Shown here in pieces: positions 1 through 64,000 of a stretch of 64,000 bases of DNA. The stretch lies in contig CAJJAT010000003.1 in assembly GCA_905182175.1 (NCBI GenBank), forward strand, positions 186,001 to 250,000, given 5' to 3'. Each line of letters starts with the position of its first letter. Within the stretch, counting starts at the first letter, position 1. The DNA comes from Flavobacteriales bacterium UBA1494 (GTDB lineage: Bacteria > Bacteroidota > Bacteroidia > Flavobacteriales_E > Vicingaceae). The position numbers and the translations under genes are program-made. The notes under the pieces are model-generated. The model did no database searches and was not told the origin of the DNA. It saw only the letters and a list, made by a program, of their open reading frames with translations.

Positions 1-1626
1 AAATGCATACCCTACCATAGGCTCAAAGCGGAAGAGTTTCCCCTTTTTATCTAACCAAACTGCCTTAAATAGAGATTTGTATGGAGTTATGCCATTTACC
101 GTATTAAATTCTCCTGTTGTATGGCTTAATAGGCCATATGGAGTAAATCGGAACTTTTTATCTTTCGAAAATTGGGGTGTATCGTAAAACAACAAATGAC
201 CAATTAGATTTCGCTTTTTTGCAACAGCAGTATCGCCCTTGATTATTTTCTGCAAAGAATCTCGCTCCATGTAAATACTGTGCTCCTGTTCTGATAAAGG
301 GATGGTTCTGTGCGTATTCCAAATAGAATCAGTCTGCGAGAAAACACTGTCAGCATAGGTAACACTTCTGTTAGCAGTAATTTCTAGGTCATCAATTGTG
401 TCATTCTTTTCTTCTAGCTGCCGTTCTTTCTGTTTTATTAGTCGAATTAATTTTAGTGATTCTCCTTTTGAAACGCGGTCTTGAGTTATAATTTTTTCAA
501 TTTTGGAATCTAACTTTTCTAATTTTATCTTTTTTTCAACAGGAACAGTTCCATCAAAATGAATGTCCTCGGGCGTCATTTGCAAACTGTTTAAAATCTG
601 TTGATCTATTTTAGGATTCGTTGTAACTTTCAGCTTACTTAAGGTAGAAAGGTATTTAATCTGTACCTCGTACCCTAAAATTTGAACGTCTGCTGTTATT
701 TTGTGGTTAATTGGCATCCACACATTTGGTCTTACTTGCGCATATAATTGCTGATATTTCAATTTTGCTAAGGGTTGTTCAAATTCAACATCTACATTAT
801 TGATATTCCAAACTTTGTCATTTATATAGATGTAGCCACTCATCAAATCATTTCCGTTGCGACGGGGAATAATTTTTATTTTATGAATTCCTTTAAGGTC
901 TTCATAATATGTACTAATGTGCTCAAATTCGTATACAGCAAAAGCATTTTTACTTAATGGATTAATGATGGAGGGCCCACCTAAGTTGTAAAAATTAAGA
1001 TTAATGTATTGAGCGCCATCTTTAAGAGAATCTAAAATCCCTGATTTAGCTGCAAGTATCTTTTGATTAACTGTATTAGGCCTTTTAAAAGAATACTCTA
1101 ATAATGTTTCTGAAATGTTACCGGTCGCCATATCCGCTAAGTCTTCCTCCGAAATTAGTTTCTTGGCAAGCCAAGGAATTTTTTCTGGATCGTAAAAACT
1201 TCGAATGTATAATTTACATTCGTAAGCTGTAATTTGTTTTTTATAATATTCAGCCATGGCTGTGGCTTTGCGAATGTAGCTGTATGCAATGTCCTCTTGT
1301 GAAGCGTCAACTTCCACTTCACCTAGGTCGTAAGCAATGCTTTTTAATGTGATTATCTGTTCAAGATTTTTACTGAAATCAATCTTTAATGCCTTTTTTT
1401 CGAAGCCTAGGCTTTGAAATTGGATGGTATAAATAGAACAGGGAGCTGTTATTGAAAAATCTCCATCAATATTTGCCATGCTACCGTTTGCGATAGAAGC
1501 GATGTATACGCTAGTAAACGGAATAGCATTTCCTTCTGAATCTACAATGCTGCCGCTGAAAGTACAGTTTTGTGCTAAGGAAGCAATGCTTGTTACAAGG
1601 AGTAAGAGAATAATTAAATGCTTCAT
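1..1626 (-). CDS. DUF5686 / carboxypeptidase-regulatory-like outer membrane protein (C-terminus cut by window edge)
   Basis: The frame is open from an ATG at 1626 to base 1 with no stop, so 542 residues are visible and the C-terminus lies outside the window. Residues 1-18 form a signal peptide ending LAQ. Residues about 20-100 form a carboxypeptidase-regulatory-like beta-sandwich (a GSIVDSEGNAIPFTSVYI-type start), followed by the long region seen in Bacteroidota DUF5686 proteins. In this family the N-terminal sandwich precedes an outer-membrane beta-barrel, which is probably the missing part. The molecular role is not known. It stands alone, and a mobile-element scrap lies upstream. The family call rests on domain order and characteristic wording of the sequence, not on a search. 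Confidence 0.8.
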   Translation of the reverse strand, partial: MKHLIILLLLVTSIASLAQNCTFSGSIVDSEGNAIPFTSVYIASIANGSMANIDGDFSITAPCSIYTIQFQSLGFEKKALKIDFSKNLEQIITLKSIAYDLGEVEVDASQEDIAYSYIRKATAMAEYYKKQITAYECKLYIRSFYDPEKIPWLAKKLISEEDLADMATGNISETLLEYSFKRPNTVNQKILAAKSGILDSLKDGAQYINLNFYNLGGPSIINPLSKNAFAVYEFEHISTYYEDLKGIHKIKIIPRRNGNDLMSGYIYINDKVWNINNVDVEFEQPLAKLKYQQLYAQVRPNVWMPINHKITADVQILGYEVQIKYLSTLSKLKVTTNPKIDQQILNSLQMTPEDIHFDGTVPVEKKIKLEKLDSKIEKIITQDRVSKGESLKLIRLIKQKERQLEEKNDTIDDLEITANRSVTYADSVFSQTDSIWNTHRTIPLSEQEHSIYMERDSLQKIIKGDTAVAKKRNLIGHLLFYDTPQFSKDKKFRFTPYGLLSHTTGEFNTVNGITPYKSLFKAVWLDKKGKLFRFEPMVGYAF

Positions 1627-1835
1627 TTTTCGACTTGGAAATGTAACGAATACAATTCAAGTTTTGTTACTGGAGTTTTTAGAGAATGTGAAATGCTGGA
1701 ACGTGGAAGGAAGAAAGCATCGATTCACTTTTTTCAACTAAAAAATTGACTTTTCAAATCTAGCTTACAAGAAAATATTACATCGGTTACTCTTCTGTGA
1801 TGTATTAGCCCCTAGTAAAGTGGGAGTGTTTTATT

Positions 1836-1862
1836 AGATTTCAAATAATACATTTGAAATCT
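1836..1862. repeat. Perfect 11-bp inverted repeat with 5-nt loop
   Basis: AGATTTCAAAT at 1836-1846 is exactly mirrored by ATTTGAAATCT at 1852-1862, with loop AATAC. It lies 13 bp before the transposase remnant, so it could be part of an insertion-sequence end or a leftover regulatory hairpin. No T-run follows on either side, which argues against an intrinsic terminator. Confidence 0.6.
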
Positions 1863-1874
1863 GAAACATAAGAG

Positions 1875-2091
1875 ATGAAGCGTAAAAGAGAAGTTAGAAA
1901 TTCTCGAAGCTTCAGAGAAATACGGCATAGTTGAAACTTGTCGAAAATATGGCGTGAGTACCGGAAGACATTACAGCTGGAAAAAGAAGTTCGAAAGTCG
2001 AGGCGAAGCAGGTTTTAAAGCCGGAAATGATGTCCGAAGTAAGGAGGTTAACAGATATAAGAAGAAAATTGGATTCTTCGTAAATTTCTAA
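1875..2091 (+). pseudogene. IS3-family transposase OrfA remnant
   Basis: From 1888 the frame reads EKLEILEASEKYGIVETCRK and continues YGVSTGRHYSWKKKFESRGE, then ends at TAA 2089-2091. This is the N-terminal helix-turn-helix of IS3-type OrfA proteins, where a conserved KYGVS-x-x-x-x-Y-x-W-KKKF core is expected. The ATG at 1875 (MKRKR) is in a different frame from 1888 onward, so the start region has a frameshift or small deletion. The usual leucine-zipper end and all of OrfB (DDE catalytic part) are missing. The remainder of the gap 1627-2203 holds no gene I can recognise. Confidence 0.75.
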
Positions 2092-2203
2092 GTTTTAATT
2101 AGAATGATTTTACATTAGTCAGCCATGAATTCCTTATTGTTTAAAGTAGTAAAAGTTCTACTATTCTATTCAAAATTCTTGATTGTGAATCCAAAATTCG
2201 ATT

Positions 2204-2890
2204 TTAAATCCAACCTTTCATCCGGTAGTAGGCAATAGCGGTATACTCTCGAAGAACAATAATTTCATATTGCATATAACTCCACATGTTGTAACGGAGT
2301 GCTAAGTTTCTAACCTTAGTATCTTCTTTATCTGTTTTATCTTTTAATCTTTCCTCGTCGCTCGGTTTTTCAAAAGACGGGGAGCCGCCAACCACTCGAA
2401 AGCCTACTTTTCTAAAACTATAAATACTACGGTACATGTGTTCAGGTGAGCTAACGATAAGAAGTGGAGCAGCAGTGTCTGCTAACTCCCTTATTTCTAA
2501 TGCCTGACTTCTTGTATTAAAACCTTTAGGAGCAAATACAATTCTATTGGTATCAACTCCTTTCTGAACTAGTTCGTGAGCCATTAGGCTCAATTGAAAA
2601 GTGCTGTCGAATTCATTGTAAGGCAATGCAATTATGATTTTAGAATATGGATGTTCAACAGCTTTTTCAATTCCATTGTATAATCTCATTAAACCCGAAG
2701 GGGAAGGCATTCCATCTCCGCCCATAATTACAATGGTGCTTGGCGCAAGTTCTAGTTGGTCATCTGTTGCTGCTAAACCGTAATATGCCCAATAAGGTAA
2801 ACTCGTAAATGATAAAATAATAAATGCTACACTAAATACTCCCAAGAGGAGCAGTAGTTTTTTTATCAAAGATTTTATTGGCTTAATCAA
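2204..2890 (-). CDS. YdcF/SanA/ElyC-like DUF218 membrane protein
   Basis: This 228-residue protein starts at TTG 2890, because a stop lies four codons upstream and no ATG is available. Residues 8-30 form one hydrophobic membrane segment. From about residue 50 a DUF218 domain follows: a STIVIMGGDGMPSPSG opening, a middle KGVDTNRIVFAPKGFNTRSQA stretch resembling the family's E-x-x-x-x-NT-x-x-N/Q region, and LLIVSSPEHMYRSI, comparable to the VTS-x-x-H-x-x-RA motif. Members of this family are envelope-associated and linked genetically to cell-wall or lipid-carrier metabolism, but the biochemical reaction is not settled. It is monocistronic as far as the spacing shows. Confidence 0.75.
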   Translation of the reverse strand: MIKPIKSLIKKLLLLLGVFSVAFIILSFTSLPYWAYYGLAATDDQLELAPSTIVIMGGDGMPSPSGLMRLYNGIEKAVEHPYSKIIIALPYNEFDSTFQLSLMAHELVQKGVDTNRIVFAPKGFNTRSQALEIRELADTAAPLLIVSSPEHMYRSIYSFRKVGFRVVGGSPSFEKPSDEERLKDKTDKEDTKVRNLALRYNMWSYMQYEIIVLREYTAIAYYRMKGWI

Positions 2891-3079
2891 TAGTAAGTTT
2901 TAAGCAAATAAAGGTAATAGAAATACTGAAGTATCAAAAGATAATTATAAATTTAGAATTCAATAAATAAATTATGATCGCATCTAGGTGAATTAATCTG
3001 TAGTATAGTACCTTGAAAATAAAGGGGTTATTAATTGAGAAGCGTTCTTAATACACTCAGTCGTTATTCTTAATTGAAT

Positions 3080-3712
3080 TTACTCCTTCTTCTTAAAATC
3101 TCCTCGCTTTAACGCTTTTATAAACTGCGCCCAAGCAATTGGGTTTAACAAATTATTTGGACGATACTGCCCTGCGAAGTACAGTTGATTGGCGCGTTGC
3201 TGATTTTGCCATTTAAAATTCAAACTTCCATTCATAGGCATAGAAGCTGCCTTCTCAGCTAATAAATCTGCACTTAAGTTTTTGCGCATAATCTCTATGT
3301 CATCATCGGGTAAGTCTAACGCTAAAAAGGCTTCTTTAAATTGAGCAGGTGTGGGCCATGGATAAATATTCACTTCATCTAACTCTACCGTGTCTTGAAG
3401 CATGCTATGAATTAAAGAGTACCTGTTGCCTTCTAGACCCATTGGTACAATAAATTCGTTCTTTCGAAAACCTACAGAAGAAAATACCAAAGTATCGTTA
3501 GGCCGCGCAACAAAACTAAAGTAGCCGTAGTAGTCAGTTGTTGTACCTCTTGACGTACTTTTTACCATAATAGTGGCAAACGGAACTGGAGCTAAACTAT
3601 CCATAGTAACAACAACACCAGAGAATTGAATGAGGTTAGCGTCATCATCATCTTGCGCCCAAGAAGAGCTAAAAAAAGGGATAAAAAAAAGAATTAGAAT
3701 TAACTTTTTCAT
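3080..3712 (-). CDS. Secreted carboxypeptidase-regulatory-like domain protein
   Basis: The 210-residue product begins with a signal peptide (MKKLILILFFIPFFSSSWA). A single carboxypeptidase-regulatory-like sandwich follows at about residues 27-110, with the family pattern FSGVVVTMDSLAPVPFATI and a G-x-TTDYYGYFSF segment. The C-terminal 90 residues have no recognised domain. Such domains occur at the N-termini of TonB-dependent receptors and as stand-alone periplasmic or outer-membrane proteins in Bacteroidota. The function here is unknown. A TACATTTG box ends 5 nt before the ATG. The next gene upstream in transcription order begins at about 5471, and the 46-bp gap between them allows either read-through or the separate promoter. 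Confidence 0.7.
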   Translation of the reverse strand: MKKLILILFFIPFFSSSWAQDDDDANLIQFSGVVVTMDSLAPVPFATIMVKSTSRGTTTDYYGYFSFVARPNDTLVFSSVGFRKNEFIVPMGLEGNRYSLIHSMLQDTVELDEVNIYPWPTPAQFKEAFLALDLPDDDIEIMRKNLSADLLAEKAASMPMNGSLNFKWQNQQRANQLYFAGQYRPNNLLNPIAWAQFIKALKRGDFKKKE

Positions 3713-3717
3713 TTATT

Positions 3718-3725
3718 CAAATGTA
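3718..3725 (-). promoter_or_regulatory. Candidate -7 box TACATTTG just upstream of the 3712 start
   Basis: The box matches the Bacteroidota TAnnTTTG -7 consensus exactly and ends 5 nt before the ATG, which implies a leaderless or nearly leaderless mRNA. No TTG element is seen at the usual -33 spacing, so this is a weak call. Confidence 0.35.
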
Positions 3726-3758
3726 AGTTCTGCTTTGTTACTAGTAATGTAAAATTTG

Positions 3759-5471
3759 TTAACGCACAAAATCTGCTTCGTAGCTAGCTATATTCCCAAC
3801 TTCATCGGTTACAACTATTCTAAATATGTGGTCTCCTGTCGTTACCTTTTCGTCAAAATAGTAGCTGAGCTTCCTATTCTTTGCATCATATGCCATTAAA
3901 ATCCATTTGCCGTCAACAGTTCCTCTGTATTTCTTAATTCCGGAAAGGTTGTCTGTGATTTTTATACTAATTGACCATTTTCTGCTCATATTAGCATTGT
4001 TGTAAATGTTGATAGGTGTAATTCTAGGAGCAACAGTATCTAAAGCAATGGCATAACCTCCAAAGCTTCTCGTTCGAACGGAAATGTTATCGCCATTCCA
4101 AGTTCCACCTTCAGCATACCACGACATTTTATCGATGGTGCTAACTATTAATGCTTTTCCTTTTTGTTGTGGAGTTAAGTTTCTAGCCTTTATGGCTACC
4201 GTCATTTTTTTGTGCATCGGAGTAAAATGGTTGTGCAACCAATATACAGGACTCATTGTTTTAGATGTTCCTTCAGTTTCTTTAAACTCGAAATAAGTAT
4301 CTTCGTATAGAACGTCTTCCGGTATGTCAAGTAGTACATTGGCTCTCATTAAGGTGTTTCGTTGATTGCACGGCATAAAGGTAATGTCCTTCTCTTCTTT
4401 TGAAAGTAAATTCGGCTGAACTTTAAAGTCAACGCTTTGAATAGCAAACTGAACAGAAGAACTATTACCCTTTAAGTCTCTGACGGTGTATTTTAATGAA
4501 TGCTCTACTCCGTTAGAGCAAGTAATTTGACCTTCTTTCATTTTGTAAATTCTCAGACGATTCCCATCTTGCACAAAACTCTTTTGAATGCGTCTTCCTG
4601 TTTTACGGAAGGATTTAAAATCAACATGAGAGTTAATGTATCTTCCTTCATGGAAAGCAAATTCATCTATTTGCTGCTCAAAAATAACCTTGTCATTATG
4701 CTGTAACTTGATATTGTGTAGTCCATAGCTATTGGAAGTTCCGCTCATACGATCAACTGTCTCAATTCCAAAACCAATTTCACCTTGGACTTTAATTTGA
4801 CTTTTAAGCGGAAGTGCATACCTTCCATAAGAGCCCCTAGCTATAAAACGCTGAGACCTATTTTTTCCGTTGACATAAGAAGTATCGTTTAAGGGATATA
4901 TGGTGACGGCATATATGTCGGGTTTAACATTGTCCTTCACATCAAAGCCAAAGAATAGAGGATTCATAGGGTGCTCGTTTGCAGTTTTGCGAATTTCAAA
5001 GTGCAAATGAGGCCCACCTGAACCACCTGAATTCCCGGTGTAAGCAATTATATCTCCTCTTTTGACTTGCATTGTAAAGGGCGCAGGAAACAATTCAACT
5101 TCAAATTGTTCTTTTTTATATTGATGATCTTTTACAGTACGTTTAATTACATCATTATATTTTTGTAAATGACCGTAAACAGAAGTGAAGCCATTTAGGT
5201 GAGTAATGTAGAGTGCATTTCCATATCCGTAAGGCGAAACTTTGATTCTACTCACATAACCATCTGCAATTGCATGTACTTTTTGGCCTTCGACTCCTTG
5301 AGTTTTAATGTCTAGCCCCGCATGAAAATGATTCGACCGCAATTCACCAAAGTTACCAGACAGGTAAAGTGGGATATCAAGAGGAGACCGGAAATAGTCC
5401 TTTATAACTTTCTGAGAAAATGAAGGTAATGTGCTTATAATGAGAAATGAAATTAGAAAAAGTCGATTCAT
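3759..5471 (-). CDS. M23 (LytM-type) peptidoglycan endopeptidase
   Basis: Starting at ATG 5471, the protein is 570 residues with a clean signal peptide (MNRLFLISFLIISTLPSFSQ). An ATG at 5495 would add eight polar residues before it and is less likely. The LytM domain spans about residues 30-165 and has the zinc ligands H50-x3-D54 (HAGLD) and H155-x-H157 (GPHLHFE). This indicates a metallopeptidase that cleaves peptide cross-links in peptidoglycan, or a scaffold derived from one. The remaining 400 residues are beta-rich with no named domain, an architecture common in Bacteroidota M23 proteins. It acts in the periplasm or at the outer membrane. The gene reads away from the divergent zapA cluster. 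Confidence 0.88.
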   Translation of the reverse strand: MNRLFLISFLIISTLPSFSQKVIKDYFRSPLDIPLYLSGNFGELRSNHFHAGLDIKTQGVEGQKVHAIADGYVSRIKVSPYGYGNALYITHLNGFTSVYGHLQKYNDVIKRTVKDHQYKKEQFEVELFPAPFTMQVKRGDIIAYTGNSGGSGGPHLHFEIRKTANEHPMNPLFFGFDVKDNVKPDIYAVTIYPLNDTSYVNGKNRSQRFIARGSYGRYALPLKSQIKVQGEIGFGIETVDRMSGTSNSYGLHNIKLQHNDKVIFEQQIDEFAFHEGRYINSHVDFKSFRKTGRRIQKSFVQDGNRLRIYKMKEGQITCSNGVEHSLKYTVRDLKGNSSSVQFAIQSVDFKVQPNLLSKEEKDITFMPCNQRNTLMRANVLLDIPEDVLYEDTYFEFKETEGTSKTMSPVYWLHNHFTPMHKKMTVAIKARNLTPQQKGKALIVSTIDKMSWYAEGGTWNGDNISVRTRSFGGYAIALDTVAPRITPINIYNNANMSRKWSISIKITDNLSGIKKYRGTVDGKWILMAYDAKNRKLSYYFDEKVTTGDHIFRIVVTDEVGNIASYEADFVR

Positions 5472-5621
5472 AAATAGTAAAGTACAAGCTTTCAATTAAA
5501 GGTCGTAAAGTTAATGGGCTGTGTAAATAAATTAAGAATTGTGACGAAGAAGTTATACAGTTCAGTTAAAAAAGTATTAGCTTTGTTGAAATACTTTTTT
5601 TGTAGATAACGAACATCGAGA

Positions 5622-5906
5622 ATGAATATTTTTTCTGAAGATTTTAAGAGCCTAGAACAGAACGTTCGACGGCTAATCCGAAAGAATAAGAATGCAGAGG
5701 ACGCGTTGGTTGAAACGAGAAAGTCTATTGTTGAATTGAAGGAAATATCATTTCAGCAAGAACAGGAGATAGAAAAGTTGGTGGAGAAGAATAAAATTTT
5801 GCGAATTGCTGGAGGAAACAAGGATGGAGATAGCCGTGAAATTAAACTCAAAATCAACGAAATAGTACGGGAAGTAGATAAATGTATCGCTCAATTAAAC
5901 CAATAA
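5622..5906 (+). CDS. Small coiled-coil protein upstream of zapA
   Basis: This 94-residue protein is highly charged, rich in E, K and Q with leucine/isoleucine heptads, and predicted to be almost entirely coiled coil (about residues 5-65). It has no signal peptide. It lies 7 bp before zapA on the same strand, an arrangement seen in other Bacteroidota, so it is probably co-transcribed. A role next to ZapA in cell division is inferred from position only. Confidence 0.7.
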   Translation: MNIFSEDFKSLEQNVRRLIRKNKNAEDALVETRKSIVELKEISFQQEQEIEKLVEKNKILRIAGGNKDGDSREIKLKINEIVREVDKCIAQLNQ

Positions 5907-5913
5907 TTTATCC

Positions 5914-6198
5914 GTGAAGGATCTATCTATAAAAGTTAACATTGCTGGGAGAATGTACCCTTTGACTGTTCAGCAGACCGAGGAGGAGAACATTAGAAAA
6001 GCAGTGAAAGCCATTGATGAAATGGTGAGAGATTACGAGCAAAATTATGCTGTGAAAGACAAACAAGATTTGTTGGCCATGGTTGCTTTGCAGTATGCCA
6101 CTCAATCCATTGAATTAAATGCTAAAACAACTTCAATAGACAGCGGGCTTAACAGCCAATTGAAAGTGTTGAATGATTTAATATCAGAAGTTCTTTAA
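5914..6198 (+). CDS. zapA: Cell division protein ZapA
   Basis: This 94-residue protein starts at GTG 5914. Its N-terminal KVNIAGRMYPLTV strand pair, followed by two long helices ending in a coiled coil, is the ZapA pattern, including the LLAMVALQYA helix. ZapA binds FtsZ and promotes bundling of protofilaments at the Z-ring in the cytoplasm. The length is normal. The gene is in an apparent operon with the coiled-coil protein upstream and sits directly before the 6S-like RNA, a neighbourhood also known for zapA and ssrS in other bacteria. GTG is preferred because the frame offers no nearby ATG and homologues begin at this point. Confidence 0.9.
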   Translation: MKDLSIKVNIAGRMYPLTVQQTEEENIRKAVKAIDEMVRDYEQNYAVKDKQDLLAMVALQYATQSIELNAKTTSIDSGLNSQLKVLNDLISEVL

Positions 6199-6230
6199 TA
6201 TAAACGCAGAAATTTGTTGACATGGTCGAC

Positions 6231-6448
6231 ATTAAGAACCTGCCCGTACAGTTTGTTATCGTTTGGTAAACTCAACGTTTTAATTACTTTGGGTTTTACT
6301 CAGTGTTAGAGAAAACAGGCCTTTAATTAGCCCCAATTTATTGGGAGGATTCTTCTTTGGAAGGACGTTGGAAGTTTGATTTAACCGGGAAACCCTAATC
6401 CTTATATTTAGGAGTTTACTCAGAATAGCAAGTTGTGCGGGTTTTTTT
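6231..6448 (+). ncRNA. 6S-like RNA (6S-Flavo type) between zapA and rny
   Basis: CCCGTACAGTTTG at 6243-6255 pairs over all 13 positions (G-U pairs allowed) with CAAGTTGTGCGGG at 6429-6441, and the second arm is followed by seven T residues. This gives an approximately 200-nt transcript closed by a long terminal stem. Inside are further hairpins (GTTT/AAAC at 6261-6271, the CCCAAT-TT-ATTGGG hairpin near 6335, and CCTAA/TTAGG near 6395-6412) and unpaired purine-rich stretches, which suits a 6S RNA central bubble. 6S RNA binds RNA polymerase holoenzyme and mimics an open promoter. Position next to zapA supports the call. The 5' end is approximate. Confidence 0.72.
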
Positions 6449-6467
6449 ATACAACTAAATTAATAAC

Positions 6468-8009
6468 ATGGATATCGTAAGTATTATCATTGGACTATTA
6501 GTAGGTGCCGCCGCAGGTGCAGGTATTGCAATAGCCATGATAAAAAAGGGCAATGAAAAGAAGGCAAACACCATTATCGAAGAGGCAAAATCAGAAGCCG
6601 AGGTGATCAAAAAGAATAAAATTTTACAGGCTAAAGAAAAGTTTTTGAGCTTAAAGGAGGAGCACGAAAAGGTTATTTCCGGTAGGGAACGAAAAATAAC
6701 TGATGCTGAGAATAGAGTAAAGCAGAAGGAAACGTCACTAAATAATAAATTGCACGATACAAACAAAAAAGACAAAGATTTAAAGTCATTGAAAGGAAGT
6801 TTGGATCGAAAAATGGAAGCAGTTGATCAGAAACAATCTGAGTTAGATATAAACCACAGGAAGCAGGTGGAAATGTTGGAAAAGACAGCAGGCTTGTCTG
6901 CTGAAGAAGCAAAAGCCCAAATGGTAGAGGTTTTGAAAGAAGAAGCCAAAACAGACGCCATGGCTCACATTAAGGACACAGTTGAAGAGGCGAAAATTAA
7001 CGCCAACATGGAAGCTCGTAAGATTGTTATTCAATCGATTCAAAGAGTTGCAACAGAACAGGCCATTGAAAATTCAGTTTCTATCTTCAACATCGAGTCA
7101 GATGATATGAAAGGCAGAATTATTGGTAGGGAAGGGCGAAATATAAGGGCTTTAGAAGCAGCTACAGGAGTAGAGGTGATTGTGGACGACACTCCAGAAG
7201 CAATTATACTTTCTTGTTTTGATCCAATCCGAAGAGAGACAGCTCGTCTTGCATTACACCAATTGGTTTCGGACGGTAGAATTCATCCTGCACGTATAGA
7301 AGAGGTAGTTCGCAAAACACAAAAATCACTAGAAGATGAGATAATCGATATCGGCAAGAAAACCTGTATCGATTTAGGAATTCACGGACTACACCCTGAA
7401 TTACTCAGGATGGTAGGTAGAATGAAGTATCGTTCTTCTTACGGACAAAACTTATTACAACACAGTAGAGAGGTGGCTAACCTTTGTGCTACTATGGCTG
7501 CCGAACTTGGTTTAAATGTTAAAATGGCGAAAAGAGCAGGTCTATTGCACGATATTGGAAAAGTGCCCGATGATGAGCCAGAATTACCACATGCTCTGTT
7601 GGGGATGAAGTTGGCTGAGAAATACAAAGAGAAACCCGAAGTATGTAATGCTATTGGAGCACACCACGACGAGATTGAAATGGCTTACTTGATTTCGCCA
7701 ATTGTACAAATTTGCGATTCTATATCAGGAGCAAGACCTGGTGCACGAAGAGAAGTGGTAGAGTCTTACATCACAAGAATTAAAGAACTAGAAACTTTAG
7801 GCATGTCTCATAATGGCGTTGAGAAAGCTTATGCCATTCAAGCAGGAAGAGAGTTAAGAGTAATTGTAGAATCTGAAAAAATCAGCGACTTAGAAGCTGA
7901 TAAAATTTCTTTTGATATTGCGACAAAGATTCAGTCGGATATGACGTATCCGGGTCAGGTAAAAGTGACAGTAATTAGAGAGAAAAGAGCGGTGAATATC
8001 GCGAAGTAA
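6468..8009 (+). CDS. rny: Ribonuclease Y
   Basis: The 513-residue protein has the full RNase Y order: an N-terminal membrane anchor (residues 3-24), a long coiled coil (about 30-190), a KH RNA-binding domain ([19 protein letters not shown]), and an HD domain with H361-D362 in LLHDIGKV. RNase Y is a membrane-tethered endoribonuclease that starts mRNA decay. The length matches the usual 510-520. It follows the 6S-like RNA by 19 bp, so its promoter may lie inside or before that RNA. A strong terminator follows 20 bp after the stop. Confidence 0.96.
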
Positions 8010-8028
8010 GAGTCAATTTATATGAAAG

Positions 8029-8074
8029 AAACCCTTTTGCAATTTGTGTTAGTGCGCAGAGCAAAAGGGTTTTT
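8029..8074 (+). terminator. Intrinsic terminator after rny
   Basis: AAACCCTTTTGC at 8029-8040 pairs perfectly with GCAAAAGGGTTT at 8061-8072 around a 20-nt loop, ending in a short T-run. Confidence 0.85.
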
Positions 8075-8140
8075 GATTTTAAAATCTTGGCAACCTAGAT
8101 TCAAATCGCTTTAAATTATTTTTTTTTGCAGAGACTATTC

Positions 8141-8278
8141 TTACAGGGCGTTTGCTTTCAGAATCATTTCTCTAATGGTATTCATAGGATTCAGATCAGT
8201 TTTTTGAAAGAGTCCTATTTCACGCATTAAAATAGTTTAGCCATTTCTTAAAAAGGATTTTCGAAAAAACTCAATGTA
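8141..8278 (-). pseudogene. Possible decayed gene end in the rny / Zn-ribbon gap
   Basis: On the minus strand one frame reads YIEFFRKSFLRNG, then a TAA at about 8237, then MREIGLFQKTDLNPMNTIRE and a few more residues before TAA at 8141. The wording looks protein-like and the frame is unbroken except for the internal stop, but I do not recognise a family and see no coherent start upstream. The rest of the gap 8075-8494 holds nothing clear apart from the small palindrome at 8433. Confidence 0.3.
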
Positions 8279-8432
8279 CCATACAATATCAGATTCCCCC
8301 CTAGCTCACAACCTTAATAAAAGTCTGGATTTCCACAAAGTGTAAAAAGATAGCGAGTAATTATACAACTGCTGAGACTATACTTCGTGTGATAAACTTG
8401 TAGTAGATATAAGAATGGGATGGGCTTTTATT

Positions 8433-8449
8433 GTGATTATACTAATCAC
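8433..8449. repeat. 7-bp palindrome GTGATTA-TAC-TAATCAC
   Basis: This is a perfect inverted repeat of 7-bp arms around 3 nt, 45 bp before the Zn-ribbon gene start. Its size and position would suit a dimeric regulator operator. That is inference from position only. Confidence 0.35.
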
Positions 8450-8494
8450 GCTATGAAAACCAAGTGAAAGGCTAGCTTTTTGTATTTTTAACCT

Positions 8495-8848
8495 ATGAAC
8501 AAATGCTTAGAATGCAAAATAGAGTTATTTGGTAGAGTAGATAAAAAATTCTGCTCAGATCAGTGTCGAAATGCATTTAACAACCGTCAGAAAAGGAGTG
8601 ATAACAATTACATTAGAAATGTAAACAATCTCCTACGTAAAAATCATCGAATTTTATCCGGGTTGCTGAAAGGGGACAAAGCTTCGGCTAAAAAGGACAA
8701 ATTACTCTCCTTAGGTTTCAATTTTAGTTACCACACTAATACCTACGAAACTAAAGACGCTAGAGTCTACTATTACTGCTACGACGTTGGTTTCATAAAT
8801 TCGAATGAAGATTGGTATACAATAGTTAGAAAGAAAGAATGGGATTAA
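8495..8848 (+). CDS. Small Zn-ribbon protein
   Basis: This 117-residue protein begins with a treble-clef or zinc-ribbon signature, C4-x2-C7 and C20-x3-C24 (KCLEC and FCSDQC), like those in DUF2116-type small zinc proteins common in Flavobacteria. A basic central segment (about residues 29-70, several R/K) and a Tyr-rich C-terminus (VYYYCYDVG) follow. Nucleic-acid binding is plausible but unproven. Its stop codon shares the tetranucleotide TTAA (8845-8848) with the stop of convergent mqnE. Confidence 0.65.
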   Translation: MNKCLECKIELFGRVDKKFCSDQCRNAFNNRQKRSDNNYIRNVNNLLRKNHRILSGLLKGDKASAKKDKLLSLGFNFSYHTNTYETKDARVYYYCYDVGFINSNEDWYTIVRKKEWD

Positions 8849-9999
8849 GCTTCTTGCTTTTCAAAAGTTGCTTCTGAATAATCTTTTACAATATTATAGA
8901 CACTGTCTCTTTCGACAGGCGAACGATTGACTTGCTTTATTAAATTCACTAACTCTTCCGTTGTCATGTTTGGCGATTGCTCTTCGGCACCCGCCATAGA
9001 ATAAATTTTTGTAGTGTCATCAATCGTTCCGTCAATGTCGTTTACACCGTAATTTAACGTTAGTTGAGCAGTTTCTCTGCCAATCATAGGCCAATACGCT
9101 TTTAGATGAGGAAAATTGTCCATAAAGATTCTTCCTATCGCGTATGTTTTCAAATCTTCTAAAACTGAAACTTCTCCAATGTGAGACATTTGGTTATTTC
9201 CACTTCTATACTTAAGAGGAATAAAAGTATTGAAACCAGCTGTTTTGTCTTGCAAGGTTCTTAACCGATTCATATGATCAACTCGGTCGGCATAGCTCTC
9301 AATATGGCCATACAGCATCGTAGCGTTTGAAGGCATCCCAACGTTATGAGCAGCTTCATGTATTTCTAACCACTGAGTAGAGCTACATTTATCTTTACAA
9401 ATTTCATCCCGTATTGCTTCTGCAAAAATTTCTGCCCCGCCTCCTGGTAAAGAGTCTTGTCCGTGGTCTTTTAAAAGCTGTAAACCGTCTTGGTAAGAAA
9501 CTTTTGCTTTTCGACACATGTACTCTAATTCAACAGCCGTAAAAGCTTTTACGTGAAGATTAGGTCGTATTTTTTTAATATTTTTAATTAAGTCGGCAAA
9601 ATATTGAAGACCCATTTTAGGGTGAACTCCTCCGACTATATGCACTTCTGTAACATCTTTGTCATTGTAAGAGCGAATCTTCTCATAAATCTTTTCCTCG
9701 TCCATCTCCCAAGCATCGTAATCGCTTTTTTCTCGAAGCAGTTTTGAATAAGCACAAAATTTACAATCAAAAACACAGATGTTGGTTGGTTCTATGTGAA
9801 AGTTTTTATTGAAATAAGTTGTAGCTCCGTGCTTTTTTTCGCGGATATAATTCGCTAAACTCCCCAAATAATTTAAGTCTGCTTTTTCAAATAGCAATAT
9901 TCCTTCTTCAACAGTAATTCTCTCTTCGTTATAAACTTTGCTTGCAATTTGCTTAAACTCTTCAGCTATATTGCTTTGTATAATATTTTCTAAGGTCAT
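8845..9999 (-). CDS. mqnE: Aminofutalosine synthase (radical SAM, menaquinone biosynthesis)
   Basis: The 384-residue protein carries the radical-SAM cysteine motif C75-x3-C79-x2-C82 (CVFDCKFC), followed by EVHIVGGVHPKM and PGGGAEIF, which are characteristic of the MqnE/MqnC/CofH group. MqnE joins 3-[(1-carboxyvinyl)oxy]benzoate to SAM to make aminofutalosine in the alternative (futalosine) menaquinone route. The length and the long N-terminal helix fit MqnE better than MqnC. The route is standard in many Bacteroidota. No other mqn gene is in the window. A TAACTTTG box lies 20 nt upstream of the ATG, suggesting its own promoter. Confidence 0.9.
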   Translation of the reverse strand: MTLENIIQSNIAEEFKQIASKVYNEERITVEEGILLFEKADLNYLGSLANYIREKKHGATTYFNKNFHIEPTNICVFDCKFCAYSKLLREKSDYDAWEMDEEKIYEKIRSYNDKDVTEVHIVGGVHPKMGLQYFADLIKNIKKIRPNLHVKAFTAVELEYMCRKAKVSYQDGLQLLKDHGQDSLPGGGAEIFAEAIRDEICKDKCSSTQWLEIHEAAHNVGMPSNATMLYGHIESYADRVDHMNRLRTLQDKTAGFNTFIPLKYRSGNNQMSHIGEVSVLEDLKTYAIGRIFMDNFPHLKAYWPMIGRETAQLTLNYGVNDIDGTIDDTTKIYSMAGAEEQSPNMTTEELVNLIKQVNRSPVERDSVYNIVKDYSEATFEKQEA

Positions 10000-10019
10000 A
10001 ATTCGCTCTCTTGTTATGT

Positions 10020-10027
10020 CAAAGTTA
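10020..10027 (-). promoter_or_regulatory. Candidate -7 box TAACTTTG for mqnE
   Basis: Exact TAnnTTTG match ending 20 nt before the mqnE ATG at 9999. No clear TTG at the -33 distance was found, so support is limited to the -7 element. Confidence 0.35.
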
Positions 10028-10034
10028 GCCGCTT

Positions 10035-11234
10035 TTAATGTTTGATTAGCTTTTGTGTGTAATTGATTTTTTCGCCTTCTACACGTAAAAAATACACACC
10101 ACGCGGCGCAGCATTTATATATAAAATCAAACCTCTCGTAGCTCTAATTGTTTTAAAATTTATCACTTTTCCAGTTACATCAAAAAGTTGAATTTTTGTT
10201 TCGTGAAATTCAAAGTTGCTAGGAAATTCGAGTGTTACCGTTCCCTTTGTAGGATTTGGGTAAAGTTTTGTTTTTGCAAAAATATTCTGATCGGTAATTG
10301 AGCTTACTAAAGTTCCAATTTCATATTGTAAAGAATCTCTTTGTGTATAAAGTGCTGTTCGCATTCTGGTCTTCTGGCCTAATGTAAAATTCCCCATGCA
10401 AGCGTCGTCCACATATTGTAAAAAGTTGCTCAATTGGTCAACAGAACCGCAACTTGTTCTGGTGACGCAAGAATAAACTTCAGAATCTTGATTAGGCGTG
10501 TCGCTAATTAAATCATCAGTACTACAACTTGGGCTTTGATCGCTACCCCAAATGTGAAGCAAATCAAAGTAATGAGCCACCTCATGAGTTGTGGTTCTAC
10601 CTAAATCGTATGGTGCTGCTACTGAACCTACCGTTCCAAAGTATTCAGACCCTATAACGATACCATCTTCTTGTGGAGATACTCCCGGAGTGTTTGGAGG
10701 ATATGCAAATCCCAATATAAATTGTCCTACATCGCACACCCAAATGTTTAAATATCGCTCATTGTTCCAAGCGGGCACAAGACTGTCATATTTATTTGAG
10801 ATTCCAATGTTGTCTATTGTTGTAGAAGTTCTTGTAATGCCCGTTGTAGGGCTACCTGAAGGATTGATTCTTGCAAGAACAAATTGAAATTTAACATCTG
10901 CTATACTAGATCCTGTTGCATTTGATGTATCCGAATTAAGCTTTCTATAATCCTTATTCAATACTGCAATTTGCGAATTAATTTGAGCGGTTGAAATATT
11001 TTCAGATGCTAAACGGTGAATTACGTGAACTACCACAGGGATTCGTATAACTGTGTCCATTTTTTGTTGAGAAAAATTGTTATAAGCTAACTTTTTTTTC
11101 AAAGTATAGCTTGCAAAATCTGGATGTTGGGCAATTTTCTGCTGCACGGCATCGAAACCACATTTGCCTTTAACTTGCGAATAGCTGCAAACGCCAACGA
11201 AAATAAAGAAAGCAGTTAGTACAATTTTTTTCAT
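10035..11234 (-). CDS. Secreted M43 (pappalysin-type) metalloprotease with T9SS tail
   Basis: Starting at ATG 11234, the 399-residue product has a signal peptide (MKKIVLTAFFIFVGVCSYS). The ATG at 11261 would add nine residues before it. The zinc site is H217-E-x-x-H221-x5-H227 (THEVAHYFDLLHIWG), the extended HExxHxxxxxH motif of M43 metzincins. The C-terminal 75 residues end in a T9SS type-A sorting domain (KLYPNPTKGTVTLEF, then GVYFLRVEG and KLIKH). The protein should be exported by Sec, cross the outer membrane through T9SS and act outside the cell. The substrate is unknown. It is separated from mqnE by 35 bp and reads the same way. Confidence 0.9.
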   Translation of the reverse strand: MKKIVLTAFFIFVGVCSYSQVKGKCGFDAVQQKIAQHPDFASYTLKKKLAYNNFSQQKMDTVIRIPVVVHVIHRLASENISTAQINSQIAVLNKDYRKLNSDTSNATGSSIADVKFQFVLARINPSGSPTTGITRTSTTIDNIGISNKYDSLVPAWNNERYLNIWVCDVGQFILGFAYPPNTPGVSPQEDGIVIGSEYFGTVGSVAAPYDLGRTTTHEVAHYFDLLHIWGSDQSPSCSTDDLISDTPNQDSEVYSCVTRTSCGSVDQLSNFLQYVDDACMGNFTLGQKTRMRTALYTQRDSLQYEIGTLVSSITDQNIFAKTKLYPNPTKGTVTLEFPSNFEFHETKIQLFDVTGKVINFKTIRATRGLILYINAAPRGVYFLRVEGEKINYTQKLIKH

Positions 11235-11360
11235 TTTCCAAATATCATTAAAATGAGGCAACTATTCTTGCTTTTAACACGTCTTTATGGTGTAAGACTT
11301 TTGTGGTAGATATCTTACACCTATTCCCATAAGGGGAGCTGATTTGTTGGCTCCCTTTAT

Positions 11361-14087
11361 TTATTTACAGAAATAGCAATATTTACTATCAACATTATGC
11401 ATCAGATCTGTGCTATCAACTAGCGTTTTATGCGCCACAATTTTTAATAAATCTTCAAACGATTCTTTCCAATCGTCTTTTATCAAGGGAAGGTAACCGC
11501 TTGAAATATTCTTCAATGAAATAATACCAGAATCTACTTCCTGTCCTTTGCTCTTCCAATACATGTATTTGTATAACATTAACTGAACTGATTTGGGACT
11601 ATCATTCATCAACAATTTTTCAGTTTTTTTATTTTTTAAGTCGGCTTGTTTAGTGCCTCCTGTTTTATAATCTATTATTCGAATTTTTCCATTTTTTTCA
11701 TCAATCCGGTCAATTTTGCCGAACAAATTAAAATTAACGGTCAATTGATCGTTAATTTCTAATGGAAAAGTACAGGAATGGTCTTGCTCTAACTCCCGAA
11801 TAATAATTTTATGTCCTTGTTTGACTTCCCTTTCGTCGAACTCAATTTGGCTTTCAATAAATTTCTTAGCTACTTCGTATGTTAATTTGTGATTGCCAGT
11901 TGTCGCAACTGTGTTTAATTGCTCTTTAAATTGAAAAACAAGAGCATTGTCTATGTTTTTTTGAAGACTTTTTAAAAGTTCTTTGTTCAGTACTTTGTCG
12001 ATGCAATTTGCATACAACTCTTTCAAACTTTCATGAACCAAGTTCCCTAGAACATTATCTTCAACCTTTTCTTGAAAAACTTCCTCTTCTTTCATCCCAA
12101 TTACATACCGGTAATAAAAACTAAGCGGGCAAGCAAGGTATAAGTTAAGAGCTGAGGCAGAGAGGCGGTTCTCGAACTTGTATTTTACTTTATTCTGGAT
12201 ATTCTCGGTAAAAGGAATTTTTATGGATGTTTTAGTTACCGAGCTTGTTTTAGGAGAAACACTAATTTCTTGGATGGTTGAATTTGGGTTTTTAGATTTA
12301 AACTCATGTAAAAGCTGTTCTATAAATCGGCTTCGCTCTCCACCTTCAAGCTGGTCTACTTTGCTGTTATAAAGGATAGATATATCTTTAGCTCTTTGCA
12401 ACAAGCGGTAGAAGTGATAGGCAAAAATTGCATCCTTCTCTTGATATGAAGGCAAGTTAAACTTTCGTTTGATGTCAAAAGGAATGAATGAATTTTGTGA
12501 CTTTCCGGATGGAAGGGTTCCTTCGTTGACACTGCTAATTATAATGTTTTCAAAATCCAAAGTTCTACTTTCCAAAACACCCATTAACTGCAAACCACCT
12601 AAGGGCTCACCCACAAAGGAAACACTTTGTTGGCTAACAATTTGCTTAAATATCTCAATTAAACTTTGAATATCAGTCAATTCTTTTTCTTCTATACACA
12701 GTCTTTCTAATCTGTTAAAACCTTTCTCAAGTTCAATTAAGCATTCAAGATTTAAAACATCTAGGCTTTTAGTAGCACTTAATCTTAATTGTTGAATAAA
12801 AGCTAAAACAGATTGCGTTAATAAAATTGGTTGGTTGTTTACTATTGAAAATGCTGAAAATCCTAGCTTTTTATTTAACTTTTCAAAAGCGGCAACAGGG
12901 ATGAAAATACTTTTTTCAGTATCCATCCAACTAAGAAAAGTAGTAATCTCGGCGCTTACGGTGGCACTTAGATAGAGGTTTAAGTTGTGTTGTAAAAAAG
13001 CTCTTACATCTTTATGATAAAAGCCTGGAAAAGCTTTTTCCTTGCTATTTCGGATATATAGGTTCAAATAACTCTCTAACCAACTGTATACTGTAGCACT
13101 TTTAATGGGGTAGCCCATGGTAACGTTAGTTGCAGCAATGCCTTGCGGTAAAGCTTCCAAAACAGGCACCAACATGCCTTCGTCAGACAATACCACAGCT
13201 GTTTCTCTCTCTTTATTTGCCTCTATTAAGTTTCCAATTAGCTTGGCTTGACCAACATTTCCCATCACGCCATAAATGGAAATATTCTTCTCAGCTTTAA
13301 GCAAGTTATCGCTTATCCAACTAAACTCTTTTTTTGCTGTTTTTTTATGATCTCGTAAAAATTTACCTGCTTCTTGAAAGGTGTCATTTAGGTAGTATTC
13401 GTCAGCATCCCAAATAACTTCAGCTTGCTGCTGTTCCACGTAGTAATTGATTATTGTTTTTTCAGCTTCTGTTAAGGCATTAAAACCTGCAAATAGAAGT
13501 TGGTTAAATTCTTTTTTTACTGGCTTTCCATTTTTTAAATTCTCGGCTACAGCTCTAAATCCCAAACCTTGGTATGCAAATTGGTCGTTGGCCAATAATT
13601 GTTTATAGTTTGAATAATAGTCGCCCAACTTATTCCAAAATCTTAAGTATTTGTGCTGAAATTCAGTAAGTTCAGTGCTTTCTAAATTCCATATTTCTAA
13701 CGCTTTAGCCTCGTTTAAAAAACCAAATAATTCTTTAGCATCAACCAAGTATCTGTCAATCTCATTAAAATCTTGTAAAAGAGTAGTTCCCCAGCCTAAG
13801 AACTCTTGCAAGGGTTCAGCTTCTTTACCCTCCAGCTGTTTGTGAACTTGATAGAGTTTAAAAAGTAAATCAGTCGGGTCTAAAATTGTGTAATCTCCTA
13901 ATTGTTGAATGAAATCTTCTAAACTAAAAAACTGAGGCAACCAACTTGCTTTTATTAGTTCTTTTTTAAATTCCTCTTTTAAAAATACAATGGCTCTCCT
14001 GTTCGGCAGGACAATGGTAAGGTTGCCAAGGTTATTTCCATGTTTTTCAATGGAATAAATGGCAAGTTGATTTAAAAATGATTGCAT
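11361..14087 (-). CDS. AddB-like PD-(D/E)XK nuclease, helicase-family protein
   Basis: From ATG 14087 the protein is 908 residues. The frame opens at 14189, but family members start with a sequence like MQSFLNQLAIYSIEKHGNNL leading into the NLTIVLPNRRA strand, so the inner ATG is chosen. The middle resembles an inactivated UvrD-type helicase core (for example SSVNEGTLPSGKSQNSFIPF). The C-terminal nuclease shows IRIIDYKTG, with the D and K of the PD-(D/E)XK site. Single cysteines at LACPL and YCYFC near the ends of the nuclease could hold an Fe-S cluster as in AddB. It would process double-strand breaks for recombination with an AddA partner, which is not in this window. Confidence 0.78.
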   Translation of the reverse strand: MQSFLNQLAIYSIEKHGNNLGNLTIVLPNRRAIVFLKEEFKKELIKASWLPQFFSLEDFIQQLGDYTILDPTDLLFKLYQVHKQLEGKEAEPLQEFLGWGTTLLQDFNEIDRYLVDAKELFGFLNEAKALEIWNLESTELTEFQHKYLRFWNKLGDYYSNYKQLLANDQFAYQGLGFRAVAENLKNGKPVKKEFNQLLFAGFNALTEAEKTIINYYVEQQQAEVIWDADEYYLNDTFQEAGKFLRDHKKTAKKEFSWISDNLLKAEKNISIYGVMGNVGQAKLIGNLIEANKERETAVVLSDEGMLVPVLEALPQGIAATNVTMGYPIKSATVYSWLESYLNLYIRNSKEKAFPGFYHKDVRAFLQHNLNLYLSATVSAEITTFLSWMDTEKSIFIPVAAFEKLNKKLGFSAFSIVNNQPILLTQSVLAFIQQLRLSATKSLDVLNLECLIELEKGFNRLERLCIEEKELTDIQSLIEIFKQIVSQQSVSFVGEPLGGLQLMGVLESRTLDFENIIISSVNEGTLPSGKSQNSFIPFDIKRKFNLPSYQEKDAIFAYHFYRLLQRAKDISILYNSKVDQLEGGERSRFIEQLLHEFKSKNPNSTIQEISVSPKTSSVTKTSIKIPFTENIQNKVKYKFENRLSASALNLYLACPLSFYYRYVIGMKEEEVFQEKVEDNVLGNLVHESLKELYANCIDKVLNKELLKSLQKNIDNALVFQFKEQLNTVATTGNHKLTYEVAKKFIESQIEFDEREVKQGHKIIIRELEQDHSCTFPLEINDQLTVNFNLFGKIDRIDEKNGKIRIIDYKTGGTKQADLKNKKTEKLLMNDSPKSVQLMLYKYMYWKSKGQEVDSGIISLKNISSGYLPLIKDDWKESFEDLLKIVAHKTLVDSTDLMHNVDSKYCYFCK

Positions 14088-14156
14088 TACGCAAAAATAG
14101 CCGATTCTATCCGATTCTAGCCTTACAAGATGGTACAATTCTTGTCTTCGTAGGGC

Positions 14157-14185
14157 TTGCATCTTTTTATGAATGGTTAACTTTG
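14157..14185 (+). promoter_or_regulatory. Flavobacterial promoter TTG-N18-TAACTTTG directly before 14190
   Basis: TTG at 14157-14159 and TAACTTTG at 14178-14185 are 18 bp apart, the classical Bacteroidota arrangement. The -7 box ends 4 nt before the ATG at 14190, so transcription should begin at or beside the start codon, giving a leaderless message. It overlaps the 5' flank of the divergent AddB-like gene, which has a TATTTTTG box (14092-14099) ending 4 nt before its own ATG. Confidence 0.6.
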
Positions 14186-14189
14186 TCAC

Positions 14190-14984
14190 ATGAAATTTTT
14201 TTCAATTCTAACACTTGTATTGTTTTTACTTATCTCCTGTTTGTTCGTAAATGGTCAGGTGCAGGTTGAGTTTAATCAGCAGAATGCCCAAGGTCAAAAA
14301 GTTGGCAAGTGGAAAGGGTTCTACGAAAACGGCGCTGTTCGTTATGTTGGGCAATTTGAAAAGGATGCACCACAAGGAACTTTCTATCACTATTATGGTG
14401 ATGGTAAATTGCAAACTAAGATGGTTTATCGAACTTCAGAAGAGGCTTTTGCAACAATATATTACTCGTCTGGAGAAAAGCTTGCACAAGGAAAGTACAT
14501 TGATAAACTGAAAGATTCAGTTTGGATAACTTTTGGTTCAGAGAACAGAATAGTAGAAACGGGGAGTTACCGTCAGGGTAAAAAAGAAGGAAAGTGGGTT
14601 ACATTTTATGAAACAGGAGAAGTATCTGTTGAGATAAATTTCGAAGACAACTTGAAAGATGGACCATACCGGATGCTTTACGGGAATGGGCAATTAAAAG
14701 ACTCATCAAATTTTAAAGGAGGAAAATTGCACGGTTATTCCGTTATATATGATTCTCAAGGAAAAAAAGTATTACAAGGCATATACAATAGAAGTAAAAG
14801 GGATAAACATTGGGTATATTACGGTGAAAACCAAAAGGTAGATAAAGTGTTGAAGTATATAGATGGTCAATTGATGAATCCGGAAGATTTGAAAGTGATA
14901 CTTGAAGACGTAGAGGAGTTTAAAGGAAATCGGAAAGATATACTAGAATTTGAAGATTTAAGAGGTACAATAAGTTATGAGTAA
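14190..14984 (+). CDS. Secreted MORN/YwqK-repeat protein upstream of mnmA
   Basis: The 264-residue product has a signal peptide (residues 1-22, ending VNG) and then about eight MORN-variant repeats of the YwqK type, for example GKWKGFYENGAVRYVGQFE, QGTFYHYYGDGKLQTKM and EGKWVTFYETGEVSVEI. These repeats form an extended beta scaffold. The function in Bacteroidota is unknown, and the toxin-antitoxin label sometimes attached to YwqK is not supported here. Its 3' end overlaps mnmA by 8 bp, so the two genes are co-transcribed and translationally coupled. Confidence 0.75.
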   Translation: MKFFSILTLVLFLLISCLFVNGQVQVEFNQQNAQGQKVGKWKGFYENGAVRYVGQFEKDAPQGTFYHYYGDGKLQTKMVYRTSEEAFATIYYSSGEKLAQGKYIDKLKDSVWITFGSENRIVETGSYRQGKKEGKWVTFYETGEVSVEINFEDNLKDGPYRMLYGNGQLKDSSNFKGGKLHGYSVIYDSQGKKVLQGIYNRSKRDKHWVYYGENQKVDKVLKYIDGQLMNPEDLKVILEDVEEFKGNRKDILEFEDLRGTISYE

Positions 14985-16068
14985 AGGAAAAGTTTTGGTT
15001 GCCATGAGTGGCGGGATAGATAGTTCAGTTTGTGCGGTATTATTGCACGAAGAAGGGTATGAGGTGATTGGTGTTACGATGAAAACATGGGATTATTCAT
15101 CTTCAGGTGGAAATAACAAGAAAACAACAGGTTGTTGCAGTTTAGACGATATTAACGATGCTAGAATTCTAGCTGTTAATTATGGTTTTCACCACATGAT
15201 TATAGATATTCGTGAAGAGTTTGGAGATTATATAATTGACAATTTTGTTAGTGAGTACACCGCTGGGAGAACTCCAAATCCTTGTGTGTTGTGCAATACT
15301 CATATAAAATGGGATGCGTTGCTTAGAAGAGCAGACCAATTGGGTTGTGAGTTTATTGCAACCGGACATTATGCGAATGTTCGTGAAGAAAATGGTCGTC
15401 ATGTAATATCCAAAGGAAAAGATGAAAATAAAGACCAATCTTATGTGCTTTGGGGACTATCTCAAAAGGCATTGGCACGAACAAAATTCCCGTTAGGAAA
15501 ATTCACAAAACCAGAGATTAGAAAAATGGCCTTAGATAGGGGACATGAAGACCTAGCAAAGAAGAGTGAGAGCTACGAAATATGCTTCGTTCCTGATAAT
15601 GATTACCGTGGATTTTTAAAACGAAAAGTACCCACTTTAGAGCAGGAAGTAAAGGGTGGAGATTTAATTGATATGAAAGGAAACGTGATGGGACAGCACG
15701 AGGGTTTTCCTTTTTACACCATTGGTCAGCGAAAAGGGCTGGGCATTGCCACCGGTGAACCATTATACGTAATCAGAATTAATGCAGAGAATAACACAGT
15801 TGTGTTAGGTCAAAAAGAAGACTTGAAGCGAAAAACGATGACGGTTCGAAGACCTAATTATATTAAGTATGATGCTTTGCCTCAAGATGAGGAAATTCTA
15901 ACCAAAGTCCGTTACAAGGATTCAGGAATGATGAGTAGGGCAGTAGTAAACGAAGTTGGAGAGATTGAAGTGGATTTCTATGACGATGTACAAGGAATTG
16001 CTCCTGGTCAATCAGCTGTTTTTTATGAGGGGAATGATTTGCTTGGAGGTGGATTTATAGCTAGATAA
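14977..16068 (+). CDS. mnmA: tRNA-specific 2-thiouridylase MnmA
   Basis: The 363-residue enzyme has the ATP pyrophosphatase loop at residues 10-17 (MSGGIDSSV) and the two catalytic cysteines, C106 (NPCVLCN) and C203 (SYEICFVPD). It uses ATP and a persulfide sulfur to make 2-thiouridine at the wobble position of Lys, Glu and Gln tRNAs. Length is typical. The extra cysteine C103 in NPCVLC is seen in many homologues. A cysteine desulfurase that could supply sulfur is encoded at 49.8 kb. It overlaps the MORN gene upstream and is followed 1 bp later by a lipoprotein gene. Confidence 0.96.
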   Translation: MSKGKVLVAMSGGIDSSVCAVLLHEEGYEVIGVTMKTWDYSSSGGNNKKTTGCCSLDDINDARILAVNYGFHHMIIDIREEFGDYIIDNFVSEYTAGRTPNPCVLCNTHIKWDALLRRADQLGCEFIATGHYANVREENGRHVISKGKDENKDQSYVLWGLSQKALARTKFPLGKFTKPEIRKMALDRGHEDLAKKSESYEICFVPDNDYRGFLKRKVPTLEQEVKGGDLIDMKGNVMGQHEGFPFYTIGQRKGLGIATGEPLYVIRINAENNTVVLGQKEDLKRKTMTVRRPNYIKYDALPQDEEILTKVRYKDSGMMSRAVVNEVGEIEVDFYDDVQGIAPGQSAVFYEGNDLLGGGFIAR

Positions 16069-16069
16069 T

Positions 16070-16744
16070 ATGAAGAAACTCTTCCTGCTCTTTACGTTAG
16101 CTTTTTTCATTTTTTCGTGTGGTGAAGATGACGTAGACCCACCTGAAACTCCAATTTTAGGTAAGGAATATGTTAGTCTAAAAATTGGGCAAGAGGCTAT
16201 TTTTCAAATCGATAGTACTATTTATGATGATTTCACGGGAAGAGTAAAATTGGTCAGCTTGCAACGGCGGACTTTAATAGCAAGTTCTGAAAATGATCAG
16301 GCCAATAGAGAAGCATTCAACGTAGAAATATACAACAGGTCTGATGATACTTTACCGTGGCTTTTGAATAGAGTTACTCGAAGGACATTAACTGAATTTA
16401 GGTTTGAAATTTTAGATAATAATGTGATAAAGGTACCATTGGTCTTTCCTGTAGTGTTGGGTAAAACATGGAATTCGAATGTTTTAAATTCATTTTCCGA
16501 AAAGCAATTTGAATTCACTAAAGTGAACGATATGTATAGCAATGGGTCGTTACAATACGATTCCACCATCACCGTGTTACAGGCCGAGGATTTTAATCTA
16601 ATTGAGCAGCGACTAGAGCGAGAAGTTCATGCTATTGGTATTGGTTTAGTTTTCAGAGAACACAAGGACATTGAAACAGAATTAAACGGCGATATTCGTT
16701 CTGGTTTTGAAGTAACCAAAAGGTTAATTTCATTTTCGAAGTAG
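16070..16744 (+). CDS. Lipoprotein of unknown function
   Basis: The 224-residue product has a lipoprotein signal peptide with lipobox IFSC (cysteine at 17) followed by GEDDVDPPETP, an acidic, proline-rich linker typical of Bacteroidota surface or periplasmic lipoproteins. The remainder is beta-rich with no recognised domain. It starts one base after the mnmA stop, so it belongs to the mnmA transcript. Confidence 0.65.
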   Translation: MKKLFLLFTLAFFIFSCGEDDVDPPETPILGKEYVSLKIGQEAIFQIDSTIYDDFTGRVKLVSLQRRTLIASSENDQANREAFNVEIYNRSDDTLPWLLNRVTRRTLTEFRFEILDNNVIKVPLVFPVVLGKTWNSNVLNSFSEKQFEFTKVNDMYSNGSLQYDSTITVLQAEDFNLIEQRLEREVHAIGIGLVFREHKDIETELNGDIRSGFEVTKRLISFSK

Positions 16745-16762
16745 AATCATTCACAGAGAAAT

Positions 16763-17491
16763 TTAAAAGAAAAAATACCTGACAATCATCACGACTCCGC
16801 TAATGGTCATGATTGACACTACCAACTTTCTAAATCCTTGATCGCTCATTTTTGAAAGGAGCTTTTTACCACAGATATTTCCAATAATGGCACCTAATCC
16901 GATTAGTATTCCATAGCCCCATAATTCTCCATGTAGCACTCCTAGAAAGGTATAACTGCCCAATTGGGCAAAACCTGCAAAAAAAGAGTTGGCAGTTTTA
17001 GTGGCAATCAGTTTCTCCTTAACGAGACCTATATTCAGGTAAAATGGATTTAAAACGGCACCTGTTGCACCAAATAACGTCGAAATAAGCGTCACAATGA
17101 ATCCTAGAGGAATGAAATACCACAATTTCATTCCAAAGGAAGTTTTCTTTTTACCAAAGTGAAATTGAAAGGAAGTAGAAACTAAAAAAATACCCAATAA
17201 CAATTGAATCCAATCTGCCTTTAACTCAACAAAAATTAAGGCTCCTGCTATAGCACCAAGCAGGGCAGAAGGCACGTAATAAGCAACAAGTCTCCATTCT
17301 ATGTCTTTCCAAAATAAAACCAACCGAGCAGGACGGCCTATCATGTTACCTAAGTTAACAACAGGGGCAACCACTGCGGGACTTAAATAAAATCCGACAA
17401 TTGGCAAAAGAATTAACGCTCCACCACCACCAGATAAGGTACTGATAATGTATGCGATAATTCCACACAAAAAAAGAATGAAATAGCTCAT
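16763..17491 (-). CDS. TauE/SafE family permease
   Basis: The 242-residue membrane protein has about seven or eight hydrophobic segments and the family's GGGGALILLPIVGFYLSP-like first half, with a related repeat around GATGAVLNPFYLNIGL. TauE/SafE proteins are proposed exporters of sulfite, sulfoacetate or other organosulfur anions across the inner membrane; the substrate here is not shown. It follows the acyl-CoA carboxylase by 24 bp on the same strand and may share its transcript. It converges on the lipoprotein gene with an 18-bp gap. Confidence 0.85.
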   Translation of the reverse strand: MSYFILFLCGIIAYIISTLSGGGGALILLPIVGFYLSPAVVAPVVNLGNMIGRPARLVLFWKDIEWRLVAYYVPSALLGAIAGALIFVELKADWIQLLLGIFLVSTSFQFHFGKKKTSFGMKLWYFIPLGFIVTLISTLFGATGAVLNPFYLNIGLVKEKLIATKTANSFFAGFAQLGSYTFLGVLHGELWGYGILIGLGAIIGNICGKKLLSKMSDQGFRKLVVSIMTISGVVMIVRYFFF

Positions 17492-17515
17492 GAAGTGGCT
17501 TTCATGTTCTACTTA

Positions 17516-19156
17516 TCAAGTTTGGATAATTCCAACATTGTAAGGTTTCTCAATTGGGGCATTGTTTGCTGCCTCAATTCCCATAGAAACCCAACGTCTG
17601 GTGTCCAAAGGATCAATTACATTGTCTACCCATAGTCGACTAGCTGCATAATAGGGAGAGGTTTGCTTGTCGTATTTTTCTGTGATCTCTTTCAATAACT
17701 TGTCTTTCGCTTCTTCTGTTATTTCTTCGCCTTTTGCTTTTAATGTTGCTACTTGAATTTGCAACAAGGTTTTTGCAGCGGCAGCGCCACTCATTACTGC
17801 AATATTTGCTGTTGGCCATGCTGCCATTAGTCGTGGATCGTAAGCTTTACCACACATCGCATAATTGCCTGCTCCGTAACTATTTCCCATTACAATGGTA
17901 AATTTTGGCACAACAGAATTGGCCATGGCATTCACCATTTTTGCTCCATCTTTAATAATTCCTCCATGTTCTGATTTTGAGCCTACCATGAATCCAGTGA
18001 CGTCTTGTAAAAAGACTAAGGGAATTTTCTTTTGGTTGCAATTCATGATAAAACGGGCTGCTTTATCTGCTGAATCAGAGTATATAACTCCGCCAAAATG
18101 CATTTCTCCTGTCTTCGTTTTGACTAGCTTTCGCTGATTGGCAACAATACCAACTGCCCAGCCGTCAATTCGGGCATAACCACAAACGATGGTTTTACCA
18201 TGCAATGCTTTGTACTCTTCGAACTCACTGTTGTCAACGAGGCAGTTAATGACATCTTTTACCTCGTATTGCTTGTTTCTGTCGTAAGGTATTTTGCTGT
18301 AAAGTGCTTTTTCTTCTCTATCGGGTTTGGCCGATTCGGCTCTGTTAAAACCTGCTTTATTGCTCTCACCCATTTTATCCATAATGTTACGGATAGAGGT
18401 GAGGCAATCTTTATCGTCTTTGCTTTTGTAGTCTGTTACTCCTGAGATTTCGCAATGTGTGCTTGCGCCGCCCAACGTTTCATTGTCAATGTCTTCTCCA
18501 ATTGCAGCTTTCACTAAATAAGAACCAGCAAGAAAAATGGAGCCTGTTTTGTCTACAATTAAGGCTTCATCACTCATAATTGGTAAATAGGCACCACCGG
18601 CAACACAAGAACCCATTACTGCAGCTATTTGGCTAATGCCCATGCTGCTCATAACGGCGTTGTTCCGAAACATTCTTCCGAAATGCTCTTTGTCGGGGAA
18701 AATTTCATCTTGCATCGGTAAAAAAACACCTGCACTGTCAACTAAATAGATAATTGGTAATCTGTTTTCTATTGAAATCTCTTGAGCTCTTAAATTCTTT
18801 TTTGCCGTAATCGGAAACCAAGCCCCTGCTTTAACGGTAGCGTCGTTGGCCACAATAATGCACAACTTTTTAGAAACGTAACCAATTTTAACAACAACTC
18901 CTCCTGAGGGACAGCCGCCATGCTCTTCGTACATTCCTTCTCCAACAAAAGAACCTATTTCGATGCAATTGTCTTTATCATCCAACAAAAAATCAATGCG
19001 CTCTCTTGCAATTAATTTTCCTTTAGCATGCTGTTTGTCAATCTTCTTTTGACCACCACCTAAATTGATTTTCTCTTGCTTTCTATTCAAATCAGATAGC
19101 ATCATTCTGATGCTGTCGTCATTCTTACTTTCTTCTATATCAATTTTTTGAGCCAT
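17516..19156 (-). CDS. Acyl-CoA carboxylase, carboxyltransferase (beta) subunit
   Basis: The 546-residue protein covers both carboxyltransferase halves: an N-terminal acyl-CoA binding half (GSCVAGGAYLPIMSDEA) and a C-terminal biotin half (GNSYGAGNYAMCGKAYDPR). These motifs are closest in pattern to the methylcrotonyl-CoA carboxylase group, though substrate cannot be fixed from sequence alone. It would transfer a carboxyl group from biotin to an acyl-CoA in branched-chain amino acid breakdown or a related path. The biotin-carboxylase subunit is not in the window. Its start overlaps the WbqC-like gene end by 17 bp. Confidence 0.9.
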   Translation of the reverse strand: MAQKIDIEESKNDDSIRMMLSDLNRKQEKINLGGGQKKIDKQHAKGKLIARERIDFLLDDKDNCIEIGSFVGEGMYEEHGGCPSGGVVVKIGYVSKKLCIIVANDATVKAGAWFPITAKKNLRAQEISIENRLPIIYLVDSAGVFLPMQDEIFPDKEHFGRMFRNNAVMSSMGISQIAAVMGSCVAGGAYLPIMSDEALIVDKTGSIFLAGSYLVKAAIGEDIDNETLGGASTHCEISGVTDYKSKDDKDCLTSIRNIMDKMGESNKAGFNRAESAKPDREEKALYSKIPYDRNKQYEVKDVINCLVDNSEFEEYKALHGKTIVCGYARIDGWAVGIVANQRKLVKTKTGEMHFGGVIYSDSADKAARFIMNCNQKKIPLVFLQDVTGFMVGSKSEHGGIIKDGAKMVNAMANSVVPKFTIVMGNSYGAGNYAMCGKAYDPRLMAAWPTANIAVMSGAAAAKTLLQIQVATLKAKGEEITEEAKDKLLKEITEKYDKQTSPYYAASRLWVDNVIDPLDTRRWVSMGIEAANNAPIEKPYNVGIIQT

Positions 19157-19772
19157 ATTTTATAGATTGATTAAGTTGCGTTAAATACAGTTTACTTCCA
19201 GGTCCTAAGTTAAACAGCAAATCGAGAATACTCAAATTTGGAATAAATTTTTGCTTGCCTTCAAATACCTGAATGTACTTTGGTACTTCAATGGAATCGA
19301 TTTCAACTTTGTACTTAGGGTTAATTATAGTTCTCCAGTCTGGTTGTTGAGATTCGTAAGTGGAGGTAAATTTTGCGGTAGATTTTATTCCAATTATTTT
19401 GGTAACCATATTTTCAATCAGTAAATTACGCTTTAGAAGATTTGTTTCTTTTGAAAAAACTAATGGTTTTATTTCTTCGTCGTAAAACTCAAAAAATGGT
19501 GACGCACGATAAGCTGATTCAATTGATCTCCAGTGTAATTTTTGCCAGTTTTCATCGTAACTAACTTCAATATATTCAATAGGGGTATGGTTGTACCACT
19601 TCTTTAACGGAACTACTAAATTTAACAATCCATTTGCTCCCAATATCTGAAACCTACTTCTATAACTCTGTTTTACAAAATGTTCCTTTGTTTCTATGGT
19701 ATGAAAATCTTTATCCGTAATTAACGCATATTGCAGAATGGGCGCAAAGCAGGAGGAGGGAAGGATGACCAT
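19140..19772 (-). CDS. WbqC-like family protein
   Basis: The 210-residue protein starts MVILPSSCFAPILQYALIT and contains the WbqC-family stretch QKLHWRSIESAYRASPFFEFY. WbqC-like proteins occur in polysaccharide clusters and as conserved orphans in Bacteroidota; the reaction is not established. No signal peptide, so it is cytoplasmic. Its 3' end overlaps the acyl-CoA carboxylase start by 17 bp. The stretch 19773-19923 upstream is non-coding; a 61-residue frame there is not convincing. Confidence 0.8.
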   Translation of the reverse strand: MVILPSSCFAPILQYALITDKDFHTIETKEHFVKQSYRSRFQILGANGLLNLVVPLKKWYNHTPIEYIEVSYDENWQKLHWRSIESAYRASPFFEFYDEEIKPLVFSKETNLLKRNLLIENMVTKIIGIKSTAKFTSTYESQQPDWRTIINPKYKVEIDSIEVPKYIQVFEGKQKFIPNLSILDLLFNLGPGSKLYLTQLNQSIKYGSKN

Positions 19773-19923
19773 TAAAATTTTGAATTTTGCAATTGATGAT
19801 GCACAGAAACTAAGCTAGACGAAATTAAGGATTCGTAGAAACAATTCTTAACCTTTATAAAAAGCAAACTGAAAAATAATTGAATGAGAAAGGGTGTTGA
19901 TTCTAAAAAAAACTCAGGAAAAC

Positions 19924-20685
19924 TTAGTTGTAATTCAGCTTGAAGTAGCTGTTCCAATTTTTGATGTTTAAATTGCCAAACATAGATTGTAAGAAAGAAA
20001 AGCTATTTGTAATTCGTTGTTCTTTAGTACTACTTTCTTGCAGCGAAACAATTAAGCTCAATTGTTCCTTAATGAACTGTTCGTTTGCGTTATAGAAGGT
20101 AACCTTAGTCAATTTGCTAATTTCTCCGTTTGAGGTGTTTATTTTGTAAAACTGCAGTGCATTACTTTTCTGTTCATTTGGAAATAAAAAATCGTGGTCA
20201 AATTGAATAGTTCCTTCTGTAAAACTTAATTCTCTCTTTTCTTCAGAATTGTCGACTACGAAAAATCTGATGCTGTTTTGGTCCTCTATTTTAGAGCGAT
20301 TTAATAAAAATGATTCGCTTTGGTTAAAGAAAAGGTAGCTTTCGCTTACAAAATAGTCCTCAAGCGATAAGTATGAACTGTCCTCAATTCCTCTCGAGGC
20401 TATTAACAAGCGCGAAATGGGAGGTTGAAATAAATTAGAAACGGTACCTGAAGTATTACTTGATTTTGGTTTAAAAGCAAGTTTGTTTTTACCATCATAT
20501 AAGAAACAACTTTAACCTGAACCGTTATAGTGTAACATTTCGCTTGGGTCAATTTGATCACCAATTGCAATATTTCTTTTTACCTTATCTGAATATATTT
20601 TTCTGGAGACATGAACAACTTTTAAGCCTTGAGCGAAAGAACAGATAGAAATAAGACTTGTAAATAGAAAATAAAAAATCTTCAT
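19924..20685 (-). pseudogene. Signal-peptide protein gene split by an in-frame TAA
   Basis: Reading from ATG 20685, one frame gives a signal peptide (MKIFYFLFTSLISICSFAQ), LKVVHVSRKIYSDKVKRNIA, then HYNGSG followed by TAA at 20512-20514. The same frame then continues SCFLYDGKNKLAFKPKSS through to a normal end at 19924, 253 amino-acid-coding positions in all. There is no frameshift, so a single substitution appears to have broken the gene. Signal peptide plus a LKVxHVSxxI opening resembles proteins found next to caspase-family genes in Flavobacteria (from memory, not searched). A TTG at 20409 could start the downstream part but would lack the signal peptide. Function unknown. Confidence 0.7.
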
Positions 20686-20722
20686 GTTGTTATTCTTTTA
20701 GTTTAAAAATACATTAACCACC

Positions 20723-21049
20723 TTACTCTCCTAGGCTCCCTATAGGATTGCCAACCGAAGTTTGCTTTGTGGCATTAGCAACATTTATCTTGACAAATTG
20801 AACCTGTTCAGAAACGGATAATTCTTCTTTTTTATTTTTTTCTAGATACTCAGTTAAGTATTTGTTAAAAGGGCTGCTTTCACCTAAATTTCCATCAGAT
20901 ACATATTCTAATCTGCCAGATGCTATGCCAATTGATAGCAGAGGCTTTACACCTCTTATCTAACCTTTAGTCTGAAATTTAGAGTAATCAGATTTATCAG
21001 TTAGACAAATCGCATCGAGTAGCACGCACGGATCGATTCTCGAACTCTT
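20723..21049 (-). pseudogene. C-terminal remnant of a caspase-like (C14) peptidase
   Basis: One minus-strand frame reads CVLLDAICLTDKSD, an internal TAG at 20960-20962, then KPLLSIGIASGRLEYVSDG, SSPFNKYLTEYLEKNKKEEL, SVSEQVQFVKINV and a final TKQTSVGNPIGSLGE before TAA at 20723. The S-x-x-E-x-VSDG, SPF-x-x-x-L and LS-x-SE...PI-x-S-x-G wording is the C-terminal half of bacterial caspase-family proteins. The usual DACxSG catalytic segment appears degraded to LDAICLTD, and the His-bearing N-terminal half is absent; the same frame upstream has another stop at 21050. It directly precedes the broken signal-peptide gene in the same direction. Confidence 0.6.
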
Positions 21050-21161
21050 TTACTGGGAACCTAAGTGAGCTGCACAACTAGAACCATCTAATGATAGAAC
21101 AAGAAAATGATGGTGATGGTTACCTGTATTTAAATGGATTTCCTTAAGATTCCAACATTTC

Positions 21162-23066
21162 TTAGAAATCATATAAACTCTCCAAATCACCATCTGATCG
21201 GAAAGAAAGAAGAGGAAACAGCAACTCATTTTTCGCCTTATGACTATTGGCAACCTTTTTAAGTGCTTTATCCATAGTCTTTGGTTCTCCATTATACAGT
21301 GCTATAATTTTATCCAGCGACATATTAAGTAATGTTATCAATTTCACGTAATCATCTATTGGACGGCGGTCATTAAAGTTTCGCTCTTCAGTATATCTCC
21401 TTTTAAAATCATCCATTACAGCAGTATAAGTTACATATATGAACTTTGTTTTTGTGGTGAGATTAAGTTCTTCTATCTGTTTTGTTTTTGCTTCAAATTG
21501 TTGTGAAATTAATAGTAAATTTCTATTTTCATCAAGGCATTCATCCAACAGACCGTTTAATCCAATGATTACACTATCTTTATTGTAGTTAAGGTAGTAT
21601 TCTTTTTTATCTGAGGATGATGCGTTATGATCTGCCAACTGCTTTGGATTAAAATATGCCATCTCCTCCTCGCCTTTAACAATTGTGGTTGCACCTGTCC
21701 ATTTATCAAATATTTCCGTGGCTGGATTTACATTGTTCATTACATCGGAAACAAGTAAACCACTCAGATTATTTATTGCTCCCGCTTGATAAGGTCGATA
21801 AAAATCCATATTCTGAGTTTTGAGTGCTGCTCTTATTTCATTTTTTTCCTCCTCCTTCCTAGCAGATAGATTTTGCTCTAGTGCCCAAACAACATCCTTA
21901 GAAAGTAAAATTTTACTCAGTGAATCAGCTTTTTTAAATGAAATCTTAAATTGTTCATCCAACCTTTTCAAGTCACTTTTTTTATATCTGTAGCCAGTAT
22001 ATTGTCTTATATACGTTTCAACATCAAGATAAGAGTTAAAGGCATCCATATATAATCCCGAGTTAAAGAGCTTTTCTGCTTTTTCATATCCCTGTATGTT
22101 TTCGATTTGACTGAAGTCAATCTTATTAACTACAATATTGCAACCCCCATGTATAGAATTGTAATCATAAGTTAGATCACCTTTTATAAACTTGTATAAA
22201 AACCAATCTGAGCTCATCATCATCTTAAAATATGGTTGTATATATTTAGTTGGTATATTACCTGAACAAACGGTGTCTAATTCATAACCGTCCATTTCAA
22301 GCTCTTCCGTGGACTTTTCTCTTAGGTCCAAGTATTTTTGGTTTCTTTCGGCATTCAGCTCGGGATTTAGAGATGTAGAGCCATCTAGAATTTGCCCACT
22401 ACCATTCCGACCAATAAAGTCAGTCATAAACTTATTTTTGTAGATAATCTCATACGTTTGATTTTTATCTAATAAATTTAATTTCCATTTACCGACGGAG
22501 TAACTATCTTCATCAAAGCTACCCTTAGCTGTGAAAACACCAACTGCATTTATGTCTACATTCCCTACGACTTTACCATCTACAAAATTCATACTGGCAT
22601 TTACAACTTCCTCGGGACGATATTCTCCCCATCCAGTATAATTACTATATTTTCTTGTTTTGTTTTTGGTATAGTACGTCCAATTCCCGTCTGCTAAACC
22701 ATTTTTATAATTTGAGATCAATGTTATCGTGCCTGTGGCATGATAATAACCTAAAAAATAATCGTTCATAATAAGCTTATAGGTCCATGTGCCTTGCTTA
22801 AGTCCTTTTTCATAATTTCCAGAAATGGTTTGCTTAAGCCCTTTAAGGTCGTCTTTGCCAATTATGCTGTATTTAAAGGCTCCTTGTTTTATATACTCTC
22901 TAGTTTGCGGATCTTCATAGTATTTATAAGACGCTGTACCTGGCTGACTTTTTCCGTTAGGGAATGACCCGTTAAAAGTCTTTAATGTTTGTCCATAACT
23001 GCCTGCTGACATCATTAAGAGAAGTAGGCTCAAGTAAAATGGTCGATTAATTTTTTTCGTTATCAT
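21162..23066 (-). CDS. Large secreted MORN-repeat protein
   Basis: The 634-residue product has a signal peptide (ending SYGQ at about 26). Residues about 30-230 carry MORN-type repeats of the GNWTYYTKNKTRKYSNY and KQGTWTYKL kind; the following 400 residues are mostly helical and charged with no recognised domain. It is an extracytoplasmic protein of unknown role. The gene is intact and divergent from the TTG-start regulator gene, 64 bp apart, and its 3' end runs into the caspase remnant, which suggests it was once part of the same locus. Confidence 0.65.
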   Translation of the reverse strand: MITKKINRPFYLSLLLLMMSAGSYGQTLKTFNGSFPNGKSQPGTASYKYYEDPQTREYIKQGAFKYSIIGKDDLKGLKQTISGNYEKGLKQGTWTYKLIMNDYFLGYYHATGTITLISNYKNGLADGNWTYYTKNKTRKYSNYTGWGEYRPEEVVNASMNFVDGKVVGNVDINAVGVFTAKGSFDEDSYSVGKWKLNLLDKNQTYEIIYKNKFMTDFIGRNGSGQILDGSTSLNPELNAERNQKYLDLREKSTEELEMDGYELDTVCSGNIPTKYIQPYFKMMMSSDWFLYKFIKGDLTYDYNSIHGGCNIVVNKIDFSQIENIQGYEKAEKLFNSGLYMDAFNSYLDVETYIRQYTGYRYKKSDLKRLDEQFKISFKKADSLSKILLSKDVVWALEQNLSARKEEEKNEIRAALKTQNMDFYRPYQAGAINNLSGLLVSDVMNNVNPATEIFDKWTGATTIVKGEEEMAYFNPKQLADHNASSSDKKEYYLNYNKDSVIIGLNGLLDECLDENRNLLLISQQFEAKTKQIEELNLTTKTKFIYVTYTAVMDDFKRRYTEERNFNDRRPIDDYVKLITLLNMSLDKIIALYNGEPKTMDKALKKVANSHKAKNELLFPLLSFRSDGDLESLYDF

Positions 23067-23114
23067 GACATTCTCTAATTATATTTTCGATGCAATTATA
23101 ATCGTTAAAAACTT

Positions 23115-23122
23115 TATATTTG
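23115..23122 (+). promoter_or_regulatory. Candidate -7 box TATATTTG for the 23131 gene
   Basis: Exact TAnnTTTG match ending 8 nt before the TTG start at 23131, giving a very short or absent leader. No TTG at the expected -33 position is visible. The 64-bp divergent gap also has to serve the MORN gene. Confidence 0.4.
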
Positions 23123-23130
23123 GCTCATAA

Positions 23131-24390
23131 TTGGATCATTCTATATTTATTTTGATTAATATATTAAAAACAGAAGTAGAGCACTTTCTTGGTAGAAAGA
23201 TCACCAAAAGAGGTGACTGCGAATATTTATCTCACGCTATTTTTGACTCCTTGAATATTGAGGTAAGCTTTAACACTCTCAGGAGAATTTACGGCCTTTT
23301 ACCGCCCACAAACCCGAACATAAAAACATTAAATACGCTTGCTCAATTTTTAGGATACAAACATTTTTATCATTTTTCACAAATGTATCAATACAAAGAA
23401 CAGGTTTCATTTTCAGAGTTGATATACGCAGCAATCAAGGATAATAATGATGATACAATGATCGCTATTGTAGAAAACTACAAGAATACTCCGGGTGAAT
23501 TTTTGAGTGTAATTATAACCCTTGTAAGAGAACTGTTGCACAAAGACAAATACATTTTAATAGATAGGATATTCAAATTAAAATCACTTGATTTTTCTTC
23601 ATTTTCGTATTTTGAAGTACTCAGAATTGGAAATTCAATTGGCTTGCTACTTCAAGAAAAAAGGGAAATTGATATAATAATCTTCACTAATGAAAACTTC
23701 ATAGATTTTTTGTACGCGACTTTTGTAGATTATTCGAACTTGAATAACTACTATGGTGATGTATCCGAATTTATTTCAAAGAATATACAAAGAGACGATA
23801 TCCTGATGTTTTCAAGGTCAATACTCGAGTTCCGGAATTTTCTCAATAAGAAAGCCTTTAGTCATTTGAACATTATTCACGAAAAAAAAATACATCCTAT
23901 TTTAAGTGGGCGATTATTAGCATTAAAATTACTAGCTACAAATTCCAATAAAACACTTGATATATTAAAAATCTACCATATTACTATTAAAGAAAAAGGT
24001 GATTGGTTAGACCATTACTTTGAGTTGTTTACAACTTCCATATTATTAAAAAATACGGATATAATGTGGTTTTTGATAAATAATATCTCTGTACAATTTA
24101 GGTTTCAGCATCACAAGATTCATTTAAATTCTTTCAACTTAATGTGTCTATTTTACTACAGGTTAAGCGGAGATGTGAAAAATGAAAATCTCTTTATAGA
24201 TACCTTTACCTTATCTACTTGTCTCCGAAGCTACAAAGACTTTATGCATATATTATGGCTTATTTATAAATTTAATGCGGCAACCGATAATTTAGAAAAA
24301 GAAGAATTGAAAAATACTTACTTGCAAGTAAGTAAGAAACTTAAGTACCCTTTTTTTTCAGAAAATTATTTGCAGAATTATTTTGGTTAA
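23131..24390 (+). CDS. Putative regulator: N-terminal HTH-like module plus helical C-terminal region
   Basis: The 419-residue protein starts at TTG 23131; a TAA lies immediately upstream and the next in-frame ATG is about 85 codons in. Residues 20-80 (ITKRGDCEYLSHAIFDSLN, FNTLRRIYGLLPP, IKTLNTLAQFLGYKHFYHF) form an all-helical module that recurs in Bacteroidota proteins and resembles a DNA-binding helix-turn-helix. The remaining 340 residues are helical and rich in aromatic and charged residues, without named repeats. DNA binding and control of the divergent MORN gene are inferred from the fold-like pattern and the shared 64-bp gap. Confidence 0.55.
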   Translation: MDHSIFILINILKTEVEHFLGRKITKRGDCEYLSHAIFDSLNIEVSFNTLRRIYGLLPPTNPNIKTLNTLAQFLGYKHFYHFSQMYQYKEQVSFSELIYAAIKDNNDDTMIAIVENYKNTPGEFLSVIITLVRELLHKDKYILIDRIFKLKSLDFSSFSYFEVLRIGNSIGLLLQEKREIDIIIFTNENFIDFLYATFVDYSNLNNYYGDVSEFISKNIQRDDILMFSRSILEFRNFLNKKAFSHLNIIHEKKIHPILSGRLLALKLLATNSNKTLDILKIYHITIKEKGDWLDHYFELFTTSILLKNTDIMWFLINNISVQFRFQHHKIHLNSFNLMCLFYYRLSGDVKNENLFIDTFTLSTCLRSYKDFMHILWLIYKFNAATDNLEKEELKNTYLQVSKKLKYPFFSENYLQNYFG

Positions 24391-24459
24391 ATTATCTTAT
24401 AGGATAATTTGATTACCATTTTTAAACTACGATATCATTTGACATGTTGATCATAAAAA

Positions 24460-24494
24460 AGCGGAATAGTGAATCAAAATTCAACTATTCCGCT
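24460..24494 (-). terminator. Intrinsic terminator hairpin reading minus
   Basis: AGCGGAATAGT (24460-24470) and ACTATTCCGCT (24484-24494) form an 11-bp perfect stem. On the minus strand the stem is followed by a run of T (24455-24460 is A on the plus strand). It directly follows the tRNA 3'-end-like sequence on that strand. Confidence 0.7.
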
Positions 24495-24495
24495 A

Positions 24496-24516
24496 TGGTA
24501 GCGAGAAGCAGAATTC
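24496..24516 (-). other. tRNA 3'-end-like remnant (T-loop to CCA)
   Basis: On the minus strand the sequence GAATTCTGCTTCTCGCTACCA reads like the last part of a tRNA: end of the T-loop, T-stem, acceptor strand and CCA, followed at once by a terminator hairpin. No matching 5' acceptor strand, D-arm or anticodon arm is present upstream, so it is not a functional tRNA. A leftover half of an integration site or a truncated tRNA gene are both possible. Confidence 0.35.
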
Positions 24517-24570
24517 CTCCTCCATTGCATTTCGGCGGATAGACCTCGATTATGGACCGCTTTATATCAA

Positions 24571-24604
24571 AAAGAGGACCTGGCAAAAGCCAAGTCCTCT
24601 TTTC
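24571..24604. terminator. Bidirectional terminator hairpin
   Basis: AAAAGAGGAC (24571-24580) pairs with GTCCTCTTTT (24595-24604), continued by TGGC/GCCA around an AAAA loop with one mismatch. A-rich and T-rich flanks let it work in both directions, ending transcripts from the regulator gene or from the broken TPR gene. Confidence 0.7.
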
Positions 24605-24641
24605 AAAAGCAGAAAAAAGCATAGTCGAATTGAAAAATATA

Positions 24642-25090
24642 TTATTTTAAATTACTGTAGTTGATGTAGTTGACCGATATGCTTGGAAAGCTATTCGTCT
24701 CATTGATTCGTATATAATTTCGAAGAGCTGTTGCGGATTTTTCAAAATCTGAAAGTCCAATGTATATTCTTCCTATTTGATTCGGTAGGATTGTTTTGGA
24801 ACTATTATCAACAAAAAGTTGTAATGCATTTAAGCTTAACTTTCATCATCTCCATTAATCAATGTAATTAGTCCTAGATTTCTATTGCTTTCTGCAATGC
24901 CTTTGCTGTAATTTTTTTACTTAATTGCCGTATTAACTTGGTAATAAATCTGGTATGCCTTCACTGTATTCGATTCAGCAATATCCCATGCTACATCATT
25001 GTTTCTATCAATTTCTTCTTTCCAGAAATCATCTTGAGCGTTGACACTTAAACCGATCAACAATATACAAATGCTTAAAACGAATTTCAA
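24642..25090 (-). pseudogene. Broken TPR-type secreted protein gene
   Basis: From TTG 25090 the frame encodes a signal peptide (MKFVLSICILLIGLSVNAQ) and a helical start (DDFWKEEIDRNNDVAWDIAE), then TAA after QVNTAIK. It resumes in frame with KNYSKGIAESNRNLGLITLI, a TPR-like helix, meets further stops, and then continues one frame over as KLSLNALQLFVDNSSKTILP, IGRIYIGLSDFEKSATALRN and on to TAA at 24642. One stop and one frameshift make this a pseudogene. The helix pattern suggests tetratricopeptide repeats; the original role is unknown. Confidence 0.6.
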
Positions 25091-25099
25091 AATTTAAGA

Positions 25100-26101
25100 T
25101 TAGGTGAATAGTCGAATTGCCTCTTTTAACAATTCTGATTTGTCTACCGACATAACTCCTACATTTTCACAAACCAACCCGCCTGCTAAATTTGAAAGTT
25201 CGGCGATCATTTCAGGTTCTTGATTCAATGCTAAGCATAGAGTTGCCACGCTAATTACTGTATCTCCTGCACCTGAAACGTCAGTAATATCTCGGTGATG
25301 GGCTTTTATGTGGTGTTTGACTTTCGGTGAAGTGATAAAAACCCCTAACTCTGAAAGAGTTATTAACGTATTTTTATTGTGTAAGGTGTTCTCTAATTTT
25401 TTAATGGCATCCTCTAGTTCTTCTTGATTCTTGTGATTAAAATCTAATTTTAAGCCTTCTTTTAGCTCTTTCAAATTGGGTTTAAAAAGAGTTACATGAT
25501 GGTACTCAGTAAAGTTATTTTTTTTAGGATCTACTGTTGTGGGAATAGCTTTTTCATTTGCCAAGCTAACCACCTTTTTAATGAGGCTTGCGGTAATGCT
25601 TCCTTTATCATAATCTTCAAAAATAATAGCATCTACTTTTTGAGCGTTTATTATTTTATGAATTTTTTCATAAAAACTGGTCTCTTCGGATTCGGTTAAA
25701 GGGTGTAAATCTTCACCGTCTATTCGTAACATTTGATGATTATTACCAATAATCCGTGTCTTTTTTGTTGTTCTTCTCGTACTGGATTGCATTAGTCCGT
25801 TTACAGATTGACCATTTTCCTTTGTTAGTGCAATTAACTCTTTTCCATCATCATCTGCCCCAATTACTGAGCATAGAATGGGAGTGGACCCCATTGCCTT
25901 TATATTTAACGCAACATTTGCCGCTCCACCTAAACGAGATTCTTTTTTTTCGACTGATACAATAGGTACCGGAGCTTCGGGTGAAATACGATCAACTTTT
26001 CCCCAATAATAGGAGTCAATCATTACATCGCCAATAATCAGTATTGTTAACGCATTAAATTTTTCAAATAAACCGGTAAGATGTGATTTGGAAGCTTTCA
26101 T
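25100..26101 (-). CDS. PfkB-family kinase, D-glycero-D-manno-heptose-7-phosphate kinase type
   Basis: The 333-residue protein matches the kinase half of HldE/RfaE: GDVMIDSYYWGKVDRISPEA, RLGGAANVALNIKAMG near the N-terminus, and DVSGAGDTVISV near the C-terminus with the catalytic aspartate in GAGD. It would phosphorylate heptose 7-phosphate on the way to ADP-heptose for lipopolysaccharide. The adenylyltransferase half of bifunctional HldE is absent, so it is a single-domain kinase. It starts 1 bp after the aminotransferase gene end in the same direction. The sugar substrate is inferred from family. Confidence 0.82.
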   Translation of the reverse strand: MKASKSHLTGLFEKFNALTILIIGDVMIDSYYWGKVDRISPEAPVPIVSVEKKESRLGGAANVALNIKAMGSTPILCSVIGADDDGKELIALTKENGQSVNGLMQSSTRRTTKKTRIIGNNHQMLRIDGEDLHPLTESEETSFYEKIHKIINAQKVDAIIFEDYDKGSITASLIKKVVSLANEKAIPTTVDPKKNNFTEYHHVTLFKPNLKELKEGLKLDFNHKNQEELEDAIKKLENTLHNKNTLITLSELGVFITSPKVKHHIKAHHRDITDVSGAGDTVISVATLCLALNQEPEMIAELSNLAGGLVCENVGVMSVDKSELLKEAIRLFT

Positions 26102-26102
26102 T

Positions 26103-27296
26103 CTAATGTAGTTGATTCAATGCTTTTTCTATTCGGTTCATAGCATCTTCTAAAACCGTTAAGGATGTAGCGTAAGATATTCGAATGCATTCAGGGCTTC
26201 CGAAAGCTTCACCTGTAACCAATGCGACTTCTGCAAATTCAAGTAAATACAAACACAAATCTGTGGCAGTTTCAATTTTTCCTTTGCTGTGCTTCCTGCC
26301 TAATAATTTTCCAATGTTTGGAAATACATAAAATGCTCCCTCGGGTTTGTTGATGATAACCCCATCCATCCTTTGTAGTCTACTGATCACATAATCTCTT
26401 CGCTGTTTAAAGGCGTCTCTCATGTGGTAGGTTTCAGATGGATCCATATCCATCGCTTCAATAACAGCACGTTGAGTGATGCTACAAGTAGCAGATGTAA
26501 ATTGACCTTGAATTTTATCACATGCTTTTGCAATCCACTCAGGAGCACCAATATATCCCAATCTCCAACCGGTCATAGCAAAGCCCTTAGAAACTCCATT
26601 GATGGTAATCACTTGGTCGTATACCGAACTAAACTGAGCCAAACTTTCGTGTTTTCCTCCAAAATTAATGTGCTCATAAATTTCATCAGAGATTACATAA
26701 AGGTCTTTTTTTGTGGAAATTACGTTTGCTAAGGCCTCCAATTCTGCCTTTCCATAAATAGACCCAGTAGGATTACAAGGGCTACTAAAAATCATCATTT
26801 TGGTTTTTTCCGTAATAGCAGAATTTAGTTGTTCGGCAGTAATCTTAAAGTCTGACTCAATAGTTGCATCTACAAACACTGGAATGCCTTCAGCCATTTT
26901 GATGATTTCAACATAACTCACCCAGTAGGGAGTCGGTAGAATTACTTCGTCTCCAGGATTAACGATGCTTAAAACTACATTGGCGATAGACTGTTTAGCG
27001 CCAGTAGATGTTACAATTTGGTTCGCGGAATAATCTAAATCATTATCTCTTTTAAATTTTTTAGAGATTGCTTCACGCAATTCTAAATAACCTGAAACAG
27101 GAGTGTATGAAGTAAAGTTATCGTCTATCGCCTTTTTTGCGGCTTGTTTAATTCGATCAGGAGTGTGAAAGTCAGGTTCTCCTAGGCTTAAACTGATAAT
27201 GTCTTTCCCTTCGGCTTGTAATTCACGACCTCTCTTCGCCATTGCAATGGTTTGAGATTCAGATAGTCGATTTATTCTGTCAGATGCGTTTTGCAT
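26103..27296 (-). CDS. Class I/II pyridoxal-phosphate aminotransferase (aspartate aminotransferase type)
   Basis: The 397-residue enzyme carries the fold type I signatures: SLGEPDFHTP near the N-terminus, SSPCNPTGSIY in the middle, and NGVSKGFAMTGWRLGY with the lysine that binds PLP. The pattern fits the 1-gamma or AspC-like aspartate/prephenate aminotransferases of Bacteroidota. It would transfer amino groups between aspartate (or a similar donor) and 2-oxoglutarate. The exact donor cannot be read from sequence. It is co-transcribed with the heptose kinase, 1 bp apart. A TAGCTTTG box lies 25 nt before the ATG. Confidence 0.92.
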   Translation of the reverse strand: MQNASDRINRLSESQTIAMAKRGRELQAEGKDIISLSLGEPDFHTPDRIKQAAKKAIDDNFTSYTPVSGYLELREAISKKFKRDNDLDYSANQIVTSTGAKQSIANVVLSIVNPGDEVILPTPYWVSYVEIIKMAEGIPVFVDATIESDFKITAEQLNSAITEKTKMMIFSSPCNPTGSIYGKAELEALANVISTKKDLYVISDEIYEHINFGGKHESLAQFSSVYDQVITINGVSKGFAMTGWRLGYIGAPEWIAKACDKIQGQFTSATCSITQRAVIEAMDMDPSETYHMRDAFKQRRDYVISRLQRMDGVIINKPEGAFYVFPNIGKLLGRKHSKGKIETATDLCLYLLEFAEVALVTGEAFGSPECIRISYATSLTVLEDAMNRIEKALNQLH

Positions 27297-27321
27297 ATAA
27301 ATTATAAAAGATGTTGTGTAA

Positions 27322-27329
27322 CAAAGCTA
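27322..27329 (-). promoter_or_regulatory. Candidate -7 box TAGCTTTG for the aminotransferase/kinase operon
   Basis: Exact TAnnTTTG match 25 nt before the ATG at 27296. A TTTG lies upstream at 27357-27360, but the 27-nt spacing is longer than usual. Confidence 0.35.
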
Positions 27330-27339
27330 ATGAATTCAA

Positions 27340-28032
27340 TTATTCTGTTTTCTTAGCAAATACAAAAACAAAACCTATTCTAAAAGAGTTTAAACCAAAA
27401 TTGAATCCTACGTCTTTGTCTTCAATTTCATAGTCACTGTTGCTTACAGATGAGCGATCTACTGTTTATGTAGATTTTCCATAAGTGAAGCTTCCATAAG
27501 TGAAGCTTCCATAATTTAGAGTAAGGGTAGTTTTTTTAGATACAAAATAATATAAGCCGGGGATTAAGTTGAATTCAAAAAAATTAATCTCTCCCTCTAT
27601 ATTTGCGTTGTTTGAATTGGAGTACTTCGTATCTCCCCTGCCAATTCTTGATTCTAAGCCTGCATTTAAATGTAATTTATCGGTAATTCTAGATTGAAAA
27701 TTAATAAATGGGTTGACATATAAGCTTGAAATTTCCGAAGACGTTCTTTGCTCTGGGGAGCCGAAGTTAAAACGTCCAATTCTTGATTGTTCAGAATTTA
27801 AAATTCCAATACCTAGTCCTAATGCAATATTTTGTGAAACAAAAATTCCAACTTTAGGATTAAAAGAGAAGCTACTGTTTTCTTCAAAATAAACGACAGT
27901 TCCAGAAGACTTTTCCTCATATGAATTGTTATCAAATCCGATATCTCCGCCAAGAATGATGGTGCCTTTGTCAATTTGACAAAAAGATGAAAGAGACATA
28001 GCCATTGTAGTGATTATGAAACATGCTTTCAT
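27340..28032 (-). pseudogene. Outer-membrane beta-barrel gene interrupted by in-frame TAA
   Basis: From ATG 28032 the frame has a signal peptide (MKACFIITTMAMSLSSFCQ) and alternating beta-barrel strands (KVGIFVSQNIALGLGIGIL, VNPFINFQSRI, LIPGLYYFVSKKTTLTLNY). It meets TAA at 27466-27468. The same frame then continues TVDRSSVSNSDYEIEDKDVG, FNFGLNSFRIGFVFVFAKKT and stops at 27340, exactly what a last barrel strand looks like. The product truncated at 27466 would lack that strand and end in YGKST. A 15-bp tandem repeat lies just before the stop. An upstream ATG at 28059 would add nine residues. Function beyond porin-like barrel is unknown. Confidence 0.65.
27479..27508. repeat. Two tandem copies of a 15-bp unit inside the barrel gene
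   Basis: CCATAAGTGAAGCTT occurs at 27479-27493 and again at 27494-27508, adding one in-frame YGSFT unit. It points to recent replication slippage within a strand of the barrel. Confidence 0.85.
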
Positions 28033-28157
28033 TGTAGTTAAGTTAAAGGTGAGTTGCAAAGTAAGTGAATATTATTATTTCGGACTTAAATCAATTCATT
28101 TAATGTAGGCGTTATAATGAGATAATTTCAGTTAATTTTACACATATAATTTTTTTT

Positions 28158-28679
28158 ATGGAAGTAGTCCTTGAAATTTTAAAATATACAGTTCCTTCAG
28201 CAATCATTTTTGTTGGTGTTTACTTTATACTAAAGAGTTTTTTTGAAAATGAACAGCGTAAACGAGAATTGGCATTTAGAAACGATAATTATAAATTAAT
28301 TACGCCTGTTAAGTTACAAGCATATGAGCGCATGGTTTTGTTTTTAGAAAGAGCTAATTTGAGCAACTTAGTTATGCGAACCTATTCAGGCGGGATGTCT
28401 TCGAATGTGTTGCACTCGAGTATGTTGGCTTCTATAAGGCAGGAGTATGAGCACAATATCGCACTTCAATTGTACATTCCCACAGTCACTTGGAAGATGA
28501 TAAAGTCTTCTAAAGAAGAGACAATTAAGGTTATAAATAATTGTGCAGATCAATTGAACAGCAATGCAACCGGCCTTGAATTGAGCCAATTTATATTAGA
28601 GTTGGCCGGAAAGGTAAAAACTACACCAACAGAAATTGCACTCGAAGCATTGAAAAGTGAATTGAATAAAACATTTTAA
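28158..28679 (+). CDS. Membrane-anchored conserved hypothetical protein
   Basis: The 173-residue protein has one N-terminal membrane segment (residues 6-28) and a cytoplasmic helical part with a conserved-looking [20 protein letters not shown] stretch. I recognise it as a recurrent Flavobacteria hypothetical, not a named enzyme. It ends 2 bp before the VIT1/CCC1 transporter gene on the same strand and is probably in its operon. Confidence 0.6.
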
Positions 28680-28681
28680 GT

Positions 28682-29431
28682 ATGAGCGATGGGAACAAAC
28701 AGCATCACGAAGACTCTCTCCATTTAAAAAAAGGGTGGCTCAGTAAATGGGAAGATTATATTGGAGAGTTCGTATATGGAGGCATTGATGGAAGTGTAAC
28801 AACTTTCGCTGTTGTGGCTGGCTCTGCAGGTGCGGGATTAGACTCATCTGTAGTTATTATTTTAGGTTTTGCAAATTTAATTGCAGATGGATTTGCAATG
28901 TCAGTAGGTAGTTATTTATCTAATAAATCTGAGCAACAGAACTACGAAAAGCACGAACGAGTAGAATACTGGGAGGTAGAGAATCTTCCTGAAAAAGAAA
29001 AAGAAGAAATCCGTGAAATATACGCTGCAAAAGGCTTTGATGGAGAGTTGCTGGAGCAAGTTGTAGATGTTATTACGTCAGATAAAGACCGTTGGGTAGA
29101 TGTAATGATGAAAGAGGAATTGAACATGATGAAAGAAGATAAATCGCCATTGGCGATGGGGGCAATGACTTTTATCTCATTTGTTTTGATTGGCATCATT
29201 CCTTTAATCGCCTATCTTTGTGATTATAACTCTTCCAGTTCGGAGCCTGCTCACTTATTCAAAATTAGTATTGCATTGACATTTACAGCATTTATTGGAA
29301 TTGGATGGCTCAAATCGTATGTTGCTGAAACTAGTAGAATAAGAAGCATAGCGGAAACATTGTTTTTAGGCGCTGCTGCTGCACTGTTATCTTATATTGT
29401 AGGAAGTTGGTTGGAAACGCTCATCCATTAG
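28682..29431 (+). CDS. VIT1/CCC1 family transporter
   Basis: The 249-residue protein has the family signature [18 protein letters not shown] in the first membrane segment and [20 protein letters not shown] in the second. A Glu-rich cytoplasmic helix ([16 protein letters not shown] and on) occupies about residues 85-150, the place of the metal-binding domain in VIT1. Three more membrane segments follow. The family moves Fe2+ or Mn2+ out of the cytosol in exchange for protons. It shares its stop tetranucleotide TTAG with the convergent nitroreductase gene. Confidence 0.9.
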
Positions 29432-30015
29432 TGCCACGTTACTTTTAGTTCTATAGGATCGTTTTCTTTTTGTGGAATTTCAGGTAAACCCTGCTTCGGC
29501 AGACCAAGTTGTAAAAAACCCATACACTTATCTTCTTTATTTAGTTCTAAGTAAGCTTTCATTTCCGAAGTGAAGGCCATTTTAGGGGTGCTCCAATAGC
29601 CAATTATTCCTAATGGTTTCATGCCCAATAATATGTTTTGAACAGCGCAGGCTACCGCATATTCTTCTTCAAAAACAGGAACACTTTCTTTTGAACATCG
29701 CTTCATACAAATTGCAATTACTGTTGAAATTGATGTCGATTTGTTAGCTATTTTTTTATATTTATTTTCATCATATAATTCTATTTTTGTTGTTTCCTTG
29801 TACAAATTAGCGAGGTCTGTGAAAAAAATATTTTTTGATTCTTCATGGAATACTCGAAATCTCCAAGGTTGAGTTCTTCTGTGAGAAGGAGCATAGTTTG
29901 CTAACTTAAGTAAGGACCAAATTAGATCCTTTTCAATAGAAGCTCCTTCCTCCATTTGATTAGAGAATAAAGATTGTCTATTGATAATAAAGTTAGTAAG
30001 TGTTTCTATTTGCAT
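29428..30015 (-). CDS. Nitroreductase family flavoprotein
   Basis: The 195-residue protein shows the nitroreductase N-terminal FMN region ([19 protein letters not shown]) and the GIIGYWSTP / LGLPKQ-type C-terminal region. Members reduce nitro groups, quinones or similar acceptors with NAD(P)H and FMN as homodimers in the cytoplasm. The physiological substrate is unknown. It converges on the VIT1/CCC1 gene with a 4-bp overlap. Confidence 0.85.
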
Positions 30016-30112
30016 CTTGTTAAATTAGAATAATTTAATGGTAGTTCTATTTTGTCTTCTGTAGTACAACAACGAGTGTAACTAAGTTCAGATAATAATG
30101 TATTAAAATTTT

Positions 30113-30458
30113 ATGGAAAAAATTAACCGAGGTACGGTTGCTTTGGTAATGTTAGCAACATCATGTCCCCCAGTATTTATTTCAAGCGCACTAAAATGAT
30201 CAAACTTCATTCTTAGAATTACACCACCGTTATTAACGGTCTGTTAAAACTACCGAAAAAGCTAAAAGGGCGGAGGTACATTTTGAAAATCAGAAAGCAT
30301 TGTGTGAAAAATTGAGAACTTTTAACGATTCTATACTTGCGTTCAGTGACCATGTCGTGAATAGAAATGAAATCATTTCTATCAAAAGAAATTCTTTAGG
30401 ACTTGAAGTTGTGAGCAAACAGGTATTAACTGGTGGCCGGGTAAGCTTTAAGAATTAA
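30113..30458 (+). pseudogene. Decayed lipoprotein-type gene
   Basis: ATG 30113 begins MEKINRGTVALVMLATSCPP, which looks like a lipoprotein leader with cysteine 18, but TGA follows soon after. In another frame from 30237 to TAA 30456-30458 a charged helical stretch is readable (EKAKRAEVHFENQKALCEKL, NDSILAFSDHVVNRNE). The two parts resemble the leader and coiled segment of envelope lipoproteins, now broken by a frameshift. This is a reading of decayed DNA and not a strong call. Confidence 0.4.
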
Positions 30459-31294
30459 ACCTTTTAAGTATCATGGTTTCTTTCTGGTTTCGACGATATT
30501 ACTTCTGGACTTGTTGTTGTTGTTGTTTACCAATGGCTTAGGTGCAGTTGGCACGACAATAGGTTTACTCAAAAGGAATTTGTTCACAAAAAAAACATAA
30601 AAAAATGGGATTACAAGATTAAAAAGGTGGATTGACAAAAGTTATCATCTAAATATTTTAGAAATAGTTAATCGCTTGCTTTTTTTACAATGTGCGGTAT
30701 AGACAAGCAGTGCCTGCTTAACGTGGTAAATATAGGTTGCCTTTCTTATGAATCTGGAGGTTAATTGGTGTACGTGTTACACCAATTATTTTAGACTTAA
30801 AAATAGTGTATTTAAACGCCTTCTTTTCTGGAATCTCACTTTCCATGTAAAAAAAAAAGGTGTTCTTGATTGTTTATAGCCAAATCATAACGGCAAATTT
30901 GTGTGTGGATTTGTTTTACACCTTACCTGAGTGAATTATTCTTTAGGCGCAAATTGCGTTTCATTCATCTTAAATTTTGAGCTTTTCACCTTAATTTTAT
31001 ATTTACAGCACTTTCTGTGGTTTAATTTTATTCTTATTCACTATCAGTAGTTTAAAAATTTCCACTATCATAGCTAATTCTTTCGTCTCATTTTTTCCGG
31101 CATTTATTTGATAAGCCTATAGTTTTGTTTATATGAATCTTATAGTAATTTTGTACTGATTAGTATGGATGGGGCGGGCTAAATGGTTAAGTTTCTTTTT
31201 TGTTGCATTCATTGTTAAAATTTAAAACTTATGGTGCAATTTTAAATTACCCCTCTTCAATTTCTGTAACTTCGTTTATCAAAAAAACGCATTG
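30459..31294. other. Gene-free gap with small palindromes and a TTG microsatellite
   Basis: I see no gene here. It contains a run of five TTG/TGT units near 30520, the hairpin AAGCAG-TGC-CTGCTT near 30704, the perfect palindrome at 30762-30788, and AT-rich DNA up to the M1 peptidase gene. A TAACTTCG box near 31269 (one mismatch to TAnnTTTG) could serve the M1 gene. Confidence 0.5.
30762..30788. repeat. 11-bp palindrome TAATTGGTGTA / TACACCAATTA
   Basis: Perfect inverted repeat (30762-30772 and 30778-30788) around the 5-nt loop CGTGT. No T-run follows. It could be an old operator, a REP-like element or a mobile-element end. Confidence 0.5.
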
Positions 31295-33151
31295 ATGAAA
31301 CGAAGTATTTCTTTCGCAGTATTAGCTGTATTTTCTATTAGTATTTGGGCCCAAAACTATTGGCAACAAGAAGTTGCTTACGAGATGTTTATAGATATGA
31401 ACGTTGAGAAAAATCAGTTTGAAGGTCATCAGAAGTTAACCTATACCAACAATTCCCCTGATACTTTAAATAAGGTTTTTTATCACTTGTATTTTAACGC
31501 TTTTCAGCCGAATAGCATGATGGATGTTCGTTCTAGGCTTATAGCTGACCCTGACAGAAGGGTTGGGAGTAGAATTTTAAATCTTACGGAGGATGAAATT
31601 GGATATCAGAAAATTGATAAATTGACGCAAGACGGTAAGAAGTTACAATTTAATATAGAAGGAACAATCTTAGAAGTTACCTTGGCGAAACCTCTCCTAC
31701 CGGGGTCGTCGACAGTTTTTGAAATGGATTTTAATGCACAAGTTCCTCTCCAGGTTAGAAGATCAGGAAGAGATAACATAGAGGAGATTCGGTACTCAAT
31801 GACGCAATGGTACCCTAAAATGGTAGAATATGATTTTCAAGGGTGGAATGCTAATCCTTATATAGGTCGTGAGTTTCACGGAGTATGGGGAAGTTTTGAT
31901 GTAAAAATTAGCATTGACAAAAGCTATATTCTGGGTAGTACAGGTTACGTGCAAAACCCCGAAGTTGTTCAGCACGGCTACGGAAGCGGAAAGTCGGCTC
32001 TTCCAACTACACAAGGTGAAAAATTAACATGGCATTTCAATGCTCCACTTGTTCATGACTTTGCATGGGTTGCTGATCCGGATTTTATGCATACCACTTC
32101 TCAATTGGACAATGGGACTGTGTTACATTTTTTGTACCAGCCTGATACTAATTATTTAGGATGGGACAGTTTACCACATTACGGAAAACGAATTTTTGAA
32201 ATAATGAATTCGAATTTTGGCGAATATCCATACAAACAATATACCGTTGCACAAGGTGGTGATGGAGGTATGGAATATCCTATGCTGACGTTGATAACAG
32301 GAAAGAGAAGCAAAGGGAGCTTGATCGGAGTAACTATACACGAGGCAAACCACTCTTGGTATCAGCATTTATTAGCGACAAATGAGGCATTATATCCATG
32401 GATGGATGAGGGATTTACCTCATTTGCTTCTGATTTTGTAACGCATTCTTTGTTTCCGAGTTTTACACCATATGAAGGCAGTTACCGTTCTTATTTTAGT
32501 TTGGTAAAATCAGGAAAGCAAGAAGCGTTAACGACACATGCAGATCATTATGAAACCAATAGAGCATACGGAACAGCATCTTATTCTATGGGTTTAATCT
32601 TTGTAAACCAATTAAGTTATATTGTTGGAGAAGATGTTTTAATGCGCAGTATGAGACGCTATTTTTCCGAATGGAAGTACAAACATCCTACTCCAAATGA
32701 TTTTATTCGAGTGGTAGAAAAGGAGAGTGGAATAGAATTGACTTGGTATTTGGAGCAGTGGATTGGTTCGACGAACACAATTGATTATGGTATTAAATGG
32801 TTACAAGAAAACAAAGAGACAAATAAAACTCATGTAATACTAGAACGCAAAGGGAAGATGCCAATGCCACTCGATATTAAGGTTGTCTATGTAAATGGCA
32901 AGGAGGAAGTAATTCATATCCCTTTGAGAATAATGAGAGGAAAGAAACATGTTGAAGAAGGGATTAGTAAATTTTCTGTTCGAGCCGACTGGCCTTGGAC
33001 TCATCCAACCTATGAGTTAGTCCTTGATTGTAAAGATGAGGAGATAGAATCCATAGAAATCGATCCATCTCAGCGAATGGCTGATGTAGATAGGTCAAAT
33101 AATAGTTATCCAAAGGTGGATAAGACAATGTTTGTGCCTCGTAAAAAGTAG
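31295..33151 (+). CDS. Secreted M1-family metallopeptidase
   Basis: From ATG 31295 the protein is 618 residues (a TTG one codon earlier is also in frame). A signal peptide ends ISIWAQ at about 20. The gluzincin zinc site is HEANH (H349, E350, H353) with the third ligand E372 in WMDEGFTSF, and the substrate-recognition GGMEYP motif lies earlier (around residue 327), typical of M1 aminopeptidases. It should remove N-terminal residues from peptides in the periplasm or outside. The C-terminal part is a beta-sandwich. A TAACTTCG element precedes it. Confidence 0.93.
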   Translation: MKRSISFAVLAVFSISIWAQNYWQQEVAYEMFIDMNVEKNQFEGHQKLTYTNNSPDTLNKVFYHLYFNAFQPNSMMDVRSRLIADPDRRVGSRILNLTEDEIGYQKIDKLTQDGKKLQFNIEGTILEVTLAKPLLPGSSTVFEMDFNAQVPLQVRRSGRDNIEEIRYSMTQWYPKMVEYDFQGWNANPYIGREFHGVWGSFDVKISIDKSYILGSTGYVQNPEVVQHGYGSGKSALPTTQGEKLTWHFNAPLVHDFAWVADPDFMHTTSQLDNGTVLHFLYQPDTNYLGWDSLPHYGKRIFEIMNSNFGEYPYKQYTVAQGGDGGMEYPMLTLITGKRSKGSLIGVTIHEANHSWYQHLLATNEALYPWMDEGFTSFASDFVTHSLFPSFTPYEGSYRSYFSLVKSGKQEALTTHADHYETNRAYGTASYSMGLIFVNQLSYIVGEDVLMRSMRRYFSEWKYKHPTPNDFIRVVEKESGIELTWYLEQWIGSTNTIDYGIKWLQENKETNKTHVILERKGKMPMPLDIKVVYVNGKEEVIHIPLRIMRGKKHVEEGISKFSVRADWPWTHPTYELVLDCKDEEIESIEIDPSQRMADVDRSNNSYPKVDKTMFVPRKK

Positions 33152-33186
33152 GAAACAATTCAGCCCCTTAAACTGTCTATGAAAAT

Positions 33187-33777
33187 ATGAAAAGAAACAG
33201 ACTTTACCTTCCCATTTTATTTGTGATATGCCTATTCACAGCATGTATTTCGGATGACGACGGTGCAAAAGCGCCACCGGCTCCTTCAGTTCAACGTGGA
33301 AATACGGAAGTAAACAGATTTGAAATTACTTTTACACCGAGATCTGGTGGAGGACCAAGCCAAATTTTTGAATATTATGATGTAGATGGTCTGAATGGCA
33401 ATGCACCAGTAGTCAATGAAAGTTGGACCTTAGATTATTCCGGATCAGGAGGGATAAAGCCCTACAGTGCCTCAATAAAGTTCTTTTTAGATACGACCGA
33501 CGTTACAGATCAAATAGAGAATTCAGGTAGTAATTATATTGTTTGTTACCGAGAAATGAACACTAATAATTTGAGATTAAACGATTCTAATTTTGACTCC
33601 AATGGATTAAAGCTTGGAACGGAGACTACGTGGCAGGTTTTAAACGATCAAGCTTCTGGAAGTAGTGGAAATGGGATTGTGAAAATTACATTGAATTATA
33701 TTGATTTAGGAAAAGAAGGATTATGTGATGCCGGAGTTCGTATTTTTGAAGGAAGGATTAACTATCAACATCAATAA
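33187..33777 (+). CDS. Lipoprotein of unknown function
   Basis: The 196-residue product has a lipoprotein signal with lipobox FTAC at cysteine 20, followed by ISDDDGAKAPPAP, a typical acidic surface-export-like linker. The rest is beta-rich, with GSGGIKPYSASIKFFLDTTD in the middle. No family recognised. It follows the M1 gene by 35 bp on the same strand and precedes a small lipoprotein by 10 bp. Confidence 0.65.
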   Translation: MKRNRLYLPILFVICLFTACISDDDGAKAPPAPSVQRGNTEVNRFEITFTPRSGGGPSQIFEYYDVDGLNGNAPVVNESWTLDYSGSGGIKPYSASIKFFLDTTDVTDQIENSGSNYIVCYREMNTNNLRLNDSNFDSNGLKLGTETTWQVLNDQASGSSGNGIVKITLNYIDLGKEGLCDAGVRIFEGRINYQHQ

Positions 33778-33787
33778 ATATCGAAGT

Positions 33788-33964
33788 ATGACTATTCGAA
33801 AATTAGCTGCATTTATTACTACATTACTTTTCATATTCAGTTTAACAATTTTTTCTAGTTCTTGTGGAGGAAGCAAAAGAGCTACAAAAAAAGGGACTAA
33901 AGTAAAAGCAGGTAGTGGTATGGGTAATACAAAACATAAAAACAAACATGTTTGGGGCAAGTAA
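33788..33964 (+). CDS. Small lipoprotein, 58 residues
   Basis: Translated from ATG 33788: a hydrophobic leader (residues 5-22), lipobox SSSC, then a basic tail GGSKRATKKGTKVK ending NTKHKNKHVWGK. An earlier in-frame ATG at 33728 lies inside the preceding gene and is rejected. The very basic tail with a conserved-looking HKNKHVW end suggests a small envelope lipoprotein found across Flavobacteria; function unknown. The terminator begins 17 bp after the stop. Confidence 0.65.
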   Translation: MTIRKLAAFITTLLFIFSLTIFSSSCGGSKRATKKGTKVKAGSGMGNTKHKNKHVWGK

Positions 33965-33980
33965 CCTATAGCAAAAAGTA

Positions 33981-34014
33981 AAAGTGTCAGTTCTATTGAA
34001 CTAACACTTTTTTT
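33981..34014. terminator. Bidirectional intrinsic terminator
   Basis: AAAGTGTCAGTTC (33981-33993) pairs with GAACTAACACTTT (33998-34010) with one mismatch, flanked by A-run and T-run. The stop codon of the convergent T9SS protease sits at its loop, so the hairpin also encodes that protein's last residues. Confidence 0.85.
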
Positions 34015-36263
34015 ATGCCCCGAAAGGTGCTTTTATCTTTTGATCTTAGCTCTAAAAAATAGACTCCTTGAGGTGTGTTTTTAGGGATATTAAGTTCATT
34101 TCCATACGTAGATGTAACGATTTGACCATTCAAGTTACGCAATGTTAGGAATAAAGGCGATTGACTCGAAAGATTAATGTTTTCTCCGGCTTTTACAGGA
34201 TTTGGATATGCAATTAAACCGTTTCCAGCTCTCGGAATTTCATTGACTGAGGTTGTAAATTGGACACAAAATGTATCTGTGCTCAACGAATTTCTAAAGT
34301 TATCTTCGAAGAATAGAGTGTCATTTTGATTTTTCATAACAAGCAAGTACCCATTACCAAAGTTTCCCGATGGATCATTAAATCCATCTCCCTGAGAATC
34401 GAATATAGAAAACCTAAAGCAACTGTTGTAAATGCACAGTGAGTCAAAGTACGTGTTTCCACCATTTATATTTAGGTAATTCGGACTACTATAAAGTACT
34501 GTTGAATTGTTTTCGTCTTCCAATAACCAAGAAGTTTCACTTCCATAATTATCCGTCTTTAACGTTACATAAAGTTGGTCTGCATTGCTTGTGTTAACAG
34601 TAAAAATAGCAGAGTCGCTATTGTTACTTAAGTTTTGGTCTACAGCACCAACTGTTCTAATGGTCACAAATAGTACATTTCGACCATTTTGAGGAGTCAA
34701 TGAAACTCTGTTAAAATTCGCTATTCCTTGCCGAGTTAATTGAGAATTGTACAAAATAGACTGCACTGATCCACCATTTAATCTATAATCAAGATAAAAG
34801 CTATCTACTGAAAAATTCCCGGGATTTTTAACTTTAAAGGAGGCCTGTACATTTTGAGTACACTCGTATTCAGGCAAGCCGTCAATGTCCAACAAGTTTA
34901 AATCAACGTTGAAAGTTGCAGGGTTAGGATCTAAACCATCCAATACTAAAGCTCCTGTATTATCGGGGTCCAACCATCTTTTTAATTGACGAGAGGTATC
35001 AGAACTAAAATCCCAAGAACGGGAAAACTTACCAAAATAGTCTTGGGCTTTATTTGAGCAGGAAGCATATCCGCCATGTAATTGTCCGATAATTCTTTGG
35101 TTAGCATCAAACAAGGGAGCTCCCGATGAGCCACCTTCGGTAGTGCCTTGTTCCCAGTTACTAACTTGCCAATGAGTAACTCCAGTAGAATAATAGCCAC
35201 TAGATATTGGAGGATCTCTGTCAATAGATATTTTTTTCACATCACCTGCTGGGTGATGAATACAAACAGATTTAACAGATGCAACATTCTCATTATTCCA
35301 TCCAGAATAATATACATTGTAACTCAAAGGAGGAGTGCTGCTGAGTTCTCGTAGTTCATAATCAGATCCAAAGTTTACTGTAATTGCTTTTCTGCTACTA
35401 CCGCTAATGGAGTTAGTTAAAATACCGTCAGCGTTGGGATTACAGCTTGCGCTTTCATAACCAAAAATGAAGATTGAATTACCTCTTAAGCCGCAGTGAG
35501 CAGCACCTAAAATGTATGGGGTTGAATCTTGTCTTACATTATTAATTAAAGTAGCGGTACAAAACCTTGTATTTGTTGCAGTAGTTACTAATGCTACTGA
35601 TCGTTTTACATCTTGCCAATTATCACCTTCAGGGCAGTTTACATTAATATTACAGTTTCCGGAACTTTGAAAAACCTTTTGAACTTTATTGTGTATTGAG
35701 CGGTAGCCGTAAATAACATGCTCAATGTCTACTTGGTTCATTTCTAATTCATTTTGAGGAACAACTAATTCTAAAGTAATAGAGTTTCCTTTAATTGGTC
35801 GTATCGAAAATTGGCCATTCTCTTTGTTATTTGCAGCAGTTATTGCTCCAAGTATGTCTGAATAATCAGAATTGTACGCAAATAATTTTGCATTCGGACT
35901 TAAATTAAATGTATTAAAGTTTAAGTTGATGGTAACCGCATCTTTAAATGCGATTCTAAATTTCCAAACACTTGTTCTGTTGTTATCGTTATGCGTCCAA
36001 ATTCCTGAATTGTCTAAGGTATAATTAACCGGCATTGCAGTTCCAAACCTCCAAGCAATGTCCTTGTGTTCATCCGTTATGGCATCTTCCGTTCTTAGCG
36101 CAGTCAAATCAGGGTCTAAAATGAAAGTTGAATAATCTAAGTTGCTAGATTTTTCCTCGCTCTCGTAGAATGAAGAAGGTAACTCTCCAGTCTGAATTTG
36201 TGAGATGGCAGGAACAGAAATGAATACTAAAAATACAGCACTATAAAAAGGTAATAATTTCAT
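33993..36263 (-). CDS. T9SS-secreted trypsin-like serine protease (lysyl-endopeptidase type)
   Basis: The 756-residue product has a signal peptide (ending SQIQ). After an approximately 190-residue N-terminal region, a chymotrypsin-fold domain shows His256 in ILGAAHCG and Ser380 in EGGSSGAPLFD; the Asp is probably in the stretch between. A CARDB-like segment (VDLNLLDIDGLPEYECTQNV) and a beta-rich region follow. The C-terminus is a T9SS type-A sorting domain (LIAYPNPVKAGENINLSS, GVYFLELRS). It is expected to be exported and cell-released or surface-anchored. A decayed copy of its own N-terminus lies just upstream. Confidence 0.9.
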   Translation of the reverse strand: MKLLPFYSAVFLVFISVPAISQIQTGELPSSFYESEEKSSNLDYSTFILDPDLTALRTEDAITDEHKDIAWRFGTAMPVNYTLDNSGIWTHNDNNRTSVWKFRIAFKDAVTINLNFNTFNLSPNAKLFAYNSDYSDILGAITAANNKENGQFSIRPIKGNSITLELVVPQNELEMNQVDIEHVIYGYRSIHNKVQKVFQSSGNCNINVNCPEGDNWQDVKRSVALVTTATNTRFCTATLINNVRQDSTPYILGAAHCGLRGNSIFIFGYESASCNPNADGILTNSISGSSRKAITVNFGSDYELRELSSTPPLSYNVYYSGWNNENVASVKSVCIHHPAGDVKKISIDRDPPISSGYYSTGVTHWQVSNWEQGTTEGGSSGAPLFDANQRIIGQLHGGYASCSNKAQDYFGKFSRSWDFSSDTSRQLKRWLDPDNTGALVLDGLDPNPATFNVDLNLLDIDGLPEYECTQNVQASFKVKNPGNFSVDSFYLDYRLNGGSVQSILYNSQLTRQGIANFNRVSLTPQNGRNVLFVTIRTVGAVDQNLSNNSDSAIFTVNTSNADQLYVTLKTDNYGSETSWLLEDENNSTVLYSSPNYLNINGGNTYFDSLCIYNSCFRFSIFDSQGDGFNDPSGNFGNGYLLVMKNQNDTLFFEDNFRNSLSTDTFCVQFTTSVNEIPRAGNGLIAYPNPVKAGENINLSSQSPLFLTLRNLNGQIVTSTYGNELNIPKNTPQGVYFLELRSKDKSTFRGIKKVLVQ

Positions 36264-36339
36264 ACGGATAAAATTAATTAAAACAATTAAAATAATTAAA
36301 ATAATTTCTACACTTACGTGACGAAGAAAATAAACATTT

Positions 36340-36640
36340 GGTTTGTTGGCTTGTGATTTATAGCATTGAAATTAAAAGTAACCGCGTTTTTAAATGTAAT
36401 TCTAAATTGCCAACTGTTTGGTCATGTTGCATCATTGAGAATCAGGACTCCTAGATTCTATAGATTGAAGTTAACAGTATTACTGTTCCAAATGGCCGGG
36501 TAAACCCGTTCTTGCGCGACAGTTGCTGTATCTTCTGCCAATAATTTGTTGATCGGGGGATCAACTAGATTGATTGCGTATGAACTTGAATTTGCCTTTT
36601 CTGAATTCATTTGATAGGACAGTGGCAGTTCTCCTGTTTA
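36340..36640 (-). pseudogene. Degenerate duplicate of the T9SS protease N-terminus
   Basis: The minus strand reads GELPLSYQMNSEKANSSSYA, a middle part with INKLLAEDTATV and YPAIWNSNTVNFNL, stops, then SWQFRITFKNAVTFNFNA. This parallels the intact protease at about residues 26-120: GELPSSFYESEEKSSNLDYS, ALRTEDAITD, and SVWKFRIAFKDAVTINLNFN. The copy has internal stops (TAG, TGA) and no catalytic domain. The rest of the gap 36264-36734 has no gene. Confidence 0.7.
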
Positions 36641-36734
36641 GATCTGTCCAGAGAAAAAAAAGGAATTAAATTCACCGAAAGGATGGTTAAAACCACGACC
36701 CTTATAAATATAATTTAAAAATAGTCAGAGCAAT

Positions 36735-37580
36735 ATGACGAATAAATTAGATACATGGTTTGCAGGCTCTAACTGTATGAAGTCCGCCTTAACAATTTAT
36801 TACCCAAAGCAAGTTGAAAATTCACCTCTACTAATATTTGCGCATGGATTTAAGGGGTTTAAAGATTGGGGACACTTTCCCAAAATTTTAGAATCTTTCG
36901 CAAAAGCAGGTTTTGTAGTTGTTGCCTTTAATTTTTCGCACAATGGCGGTACGGTAGAAGAGCCAATAGACTTTCCAAACTTAGAATCGTTTTCGGAAAA
37001 CACCTATTTAAAGGAGTTGAATGACGTGGGTCATATTTTGAGATGGATATTAACAAATGAGGCTACTTATTTTAAGCAAGCAGACCTTAGCCAGATTTCT
37101 TTATTAGGGCACAGCAGAGGAGGAGGAATCGCATTATTAGCGGCGAATAAGTATTCTGAAATTAAAAAGGTGGTTACTTGGGCTTCTGTCTCAGATTTTT
37201 TCGAGCGACTGCCAGGTAGTGATGAGTTAGAGAAATGGAGAACTCACGGGCTTAGATATATAGTAAACGGAAGAACTAAGCAAAATATGCCAATGAAGTT
37301 TGGTTTTGTTAAAAGTATGCTTGATCATAAAGAGGAATTAAGCATAAAAGATGCCGTAAGTGACTTAAACATTCCTGCGCTTGTTGTTCACGGAGATAAA
37401 GATGAGACGGTAAAATTAGAAAGTGTTGAACGAATTTGTAGTTGGAATAAAAATGTTGAATTGGCAATTGTAAAAAATTGCAGCCATACTTTCAATGGAA
37501 AACATCCTTGGTTAAAAGAAAGCTTACCAACGGCCGCAATTGAAGCGATACAAGCAACGTTAATTTTTTTAAAAACTTAA
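36735..37580 (+). CDS. Alpha/beta hydrolase, S9/dienelactone-hydrolase-like
   Basis: The 281-residue protein has the fold's nucleophile elbow GHSRGGG (Ser127), the oxyanion-side FAHGFKGFKDWGHF, the acid strand VVHGDKDETV, and histidine in NCSHTFNG. There is no signal peptide. It should hydrolyse an ester or amide in the cytoplasm; the substrate is unknown. It is preceded by a gap without promoter consensus and shares its stop tetranucleotide TTAA with convergent tsaD. Confidence 0.85.
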   Translation: MTNKLDTWFAGSNCMKSALTIYYPKQVENSPLLIFAHGFKGFKDWGHFPKILESFAKAGFVVVAFNFSHNGGTVEEPIDFPNLESFSENTYLKELNDVGHILRWILTNEATYFKQADLSQISLLGHSRGGGIALLAANKYSEIKKVVTWASVSDFFERLPGSDELEKWRTHGLRYIVNGRTKQNMPMKFGFVKSMLDHKEELSIKDAVSDLNIPALVVHGDKDETVKLESVERICSWNKNVELAIVKNCSHTFNGKHPWLKESLPTAAIEAIQATLIFLKT

Positions 37581-38593
37581 AATTTCATTCTAGGATTAGG
37601 TGGATTTTTTAAACTTCCTATAGATCCGTTTTGAAATAAAAATTGACCCGCCATGGCGATCATTGCCCCATTATCAGTGCAATATTCAAAATTTGGTAAG
37701 TGAATGATCCATCCATCTTCCTTTTTTGCTTTCAGCTGTTTTCTTAATTCAGAGTTGGCAGAAACTCCACCGGCTATAGCAACTTCTTTAATGTCAAAAT
37801 CGGTAACCGCCTTTTCTAGTTTCTTCAGTAAAGTTGCTACAATTGTATGTTGAACAGAAGCACAAATATCGTTCATGTTCTCTTGAATGAAATTGGAATT
37901 AAGCTCTTTATTCTTTCTTAAAAAATATAGAATTCCTGTTTTGAGACCACTAAAGGAATAATTATACCCTTTCATGTTGCTGATTTTAAAAGGAAAAGCA
38001 TTGGGATTACCCAGTTTAGCATATTTGTCAATGAGTGGGCCACCTGGGTAGGGCAATTCCATCATTTTAGCAGCTTTGTCAAAGGCCTCACCCACAGCAT
38101 CATCAATGGTAGTACCAATAACTTCCATTTGTAACGGACTTTTAACCAACACAATTTGTGTGTGTCCGCCGCTTACCGTAAGGCACAAAAAAGGAAAGTT
38201 TGGTGTGCTTGCATTATCTTCTATAAAGTGCGCCAAAATATGTGCTTTCATGTGGTTAACTTCAACTAATGGTTTGTTGAGGCCAATCGATAGCCCTTTT
38301 GCAAAGGAACTACCTACGAGCAAAGAACCTAACAAACCCGGACCTCGAGTGTAGGCAATAGCGTCTATATCTTGTAACGTACAATTTGCCTCTTTTAGAC
38401 CTTTTTCTATGACCGGAATAATATTTTGTTGATGAGCTCTTGAAGCAAGTTCTGGAACAACTCCGCCGAATTCAGCATGTATTTCTTGGTTCGCCACAAA
38501 GTTCGAAAGAATCCTTCTTCCCTTTAGAACAGCAATAGAAGTGTCGTCACAAGAGCTTTCTATTCCTAATATAATAATTTGCTTATCCGCCAT
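37577..38593 (-). CDS. tsaD: tRNA N6-adenosine threonylcarbamoyltransferase TsaD
   Basis: The 338-residue protein has the Kae1/TsaD metal site H114-x3-H118 (NHMKAHILAH), the ATP-binding motif GIESSCDDTSIAV at residues 10-22 and FSGLKTG later. It transfers the threonylcarbamoyl group to A37 of ANN-decoding tRNAs, with TsaB and TsaE. Length is typical. The divergent TamB-like gene starts only about 40-85 bp away, so the promoters must overlap. Confidence 0.97.
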   Translation of the reverse strand: MADKQIIILGIESSCDDTSIAVLKGRRILSNFVANQEIHAEFGGVVPELASRAHQQNIIPVIEKGLKEANCTLQDIDAIAYTRGPGLLGSLLVGSSFAKGLSIGLNKPLVEVNHMKAHILAHFIEDNASTPNFPFLCLTVSGGHTQIVLVKSPLQMEVIGTTIDDAVGEAFDKAAKMMELPYPGGPLIDKYAKLGNPNAFPFKISNMKGYNYSFSGLKTGILYFLRKNKELNSNFIQENMNDICASVQHTIVATLLKKLEKAVTDFDIKEVAIAGGVSANSELRKQLKAKKEDGWIIHLPNFEYCTDNGAMIAMAGQFLFQNGSIGSLKNPPNPRMKF

Positions 38594-38678
38594 TTAAATT
38601 TTGCTGAACTTTGTAAATTAAAGTTCCAAAAGTATCAAAAAAGCAGTTAAAATATTTCTTCGAATCGCAATTGTTTTC

Positions 38679-41600
38679 TTGTTGATAATCTGCTTATTAT
38701 GGGCGATTTTCCAAGTACCTCTAGTGCAAACCTTTGCCGCAAAAAAAATTGCTTCTTATTTGTCTAATGAATTAGGCGTTCCCATTACTGTTAAAAGCTT
38801 AGAAATTGACTTTTGGAATCAAATTATCCTTAAAAAATTATACGTTGAAGATAAAAACCACGATACCTTGCTGTATTTGGAAGAGTTGAACGTAGCAATT
38901 AATGAGTTGGATTTCTCAGAAAAAGAAATAGGATTATTCATTCACCTTGTGAACCCGTTTGCTAAAACCTACATGGGCAAAGGAAACCTAAATTACAACC
39001 ATCAATTTTTAGTAGACTATTTTTCTTCCACCGATACAACTGTAAGTAAAACTATTTGGAAGGTGAATTTATACGGTATTCGGGTGTCAAACGGAACTTA
39101 TTTATTCGAAGATGACAACAAGACGAAGCAAAAATACGGTGTTGATTATTTTCACTTAAAAGCAGATTCCATTCAAGTCTTAGTCGAGGAAATAGAGTTT
39201 AATGGCGATTCAATTGGTTTGAAATTGAATAATTTATCGCTGATCGAGCAGTCTGGTTTCTACTTAACCGAGCTGACTGCAAAAACAAAAATATATCCTG
39301 GAACAATCGACTTTAAACAACTTAGGATTGTTACGGGAAAGTCAATCATTCGTGGTAGTTACAGTATGCAAGCTCCCAATTTCTCTAATTATTTAAACTA
39401 TAATCAGAAGGTTGAAATGGTTGCTAATTTAAAATCCTCAACTTTAGCAGTGGAGGATTTAATGTACTTTGTGCCGCAACTTAGAGGAATTGAAAATAGT
39501 ATTTTTATACATGGAAAAGTACGAGGAACTGTTGCAAATCTAAAGTGCAATGATTTGCAATTAATTATTGACAATGATAATAGCGTAGAAGGAGATTTTA
39601 GTTTTAAAGGTTTACCCGAAATTGAAAACACTTTTATTTATGCAGATGTAAAACAATTAAAAACATCTGCGGAAGGATTAAGAAAAATTCCTGTATTGCC
39701 TTTCGAGAGCGGTAATACTTTAACCATTCCAGCCTCTTTTAGTCAGTTAGAAGATATACGATTTGCAGGAAACTTTACAGGTTATATTAATGATTTTGTA
39801 GCATTTGGTGAATTTAAAACTGAACTGGGGGCATTGAAAACCGATATTTTACTTAAACAGGATAAGAAATTAGAATATAAGTACAACGGTAAAGTAAGTT
39901 CCGAAGCTTTTCAATTGGGGAAATTCATTAACCAAGAGAAGTTAGAAGGAGTTGGGCTTGATCTAGTAATATCTGGTTCAGGGTTTTTAAGGAAAGGTGC
40001 AAGCTTTACAGCGAACGGTAATCTGCATTTTATTGATTTTAATGGGTATAGGTATAAAGGAATACAACTTAATGGCAGCTTTAAGCAAGAAGCGTTTTTA
40101 GGCCTCGTTACGATTATAGACACCAACTTAAGAGCAAAATTTGAGGGCAAGATAAACCTGAATAAGAAGAAAACAGTTTCAAAGTTTAATCTAGAAGTTA
40201 AATTGGCAAATTTAGCTGTTTTAAACATTTTTAATAAAAGCGATAGTCTTACGAAGATTTCGTTTCAGTCTGAATTTGATTTTGAAGGAGTTGGGATTGA
40301 TGATATTTCCGGTACTGCGGTTATTTCGAATTTAAAATACAGTGATTTAAAATTAAACCATACCATAGAGGAGTTTAGTTTACTCGCAAATCGCAAAGAA
40401 GAGAAAAGAAATATACAATTGAATTCTAGCTTTGTTGATGCAAAACTTGAAGGGTCTTATTCTTTAAAACAGCTTCCAAGTGTATTTGAAAACGTCTTTC
40501 ATCAATTTATTATAGATTCTACTTACGAACAGCATAAGATTAGTCCGCAAGAATTAGATTTTGCAATTGATTTTAAGAACACGAAGGCGATTACCACGGT
40601 ACTAATACCTAAACTGAAAATTGATAGTGGTTTAAGAGTTGTTGCGCACTTTTCTTCAGTAGACAGTAATCTCAACTTAGTAGCTACAGGTCCAAAAGTT
40701 GGTTTTGATTATAACGAAATAGAAAACCTTAACATTTCTTTAATTGGCCTAAAAGAGGCTATGAGTTTAGAGCTAACTGCTGACGTTTTAAAGTTTAAAA
40801 GTGCGAAAAAAATGAAGGGTTTAGCATTAATTTCTGAAATTAAAAATAGTCAGAACGACAACAGACTAACCATAGAATCGTGGGGTGAAAAAGTTAAAAA
40901 TGCTCGTTTAACTATTTGTAACCAGTTTAATAGCCTTAGTGAAATGACATTTTCGTTTCTAAATTCTTCATTCTTCATAAACGACGCATTTTGGAAAATT
41001 GCTGATGACAATAAAATTAAGTTAGATAGCAACACAATAGACTTTAATAATTTATTTGTTAGTTACGAACAACAACAATTAGCCATTAATGGCAAAGCGT
41101 CAACTAGTATTTTCGATACCTTAAATATTAGTTTACAAGAAATTGACTTGGCGTTTATTAGTTCTTTACTTCCCGAAAATACGGTAGACTTAAAAGGCGT
41201 TGCCAATGGAGCGTCCTCAATTGTGTCAGTATTTGATCAATTGTCTTTAACGACCAATTTAGCGGTAGATAGTTTATTTATTAATACAGTTGACGTAGGT
41301 CGATGCTATGCGACAAGTATATGGGATTCTAAAACAAAGGCACTTTTAATAGATGCGAATTTAGGAGATAAAGAAGCAGACCTTTTAAAAGTTAGTGGAA
41401 GTGTAAATCCTTTAAAGTTTGAAAACAGCCTAGATTTAAGCTTGCATTTTAATAAATTCCCATTAGAACTAATACGACCATATTTAGTTGATTATATAAA
41501 TGATATTGAGGGTTTTTTAAATGGAGAAGTAACGGTGGGAGGAAAAGCAGAAGCTCCTGAATTGAAAGGAATACTTGGCTTAAATAAGACTAAATTTCAT

Positions 41601-43019
41601 GTAAATTATCTAAATACAGTTTATTCAATTGACGACAACATTATAATCGAACCTGATTTTATAGGGTTTAATTTAATTAAAGTAAAAGATGAAAATGATA
41701 GTATAGCCATAGCAACTGGAACTGTATTTCATGAAAATTTCACCAACTTTAATTATGACATTGGATTAGAATTTAATAATTTTTTAAGTCTAAATACGTC
41801 TTCTAAGGACAACACATTGTTCTATGGAAGAGGAATTGCATCTGGCAGGGCAAACATATCAGGCTTCTCAAATCAATTAATACTAGAGCTAGATTTAAAA
41901 ACTGAGAAGGGAACTGACTTCAAGATTCCGCTGCAAGAAGGAGTGGATGTATCTAATGCAGATTTTCTTGTGTTTACAAATAGTCCTGATTACAATAAAG
42001 AGGAAGCTGAAAAGGTAGATTTAAGTGGTATTGAATTAAGTTTTGACTTAGAAATTACTCCTGAAGCTAAGCTTCAAATTATTTTTGATGAGCAAGTTGG
42101 AGATATTATTAAAGCTCAAGGTCAAGGTGACTTGAGTATGATTATTAATACAACAGGAGATTTCAATATTTTTGGGCAGTACTTGGTAGAAAAAGGAGAT
42201 TATTTATTTACCCTGCAAAATGTGATCAATAAGAAGTTTGAGATTGCACCTAAAAGTAGTATTTACTGGGCAGGGGATCCGTATCAAGCAGTACTGAATA
42301 TGACTGCTATTTATAAATTACGTGCTCCTTTGGTCGACTTATTTCCAAGTGATTCTTCAGACGATTTTAAGCGAAGAACTCCAATAGAATTGGGATTAAA
42401 GCTTTCGGATCAATTAATGAATCCGAGTATAAGTTTTGACATTCAGCTGCCAGAATCTACAGAAGAAATTAAACGCAGGTTAGAGTCTGTACTATATGTA
42501 AATAACAACGATGTAAATCCACAGGAAATGAATCAACAAGTATTTGGATTGTTGGTTCTCAACCGTTTTTTACCATCTTCAGCAACAACTGCAGTTCCTG
42601 GAGGCTATAATGCGGGAGCTCAAAGTTTAAATAATGGCTACGAATTTGTTTCAAATCAGTTAAGTAACTGGGCATCACAATTAAGCGAAAATTGGGACTT
42701 TGGGTTAAAATACCAACCTGCAGACGAATTAAATAGCGACCAATTTGATTTTTCACTCTCAAGACAATTTTTTAATGAAAAGTTGACTTTTGATGGAAAT
42801 GTTGGATTTACGGGGGATAATGAGGAAGCTCAGAATCAAAATTCGGGATTTGTTGGCGAGTTTACTGCCATTTATAAAATAGGGGATGGGCGCTACCGAC
42901 TGAAAGGTTTTAACCGTTCGGTTACAAATAGCTTATTGCAACTAAATAGCCCTTACACTCAGGGGATTGGTTTCTTTTATAGGAAAGAGTTTGATGTGTT
43001 GAATGAACTTTGGAAATAG
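38679..43019 (+). CDS. TamB-like translocation and assembly module protein
   Basis: The 1446-residue protein has an N-terminal membrane anchor, then a very long beta-helical region with AsmA/TamB-like repeats, and a C-terminal DUF490 part (PLQEGVDVSNADFLVFTNS, GDYLFTLQNVINKKFEIAP). TamB spans the periplasm to help place outer-membrane proteins or move phospholipids; in Bacteroidota the TamA partner is elsewhere. The start is doubtful: TTG 38679 trims part of the leader. Further upstream in frame the codons give KKAVKIFLRIAIVFLLIICL without any ATG, GTG or TTG, suggesting an ATC at 38634 as start or a lost ATG. It is followed 6 bp later by a glycosyltransferase. Confidence 0.9.
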   Translation: MLIICLLWAIFQVPLVQTFAAKKIASYLSNELGVPITVKSLEIDFWNQIILKKLYVEDKNHDTLLYLEELNVAINELDFSEKEIGLFIHLVNPFAKTYMGKGNLNYNHQFLVDYFSSTDTTVSKTIWKVNLYGIRVSNGTYLFEDDNKTKQKYGVDYFHLKADSIQVLVEEIEFNGDSIGLKLNNLSLIEQSGFYLTELTAKTKIYPGTIDFKQLRIVTGKSIIRGSYSMQAPNFSNYLNYNQKVEMVANLKSSTLAVEDLMYFVPQLRGIENSIFIHGKVRGTVANLKCNDLQLIIDNDNSVEGDFSFKGLPEIENTFIYADVKQLKTSAEGLRKIPVLPFESGNTLTIPASFSQLEDIRFAGNFTGYINDFVAFGEFKTELGALKTDILLKQDKKLEYKYNGKVSSEAFQLGKFINQEKLEGVGLDLVISGSGFLRKGASFTANGNLHFIDFNGYRYKGIQLNGSFKQEAFLGLVTIIDTNLRAKFEGKINLNKKKTVSKFNLEVKLANLAVLNIFNKSDSLTKISFQSEFDFEGVGIDDISGTAVISNLKYSDLKLNHTIEEFSLLANRKEEKRNIQLNSSFVDAKLEGSYSLKQLPSVFENVFHQFIIDSTYEQHKISPQELDFAIDFKNTKAITTVLIPKLKIDSGLRVVAHFSSVDSNLNLVATGPKVGFDYNEIENLNISLIGLKEAMSLELTADVLKFKSAKKMKGLALISEIKNSQNDNRLTIESWGEKVKNARLTICNQFNSLSEMTFSFLNSSFFINDAFWKIADDNKIKLDSNTIDFNNLFVSYEQQQLAINGKASTSIFDTLNISLQEIDLAFISSLLPENTVDLKGVANGASSIVSVFDQLSLTTNLAVDSLFINTVDVGRCYATSIWDSKTKALLIDANLGDKEADLLKVSGSVNPLKFENSLDLSLHFNKFPLELIRPYLVDYINDIEGFLNGEVTVGGKAEAPELKGILGLNKTKFHVNYLNTVYSIDDNIIIEPDFIGFNLIKVKDENDSIAIATGTVFHENFTNFNYDIGLEFNNFLSLNTSSKDNTLFYGRGIASGRANISGFSNQLILELDLKTEKGTDFKIPLQEGVDVSNADFLVFTNSPDYNKEEAEKVDLSGIELSFDLEITPEAKLQIIFDEQVGDIIKAQGQGDLSMIINTTGDFNIFGQYLVEKGDYLFTLQNVINKKFEIAPKSSIYWAGDPYQAVLNMTAIYKLRAPLVDLFPSDSSDDFKRRTPIELGLKLSDQLMNPSISFDIQLPESTEEIKRRLESVLYVNNNDVNPQEMNQQVFGLLVLNRFLPSSATTAVPGGYNAGAQSLNNGYEFVSNQLSNWASQLSENWDFGLKYQPADELNSDQFDFSLSRQFFNEKLTFDGNVGFTGDNEEAQNQNSGFVGEFTAIYKIGDGRYRLKGFNRSVTNSLLQLNSPYTQGIGFFYRKEFDVLNELWK

Positions 43020-43025
43020 AATTTA

Positions 43026-43724
43026 GTGAAAGGAGATTATACGTTAAAAGAATTTTCAGTTGTTATTCCTTGTTTTAATGAAGAAACTCATCTACCAGTT
43101 TTACTTCGTAAGCTTTATTACGTTGGTTTTGTAAACGTCCTGGTTGTTGATGCTGGAAGTACAGATAATACCGTTGAAGTAGCTAAACTATGTAAAACTA
43201 AAATTATTTATTCGAGCACTAAGAACAGGGCATTTCAATTAAATTTAGGAGCTAAACTTTCTAATACAGCGTTGCTTTTATTTCTACATGCCGATGTAAA
43301 ATTGCCATTAAATTTTACGAAACGCCTGCTTGCAACAGCAAATAACAGCCGATTTGATTTTGCAAATTTTAGATTACAGTTTAATTCCAACCATTGGTTT
43401 CTTAAGTTAAACGAGAAGTTTAGTCATCTTAAAGTTGGAACTTTTCAATTTGGTGATCAAGGATTAATGATAAGAAAGCCTGTTTTTAACTCAGTGAACG
43501 GCTTTGACGAAAACTTGGTATTTATGGAGGGCAACGATATTATTAGGAGGTTGGAAAAGGATTATCACTTTATAAAAGTAAAGTCTAGTTTAGTCGTTTC
43601 AGCTCGTAAATATGAAGAGATTGGGGTGTATCGTTTACAATGTAGCTATTTCATAATTTATGTTTTAGCTCGATTAGGTGTTAAGCAGAAAACGATTAGA
43701 TATCTGTTCAAGAAGATATTGTAA
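43026..43724 (+). CDS. TIGR04283 family glycosyltransferase (family 2)
   Basis: The 232-residue protein starts at GTG 43026. It has the GT2 strand FSVVIPCFNEETHLPVLLRK, the DxD-like LHADVKLP at about 93-100 and VDAGSTDNTVE. TIGR04283 enzymes are annotated as arsenosugar glycosyltransferases in some bacteria, but many have other sugar donors. It has no signal peptide. Being 6 bp from the TamB-like gene, it is probably co-transcribed with it. Confidence 0.8.
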   Translation: MKGDYTLKEFSVVIPCFNEETHLPVLLRKLYYVGFVNVLVVDAGSTDNTVEVAKLCKTKIIYSSTKNRAFQLNLGAKLSNTALLLFLHADVKLPLNFTKRLLATANNSRFDFANFRLQFNSNHWFLKLNEKFSHLKVGTFQFGDQGLMIRKPVFNSVNGFDENLVFMEGNDIIRRLEKDYHFIKVKSSLVVSARKYEEIGVYRLQCSYFIIYVLARLGVKQKTIRYLFKKIL

Positions 43725-43726
43725 AG

Positions 43727-44476
43727 TTAAATAGTTGTTGAAGCTTTCCAAATTCTCCAGCTTTCTTCTGCTTGAATGCGCAACATAGACAATCCATTAA
43801 CAGCTATGGCCCCTTTTTCCTTTGCTTTTTTTAATAACAATGTCTCCTCAGGGTTGTACACTAAGTCATACACTAAGTGTTTGTTTCCAATACCTTCAAC
43901 ATCAATCGGAATCATTTTTTCAACATCTGGAAAAGTGCCCATTGGTGTGCAATTAATTAAAAATCGAAACGATGCGATTGAAATTTTGTCCAAATCTTCG
44001 TAGCGAATTTCTTTTTTTGATTTAGGACTTCTGCTTACGTAATAAAAAGGAATTCCTAAGTCTTTTAATACAAAAGCGATGGCCTTTGATGCTCCGCCTG
44101 TTCCAAAAATAAGGGCTCGAGTATGGTATAAATTTAAAAAAGGTTTAATGCTGTTTCTAAATCCAATAACATCTGTGTTGTAGCCTTTTAAATTGCCATT
44201 TTCTAAAAATTTAATGGTATTGACAGCTCCAATATTTTCAGCAATGGGATCAATTTCATCCAAGAAAGGTATAATTAACTTTTTATATGGTATTGTAACG
44301 TTGAGTCCTTTGCAATCCGGGTACACTTTTAATGCATTCCTAAATTCTGAAATATTTTCCAATTCAACGTTTACATATGTACAATTTGAAATCGATTCTT
44401 TTTTAAATTTTTGCGAAAAGTATTCTTTTGAGAAGGAGTGGGAGAGGCTTTTGCCAACTAAACCGTAGGTATTCAT
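43727..44476 (-). CDS. aroE: Shikimate dehydrogenase
   Basis: The 249-residue enzyme has the shikimate-binding LVGKSLSHSFS at residues 6-16, catalytic lysine K65 in NVTIPYKK, D102 in YNTDVIGF, and the NADP loop FGTGGASKAI. It reduces 3-dehydroshikimate with NADPH in the chorismate pathway. Its start overlaps the DUF368 gene end by 4 bp, so translation is coupled. It is the last gene of a five-gene minus operon. Confidence 0.95.
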   Translation of the reverse strand: MNTYGLVGKSLSHSFSKEYFSQKFKKESISNCTYVNVELENISEFRNALKVYPDCKGLNVTIPYKKLIIPFLDEIDPIAENIGAVNTIKFLENGNLKGYNTDVIGFRNSIKPFLNLYHTRALIFGTGGASKAIAFVLKDLGIPFYYVSRSPKSKKEIRYEDLDKISIASFRFLINCTPMGTFPDVEKMIPIDVEGIGNKHLVYDLVYNPEETLLLKKAKEKGAIAVNGLSMLRIQAEESWRIWKASTTI

Positions 44477-45399
44477 ATAGCGGTATTTTGCTTCGCAGCA
44501 ATTTTCTCAATTAAAAAAATTAAAAAAAATCCAGCAATAGCACAAATTATTGCAACACTAAGTTGGGGATCAACTTCCATACTTTGAGGTAAAATATTTT
44601 CTTGCAATTTTGGAACTGTATCGCCGTGTCTATCCGTCATAGTTGACAAAGTTCTTTTCCAAGGCCATATTTTATTTAACGATCCAATCATAAAACCTGT
44701 TAGAAGCGCAAGGGTAATATCATGGTGTTTCTTGAGTAAGTAAGAAAGTAGATGCGTAAAGCTTACTAAACCGATAATACAGCCTAATCCAAAAATTGCG
44801 ATAACAGAAATGTTGAATTCACTCAACGAATCTATAATAAAAGTATACATCCCAAGCAGCACCAAAATAAACGAACCGGAGATGCCAGGTAAAATCATGG
44901 CACAGATTGCGAGCATGCCTGCAACAAATACAAATAATAAGGAACTAGAAGCCTCACTAGGAGCGGAACCTGTTATCCAATAAACTAAAACTGTTCCAAG
45001 CAACAAGGCGATAAATTGAGGTGAGCCCCATTTTTTTACCGTTTTACCAACAAAAATACTTGAAACGATGATTAGTCCAAAAAAGAAAGACCAAATTGGG
45101 ATGGACTGAAATTCTAATAAATATTTAATTAGTTTAAGTAATGCTGCTATTCCGACAGCCATTCCTGAACAAAGTACCACTAAAAAATTACCGTTAATGT
45201 GTTTCCAGGCATCTTTAATACCATATTTTTTGATAACAGGAAATACCGTACTAAACGATTTGAGAGCATCAATAAACTCTTCGTAAATTCCTGTTAGTAG
45301 AGCAATTGTGCCTGCTGAAACACCTGGAACTAATTCCACAGCTCCCATTGCCATTCCTTTTAATGCTAAAAGAAGATTTTCTTTTGTGGATCTGCTCAT
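44473..45399 (-). CDS. DUF368 / PopT-like undecaprenyl-phosphate translocase family protein
   Basis: The 308-residue membrane protein has about nine hydrophobic segments and the DUF368 signature GMAMGAVELVPGVSAGTIALLTGIY at residues 14-38, with a second repeat-like LPGISGSFILVLLG. DUF368 (PopT) proteins have been linked to recycling of the lipid carrier undecaprenyl phosphate across the inner membrane. That role is taken from family knowledge. It overlaps the rhodanese gene before it and aroE after it by 4 bp each. Confidence 0.87.
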   Translation of the reverse strand: MSRSTKENLLLALKGMAMGAVELVPGVSAGTIALLTGIYEEFIDALKSFSTVFPVIKKYGIKDAWKHINGNFLVVLCSGMAVGIAALLKLIKYLLEFQSIPIWSFFFGLIIVSSIFVGKTVKKWGSPQFIALLLGTVLVYWITGSAPSEASSSLLFVFVAGMLAICAMILPGISGSFILVLLGMYTFIIDSLSEFNISVIAIFGLGCIIGLVSFTHLLSYLLKKHHDITLALLTGFMIGSLNKIWPWKRTLSTMTDRHGDTVPKLQENILPQSMEVDPQLSVAIICAIAGFFLIFLIEKIAAKQNTAI

Positions 45400-45698
45400 G
45401 AAAGCTCATTAAATGCTTGAATCCCACCAATACAAGAGTATATAAAACAACCGTCTAATTTTTTAGATAAGTGGTATGCGATAGCTTTAGAACGATTACC
45501 GGAAGTGCAAATGATGTAAATACTTTTCCTGTTTTTTAATTCACTTAGGTTAGAAAGAACTTCGCCCATAGGTATATTATTACCACCTATATTTGATTCT
45601 CCAAATTCATATTCTTCTCTTACGTCAATTAGACAAACGTTAGAAATCGAATCTATTTGAGATTTAAATGCAGCAGCGTCAAGCTCTACAAACTTCAT
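45396..45698 (-). CDS. Small rhodanese-domain protein
   Basis: The 100-residue protein is a single rhodanese domain: VCLIDVREEYEFGESNIGGN, then the active-site loop IICTSGNRSKAIA with the sulfur-carrying cysteine. It moves sulfane sulfur or acts as a small sulfur carrier. The partner is unknown. It overlaps both neighbours by 4 bp. Lying next to phosphosulfolactate synthase, a sulfur link is plausible but unproved. Confidence 0.85.
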   Translation of the reverse strand: MKFVELDAAAFKSQIDSISNVCLIDVREEYEFGESNIGGNNIPMGEVLSNLSELKNRKSIYIICTSGNRSKAIAYHLSKKLDGCFIYSCIGGIQAFNELS

Positions 45699-46480
45699 TT
45701 TATACTCTTTTTAGCTAAATCTTTAGGCAAAAAGTCATGAAAAGTATCTCCTCTCAATCCAATTCTTAGCGTTTCAAGTGGTATAACTTCATTATAGCCA
45801 ATGTTTCCTAAATTAACATTGGTACCAAATTGTTTGATGAACCAAACTTGTTGTGGTTTTTTTGGGGCTTCCCATAAAATGCTTTCAGGGTTAACTTTAG
45901 CAGTAATCTTATTTACTAACGCTACATGCGCAGTTCCATTTGGTCGATAAATTCCAACATTTCCGCTTTCTCTTGCTTCTGCAATTACCTTCCAAGCTCC
46001 GGCTTCCAATTCTGCCGACATCATGTTGATCCACTTATTAGGACTAATTAAAATGCCTTCTTCTTTTGAACCAACTTCTGATAAAACGGTAAACTCTTTA
46101 CTTAGTTCAGTGATATATTTACATTTTAATGCATGGTCTAATTCAACAGAACCATCAGATACTTCAACGGTAGTTAATTTAAATTTTCTGAGTAAATCTC
46201 TGTACTCGTCAAACATTCCACGAATAATAAAGGCTTCAAACAAAGTACCTCCTAAATAAACCTTCATACCGGCATTGTGGTAGATGTCAATTTTTTGTTG
46301 GAGGTCCTTTGAAACGTAAGAAGTTCCAAAACCCAACTTTACGATGTCTGTCAAATGTGAACAGCTATCAACAAAGTTTTCAGCCTGTCTCCAGCTAAGT
46401 CCTTTGTCCATCATCATGGTAAGACCTGAATCTCTTGGCACTGCAGTGCGATTTGGAATATGTGGTAGGTTAAAATTCAT
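45695..46480 (-). CDS. comA: Phosphosulfolactate synthase
   Basis: The 261-residue TIM-barrel protein reads through the ComA signatures: DSGLTMMMDKGLSWRQAENF, TDIVKLGFGTSYV, YLGGTLFEAFI and TVEVSDGSVEL. It joins sulfite to phosphoenolpyruvate to make phosphosulfolactate, the first step toward coenzyme M in methanogens; in Bacteroidota the product probably feeds sulfolactate or related sulfonate synthesis. Methanogen-type partners are not in the window. It is 3 bp after the TPR gene and overlaps the rhodanese gene by 4 bp. Confidence 0.88.
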   Translation of the reverse strand: MNFNLPHIPNRTAVPRDSGLTMMMDKGLSWRQAENFVDSCSHLTDIVKLGFGTSYVSKDLQQKIDIYHNAGMKVYLGGTLFEAFIIRGMFDEYRDLLRKFKLTTVEVSDGSVELDHALKCKYITELSKEFTVLSEVGSKEEGILISPNKWINMMSAELEAGAWKVIAEARESGNVGIYRPNGTAHVALVNKITAKVNPESILWEAPKKPQQVWFIKQFGTNVNLGNIGYNEVIPLETLRIGLRGDTFHDFLPKDLAKKSIK

Positions 46481-46483
46481 GTT

Positions 46484-47899
46484 TTATTTTTTATAATATT
46501 CCAACAAATCAATAACTTGTGGGTGGTATTTTGCTTCTTCATATGCTTCGAAGAGAGAATCCTTTTCTTTATAATGGTTCCTTAGTGCTACATCTAGGTA
46601 AAACATTGCATTTATTATGTCACCTTTTTCAAGCAAGAAGCCGACGAAATTATACAATAACTTCCCATTTTTTGTTTGATTTTGGACACCTAAAACATAA
46701 TAATTCATTGCATCTTCTAAGTTGTTTAACTTCTTAGAAGTATTTGCTAAATCAATTAGAACTGTATCGTTTTCAGGTTCTAAGTCGAATACAACTTCAA
46801 ATGCTTCAATGGCTTCTGTAAAAAAGCCAAGTTCTACTTGAACTTCACCTAAAAGGTAGAAATATTCAGGATTAAACTCGTCTAATTTAATGGCTTTTCT
46901 AACGTATGAAAGAGCATCTAACTCTCGATTCATCTCAAAATAACATGCAGATATACCGTACCATGAGTCAGCTAAAAACTCATCAAATGTTAGCGCTTTT
47001 TTGTAAAAAGAAATAGCTTTTTCAAACTCTTCTAGCTTCTCGAAGCTCTCTGCCATGTAATGATAGCAGAGGGCATCTTCTGTATCAAATTTCAAGGTTT
47101 CATTAAATACTTCGAGTGCCTCTTCGTATTTCTTTTGTTGATTTAAGCAATGCGCTTTGTTAAAGTAAGCTGATGAAAAATCTTCTTTTATCAGAATTGC
47201 GAAATCATAACATTCAATCGCTTTTTCAAATAAATCTAGTTTGGAATACGTAATTCCGAGGTTATACCAACCTATGTACGAATAAGGAGTTTTATCTACA
47301 AAAGATTGAAAGTATTCTTTTCCCTCTTCCATTCGTTCAGACACATCAAAGCAAAAGCCTAGCTCATATAATGCAGTTTCATTTTCAGTGTTCGCACTCA
47401 GTATTTTCTTTAAATAATAAATAGACTCATCATGCTTGTCCAGGTTTTCATACTCAAATGCCAGCTGAAGTAAAATGTCTTCCTTCTCAAATTTTTCTGA
47501 GAAATTGAGGGCTTTCTTATAGTTTTCTATTGCTTTTTCAGACTTTCTCAACTGACTAAAAATACCAGCTTTTGTATAGAATAGGTCAAAATTAAATGGC
47601 TCAATAGTTTCAGCTTTATTTAAGAATTTCAGTGCCTCTTGTGGTTTATGAATGGAGGAATAGAGTTGAGCAACACTAACGAGTAAACTTGCAGAATTTG
47701 GATGTTGCTCCAAAGCTCCCTTTGAAACAATTAATGACTTTTTAAAGTTGCTTTTAGAGTTGTAAAACTCTAACAAATTTTCGAACTCGTCGACATCAAA
47801 GAAAAGATTCGTTTTTTCATCCAACATAGATTCGAATCTCTCAACTGTTGCAGTGATATCCATTCCATCCTCAAAAGAAAATTCATTTTCATTATCCAT
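46484..47899 (-). CDS. Tetratricopeptide repeat protein
   Basis: The 471-residue protein is nearly all TPR helices, with about eleven 34-residue repeats (for example SLIVSKGALEQHPNSASLLV, YIGWYNLGITYSKLDLFEKA, ADSWYGISACYFEMNRELDA). There is no signal peptide, so it is probably cytoplasmic. TPR proteins are protein-binding scaffolds; no partner is known. It is the first gene of the minus operon continuing through comA, rhodanese, DUF368 and aroE, with a 3-bp gap to comA. Confidence 0.85.
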   Translation of the reverse strand: MDNENEFSFEDGMDITATVERFESMLDEKTNLFFDVDEFENLLEFYNSKSNFKKSLIVSKGALEQHPNSASLLVSVAQLYSSIHKPQEALKFLNKAETIEPFNFDLFYTKAGIFSQLRKSEKAIENYKKALNFSEKFEKEDILLQLAFEYENLDKHDESIYYLKKILSANTENETALYELGFCFDVSERMEEGKEYFQSFVDKTPYSYIGWYNLGITYSKLDLFEKAIECYDFAILIKEDFSSAYFNKAHCLNQQKKYEEALEVFNETLKFDTEDALCYHYMAESFEKLEEFEKAISFYKKALTFDEFLADSWYGISACYFEMNRELDALSYVRKAIKLDEFNPEYFYLLGEVQVELGFFTEAIEAFEVVFDLEPENDTVLIDLANTSKKLNNLEDAMNYYVLGVQNQTKNGKLLYNFVGFLLEKGDIINAMFYLDVALRNHYKEKDSLFEAYEEAKYHPQVIDLLEYYKK

Positions 47900-48378
47900 T
47901 GTACATCAAAATTCGACCTCATAGACAAAGGTTGTGAAAATTAATAACGGACAAAGTTCGGTTAACTATTATTATCCACAAAGAAATTAACAAAAATTAC
48001 TTCTAAACATAAGTCTAATTGTTTTTTAAGGTCAAATAAATAGAAAATTATGGTGTAAAAGATTGATTCATAAGTGTAATTAATAAAATTCAAACAATTC
48101 GCTGAAATGCAGGTTTATTTTTTAAACATATATTAAGGTATTTGTTGACTAAAACAATACACTTCTCAAAAAAATAAAGTGATAAATTCCCTTACTTTAT
48201 GGATTTAATGACTTTACATGGAATAATAATGTCAATAGTTATCTGAATCCATTTAAATTGTAAAATATTGTAAAATAGGATAACAGCGAGGAATGGTCGA
48301 AACATCTTAATAACTCCCTAAGAATTTAAAGCTTTTGGAAAGGAAAATGGCTAATTTTGAGCAAAATTTAGAACATAT
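47900..48378. other. Gene-free divergent gap before glmM
   Basis: This AT-rich stretch of 479 bp separates the divergent TPR operon and glmM. I see no gene or stable hairpin; only the candidate glmM promoter at its right end. Confidence 0.5.
48335..48359 (+). promoter_or_regulatory. Candidate promoter for the glmM operon
   Basis: TTG at 48335-48337 and TAATTTTG (exact TAnnTTTG) at 48352-48359, 14 bp apart, closer than the usual 17-23. The -7 box ends 19 nt before the ATG. Confidence 0.4.
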
Positions 48379-49785
48379 ATGACCTTAATTAAGTCAATTT
48401 CAGGGATTAGAGGAACAATTGGAGGTGTTGTAGGAGAAAATTTAACTCCCGAGGATATCGTAAAGTTTGCCTCAGCATATGGACAGTGGATAATCAATAG
48501 AAGTACAAGTTCAAGTTCTGTAACAATTGTTATCGGTAGAGATGCCAGAATAAGTGGAGCGATGTTGAATCGTTTGGTGGTTGCTACTTTGCAAGGATTG
48601 GGTATTCATATTATTGACATCGGTCTTTCTACAACACCAACTGTAGAAATTGCTGTACCATTAGAAAATGCGAACGGCGGAATTATTTTAACGGCGAGTC
48701 ATAATCCAAAAGAGTGGAATGCACTTAAATTGCTGAATGAAAAAGGGGAGTTTATTTCTGCTCAAGATGGAGCAGACCTTTTAAATATTGCTGAAGAAGG
48801 AGGAGCTAAATATCAAACTGTAGGAAAGTTAGGGACATATGTTATAAATGATACCTATTTTAAAAAGCACGTTGATCATGTTCTTGGTTTAGAGTTGGTG
48901 AATAAAGAAGCGATAGCCAAGAAAAATTTTAAAATTGTGATTGACTGTGTAAACTCAACAGGAGGGATCGTTATACCTATGTTGTTAAAAGCATTAGGGG
49001 TGACAGAAGTAATTGAGTTGTATTGCGAGCCGAACGGAAATTTCCCACATAACCCTGAGCCTTTACCTGAGAATTTGACTGAAATTTCTGCGGCGGTTAA
49101 GAAGCATAACGCTGATTTAGGAATAGTGGTGGACCCTGACGTAGATAGATTGGCTTTAGTATCAGAAGATGGTGAAATGTTTGGTGAAGAATACACGTTA
49201 GTTGCCGTTGCTGACTACGTTCTACAACACACCAAAGGATCTACAGTGAGTAATTTATCTTCAACTAGAGCTTTACGGGATGTTACTGAGAGTTTAGGTT
49301 GTGAGTATTTTGCATCTTCTGTTGGGGAAGTTAATGTTGTAGATAAAATGAAAGAGGTTCATGCAATTATTGGCGGTGAGGGCAATGGAGGTGTTATTTA
49401 TCCTGCTTCCCATTATGGTCGTGATGCGTTGGTTGGAATAGGATTGTTTTTGTCACACTTAGCAACTTTTAAAGGGAAAACACAGAAAGCTTGTTCTGAG
49501 CTTAGATCCTCTTACAATTCGTATTATATCTCTAAAAATAAAATAGAATTAACACCAGAAATAAATGTGGATGATATTTTAATTAAAATCCATGAAAAAT
49601 ATAAAAATCAACCGATTAATACCATAGACGGTGTTAAAATCGAGTTTGATAAAGAGTGGGTACACTTGAGAAAGTCAAACACTGAGCCGATTATTAGAAT
49701 TTATTCTGAAAGTGAATCAGAAACTACAGCAAACCATTTGGCAGAGAAAATTATAAGCGATATTAGAGAAATTATTAAAGCCTAA
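48379..49785 (+). CDS. glmM: Phosphoglucosamine mutase
   Basis: The 468-residue enzyme has the phosphoserine loop LTASHNP (Ser107), the metal site DPDVDRL (D252, D254, D256), the sugar-binding GGEGNGGVIYP and the phosphate-binding RKSNTEPIIRIYSE near the end. It converts glucosamine-6-phosphate to glucosamine-1-phosphate for UDP-GlcNAc, hence peptidoglycan and lipopolysaccharide. The length fits the Bacteroidota branch, which is slightly longer than E. coli GlmM. It leads an operon with a cysteine desulfurase 5 bp and an MBL hydrolase 2 bp further on. Confidence 0.93.
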   Translation: MTLIKSISGIRGTIGGVVGENLTPEDIVKFASAYGQWIINRSTSSSSVTIVIGRDARISGAMLNRLVVATLQGLGIHIIDIGLSTTPTVEIAVPLENANGGIILTASHNPKEWNALKLLNEKGEFISAQDGADLLNIAEEGGAKYQTVGKLGTYVINDTYFKKHVDHVLGLELVNKEAIAKKNFKIVIDCVNSTGGIVIPMLLKALGVTEVIELYCEPNGNFPHNPEPLPENLTEISAAVKKHNADLGIVVDPDVDRLALVSEDGEMFGEEYTLVAVADYVLQHTKGSTVSNLSSTRALRDVTESLGCEYFASSVGEVNVVDKMKEVHAIIGGEGNGGVIYPASHYGRDALVGIGLFLSHLATFKGKTQKACSELRSSYNSYYISKNKIELTPEINVDDILIKIHEKYKNQPINTIDGVKIEFDKEWVHLRKSNTEPIIRIYSESESETTANHLAEKIISDIREIIKA

Positions 49786-49790
49786 AATAG

Positions 49791-50924
49791 ATGAAGAACA
49801 TTTATTTCGACAATGCAGCAACAACACCTATAGACTCCCGAGTAGTTGATGCCATGATACCAATATTAAAAGAAAATTTTGGGAATCCTTCCTCTATTCA
49901 TTCTAATGGAAGAATTGCTCGAAGTGTAATTGAAAAATCAAGGAAACAAGTAGCATCATTTTTTAACTCCAATCCATCAGAGTTCTTCTTTACCTCGGGA
50001 GGAACGGAGGCAGACAACATGATTTTACGTTGTTGTGTTGAAGACCTTGGAGTAACGCATATCATAACTTCAAGACTTGAACACCATGCTGTGTTGCATA
50101 CTGCAGAAGAATTAAGGGATGCGGAAGGTGTTAAATTGAGTTTAGTTAATGTTTGTAGTAAAGGTATAATTGATTTAAACCACCTAGAAGAGCTACTAAA
50201 ACTAGGAGGAAAGACGTTGGTGAGCTTAATGCACGCCAACAATGAAATTGCCACAAAATTACCGTTGAAAGAAGTAGGTGAAATTTGTAAAGAATATGAT
50301 GCACTATTTCACTCCGATACTGTTCAAACAATAGGACATTATTCATTTGATTTTAGCGATTTGAATTTACATTTTGCAACTTGCGCGGCTCATAAATTTA
50401 ACGGTCCTAAGGGTATTGGGTTTTTATACATGCGAAGCGATGCGCAATTGAAACCAATGATTACAGGTGGAGCACAAGAGCGAAACATGCGAGCTGGAAC
50501 TGAAAATATTTATGGGATAGTTGGTCTTGCAAAGGCATTAGAATTGGCTTATGATGGTTTAGAAGAGCATCATAGAGATATCCAAATTTTAAAATCATAC
50601 ATGATTAAACGGTTAAAAGAAGAAATTCCGGGCGTATCATTTAATGGAGACTCTGAATCGACTGATTCATTGTACACCGTTCTAAACGTTTGCTTTCCGA
50701 ACTCAGATGTTGATGAAATGTTTTTATACCATTTAGACATTGAGGGAATCAGCGTTTCGGGAGGTAGTGCTTGCTCTTCCGGATCGAATATCGGCTCGCA
50801 CGTACTCAGAGGTATTGGCACATCGATGGAAAGGCCGTCTGTTCGATTTTCTTTTGGGAGATTCAATACGATTGCAGAGGTTGATAAAACAGTTGAAGTG
50901 TTGACAAAAATTTACAGTAAATAA
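49791..50924 (+). CDS. Cysteine desulfurase (NifS/IscS family)
   Basis: The 377-residue enzyme has the PLP lysine K202 (CAAHKFNGPKG) and the catalytic cysteine C328 in SGGSACSSGS. It removes sulfur from cysteine to form a protein-bound persulfide that feeds Fe-S clusters and tRNA thiolation (for example MnmA at 15 kb). The short, flexible loop around C328 fits the IscS/NifS group (type I). No iscU or iscA adjoins it. It sits between glmM and the MBL hydrolase in one operon. Confidence 0.93.
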   Translation: MKNIYFDNAATTPIDSRVVDAMIPILKENFGNPSSIHSNGRIARSVIEKSRKQVASFFNSNPSEFFFTSGGTEADNMILRCCVEDLGVTHIITSRLEHHAVLHTAEELRDAEGVKLSLVNVCSKGIIDLNHLEELLKLGGKTLVSLMHANNEIATKLPLKEVGEICKEYDALFHSDTVQTIGHYSFDFSDLNLHFATCAAHKFNGPKGIGFLYMRSDAQLKPMITGGAQERNMRAGTENIYGIVGLAKALELAYDGLEEHHRDIQILKSYMIKRLKEEIPGVSFNGDSESTDSLYTVLNVCFPNSDVDEMFLYHLDIEGISVSGGSACSSGSNIGSHVLRGIGTSMERPSVRFSFGRFNTIAEVDKTVEVLTKIYSK

Positions 50925-50926
50925 TT

Positions 50927-51691
50927 ATGAAAATAACAGTACTCGGCAGCGGAACGTCGCAGGGAGTTCCTGTTATTGGTTGCGATTGCGATGTCTGCCA
51001 ATCGAACAACGAAAAAGACTACAGAAGACGGTGTTCTATTTTGATTGAAAAAGGCAACACAAATATTGTAATTGACACTGGGCCTGACTTTAGAGAACAA
51101 ATGTTGCGAGCAAAAGTAAAGCAGCTAGATGCGGTATTGTTTACTCATGAGCACAAAGACCACGTTGCGGGACTAGACGACATTAGGGCTTTTAACTTCA
51201 TGAATAAAGGCAAAGAAATGGAGGTATATGCAACTCCTAGGGTTCAAAAGGCTTTAAAAAGGGAATTCGAATACGTTTTTGCAGAAAATAAATATCCCGG
51301 TGTACCTGAAATTCATCTTAATAACTTAGGGGATGATATTTTTACAGTAGATGATATTACGATACAACCTATAAACGTGATGCATTATAAATTGCCTGTT
51401 AAATGTTTTCGAGTGGATGATTTTGCCTACGTAACCGATGCAAACTTTATATCTAAGGAAGAAAAGCAAAAACTAATAGGTTTAGATGTGTTGATTTTAA
51501 ATGCTTTGCGAAGAGAGCCTCATATTTCCCATTTTAGTTTAGAAGAAGCATTAGACCTAATTAGGGAATTGAAACCACGAATGGCCTACTTAACTCACAT
51601 CAGTCATTTACTTGGAAAGCACGATGACGTGGAACAAGAATTACCTAAAAATGTTAGAATCGCTTATGATGGGTTAGGGTTTTCTACTTAA
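50927..51691 (+). CDS. MBL-fold metallo-hydrolase, PhnP-like
   Basis: The 254-residue protein has the metallo-beta-lactamase motif FTHEHKDHVAGLDD, and near the start GSGTSQGVPVIGCDCDVCQS with a CxCxxC cluster, as in PhnP-type cyclic phosphodiesterases. The histidine HISH-LLGKHDD closes the site. It probably hydrolyses a phosphodiester; the substrate is unknown. It shares the TTAA stop tetranucleotide with the convergent T9SS protein gene. Confidence 0.85.
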   Translation: MKITVLGSGTSQGVPVIGCDCDVCQSNNEKDYRRRCSILIEKGNTNIVIDTGPDFREQMLRAKVKQLDAVLFTHEHKDHVAGLDDIRAFNFMNKGKEMEVYATPRVQKALKREFEYVFAENKYPGVPEIHLNNLGDDIFTVDDITIQPINVMHYKLPVKCFRVDDFAYVTDANFISKEEKQKLIGLDVLILNALRREPHISHFSLEEALDLIRELKPRMAYLTHISHLLGKHDDVEQELPKNVRIAYDGLGFST

Positions 51692-53478
51692 TCTGACCAA
51701 ATAAACGACTTTGTTTCCTGTCCTACAGAAATGAAATATGTTCCTGAAGGTAGGTGGTTCCTAATTATTTCAATACGATCAGAATATCTTAGCATTTTCG
51801 AGTTTACTTTACGACCACGAACATCTAAAATTTGAATGATTTCATTGTGTGCGGAATTAATTATCACGGTTAGTTTATCTGAGCTAGGGTTTGGAAAAAT
51901 AGTTCCTATCGTTCCTGTACTATTGTTTTTAATTGAAGTAGTGAGCGGTTCAATCTCTATGTTCATTAAAAAATCTTCAGTTAACTTATCTCTATATTCT
52001 GACCAAGAGCCAAAAATTACCTCAAACGTTTGTCGTGATGCCGGACGTGTAAAGCTTCTTGATAAATTAACCGCAGGACCATCCATTAGCCAGTATAAAT
52101 AAACACCGCCACTATTGATTACTATAGGAGTTGCAAGCGGAACTCTATTGTATACACCTACGCTTATTGTATTGCCATTTACAAAAGTAGAATCTAAGGT
52201 GGTTCCTTGCCCTGCCTGTCTTCCGTTATCGTCTAAAATTATACTGTGGAAACCTACACTAGGAGTTCCAATTGCTGTTATAAAAAAATTAGCTGCAACA
52301 ATTCTTGCAGGGTAGTAAGGAGGTTCTATGTACAACCCACAACCACCATTGCCTCCGGCCCAACCAATTCCAAGCCCTCCAACTCCGTCGGTATAATCTA
52401 AGGTTGCAGGGGATAAAGTAGTGTCAACTACAAGAATTAGAAATTCACTTGTATCATTTGTTATGGCAAAGTCTCCTGTTATTCTAGTAACATATGTTTG
52501 TGCGCTATACCGACCTGTTAAATTGGGGTTAAAAGATCTAAATGTTTTTAATGAATCATTACCTGACTTTAATGAATCAATGTTTTGAATGGCGTTATAA
52601 GCAGTAATTCCTGCAGGGTCTCGTATTACCGTAGTAACAGTTATCGAAGATTTAACGTCTTGATTACCTACATTTTTAATGAGTGCAGTAGGAGAGAAGG
52701 TACCATTTAGTGGCAAGAAAATTGCATTATTTCCTATGTTATCAATGTATTCAACAGACAAATCAATTACTGCTTGCGCAACAGTTGGGTACTCAAACTT
52801 TATACTAAAGCTATCTGATGGAAAAGTAGTTCCTCTAAAATACTGTAAGCCATCATTGCCTGAGTTGTTTTCTATTCCTATTGTCACAAAGTTTGAAATG
52901 TAGGTCGGATCCGGCGTTCCAACCTGCTTTAAATAATTAAAGGTAATGGATGAGTCTCTTTTATTTAGGAGTACCTGAAAACTATTGTCTCCGGCATATT
53001 GATTTGTATTGTTCACCCAGAAAGGTACTTTATCGAAAGTAACACAAATGGTATCTCCTTGGTTGTAGAAAAAACAAGACCCGGCATTGCCTGTGCCAGA
53101 AAAAGTAAAATCAGTTAATAATGCAGCTATAAAGTGATTCGATCCTGTATTTAATGGTATTTGTGGAAATTGAGCGTTAGACGATGCTATGTTTACAGGA
53201 TCAAAAGAGATGTAACCATTTGATCCAATGTATAAGTTAGTTGGTGTTCCGGAGTAATAAGGGAAGCCTGAAATGGTATACGGGCCAACAAAATTATCGT
53301 CTGTTAATCCATTTATTATGATTCCGATTTGAGTTATATCAAACCATTGGAAACTTGGTCCGTTGGGATGTAAAGAGTTTTTGTAAGTGTATCCAAAGTT
53401 ATCAGGTCCACCACTGGTTGTTTGGCTAAATACAATTAACGAATAAAGAGTTAGCCATAAGAATAGTGCTTTTTTCAT
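51688..53478 (-). CDS. T9SS-secreted protein of unknown activity
   Basis: The 596-residue product has a signal peptide (MKKALFLWLTLYSLIVFSQ). The first 220 residues form a beta-rich domain like those of Bacteroidota exported proteins (YIGSNGYISFDPVNIASS; FVTIGIENNSGNDGLQYF). CARDB-like and other beta segments follow, and the C-terminus is a T9SS type-A sorting domain (IGTIFPNPSSDKLTVII, LPSGTYFISVGQ). No catalytic motif was found. It is likely cell-surface or secreted. Confidence 0.82.
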   Translation of the reverse strand: MKKALFLWLTLYSLIVFSQTTSGGPDNFGYTYKNSLHPNGPSFQWFDITQIGIIINGLTDDNFVGPYTISGFPYYSGTPTNLYIGSNGYISFDPVNIASSNAQFPQIPLNTGSNHFIAALLTDFTFSGTGNAGSCFFYNQGDTICVTFDKVPFWVNNTNQYAGDNSFQVLLNKRDSSITFNYLKQVGTPDPTYISNFVTIGIENNSGNDGLQYFRGTTFPSDSFSIKFEYPTVAQAVIDLSVEYIDNIGNNAIFLPLNGTFSPTALIKNVGNQDVKSSITVTTVIRDPAGITAYNAIQNIDSLKSGNDSLKTFRSFNPNLTGRYSAQTYVTRITGDFAITNDTSEFLILVVDTTLSPATLDYTDGVGGLGIGWAGGNGGCGLYIEPPYYPARIVAANFFITAIGTPSVGFHSIILDDNGRQAGQGTTLDSTFVNGNTISVGVYNRVPLATPIVINSGGVYLYWLMDGPAVNLSRSFTRPASRQTFEVIFGSWSEYRDKLTEDFLMNIEIEPLTTSIKNNSTGTIGTIFPNPSSDKLTVIINSAHNEIIQILDVRGRKVNSKMLRYSDRIEIIRNHLPSGTYFISVGQETKSFIWSD

Positions 53479-53630
53479 AATTGTGTTAATTTTGACAGTT
53501 TGAATTTAGTAAAAATGAGACGTTAAACCAAATTCATTTTCCATTTAAAAGAGTATACAGCCAATACTGTAACATTGGTAGATTGATTTGTTGCTTTTCG
53601 TAATTTCGAATTATATAAAAATAAAACTAT

Positions 53631-54962
53631 ATGAAGAAAAGAATTGTACTTGCCATGAGTGCTTTATTTGCCTTTGGAGGTTATACTCAGGCGCAGTCTA
53701 ACAAAATTGATTTTGTAGAATACGACCTTGAAAATGGGATGCATGTTATTTTACATCAAGATAAGTCTACCCCTATTGTGGCAGTTTCTGTGTTGTACCA
53801 TGTTGGGTCAAAAAATGAAGATCCAAGTAGGACAGGTTTTGCTCACTTTTTCGAACACCTGTTGTTTGAAGGTTCAGAGAACATTGGGAGAGGAGAGTTT
53901 TTTAAAATTGTTCAAGGTAATGGAGGAGTGTTAAATGCCAATACATCATTTGACAGAACCTATTATTTTGAAGTGCTTCCATCCAATCAATTAAAGTTGG
54001 GCTTGTGGTTAGAATCTGAACGATTATTACACGCTAAAATTGATCAAGAAGGGGTTGAGACTCAAAGAGGAGTTGTAAAAGAAGAATTGAAGCAACGAAA
54101 TGAAAATACTCCATATGGAACTATTTTAAATGAAACATTTGGTCATGCTTTTGTGGAACATCCATACCGCTGGACACCGGGTGGCTCTCCTGAATATATC
54201 AATAAAGCAGAGCTTTCTGAATTCATGGATTTTTACAAGACCTTCTATGTTCCAAACAACGCAACTCTATCAATTGCCGGCGACATTAATATTTCCGAAG
54301 CAAAAAAGTGGATTAAAGATTATTTCGGTTCTATTCCTAAGGGAACAAAAGAAATCCCAAGACCTACTGTTGTAGAACCAAAGAAAACGGCAGAGGTTAG
54401 GGACACAATTTACGATAATATTCAACTGCCTGCGGTAGTTATGGGATATCATATGCCGGCACAAGGAACTGCTGATTATTATGCTATGAGCATGCTTTCT
54501 CAGTTGTTATCTCAAGGAGAAAGCTCTCGTTTTCAAAAGGAGATTAAAGATGAAAAACAGAAGGCCTTGTACGTAGGTGCCTTTCCGTTACCAACAGAAG
54601 ATCCAGGTTTAGCGTTAATGTTTGGAATTACAAACATGGGAGTTACTCCAATTGAATTAGAGGAAGCTATGGATTTGGAAACAAATAGAGTAAAGGAGGA
54701 ATTGATTTCGGACCTGGAATTTCAAAAGCTAAAAAATCAAGTTGAAAACGACTTTATCAGCGGAAATTCAAGTGTACAAGGTTTAGCTGAAAACTTAGCT
54801 AATTACCATGTTTATTATGGTGATGCTAATTTGGTAAATACTGAAATTACTAGATACATGAAAGTGACGAAAGAGGACATTCAAAAAGTAGCCCAAAAAT
54901 ACTTGACGAATGAAAATAGAGTCGTGCTCTATTATTTACCAAAAGCACAACAAGCAAATTAG
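53631..54962 (+). CDS. M16 zinc peptidase, active subunit
   Basis: The 443-residue protein has a signal peptide (ending TQAQ) and the inverted zinc site H72-F-F-E75-H76 (AHFFEHLLFEGS), with the second glutamate likely in VVKEELKQRN. These are catalytic residues of pitrilysin-type (M16B) peptidases, acting in the periplasm. It pairs with the inactive-type subunit encoded 25 bp downstream, as M16B proteins often work as heterodimers. A TAATTTCG element lies about 30 bp before the start. Confidence 0.92.
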   Translation: MKKRIVLAMSALFAFGGYTQAQSNKIDFVEYDLENGMHVILHQDKSTPIVAVSVLYHVGSKNEDPSRTGFAHFFEHLLFEGSENIGRGEFFKIVQGNGGVLNANTSFDRTYYFEVLPSNQLKLGLWLESERLLHAKIDQEGVETQRGVVKEELKQRNENTPYGTILNETFGHAFVEHPYRWTPGGSPEYINKAELSEFMDFYKTFYVPNNATLSIAGDINISEAKKWIKDYFGSIPKGTKEIPRPTVVEPKKTAEVRDTIYDNIQLPAVVMGYHMPAQGTADYYAMSMLSQLLSQGESSRFQKEIKDEKQKALYVGAFPLPTEDPGLALMFGITNMGVTPIELEEAMDLETNRVKEELISDLEFQKLKNQVENDFISGNSSVQGLAENLANYHVYYGDANLVNTEITRYMKVTKEDIQKVAQKYLTNENRVVLYYLPKAQQAN

Positions 54963-54987
54963 TTTAGTTAAAAGAAAGAAGTAAAAG

Positions 54988-57051
54988 ATGAAAAAAATAT
55001 ACACACATTTAGTTGTTCTCTTGTTTAGCGGTGTAGTAACTGCTCAGGTTGATAGGAGTAAAATGCCGGAGCCAGGACCAGCTCCAGAAATTGAATTGGG
55101 AGAAACACAATCATTTACCTTAGAAAATGGATTAAAGGTCTTTGTAGTGGAAAATCATAAATTGCCAAAAGTGTCCTTTTCGCTGCAATTCGACAATGAC
55201 CCCATTTTAGAAGGAGATAAAGCAGGTGCTGCTCAAATGGCCGGGGATTTACTCTCGAAAGGAACTGTAACAAGAACAAAAGATGAATTGAATTTTGAGG
55301 TGGATTTTATAGGAGCTCGCTTCTCTACTTCAGCAGGTTCAATTTATGGTTCAGCTTTGAAGAAGCATCAAGAAAAACTGCTTGACATTATGTCTGATGT
55401 GGTTAAAAATTCTGTGTTTAAAACAGAAGAGTTGGAAAAATTGAGAACTCAGTACATTTCAGGAAAACAAACAGAGAAGGATGATCCTGATGTAATTGCA
55501 GCAAATGTACAACGTGTTTTATTGTTTGGCAAGGATCATCCTTACGGTGAAATTACCACAGAGGAATCATTGCAGAAAATTCAGTTAGCAGACGTTAAGA
55601 ATTATTATAACACTTACATGAAACCAAACGTTGCATACCTAGCAGTTGTTGGAGATATTGATGTTAAAGAAGCGAAAATAGTAATTAAAAAACATTTTAA
55701 TGATTGGGTAAAAGCTGATGTTCCTAAACACACCTATGCTATGCCTGTAGTACCTAAATCGATGAAAGTTGTGTTGGTACATAAACCTGGCGCTGTGCAA
55801 TCGGTGATCTCGGCAGTTAATATTGTAAACCTAAAGCCAGGTAGCGAAGATGCTATAAAAGCAAGCATTGCAAATGGTCTTTTAGGAGGAGGGTTTGTGT
55901 CTAAATTAAATTTGAATTTAAGAGAAGCTCATTCTTATACTTATGGAGCAAGATCTAGTATAAGTTCTGATAAATTAGTGGGTGATTTTGTTGCATCTGC
56001 TAGCGTAAGAAACGAGGTTACCGATAGCGCGTTGGTTGAAATGTTAAAAGAAATAAGCAACATGAGAGCTGGAAAAGTAACTGCCGATGAGTTAGAATCT
56101 ACTAAAAAATATAAAGCAGGTACTTTTGCAATAGGGTTAGAAAACGCTCAAACTAGAGCGCGTTATGCTGTTAACATTGAGAAGTACGGTTTAGATAAAG
56201 AGTATTATGCAAATTACTTGAAAAATGTATCAGCAGTAAATTTAGAAGATGTAAAAGAAATGTCTCAGAAGTACATAAATCCTTCAAGTGGATACATTGT
56301 AGTTGTTGGAAATAAAGAGGCGATTTTAGAAAAAGTGAAAGCATTTGCTCCCGGGGGGAAAGTGATTTTAATGGATTCTAATGGAGATATGGCGACGGAG
56401 AATACCTTAAAACCCGCTCCAGCAGGAATGGATGCCAAAGCGGTTATCAATAAATACATTGATGCGGTGGGTGGAGCCAAAAATTGGTCAAAACTTACAG
56501 GGATAAAAACTGAAATGACCACTACCATGCAAGGCATGCCGTTGACCATAACGACCATTTCTACAGCTGAAAATAAATCCGCAATGGAAATTGCAATGAA
56601 TGGAAATGTCATGCAAAAAATTATTTTCGACGGTGAGAAAGGTGCGATGATACAAGGCGGTAAATCAACACCATTTGAAGAGGACAAAAACAAGGTAACT
56701 GCGGAAGAAACAAGCATGTTTCCCGAAGCTAATTACTTGAACGAAAACTATAAAGTAGAGTTAAAAGGAGTAGACATTCAGAATGATGAAGATGTTTATG
56801 TCGTAACCATCACAAAACCTAGTGATGCAGTAATGACAAACTATTATTCTGTTACAAGCGGTTTCTTAATTCTTTCACAGGAAGCGAATGAGGAAGGAAT
56901 GTCGGAGTCATTGTATTCGGACTACAGAGAGGTTAATAAGATTAAAGTTCCACATCTAATTCTGAGAAATTTTGGTCCCCAAAAGATGGAATTGAAAGTT
57001 GAAAAAATTGAATTAAATCCGGAAGTAGAGCTTGAAACATTTATGTTTTAG
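54988..57051 (+). CDS. M16 peptidase-like, non-catalytic subunit fused to a LolA-like domain
   Basis: The 687-residue product has a signal peptide (ending VTAQ). The M16 fold covers about residues 35-460, but where HxxEH is expected there is AGAAQMAGDLLSKGTVTRT, so it lacks the zinc site. The C-terminal 220 residues (VINKYIDAVGGAKNW onward) resemble LolA/outer-membrane lipoprotein-sorting-like beta folds. The two genes probably form one enzyme complex, with this one as the substrate-positioning half. The function of the C-terminal domain is unproven. Confidence 0.85.
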   Translation: MKKIYTHLVVLLFSGVVTAQVDRSKMPEPGPAPEIELGETQSFTLENGLKVFVVENHKLPKVSFSLQFDNDPILEGDKAGAAQMAGDLLSKGTVTRTKDELNFEVDFIGARFSTSAGSIYGSALKKHQEKLLDIMSDVVKNSVFKTEELEKLRTQYISGKQTEKDDPDVIAANVQRVLLFGKDHPYGEITTEESLQKIQLADVKNYYNTYMKPNVAYLAVVGDIDVKEAKIVIKKHFNDWVKADVPKHTYAMPVVPKSMKVVLVHKPGAVQSVISAVNIVNLKPGSEDAIKASIANGLLGGGFVSKLNLNLREAHSYTYGARSSISSDKLVGDFVASASVRNEVTDSALVEMLKEISNMRAGKVTADELESTKKYKAGTFAIGLENAQTRARYAVNIEKYGLDKEYYANYLKNVSAVNLEDVKEMSQKYINPSSGYIVVVGNKEAILEKVKAFAPGGKVILMDSNGDMATENTLKPAPAGMDAKAVINKYIDAVGGAKNWSKLTGIKTEMTTTMQGMPLTITTISTAENKSAMEIAMNGNVMQKIIFDGEKGAMIQGGKSTPFEEDKNKVTAEETSMFPEANYLNENYKVELKGVDIQNDEDVYVVTITKPSDAVMTNYYSVTSGFLILSQEANEEGMSESLYSDYREVNKIKVPHLILRNFGPQKMELKVEKIELNPEVELETFMF

Positions 57052-57073
57052 TCGACCCTGAAAATGGTTTGAG

Positions 57074-57108
57074 TGGCCTATTCAAATTTTATATGAATAG
57101 GCCATTTT
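57074..57108. terminator. Bidirectional intrinsic terminator
   Basis: TGGCCTATTCA (57074-57084) pairs perfectly with TGAATAGGCCA (57094-57104) around a 9-nt loop, followed by TTTT. It can end both the M16 operon and the convergent flavin reductase transcript. Confidence 0.85.
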
Positions 57109-57113
57109 CAGTT

Positions 57114-57740
57114 TTAGAATTTTGGTAAGCGATCAATTCTTGCATATGGAAAATTGCCTACTTCTTCTACTTTATGGTATCTGTTTAAGCCTGAAATAGC
57201 GACTGTCTCAATTGAGTTTAAGTTTAATTGGCCATTATCCGTTAACGCCTTCTCTTCCACGTAAACGTTTTCAATTGACCCAACAATAAGCATTGTGTCA
57301 TTAAGTTCTATCTCTATAATCTGCTCTAAATGCATTGCCATTTTTAATTTACTTTCCTTTAAAAATGGTGCTTCAAAGTTGTTCAAGTATTCAGGTGTTA
57401 GTTTACACGCTTCAAACTCAGAAACAATTGCAGCGAAATTTGCAGAAGTGTAATGTGCCTTTTCAGCAATTTCTTCGGAAACACTGTTAATGGTGAATTT
57501 CTTTGATTGCTTCATATTGGTCAATGTATTTCTTGGTACCGAAGCAGGACGCATAATAAAGGCCAATAGCGCGGGATTTGCTCCTAAGTGCACTACTGAA
57601 CTAAAGATAGCAAGGTTCTCGCCGTGTTCTCCTCTTGTGCCAATTAAGTTAGCTGACTTATATCCGCTTACTGAGTTAATGAGGTTTAACCTGTAAATCT
57701 TGTCTAGTGCCTTTATTTCTTCTTTGCTAAAACTTTTCAT
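57114..57740 (-). CDS. Flavin reductase domain protein
   Basis: The 208-residue protein carries the FMN-binding flavin-reductase-like fold (LIGTRGEHGENLAIFSSVVH, ALLAFIMRPASVPRNTLTNM, TINSVSEEIAEKAHYTSA). It may reduce FMN for a monooxygenase or act as a flavoprotein of unknown partner. No monooxygenase adjoins it. It is cytoplasmic. Confidence 0.8.
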   Translation of the reverse strand: MKSFSKEEIKALDKIYRLNLINSVSGYKSANLIGTRGEHGENLAIFSSVVHLGANPALLAFIMRPASVPRNTLTNMKQSKKFTINSVSEEIAEKAHYTSANFAAIVSEFEACKLTPEYLNNFEAPFLKESKLKMAMHLEQIIEIELNDTMLIVGSIENVYVEEKALTDNGQLNLNSIETVAISGLNRYHKVEEVGNFPYARIDRLPKF

Positions 57741-58540
57741 AGTGGTGTAACACAGAAAAGCCGATGTGGTTTTACTGAATGTGACGTTAAAAATTGATAG
57801 AAAACTTCATCTCTTTAAAATACAACCTACGTGTTTTTAATTTGAGCAAATATTTCGCTAGAACTCCTTGATAAAAACTATTATTTCCCTGTAGCTCCTT
57901 GATAAAAAACTATTTTTTATAAAAATAAATAGGCATAAAAGAATATTTGTGTTATGCTATTATTTACGGACAAACAAATCTCCCAAGCCACTGATTAAGC
58001 TCTGATTGAAAACCGATGACAGTGCATCTATAAGGGAACTGTCTCTATCTAGCCAGCTTGACTAAATGAAACGAAGGAATTGAGTTTTTTAATGACATAG
58101 CGGTTTAGAATTGGTGTTTCATACAGAGCGATTAGATGGTTTTATTTTAATATAAATAACATATGATGAGATAGTTGAACGCTCATAGCGACAGAGAGCT
58201 TTACAGATCTCAATCTAGCATCTTTATCTGGCATTGATCAAGTATTGAAAGTACCATGATTTACGTGAAGCGATTAAAGTCGACGTTGCAGCCGAAGGGT
58301 AAGCCCTGCGTTATGCACAAAACTGACAAGCAGTTTGATCTGATGGAAATTTAATAGGTAGAAAGTAGGAAAATCTTGAGGAAACAGCAATTTAGCTAGT
58401 ATGCTTCTCAATAATGATGGGTATGTTAGCTAAATTAAGTGGCAGCTATTGTCTCTTATTCAACTCACTTGGCGAGCTATTGCAGACTATAATTTTATTG
58501 GGTTACTTTTAGAGTATGAATGTAAAACAAAAAAAATAAC
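57741..58540. other. Gene-free decayed gap with a short direct repeat
   Basis: No intact gene is present. A few short frames look coding-like, such as one with VKRLKSTLQPKGKPCVMH (from ATG 58256) and, one frame away, REAIKVDVAAEG followed by ALRYAQN, but none extends far and all are broken. This looks like ageing pseudogene DNA. Confidence 0.45.
57864..57914. repeat. Two direct repeats of CTCCTTGATAAAAACTATT
   Basis: The unit occurs at 57864-57882 and, with one extra A, at 57895-57914, 31 bp apart. Origin unknown. Confidence 0.7.
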
Positions 58541-58578
58541 CACAAAAAAAGCCCCACTCAGCGATGAATGGGGCTTTG
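58541..58578 (-). terminator. Intrinsic terminator of clpC
   Basis: On the minus strand AAAGCCCCA and TGGGGCTTT form a 9-bp stem around TTCATCGCTGAG, followed by a T-run, 20 bp after the clpC stop. Confidence 0.85.
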
Positions 58579-58597
58579 GTAATTGCATTTAAATTCG

Positions 58598-61231
58598 TTA
58601 TTTCAAGCTCGATTCATCTGCCGCTGTATCATCATCTTTTTTAGCTTCAGGAAGTGCTTTCGTTTCTTCTTGAAGTTTTATAGGTTTTATGATATCAATC
58701 TTAATGTTTTCTTTCTTCTCGTCTAACTTAATACTGATCATATCGCCGTCCATTAATCTAGACTGAATAATTTCTTCAGCTAATGGATCTTCTACATACT
58801 TTTGAATTGCTCTTGCTAACGGACGTGCTCCGTACTCCGGATCATATCCTTTGTCTGCAATAAAGCTTTTTGCGGGTTCAGAAATTTCTACAGTGAACCC
58901 CATTTCTCTAGTTCTGCTATATAAGCCTTCTAACTCAATATCGATAATTTCATGGATGTGTTCCTTTGTTAAGGAATTAAATATCATGATATCGTCAATT
59001 CTGTTTAAGAATTCAGGAGCAAATGCCTTTTTAAGCGCGGATTTAATTACACCACTAGCATAGCTATCTTTATTTTCCTTCTTTGCAGCTGTAGAAAATC
59101 CAACACCTTCTCCAAAATCTTTCAACTGTCGGGCACCAATGTTAGACGTCATTATGATAATGGTGTTCTTAAAGCTAATTTTTCTACCTAAACTATCTGT
59201 TACTTGTCCATCATCTAATACTTGCAATAACAAATTGTACACATCAGGGTGAGCTTTTTCTATTTCATCTAATAAAATAACAGAGTAGGGGCGTCTTCTC
59301 ACTTTTTCGGTCAATTGACCACCTTCTTCATAACCAACGTATCCCGGAGGTGCACCAATTAATCTACTTACCGCAAACTTTTCCATGTACTCACTCATGT
59401 CTATTCGTATGAGCGCTTCGTCATTGTCGAATAGGTGTCTTGCCAATACTTTAGCTAACTGAGTTTTACCAACTCCTGTAGGGCCTAAGAATATAAAAGA
59501 ACCAATTGGCTTATTTGGATCTTTTAAACCTGCACGGTTTCTTTGAATGGCCTTCACCACTTTTTGAATGGCTTCTTCCTGACCAATCACCTTATCGTGA
59601 ATGTCGTCGTACATTTTTACAAGTTTCTTACCTTCTTTTTGAGCAACCCTTTTCATAGGTATACCAGTCATCATGGCAACAACTTCTGCAACATCTTCCT
59701 CTGTGACTGTTTCTCTGTGGCTTTTTGTTTCTTCTTCCCAAGCAGCTTTTGCTTTGTCCAAAGCTTCAGTTAATTGTCTTTCAGAGTCTCTTAAACGAGC
59801 AGCCTCCTCATATTTCTGACTTCTTACAACAAGGTTTTTTTCTACTTTAACTTCTTCAATTTGACCTTCAATGTCAATTATATTTTGAGGAACCTTAATG
59901 TTAGTAATGTGTACTCTAGAACCCGCTTCATCTAATGCGTCAATTGCTTTGTCTGGCAAGTGACGATCTGACATGTAACGATCCGTTAACTTAACACAAG
60001 CCTTTAGCGCTTCTTCCGTATAATTTACATTGTGATGCTCTTCGTATTTATCTTTAATGTTGTTTAAGATCTGGAATGTTTCTTCTGGGGAAGTTGGTTC
60101 AACCAATACTTTTTGAAACCTACGTTCTAATGCACCATCCTTTTCAATGTGCTGTCTATGCTCATCTAAAGTTGTAGCTCCAATAACTTGTATTTCGCCC
60201 CTCGCCAAAGCTGGCTTAAACATGTTAGACGCATCTAAAGAACCGGAAGCTCCACCTGCACCAACAATAGTATGGATTTCATCAATAAAAAGAATGATGT
60301 TTGGAGATTTCTCCAATTCATTCATTACTGCTTTCATACGTTCTTCAAACTGTCCACGGTATTTTGTGCCTGCTACTAAAGAAGCTAAATCAAGCGTAAC
60401 TATTCGCTTGTTAAAAAGTACTCTTGATACTTTCTTTTGAATAATTCTCAAGGCTAAACCTTCAGCAATAGCAGATTTACCAACACCAGGTTCACCAATT
60501 AAAATGGGGTTATTTTTCTTTCTTCTTGAAAGAATCTGTGAAACTCGCTCAATCTCTGTTTCTCTACCAACAATAGGATCCAATTTGTCTTCTTCAGCCA
60601 TGGAAGTTAAGTCTCGGCCAAAGTTATCTAGCACTGGTGTTTTTGATTTTGAATCTCCTCCTTTCGGAGAACCCGACCCACCGCTAGGTCTTCCACTGCT
60701 AGCACCACCACCTGCGCCCATGAAGCTGCCGGAGTCATCATCATCATCATTTGATTGACCAGGAATCTCATTTCGTGGACTAGAGGTTGGTTTGTTTGAA
60801 AGAATGCTTTCTAGCTCATCTTTTACAGATTCATAAAATACATTTTGTTCTTCTAATGCTTGAGTAGCAATGTTATTCGCATCCTTAAGTATAGAAAGTA
60901 ATAAATGCTCCGTTCCGATCAAACTTTGGTTAAAAAGCTTTGCCTCTAAGTACGTTATTTTTAGAACGCGCTCCGCCTGTTTTACCAAGGGAATGTTAGA
61001 CAGATGATTTATTGAACTATTGCCGACTTTAGTTGAGCTTTCAATGCGTCTTCTCAACTCATTTAAATCAGCTCCCAAAGAATTTAAAATTTGAATCCCG
61101 CTTCCTTGCCCTTCTCTAATCATACCTAACAATAGATGCTCTATGCCTATATAATCATGACCTAATCGTAAAGCCTCCTCTCTACTATAAGTAATGACAT
61201 CCTTTACTCGCTGTGAAAAATTAGATTCCAT
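58598..61231 (-). CDS. clpC: ClpC ATP-dependent chaperone/protease subunit
   Basis: The 877-residue protein shows the ClpC layout: N-terminal double Clp-N repeat (residues 1-145, DYIGIEHLLLGMIREGQ and TEHLLLSILKD), a Gly/Ser/Asp linker, the first AAA+ domain with GEPGVGKS, a UvrB/C-like middle coil (VVRSQKYEEAARLRDSERQL), and the second AAA+ domain with GPTGVGKT. It unfolds substrates for ClpP in the cytoplasm and helps in protein quality control. The length is slightly above typical ClpC. It is transcribed away from gyrA, with a candidate TATCTTTG promoter at 61317-61324. Confidence 0.95.
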   Translation of the reverse strand: MESNFSQRVKDVITYSREEALRLGHDYIGIEHLLLGMIREGQGSGIQILNSLGADLNELRRRIESSTKVGNSSINHLSNIPLVKQAERVLKITYLEAKLFNQSLIGTEHLLLSILKDANNIATQALEEQNVFYESVKDELESILSNKPTSSPRNEIPGQSNDDDDDSGSFMGAGGGASSGRPSGGSGSPKGGDSKSKTPVLDNFGRDLTSMAEEDKLDPIVGRETEIERVSQILSRRKKNNPILIGEPGVGKSAIAEGLALRIIQKKVSRVLFNKRIVTLDLASLVAGTKYRGQFEERMKAVMNELEKSPNIILFIDEIHTIVGAGGASGSLDASNMFKPALARGEIQVIGATTLDEHRQHIEKDGALERRFQKVLVEPTSPEETFQILNNIKDKYEEHHNVNYTEEALKACVKLTDRYMSDRHLPDKAIDALDEAGSRVHITNIKVPQNIIDIEGQIEEVKVEKNLVVRSQKYEEAARLRDSERQLTEALDKAKAAWEEETKSHRETVTEEDVAEVVAMMTGIPMKRVAQKEGKKLVKMYDDIHDKVIGQEEAIQKVVKAIQRNRAGLKDPNKPIGSFIFLGPTGVGKTQLAKVLARHLFDNDEALIRIDMSEYMEKFAVSRLIGAPPGYVGYEEGGQLTEKVRRRPYSVILLDEIEKAHPDVYNLLLQVLDDGQVTDSLGRKISFKNTIIIMTSNIGARQLKDFGEGVGFSTAAKKENKDSYASGVIKSALKKAFAPEFLNRIDDIMIFNSLTKEHIHEIIDIELEGLYSRTREMGFTVEISEPAKSFIADKGYDPEYGARPLARAIQKYVEDPLAEEIIQSRLMDGDMISIKLDEKKENIKIDIIKPIKLQEETKALPEAKKDDDTAADESSLK

Positions 61232-61316
61232 ATTATTCGTTCTTTATTTATTAAACGTTTTTGAAGGCCATTTGGTTGTAAAAAAAATAAATATTAACAA
61301 TCAAAAAGACCTTAAT

Positions 61317-61343
61317 CAAAGATATTTCAAGAGTGTCTAGCAA
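61317..61343 (-). promoter_or_regulatory. Candidate promoter of clpC
   Basis: On the minus strand TTG (61341-61343) and TATCTTTG (61317-61324) are separated by 16 bp. The -7 box is an exact TAnnTTTG match. The leader to the ATG at 61231 would be about 80 nt. Confidence 0.45.
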
Positions 61344-61490
61344 AAGCCGAACCAAATCACTTTTATCAACAAAATTTTGTTAGTATTTAGTGCCTTTTTA
61401 AGCCTCTGAACGCATTATTATTCCTTAATTTAGTAGATATGTTCATGCGGGAAAATTTCGCAGAATAAAGCACTAAAGAAGACTGTAAAA

Positions 61491-64000
61491 ATGGCAGAAG
61501 GAGAAAAAATAGTTCGGATTAATATTGAAGATGAAATGAAGTCAGCCTACATCGACTATTCGATGTCGGTAATTGTCAGCAGGGCACTTCCAGATGTCAG
61601 GGATGGATTAAAGCCCGTCCACCGAAGAATACTTTATGGAATGCAAGACTTGGGTGTTTATTCTTCTAAACCACATAAAAAGTCAGCCAGAATTGTTGGG
61701 GAAGTGTTGGGTAAGTATCACCCGCATGGAGATACTGCTGTTTACGATTCAATGGTCAGAATGGCGCAACCATGGTCTTTAAGGTACATGCTGGTAGATG
61801 GGCAAGGTAACTTTGGTTCTGTAGATGGTGACAGCCCGGCAGCAATGAGGTATACTGAAGCTAGACTTAGAAAAATTTCTGAGGACATGCTTGGGGATTT
61901 GGACAAAGAAACAGTTGATTTTAGATTAAATTTTGATGATTCTTTAACAGAGCCAGTAGTTCTTCCAACACGGATTCCAAATTTACTTATTAATGGCGGT
62001 TCAGGAATTGCAGTTGGTATGGCTACCAATATGGCGCCACATAACTTAACTGAGGTTATTGACGGTATTTCTGCCTACATTGATAACAACGACATTGAGA
62101 TTTCTGAGTTAATGCAGCACATAAAAGCACCAGACTTTCCTACAGGTGGAATTATTTATGGTTATGAAGGTGTTCGATCTGCTTTTGAAACGGGAAGAGG
62201 ACGTATTGTCATGCGTGCTAAAGCAGAAATTGAAATTACGAGTAGCGGAAGAGAAAGAATAATTGTTACCGAAATTCCATACATGGTTAACAAAGCAGAC
62301 CTAATTAAAAAGACTGCAGATTTGGTTAACGATAAAAAAATTGAAGGTATTTCAGATTTGAATGATGAGTCTGACAGAAATGGTATGCGAATCGTGTATG
62401 ATTTAAAAAAAGAGGCGATTACAAATGTTGTATTAAATAATTTATTTAAGTACACCGCCCTTCAAACCAGTTTTTCAGTGAACAACATTGCCTTGGTAAA
62501 TGGTAGACCGGAAATGTTGAATCTGAAAGATATGATTCATTATTTTGTAGAATTTAGACATGAGGTTGTAGTTAAGCGAACGGAATTCGAGCTAAGAAAG
62601 GCGAAAGACAAAGCACATATATTAGAAGGTTTAATAATTGCAATTGATAACTTAGATGAAGTTATTAAGTTAATTAGAGCGAGCAGAACAACAGATGATG
62701 CCAGAAATGGCTTAATGGAGAATTTCAAGTTAAGTGAAGTTCAAGCAAAAGCAGTTCTAGAATTACGATTGCAAAAATTAACTGGTCTTGAAAGAGATAA
62801 GTTAAAAGAAGAGCATGCAGAGTTAATGAGATTAATTACGCACTTAGAAGCTATATTAGGTAGTGAGGAAATGAGAATGGACATTATTAAGACCGAGCTA
62901 CATGAAGTGAAAGACAAATACGGTGACGAAAGAAGATCTGTCATTGAGTATTCTGCAGAAGATTTTAGTATTGAAGACATGATTCCTGATGAAGAGGTAG
63001 TCATTACAATCTCTCATTTGGGGTACATAAAAAGAACTCAACTTTCAGAATATAGAAGACAAAATAGAGGTGGTACGGGTTCAAAAGGTTCTGCAACAAG
63101 AGATGCAGATTTCTTAGAACATCTTTTCGTGGCCACAACACATAACTATTTATTGATATTTACTGAAAAAGGTAAGTGTTATTGGATGAGAGTTTTTGAA
63201 ATACCTGAAGGAACAAAAACATCGAAAGGTAGAGCAATTCAAAACTTAGTTAGCATTGAACCGGATGACAATGTTAAAGCATACATCTGCGTAAAAGACT
63301 TAACAGACGAAGAGTACATTAACAGTAACTTTATTGTCATGTGTACTAAGAAAGGGGTGATTAAGAAAACAAGTGTTGAAGCGTACTCCAGACCAAGAAC
63401 GAACGGAATTAATGCAATTACTATTAGGGAAGGAGATCAATTGTTAGAGGCAAAATTGACCAACGGTTCTGATGAAATAATGATGGCCATTAAAGGAGGA
63501 AGAGCAATTCGTTTCAACGAAAGTAAAGTTCGACCAATGGGAAGAAACGCTGCCGGTGTGAGAGGAATTACTATGGCAGAAGGCGATGAAGTAATTGGAA
63601 TGATTACGGCTCGTAATCCTAAAGAGGAAACGGTATTGGTGGTTTCTGAAAAAGGATACGGTAAACGTAGTTTCTTGAATGACCCTGGGGATGATTCAGA
63701 AATTTATAGAGTAACCAATCGAGGTGGGAAAGGTGTTAAGACGCTGAACGTAACTGAGAAAACAGGAAATTTAATTGCTATTAAGAACGTAACTGATGAG
63801 AATGATTTGATGATTATTAACCGATCTGGTGTAATTATTAGAATTGCTGTTGCAGACTTAAGAGTAATGGGCAGAGCAACACAAGGTGTTCGATTAATCA
63901 ACTTAAGGAAAAATGATTCAATTGCTGCTGTTGCAAAAGTTTCAGTAGAAGAAGAGGGTGATTTAGATAAACTGGAAGCTGCAGATGTTGAAAGTGGTGA
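61491..64000 (+). CDS. gyrA: DNA gyrase subunit A (C-terminus cut by window edge)
   Basis: The visible 836 residues from ATG 61491 have the gyrase A hallmarks: [20 protein letters not shown] at the start, the helix [10 protein letters not shown] (Thr82, Asp86, the quinolone-determining region), and catalytic tyrosine Y121 in [10 protein letters not shown]. The C-terminal beta-pinwheel begins around 510, and its GyrA-box region reads [17 protein letters not shown] at about residues 522-538. Gyrase adds negative supercoils using ATP, with GyrB. The end lies beyond the window. It is divergent from clpC, 259 bp apart. Confidence 0.95.

Follow-up and report, generated by a model that had tools for sequence, protein, structure and literature searches.

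Gene remnants between pfkB and wbqC

The window, meaning the whole stretch of 64,000 nucleotides that was analysed, contains the remains of a decayed operon on the minus strand. The site is bordered on the left by a pfkB-type kinase gene (25100-26101, minus strand), which forms the same border in genomes G001 to G005, and on the right by a wbqC-type gene (19140-19772, minus strand; WbqC Pfam E 2e-29). Between them lies a 3'-end remnant of a caspase (Peptidase C14) gene of the WD40-caspase type at 20693-20929 on the minus strand. It was delimited by tblastn with the intact caspase of the same-genus genome G004 and corresponds to residues 586-664 of that 664-residue protein (80% identity, E 6e-33). 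The match between the two genomes was first found with a 78-residue fragment as the query (84% identity, E 4e-33), and the remnant has a protein-level score of 316, where shuffled DNA reaches a maximum of 47. An earlier sequence-only reading, which recognized a decayed C14 C-terminus next to a broken signal-peptide gene, is upheld in its main point. It placed the caspase at 20723-21290, but homology is confined to the shorter interval given above, and the part of the proposed interval above 21161 is the 3' end of a MORN gene. It also described a preserved C-terminal half; the C-terminus is indeed preserved, but the 79 codons left amount to about 12% of the protein. It counted two internal stops; the true homology contains TAA codons at 20723-20725 and 20714-20716, and two further stops of the same frame are found upstream, beyond it. 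An open reading frame at 21050-21292 is not caspase sequence; it shares its DNA with the end of the intact MORN gene, which is read in a different frame.

No homology extends upstream of 20929, and nothing is left of the catalytic His/Cys region in the window copy, which still matches the caspase domain in its C-terminal part and lacks an open frame with the two catalytic residues. Caspase signal is absent from 20930-21161 (score 33, shuffle mean 32.5). Because this interval scores like shuffled DNA, the catalytic core must be missing or replaced; it does not show the erosion that had been proposed. The Pfam C14 model, which the sequence-only reading recommended as a check, matches neither the remnant nor anything else in the genome that contains the window (G000), because the fragment is too short and too decayed; it is recognizable as a caspase only through comparison with an intact relative. 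The remnant differs from the G004 gene at rates of 0.12, 0.05 and 0.38 at the three codon positions (pN/pS 0.16, a rough value with silent sites saturated). Since this coding pattern is retained, most of the divergence from G004 looks older than the inactivation, and the decay appears recent relative to the split between the two genomes.

Two further remnants flank the caspase. The LKVVHVS gene (19924-20685, minus strand), which encodes an apparent signal peptide and belongs to a family of candidate caspase partners described below, matches its G004 counterpart over 253 of 253 residues (74% identity, E 6e-131) and is complete and collinear except for one in-frame TAA at codon 58 (20512-20514). 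On the other side, overlooked by the earlier reading, is the 5' end of a TPR-SpoIIE phosphatase gene (24606-25093, minus strand) that covers residues 1-166 of 688 (61-64% identity, E 1.5e-47) and scores 253 against a shuffle maximum of 46. It has a changed start codon, one frameshift and two stops, and it comprises the signal peptide and the TPR part; the phosphatase domain is absent from the window copy. Traces of three of four operon genes are thus present in the G004 order within the same borders, and comparison with the intact G004 operon detects no trace of the fourth, a barrel gene, in the window.

The segment replacing the operon middle

The interval 20930-24605 has no match to the intact operon and takes the place of its middle, namely the rest of the TPR-SpoIIE gene, the barrel gene and the sequence for the caspase N-terminus and catalytic core. 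It carries an intact MORN gene (21162-23066, minus strand) and a divergent regulator gene (23131-24390, plus strand), neither of which is present in the intact G004 locus. No MORN relative was found in any caspase locus examined; such relatives are rare and adjoin neither a caspase nor this regulator. Relatives of the regulator have only its N-terminal 85 residues in common with it and lie beside various other genes, none of them a MORN gene or a caspase. We judge that the MORN and regulator genes do not belong to the caspase locus and are best regarded as having occupied the site later.

No insertion target was revealed by scans with Rfam and for tRNA genes. The only repeats flanking the MORN/regulator segment are short pairs at chance level, and the non-coding DNA at its borders is not repeated elsewhere in the genus genomes. 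Near-perfect hairpins at 24460-24494 and 24570-24603, which are perhaps terminators, occupy the non-coding gap between the regulator gene and the TPR-SpoIIE remnant; no further copy of them was found among the genus genomes. A second, separate gene for a small MORN-type exported protein is located elsewhere in the window (14190-14984, plus strand), just ahead of a tRNA thiouridylase gene.

The intact operon in a same-genus genome

The intact form that was expected in relatives occurs in G004 (contig C86, locus L025), where it occupies the corresponding position and is likewise flanked by pfkB and wbqC. All genes there are on the minus strand, in the order aminotransferase, pfkB-type kinase, TPR-SpoIIE phosphatase (688 residues), outer-membrane barrel (273 residues), WD40-caspase (664 residues), LKVVHVS protein (253 residues), wbqC and carboxylase. 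This is the one intact copy at the site, and it comes from a genome that is 87% complete. The caspase matches PF00656 (70.1 bits, cut-off 21.4, E 2.9e-19) together with WD40 repeats, and it retains GHG and DACFSG motifs. The phosphatase matches PF07228 (59 bits, cut-off 25, E 7.8e-16) together with TPR repeats, the barrel protein has OMP-type Pfam matches slightly below cut-off, and the LKVVHVS protein has no Pfam match. At either end of this contig region there are MCIRDS and LLYTSDAADD peptides, apparently an artefact of adapters or of the assembly.

All four operon products begin with a hydrophobic, signal-peptide-like N-terminus according to a simple hydropathy scan, which is not a dedicated predictor; that of the caspase was judged by eye because it falls below the threshold of the scan. 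The same scan places one transmembrane segment ahead of the SpoIIE part of the phosphatase. Judging from these N-termini, the products of the intact operon are apparently exported.

History of the site

In the outgroup genomes G001 and G005, pfkB and wbqC are about 13 bases apart. Two other genomes have junctions within the operon, and these represent different deletions. The G003 junction fuses the first few TPR codons to codon 58 of the LKVVHVS gene, whereas that of G002 connects TPR residue 64 with LKVVHVS residue 132. A tree built from 1018 shared residues of four bordering proteins and rooted on G005 groups G000 with G004 (support 89) and joins this pair to G002 plus G003 (99), with a support of 98 for all four. 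Because pfkB and wbqC are adjacent in the outgroups and the G002 and G003 deletions differ, the operon was probably gained once in the ancestor of G000, G002, G003 and G004 and has been broken at least three times since. The tree favours this gain followed by losses; an older presence of the operon, cleanly lost from G001 and G005, is a less simple possibility. The repeated losses show that this lineage can do without the operon, and the intact, broken and empty sites within one genus form a natural series.

The caspase nearest to that of G004 is found in locus L063 (80% identity), where the contig ends before the partner position. The next nearest come from Cytophagales-type bacteria (50-56% identity), and the caspase of G008, a member of the same family as the window genome, is about 41% identical. 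Because the Cytophagales-type proteins are closer than the same-family one, these identities would fit acquisition of the operon caspase from outside.

Caspase and LKVVHVS-family genes in other genomes

A caspase-alignment scan of 84,980 species genomes was used to examine the best 80 loci. An LKVVHVS-family gene lies directly downstream of the caspase on the same strand in seven of them (L065, L092, L093, L097, L105, L113 and L114), which span several Bacteroidota orders, and the flanks of the 80 loci yielded no family member in any other position. Of the recurring neighbourhood that the sequence-only reading envisaged, the caspase with its LKVVHVS gene therefore stands, and the association of MORN and regulator genes with caspases does not. 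The other 73 loci show no such partner, although some of these end early at contig ends, and the gene order around caspases varies between lineages; the partner is consequently an option for caspase loci, not a requirement. The order of barrel, WD40-caspase and partner seen in G004 recurs in L065. In L093, L105, L113 and L114, a TPR-caspase and the partner are found in varying order beside OmpA-family and related envelope genes. A short exported protein family, mostly encoded one to three genes upstream of the caspase in 14 of the best 80 loci (including L068, L074 and L080), is another possible partner.

SpoIIE phosphatase genes are no more than three genes away from the caspase gene in eight of the best 80 loci (L063, L076, L092, L124, L128, L135, L136 and L142). 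In the same-family genomes G008, G013 and G035 the caspase gene is directly followed by one for a propeller-SpoIIE protein, and these caspases are apparently exported, judging by the N-terminus where the contig covers it.

When the search starts from the LKVVHVS partner, a caspase is nearby in three of five genomes. In G161 a WD40-caspase is the convergent neighbour of the family gene. In G165 (L150, C96:320000-337000) four tandem TPR-caspase genes are followed by a gene for a membrane protein that reads as CHASE2-like and then by the family gene, and G682 has a similar membrane protein together with a caspase-like gene, recognized by motif and not by domain search, about 5 kb away.

The LKVVHVS family has no Pfam or NCBIfam model. 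A structure model of the L092 member (mean pLDDT 79.7, seven sequences) predicts that a small beta part at the N-terminus is followed by an Ig-like sandwich and then by helices. On comparison with FecR-like proteins, Pfam gave no hit and the fold matches were not distinctive. In a fold search, residues 119-226 gave common Ig-like matches (Z about 5-6, best 6.1, not distinctive) that include NF-kB dimerisation domains, DUF4784 and the MtxA C-terminal domain. No inhibitor fold was identified in this search, and a missing match is no evidence of a new fold. Because the matches are weak and common, the model neither supports nor excludes an inhibitor.

Interpretation

We consider it likely, with a probability of roughly 0.85, that a four-gene exported-caspase operon entered the pfkB-wbqC interval a single time, in the ancestor of G000, G002, G003 and G004, and is intact in G004 and decayed in G000. 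The unit encoded the TPR-transmembrane-SpoIIE phosphatase, the outer-membrane barrel, the exported WD40-caspase and its exported LKVVHVS partner. In G000 the middle was lost, with the MORN/regulator segment in its place, and the caspase 3' end gained its stops and the partner gene its single one; G002 and G003 lost the middle through separate deletions. The genome comparison either shows these steps or leads directly to them.

The MORN, regulator, caspase and LKVVHVS genes adjoin one another in the window, and the sequence-only reading accordingly took them for the ruin of one caspase-associated locus, half of it decayed. The LKVVHVS gene does prove to be a member of that locus. The MORN gene and the TTG-start regulator do not: the operon is intact without them, they recur neither with a caspase nor with each other, and they sit exactly where the operon middle is missing. 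A single four-gene locus of this composition is therefore very improbable. We also regard it as improbable, although less so, that the operon was a cytosolic immunity or abortive-infection locus whose caspase kills the infected cell. The gain and repeated loss of the operon within one genus are typical of defence genes, and the PADLOC caspase model gives a partial hit (1-130 of 453, E 3.7e-16) to the G004 caspase, the only PADLOC component that matched. The G004 locus, however, lacks a STAND NTPase, an effector-associated domain, a nuclease and any other gene with a known role in defence. The EACC1-type caspase model scored far under its cut-off, and the apparent signal peptides on four of four products argue against a cytosolic suicide system. 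The immunity origin suggested earlier is not borne out.

The operon reading leaves room for two views of the LKVVHVS protein. It might be a general envelope protein that is encoded next to caspases through chance carriage and is no partner of theirs. One relative (G169) has no nearby caspase, another (G577) has only a membrane-protein neighbour, and weak relatives with a FecR-like start are found in other settings. Against this, each of the seven family members in the best 80 caspase loci, which come from several orders, immediately follows the caspase on the same strand, and caspases also occur near family genes in G161, G165 and G682. Chance carriage thus seems rather unlikely, yet it deserves to be taken seriously. 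We put forward with equal reserve the more specific idea that exported bacterial caspases have in this family a dedicated partner not recognised before, which would be an inhibitor, a scaffold or an obligate substrate and would form with the caspase an envelope protease-regulator pair that is wired to a SpoIIE phosphatase in some lineages.

If the operon products function together, the caspase may act in the envelope, where its WD40 propeller could hold a substrate or partner. The LKVVHVS protein might be its dedicated regulator, as an inhibitor or scaffold, or its substrate. The phosphatase could sense the periplasm via its TPR part and target a cytoplasmic phosphoprotein, which would link the state of the envelope to gene expression. 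Regulation of the caspase by the partner or cleavage of the partner by the caspase, and the coupling of envelope state to a cytoplasmic phosphoprotein by the phosphatase, are speculative elements, and the scheme as a whole, with an envelope caspase, a partner and a TPR-sensing phosphatase, is a tentative proposal that we hold only slightly more readily than the idea of a dedicated partner family. The dead copy in the window is ordinary; the LKVVHVS-caspase pairing is the part of interest. Attention to bacterial caspases has mostly been on cytosolic suicide or defence; the caspase described here is apparently exported and has a recurrent partner gene that belongs to no named family.

Comparison with known systems

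No description of a caspase-SpoIIE pair, of an LKVVHVS-type partner or of a caspase operon that has both this partner and a TPR-SpoIIE phosphatase was found in the literature searched, which largely excluded subscription papers and preprints. Several features of the G004 operon are familiar from prokaryotic caspases: the domains most often combined with them are WD40 and TPR, they have been reported to carry hydrophobic N-terminal helices, possibly signal peptides, and their operons can include OmpA-type outer-membrane domains (PMC3501461). The G004 protein resembles prokaryotic metacaspases and orthocaspases (PF00656) in its C14 domain with GHG, DACFSG and WD40, whereas the window copy differs from them in that just its final 79 codons are left, none of them for a catalytic residue. 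The G004 protein also has a caspase domain in common with the EACC1-associated conflict-system caspases (NF047832; 54.8 bits), but it does not reach the cut-off of 140 bits, is apparently exported and is encoded in a locus without effector-associated domains; by model score the EACC1-type conflict caspases are a different group. The phosphatase is likewise related to the SiaA-type SpoIIE phosphatases (NF038263), which it resembles as a membrane-anchored SpoIIE protein with a sensor part (131 bits). It differs from them in falling below the cut-off of 700 and in its sensor, which is a TPR part here and a regulator propeller in L043-type loci.
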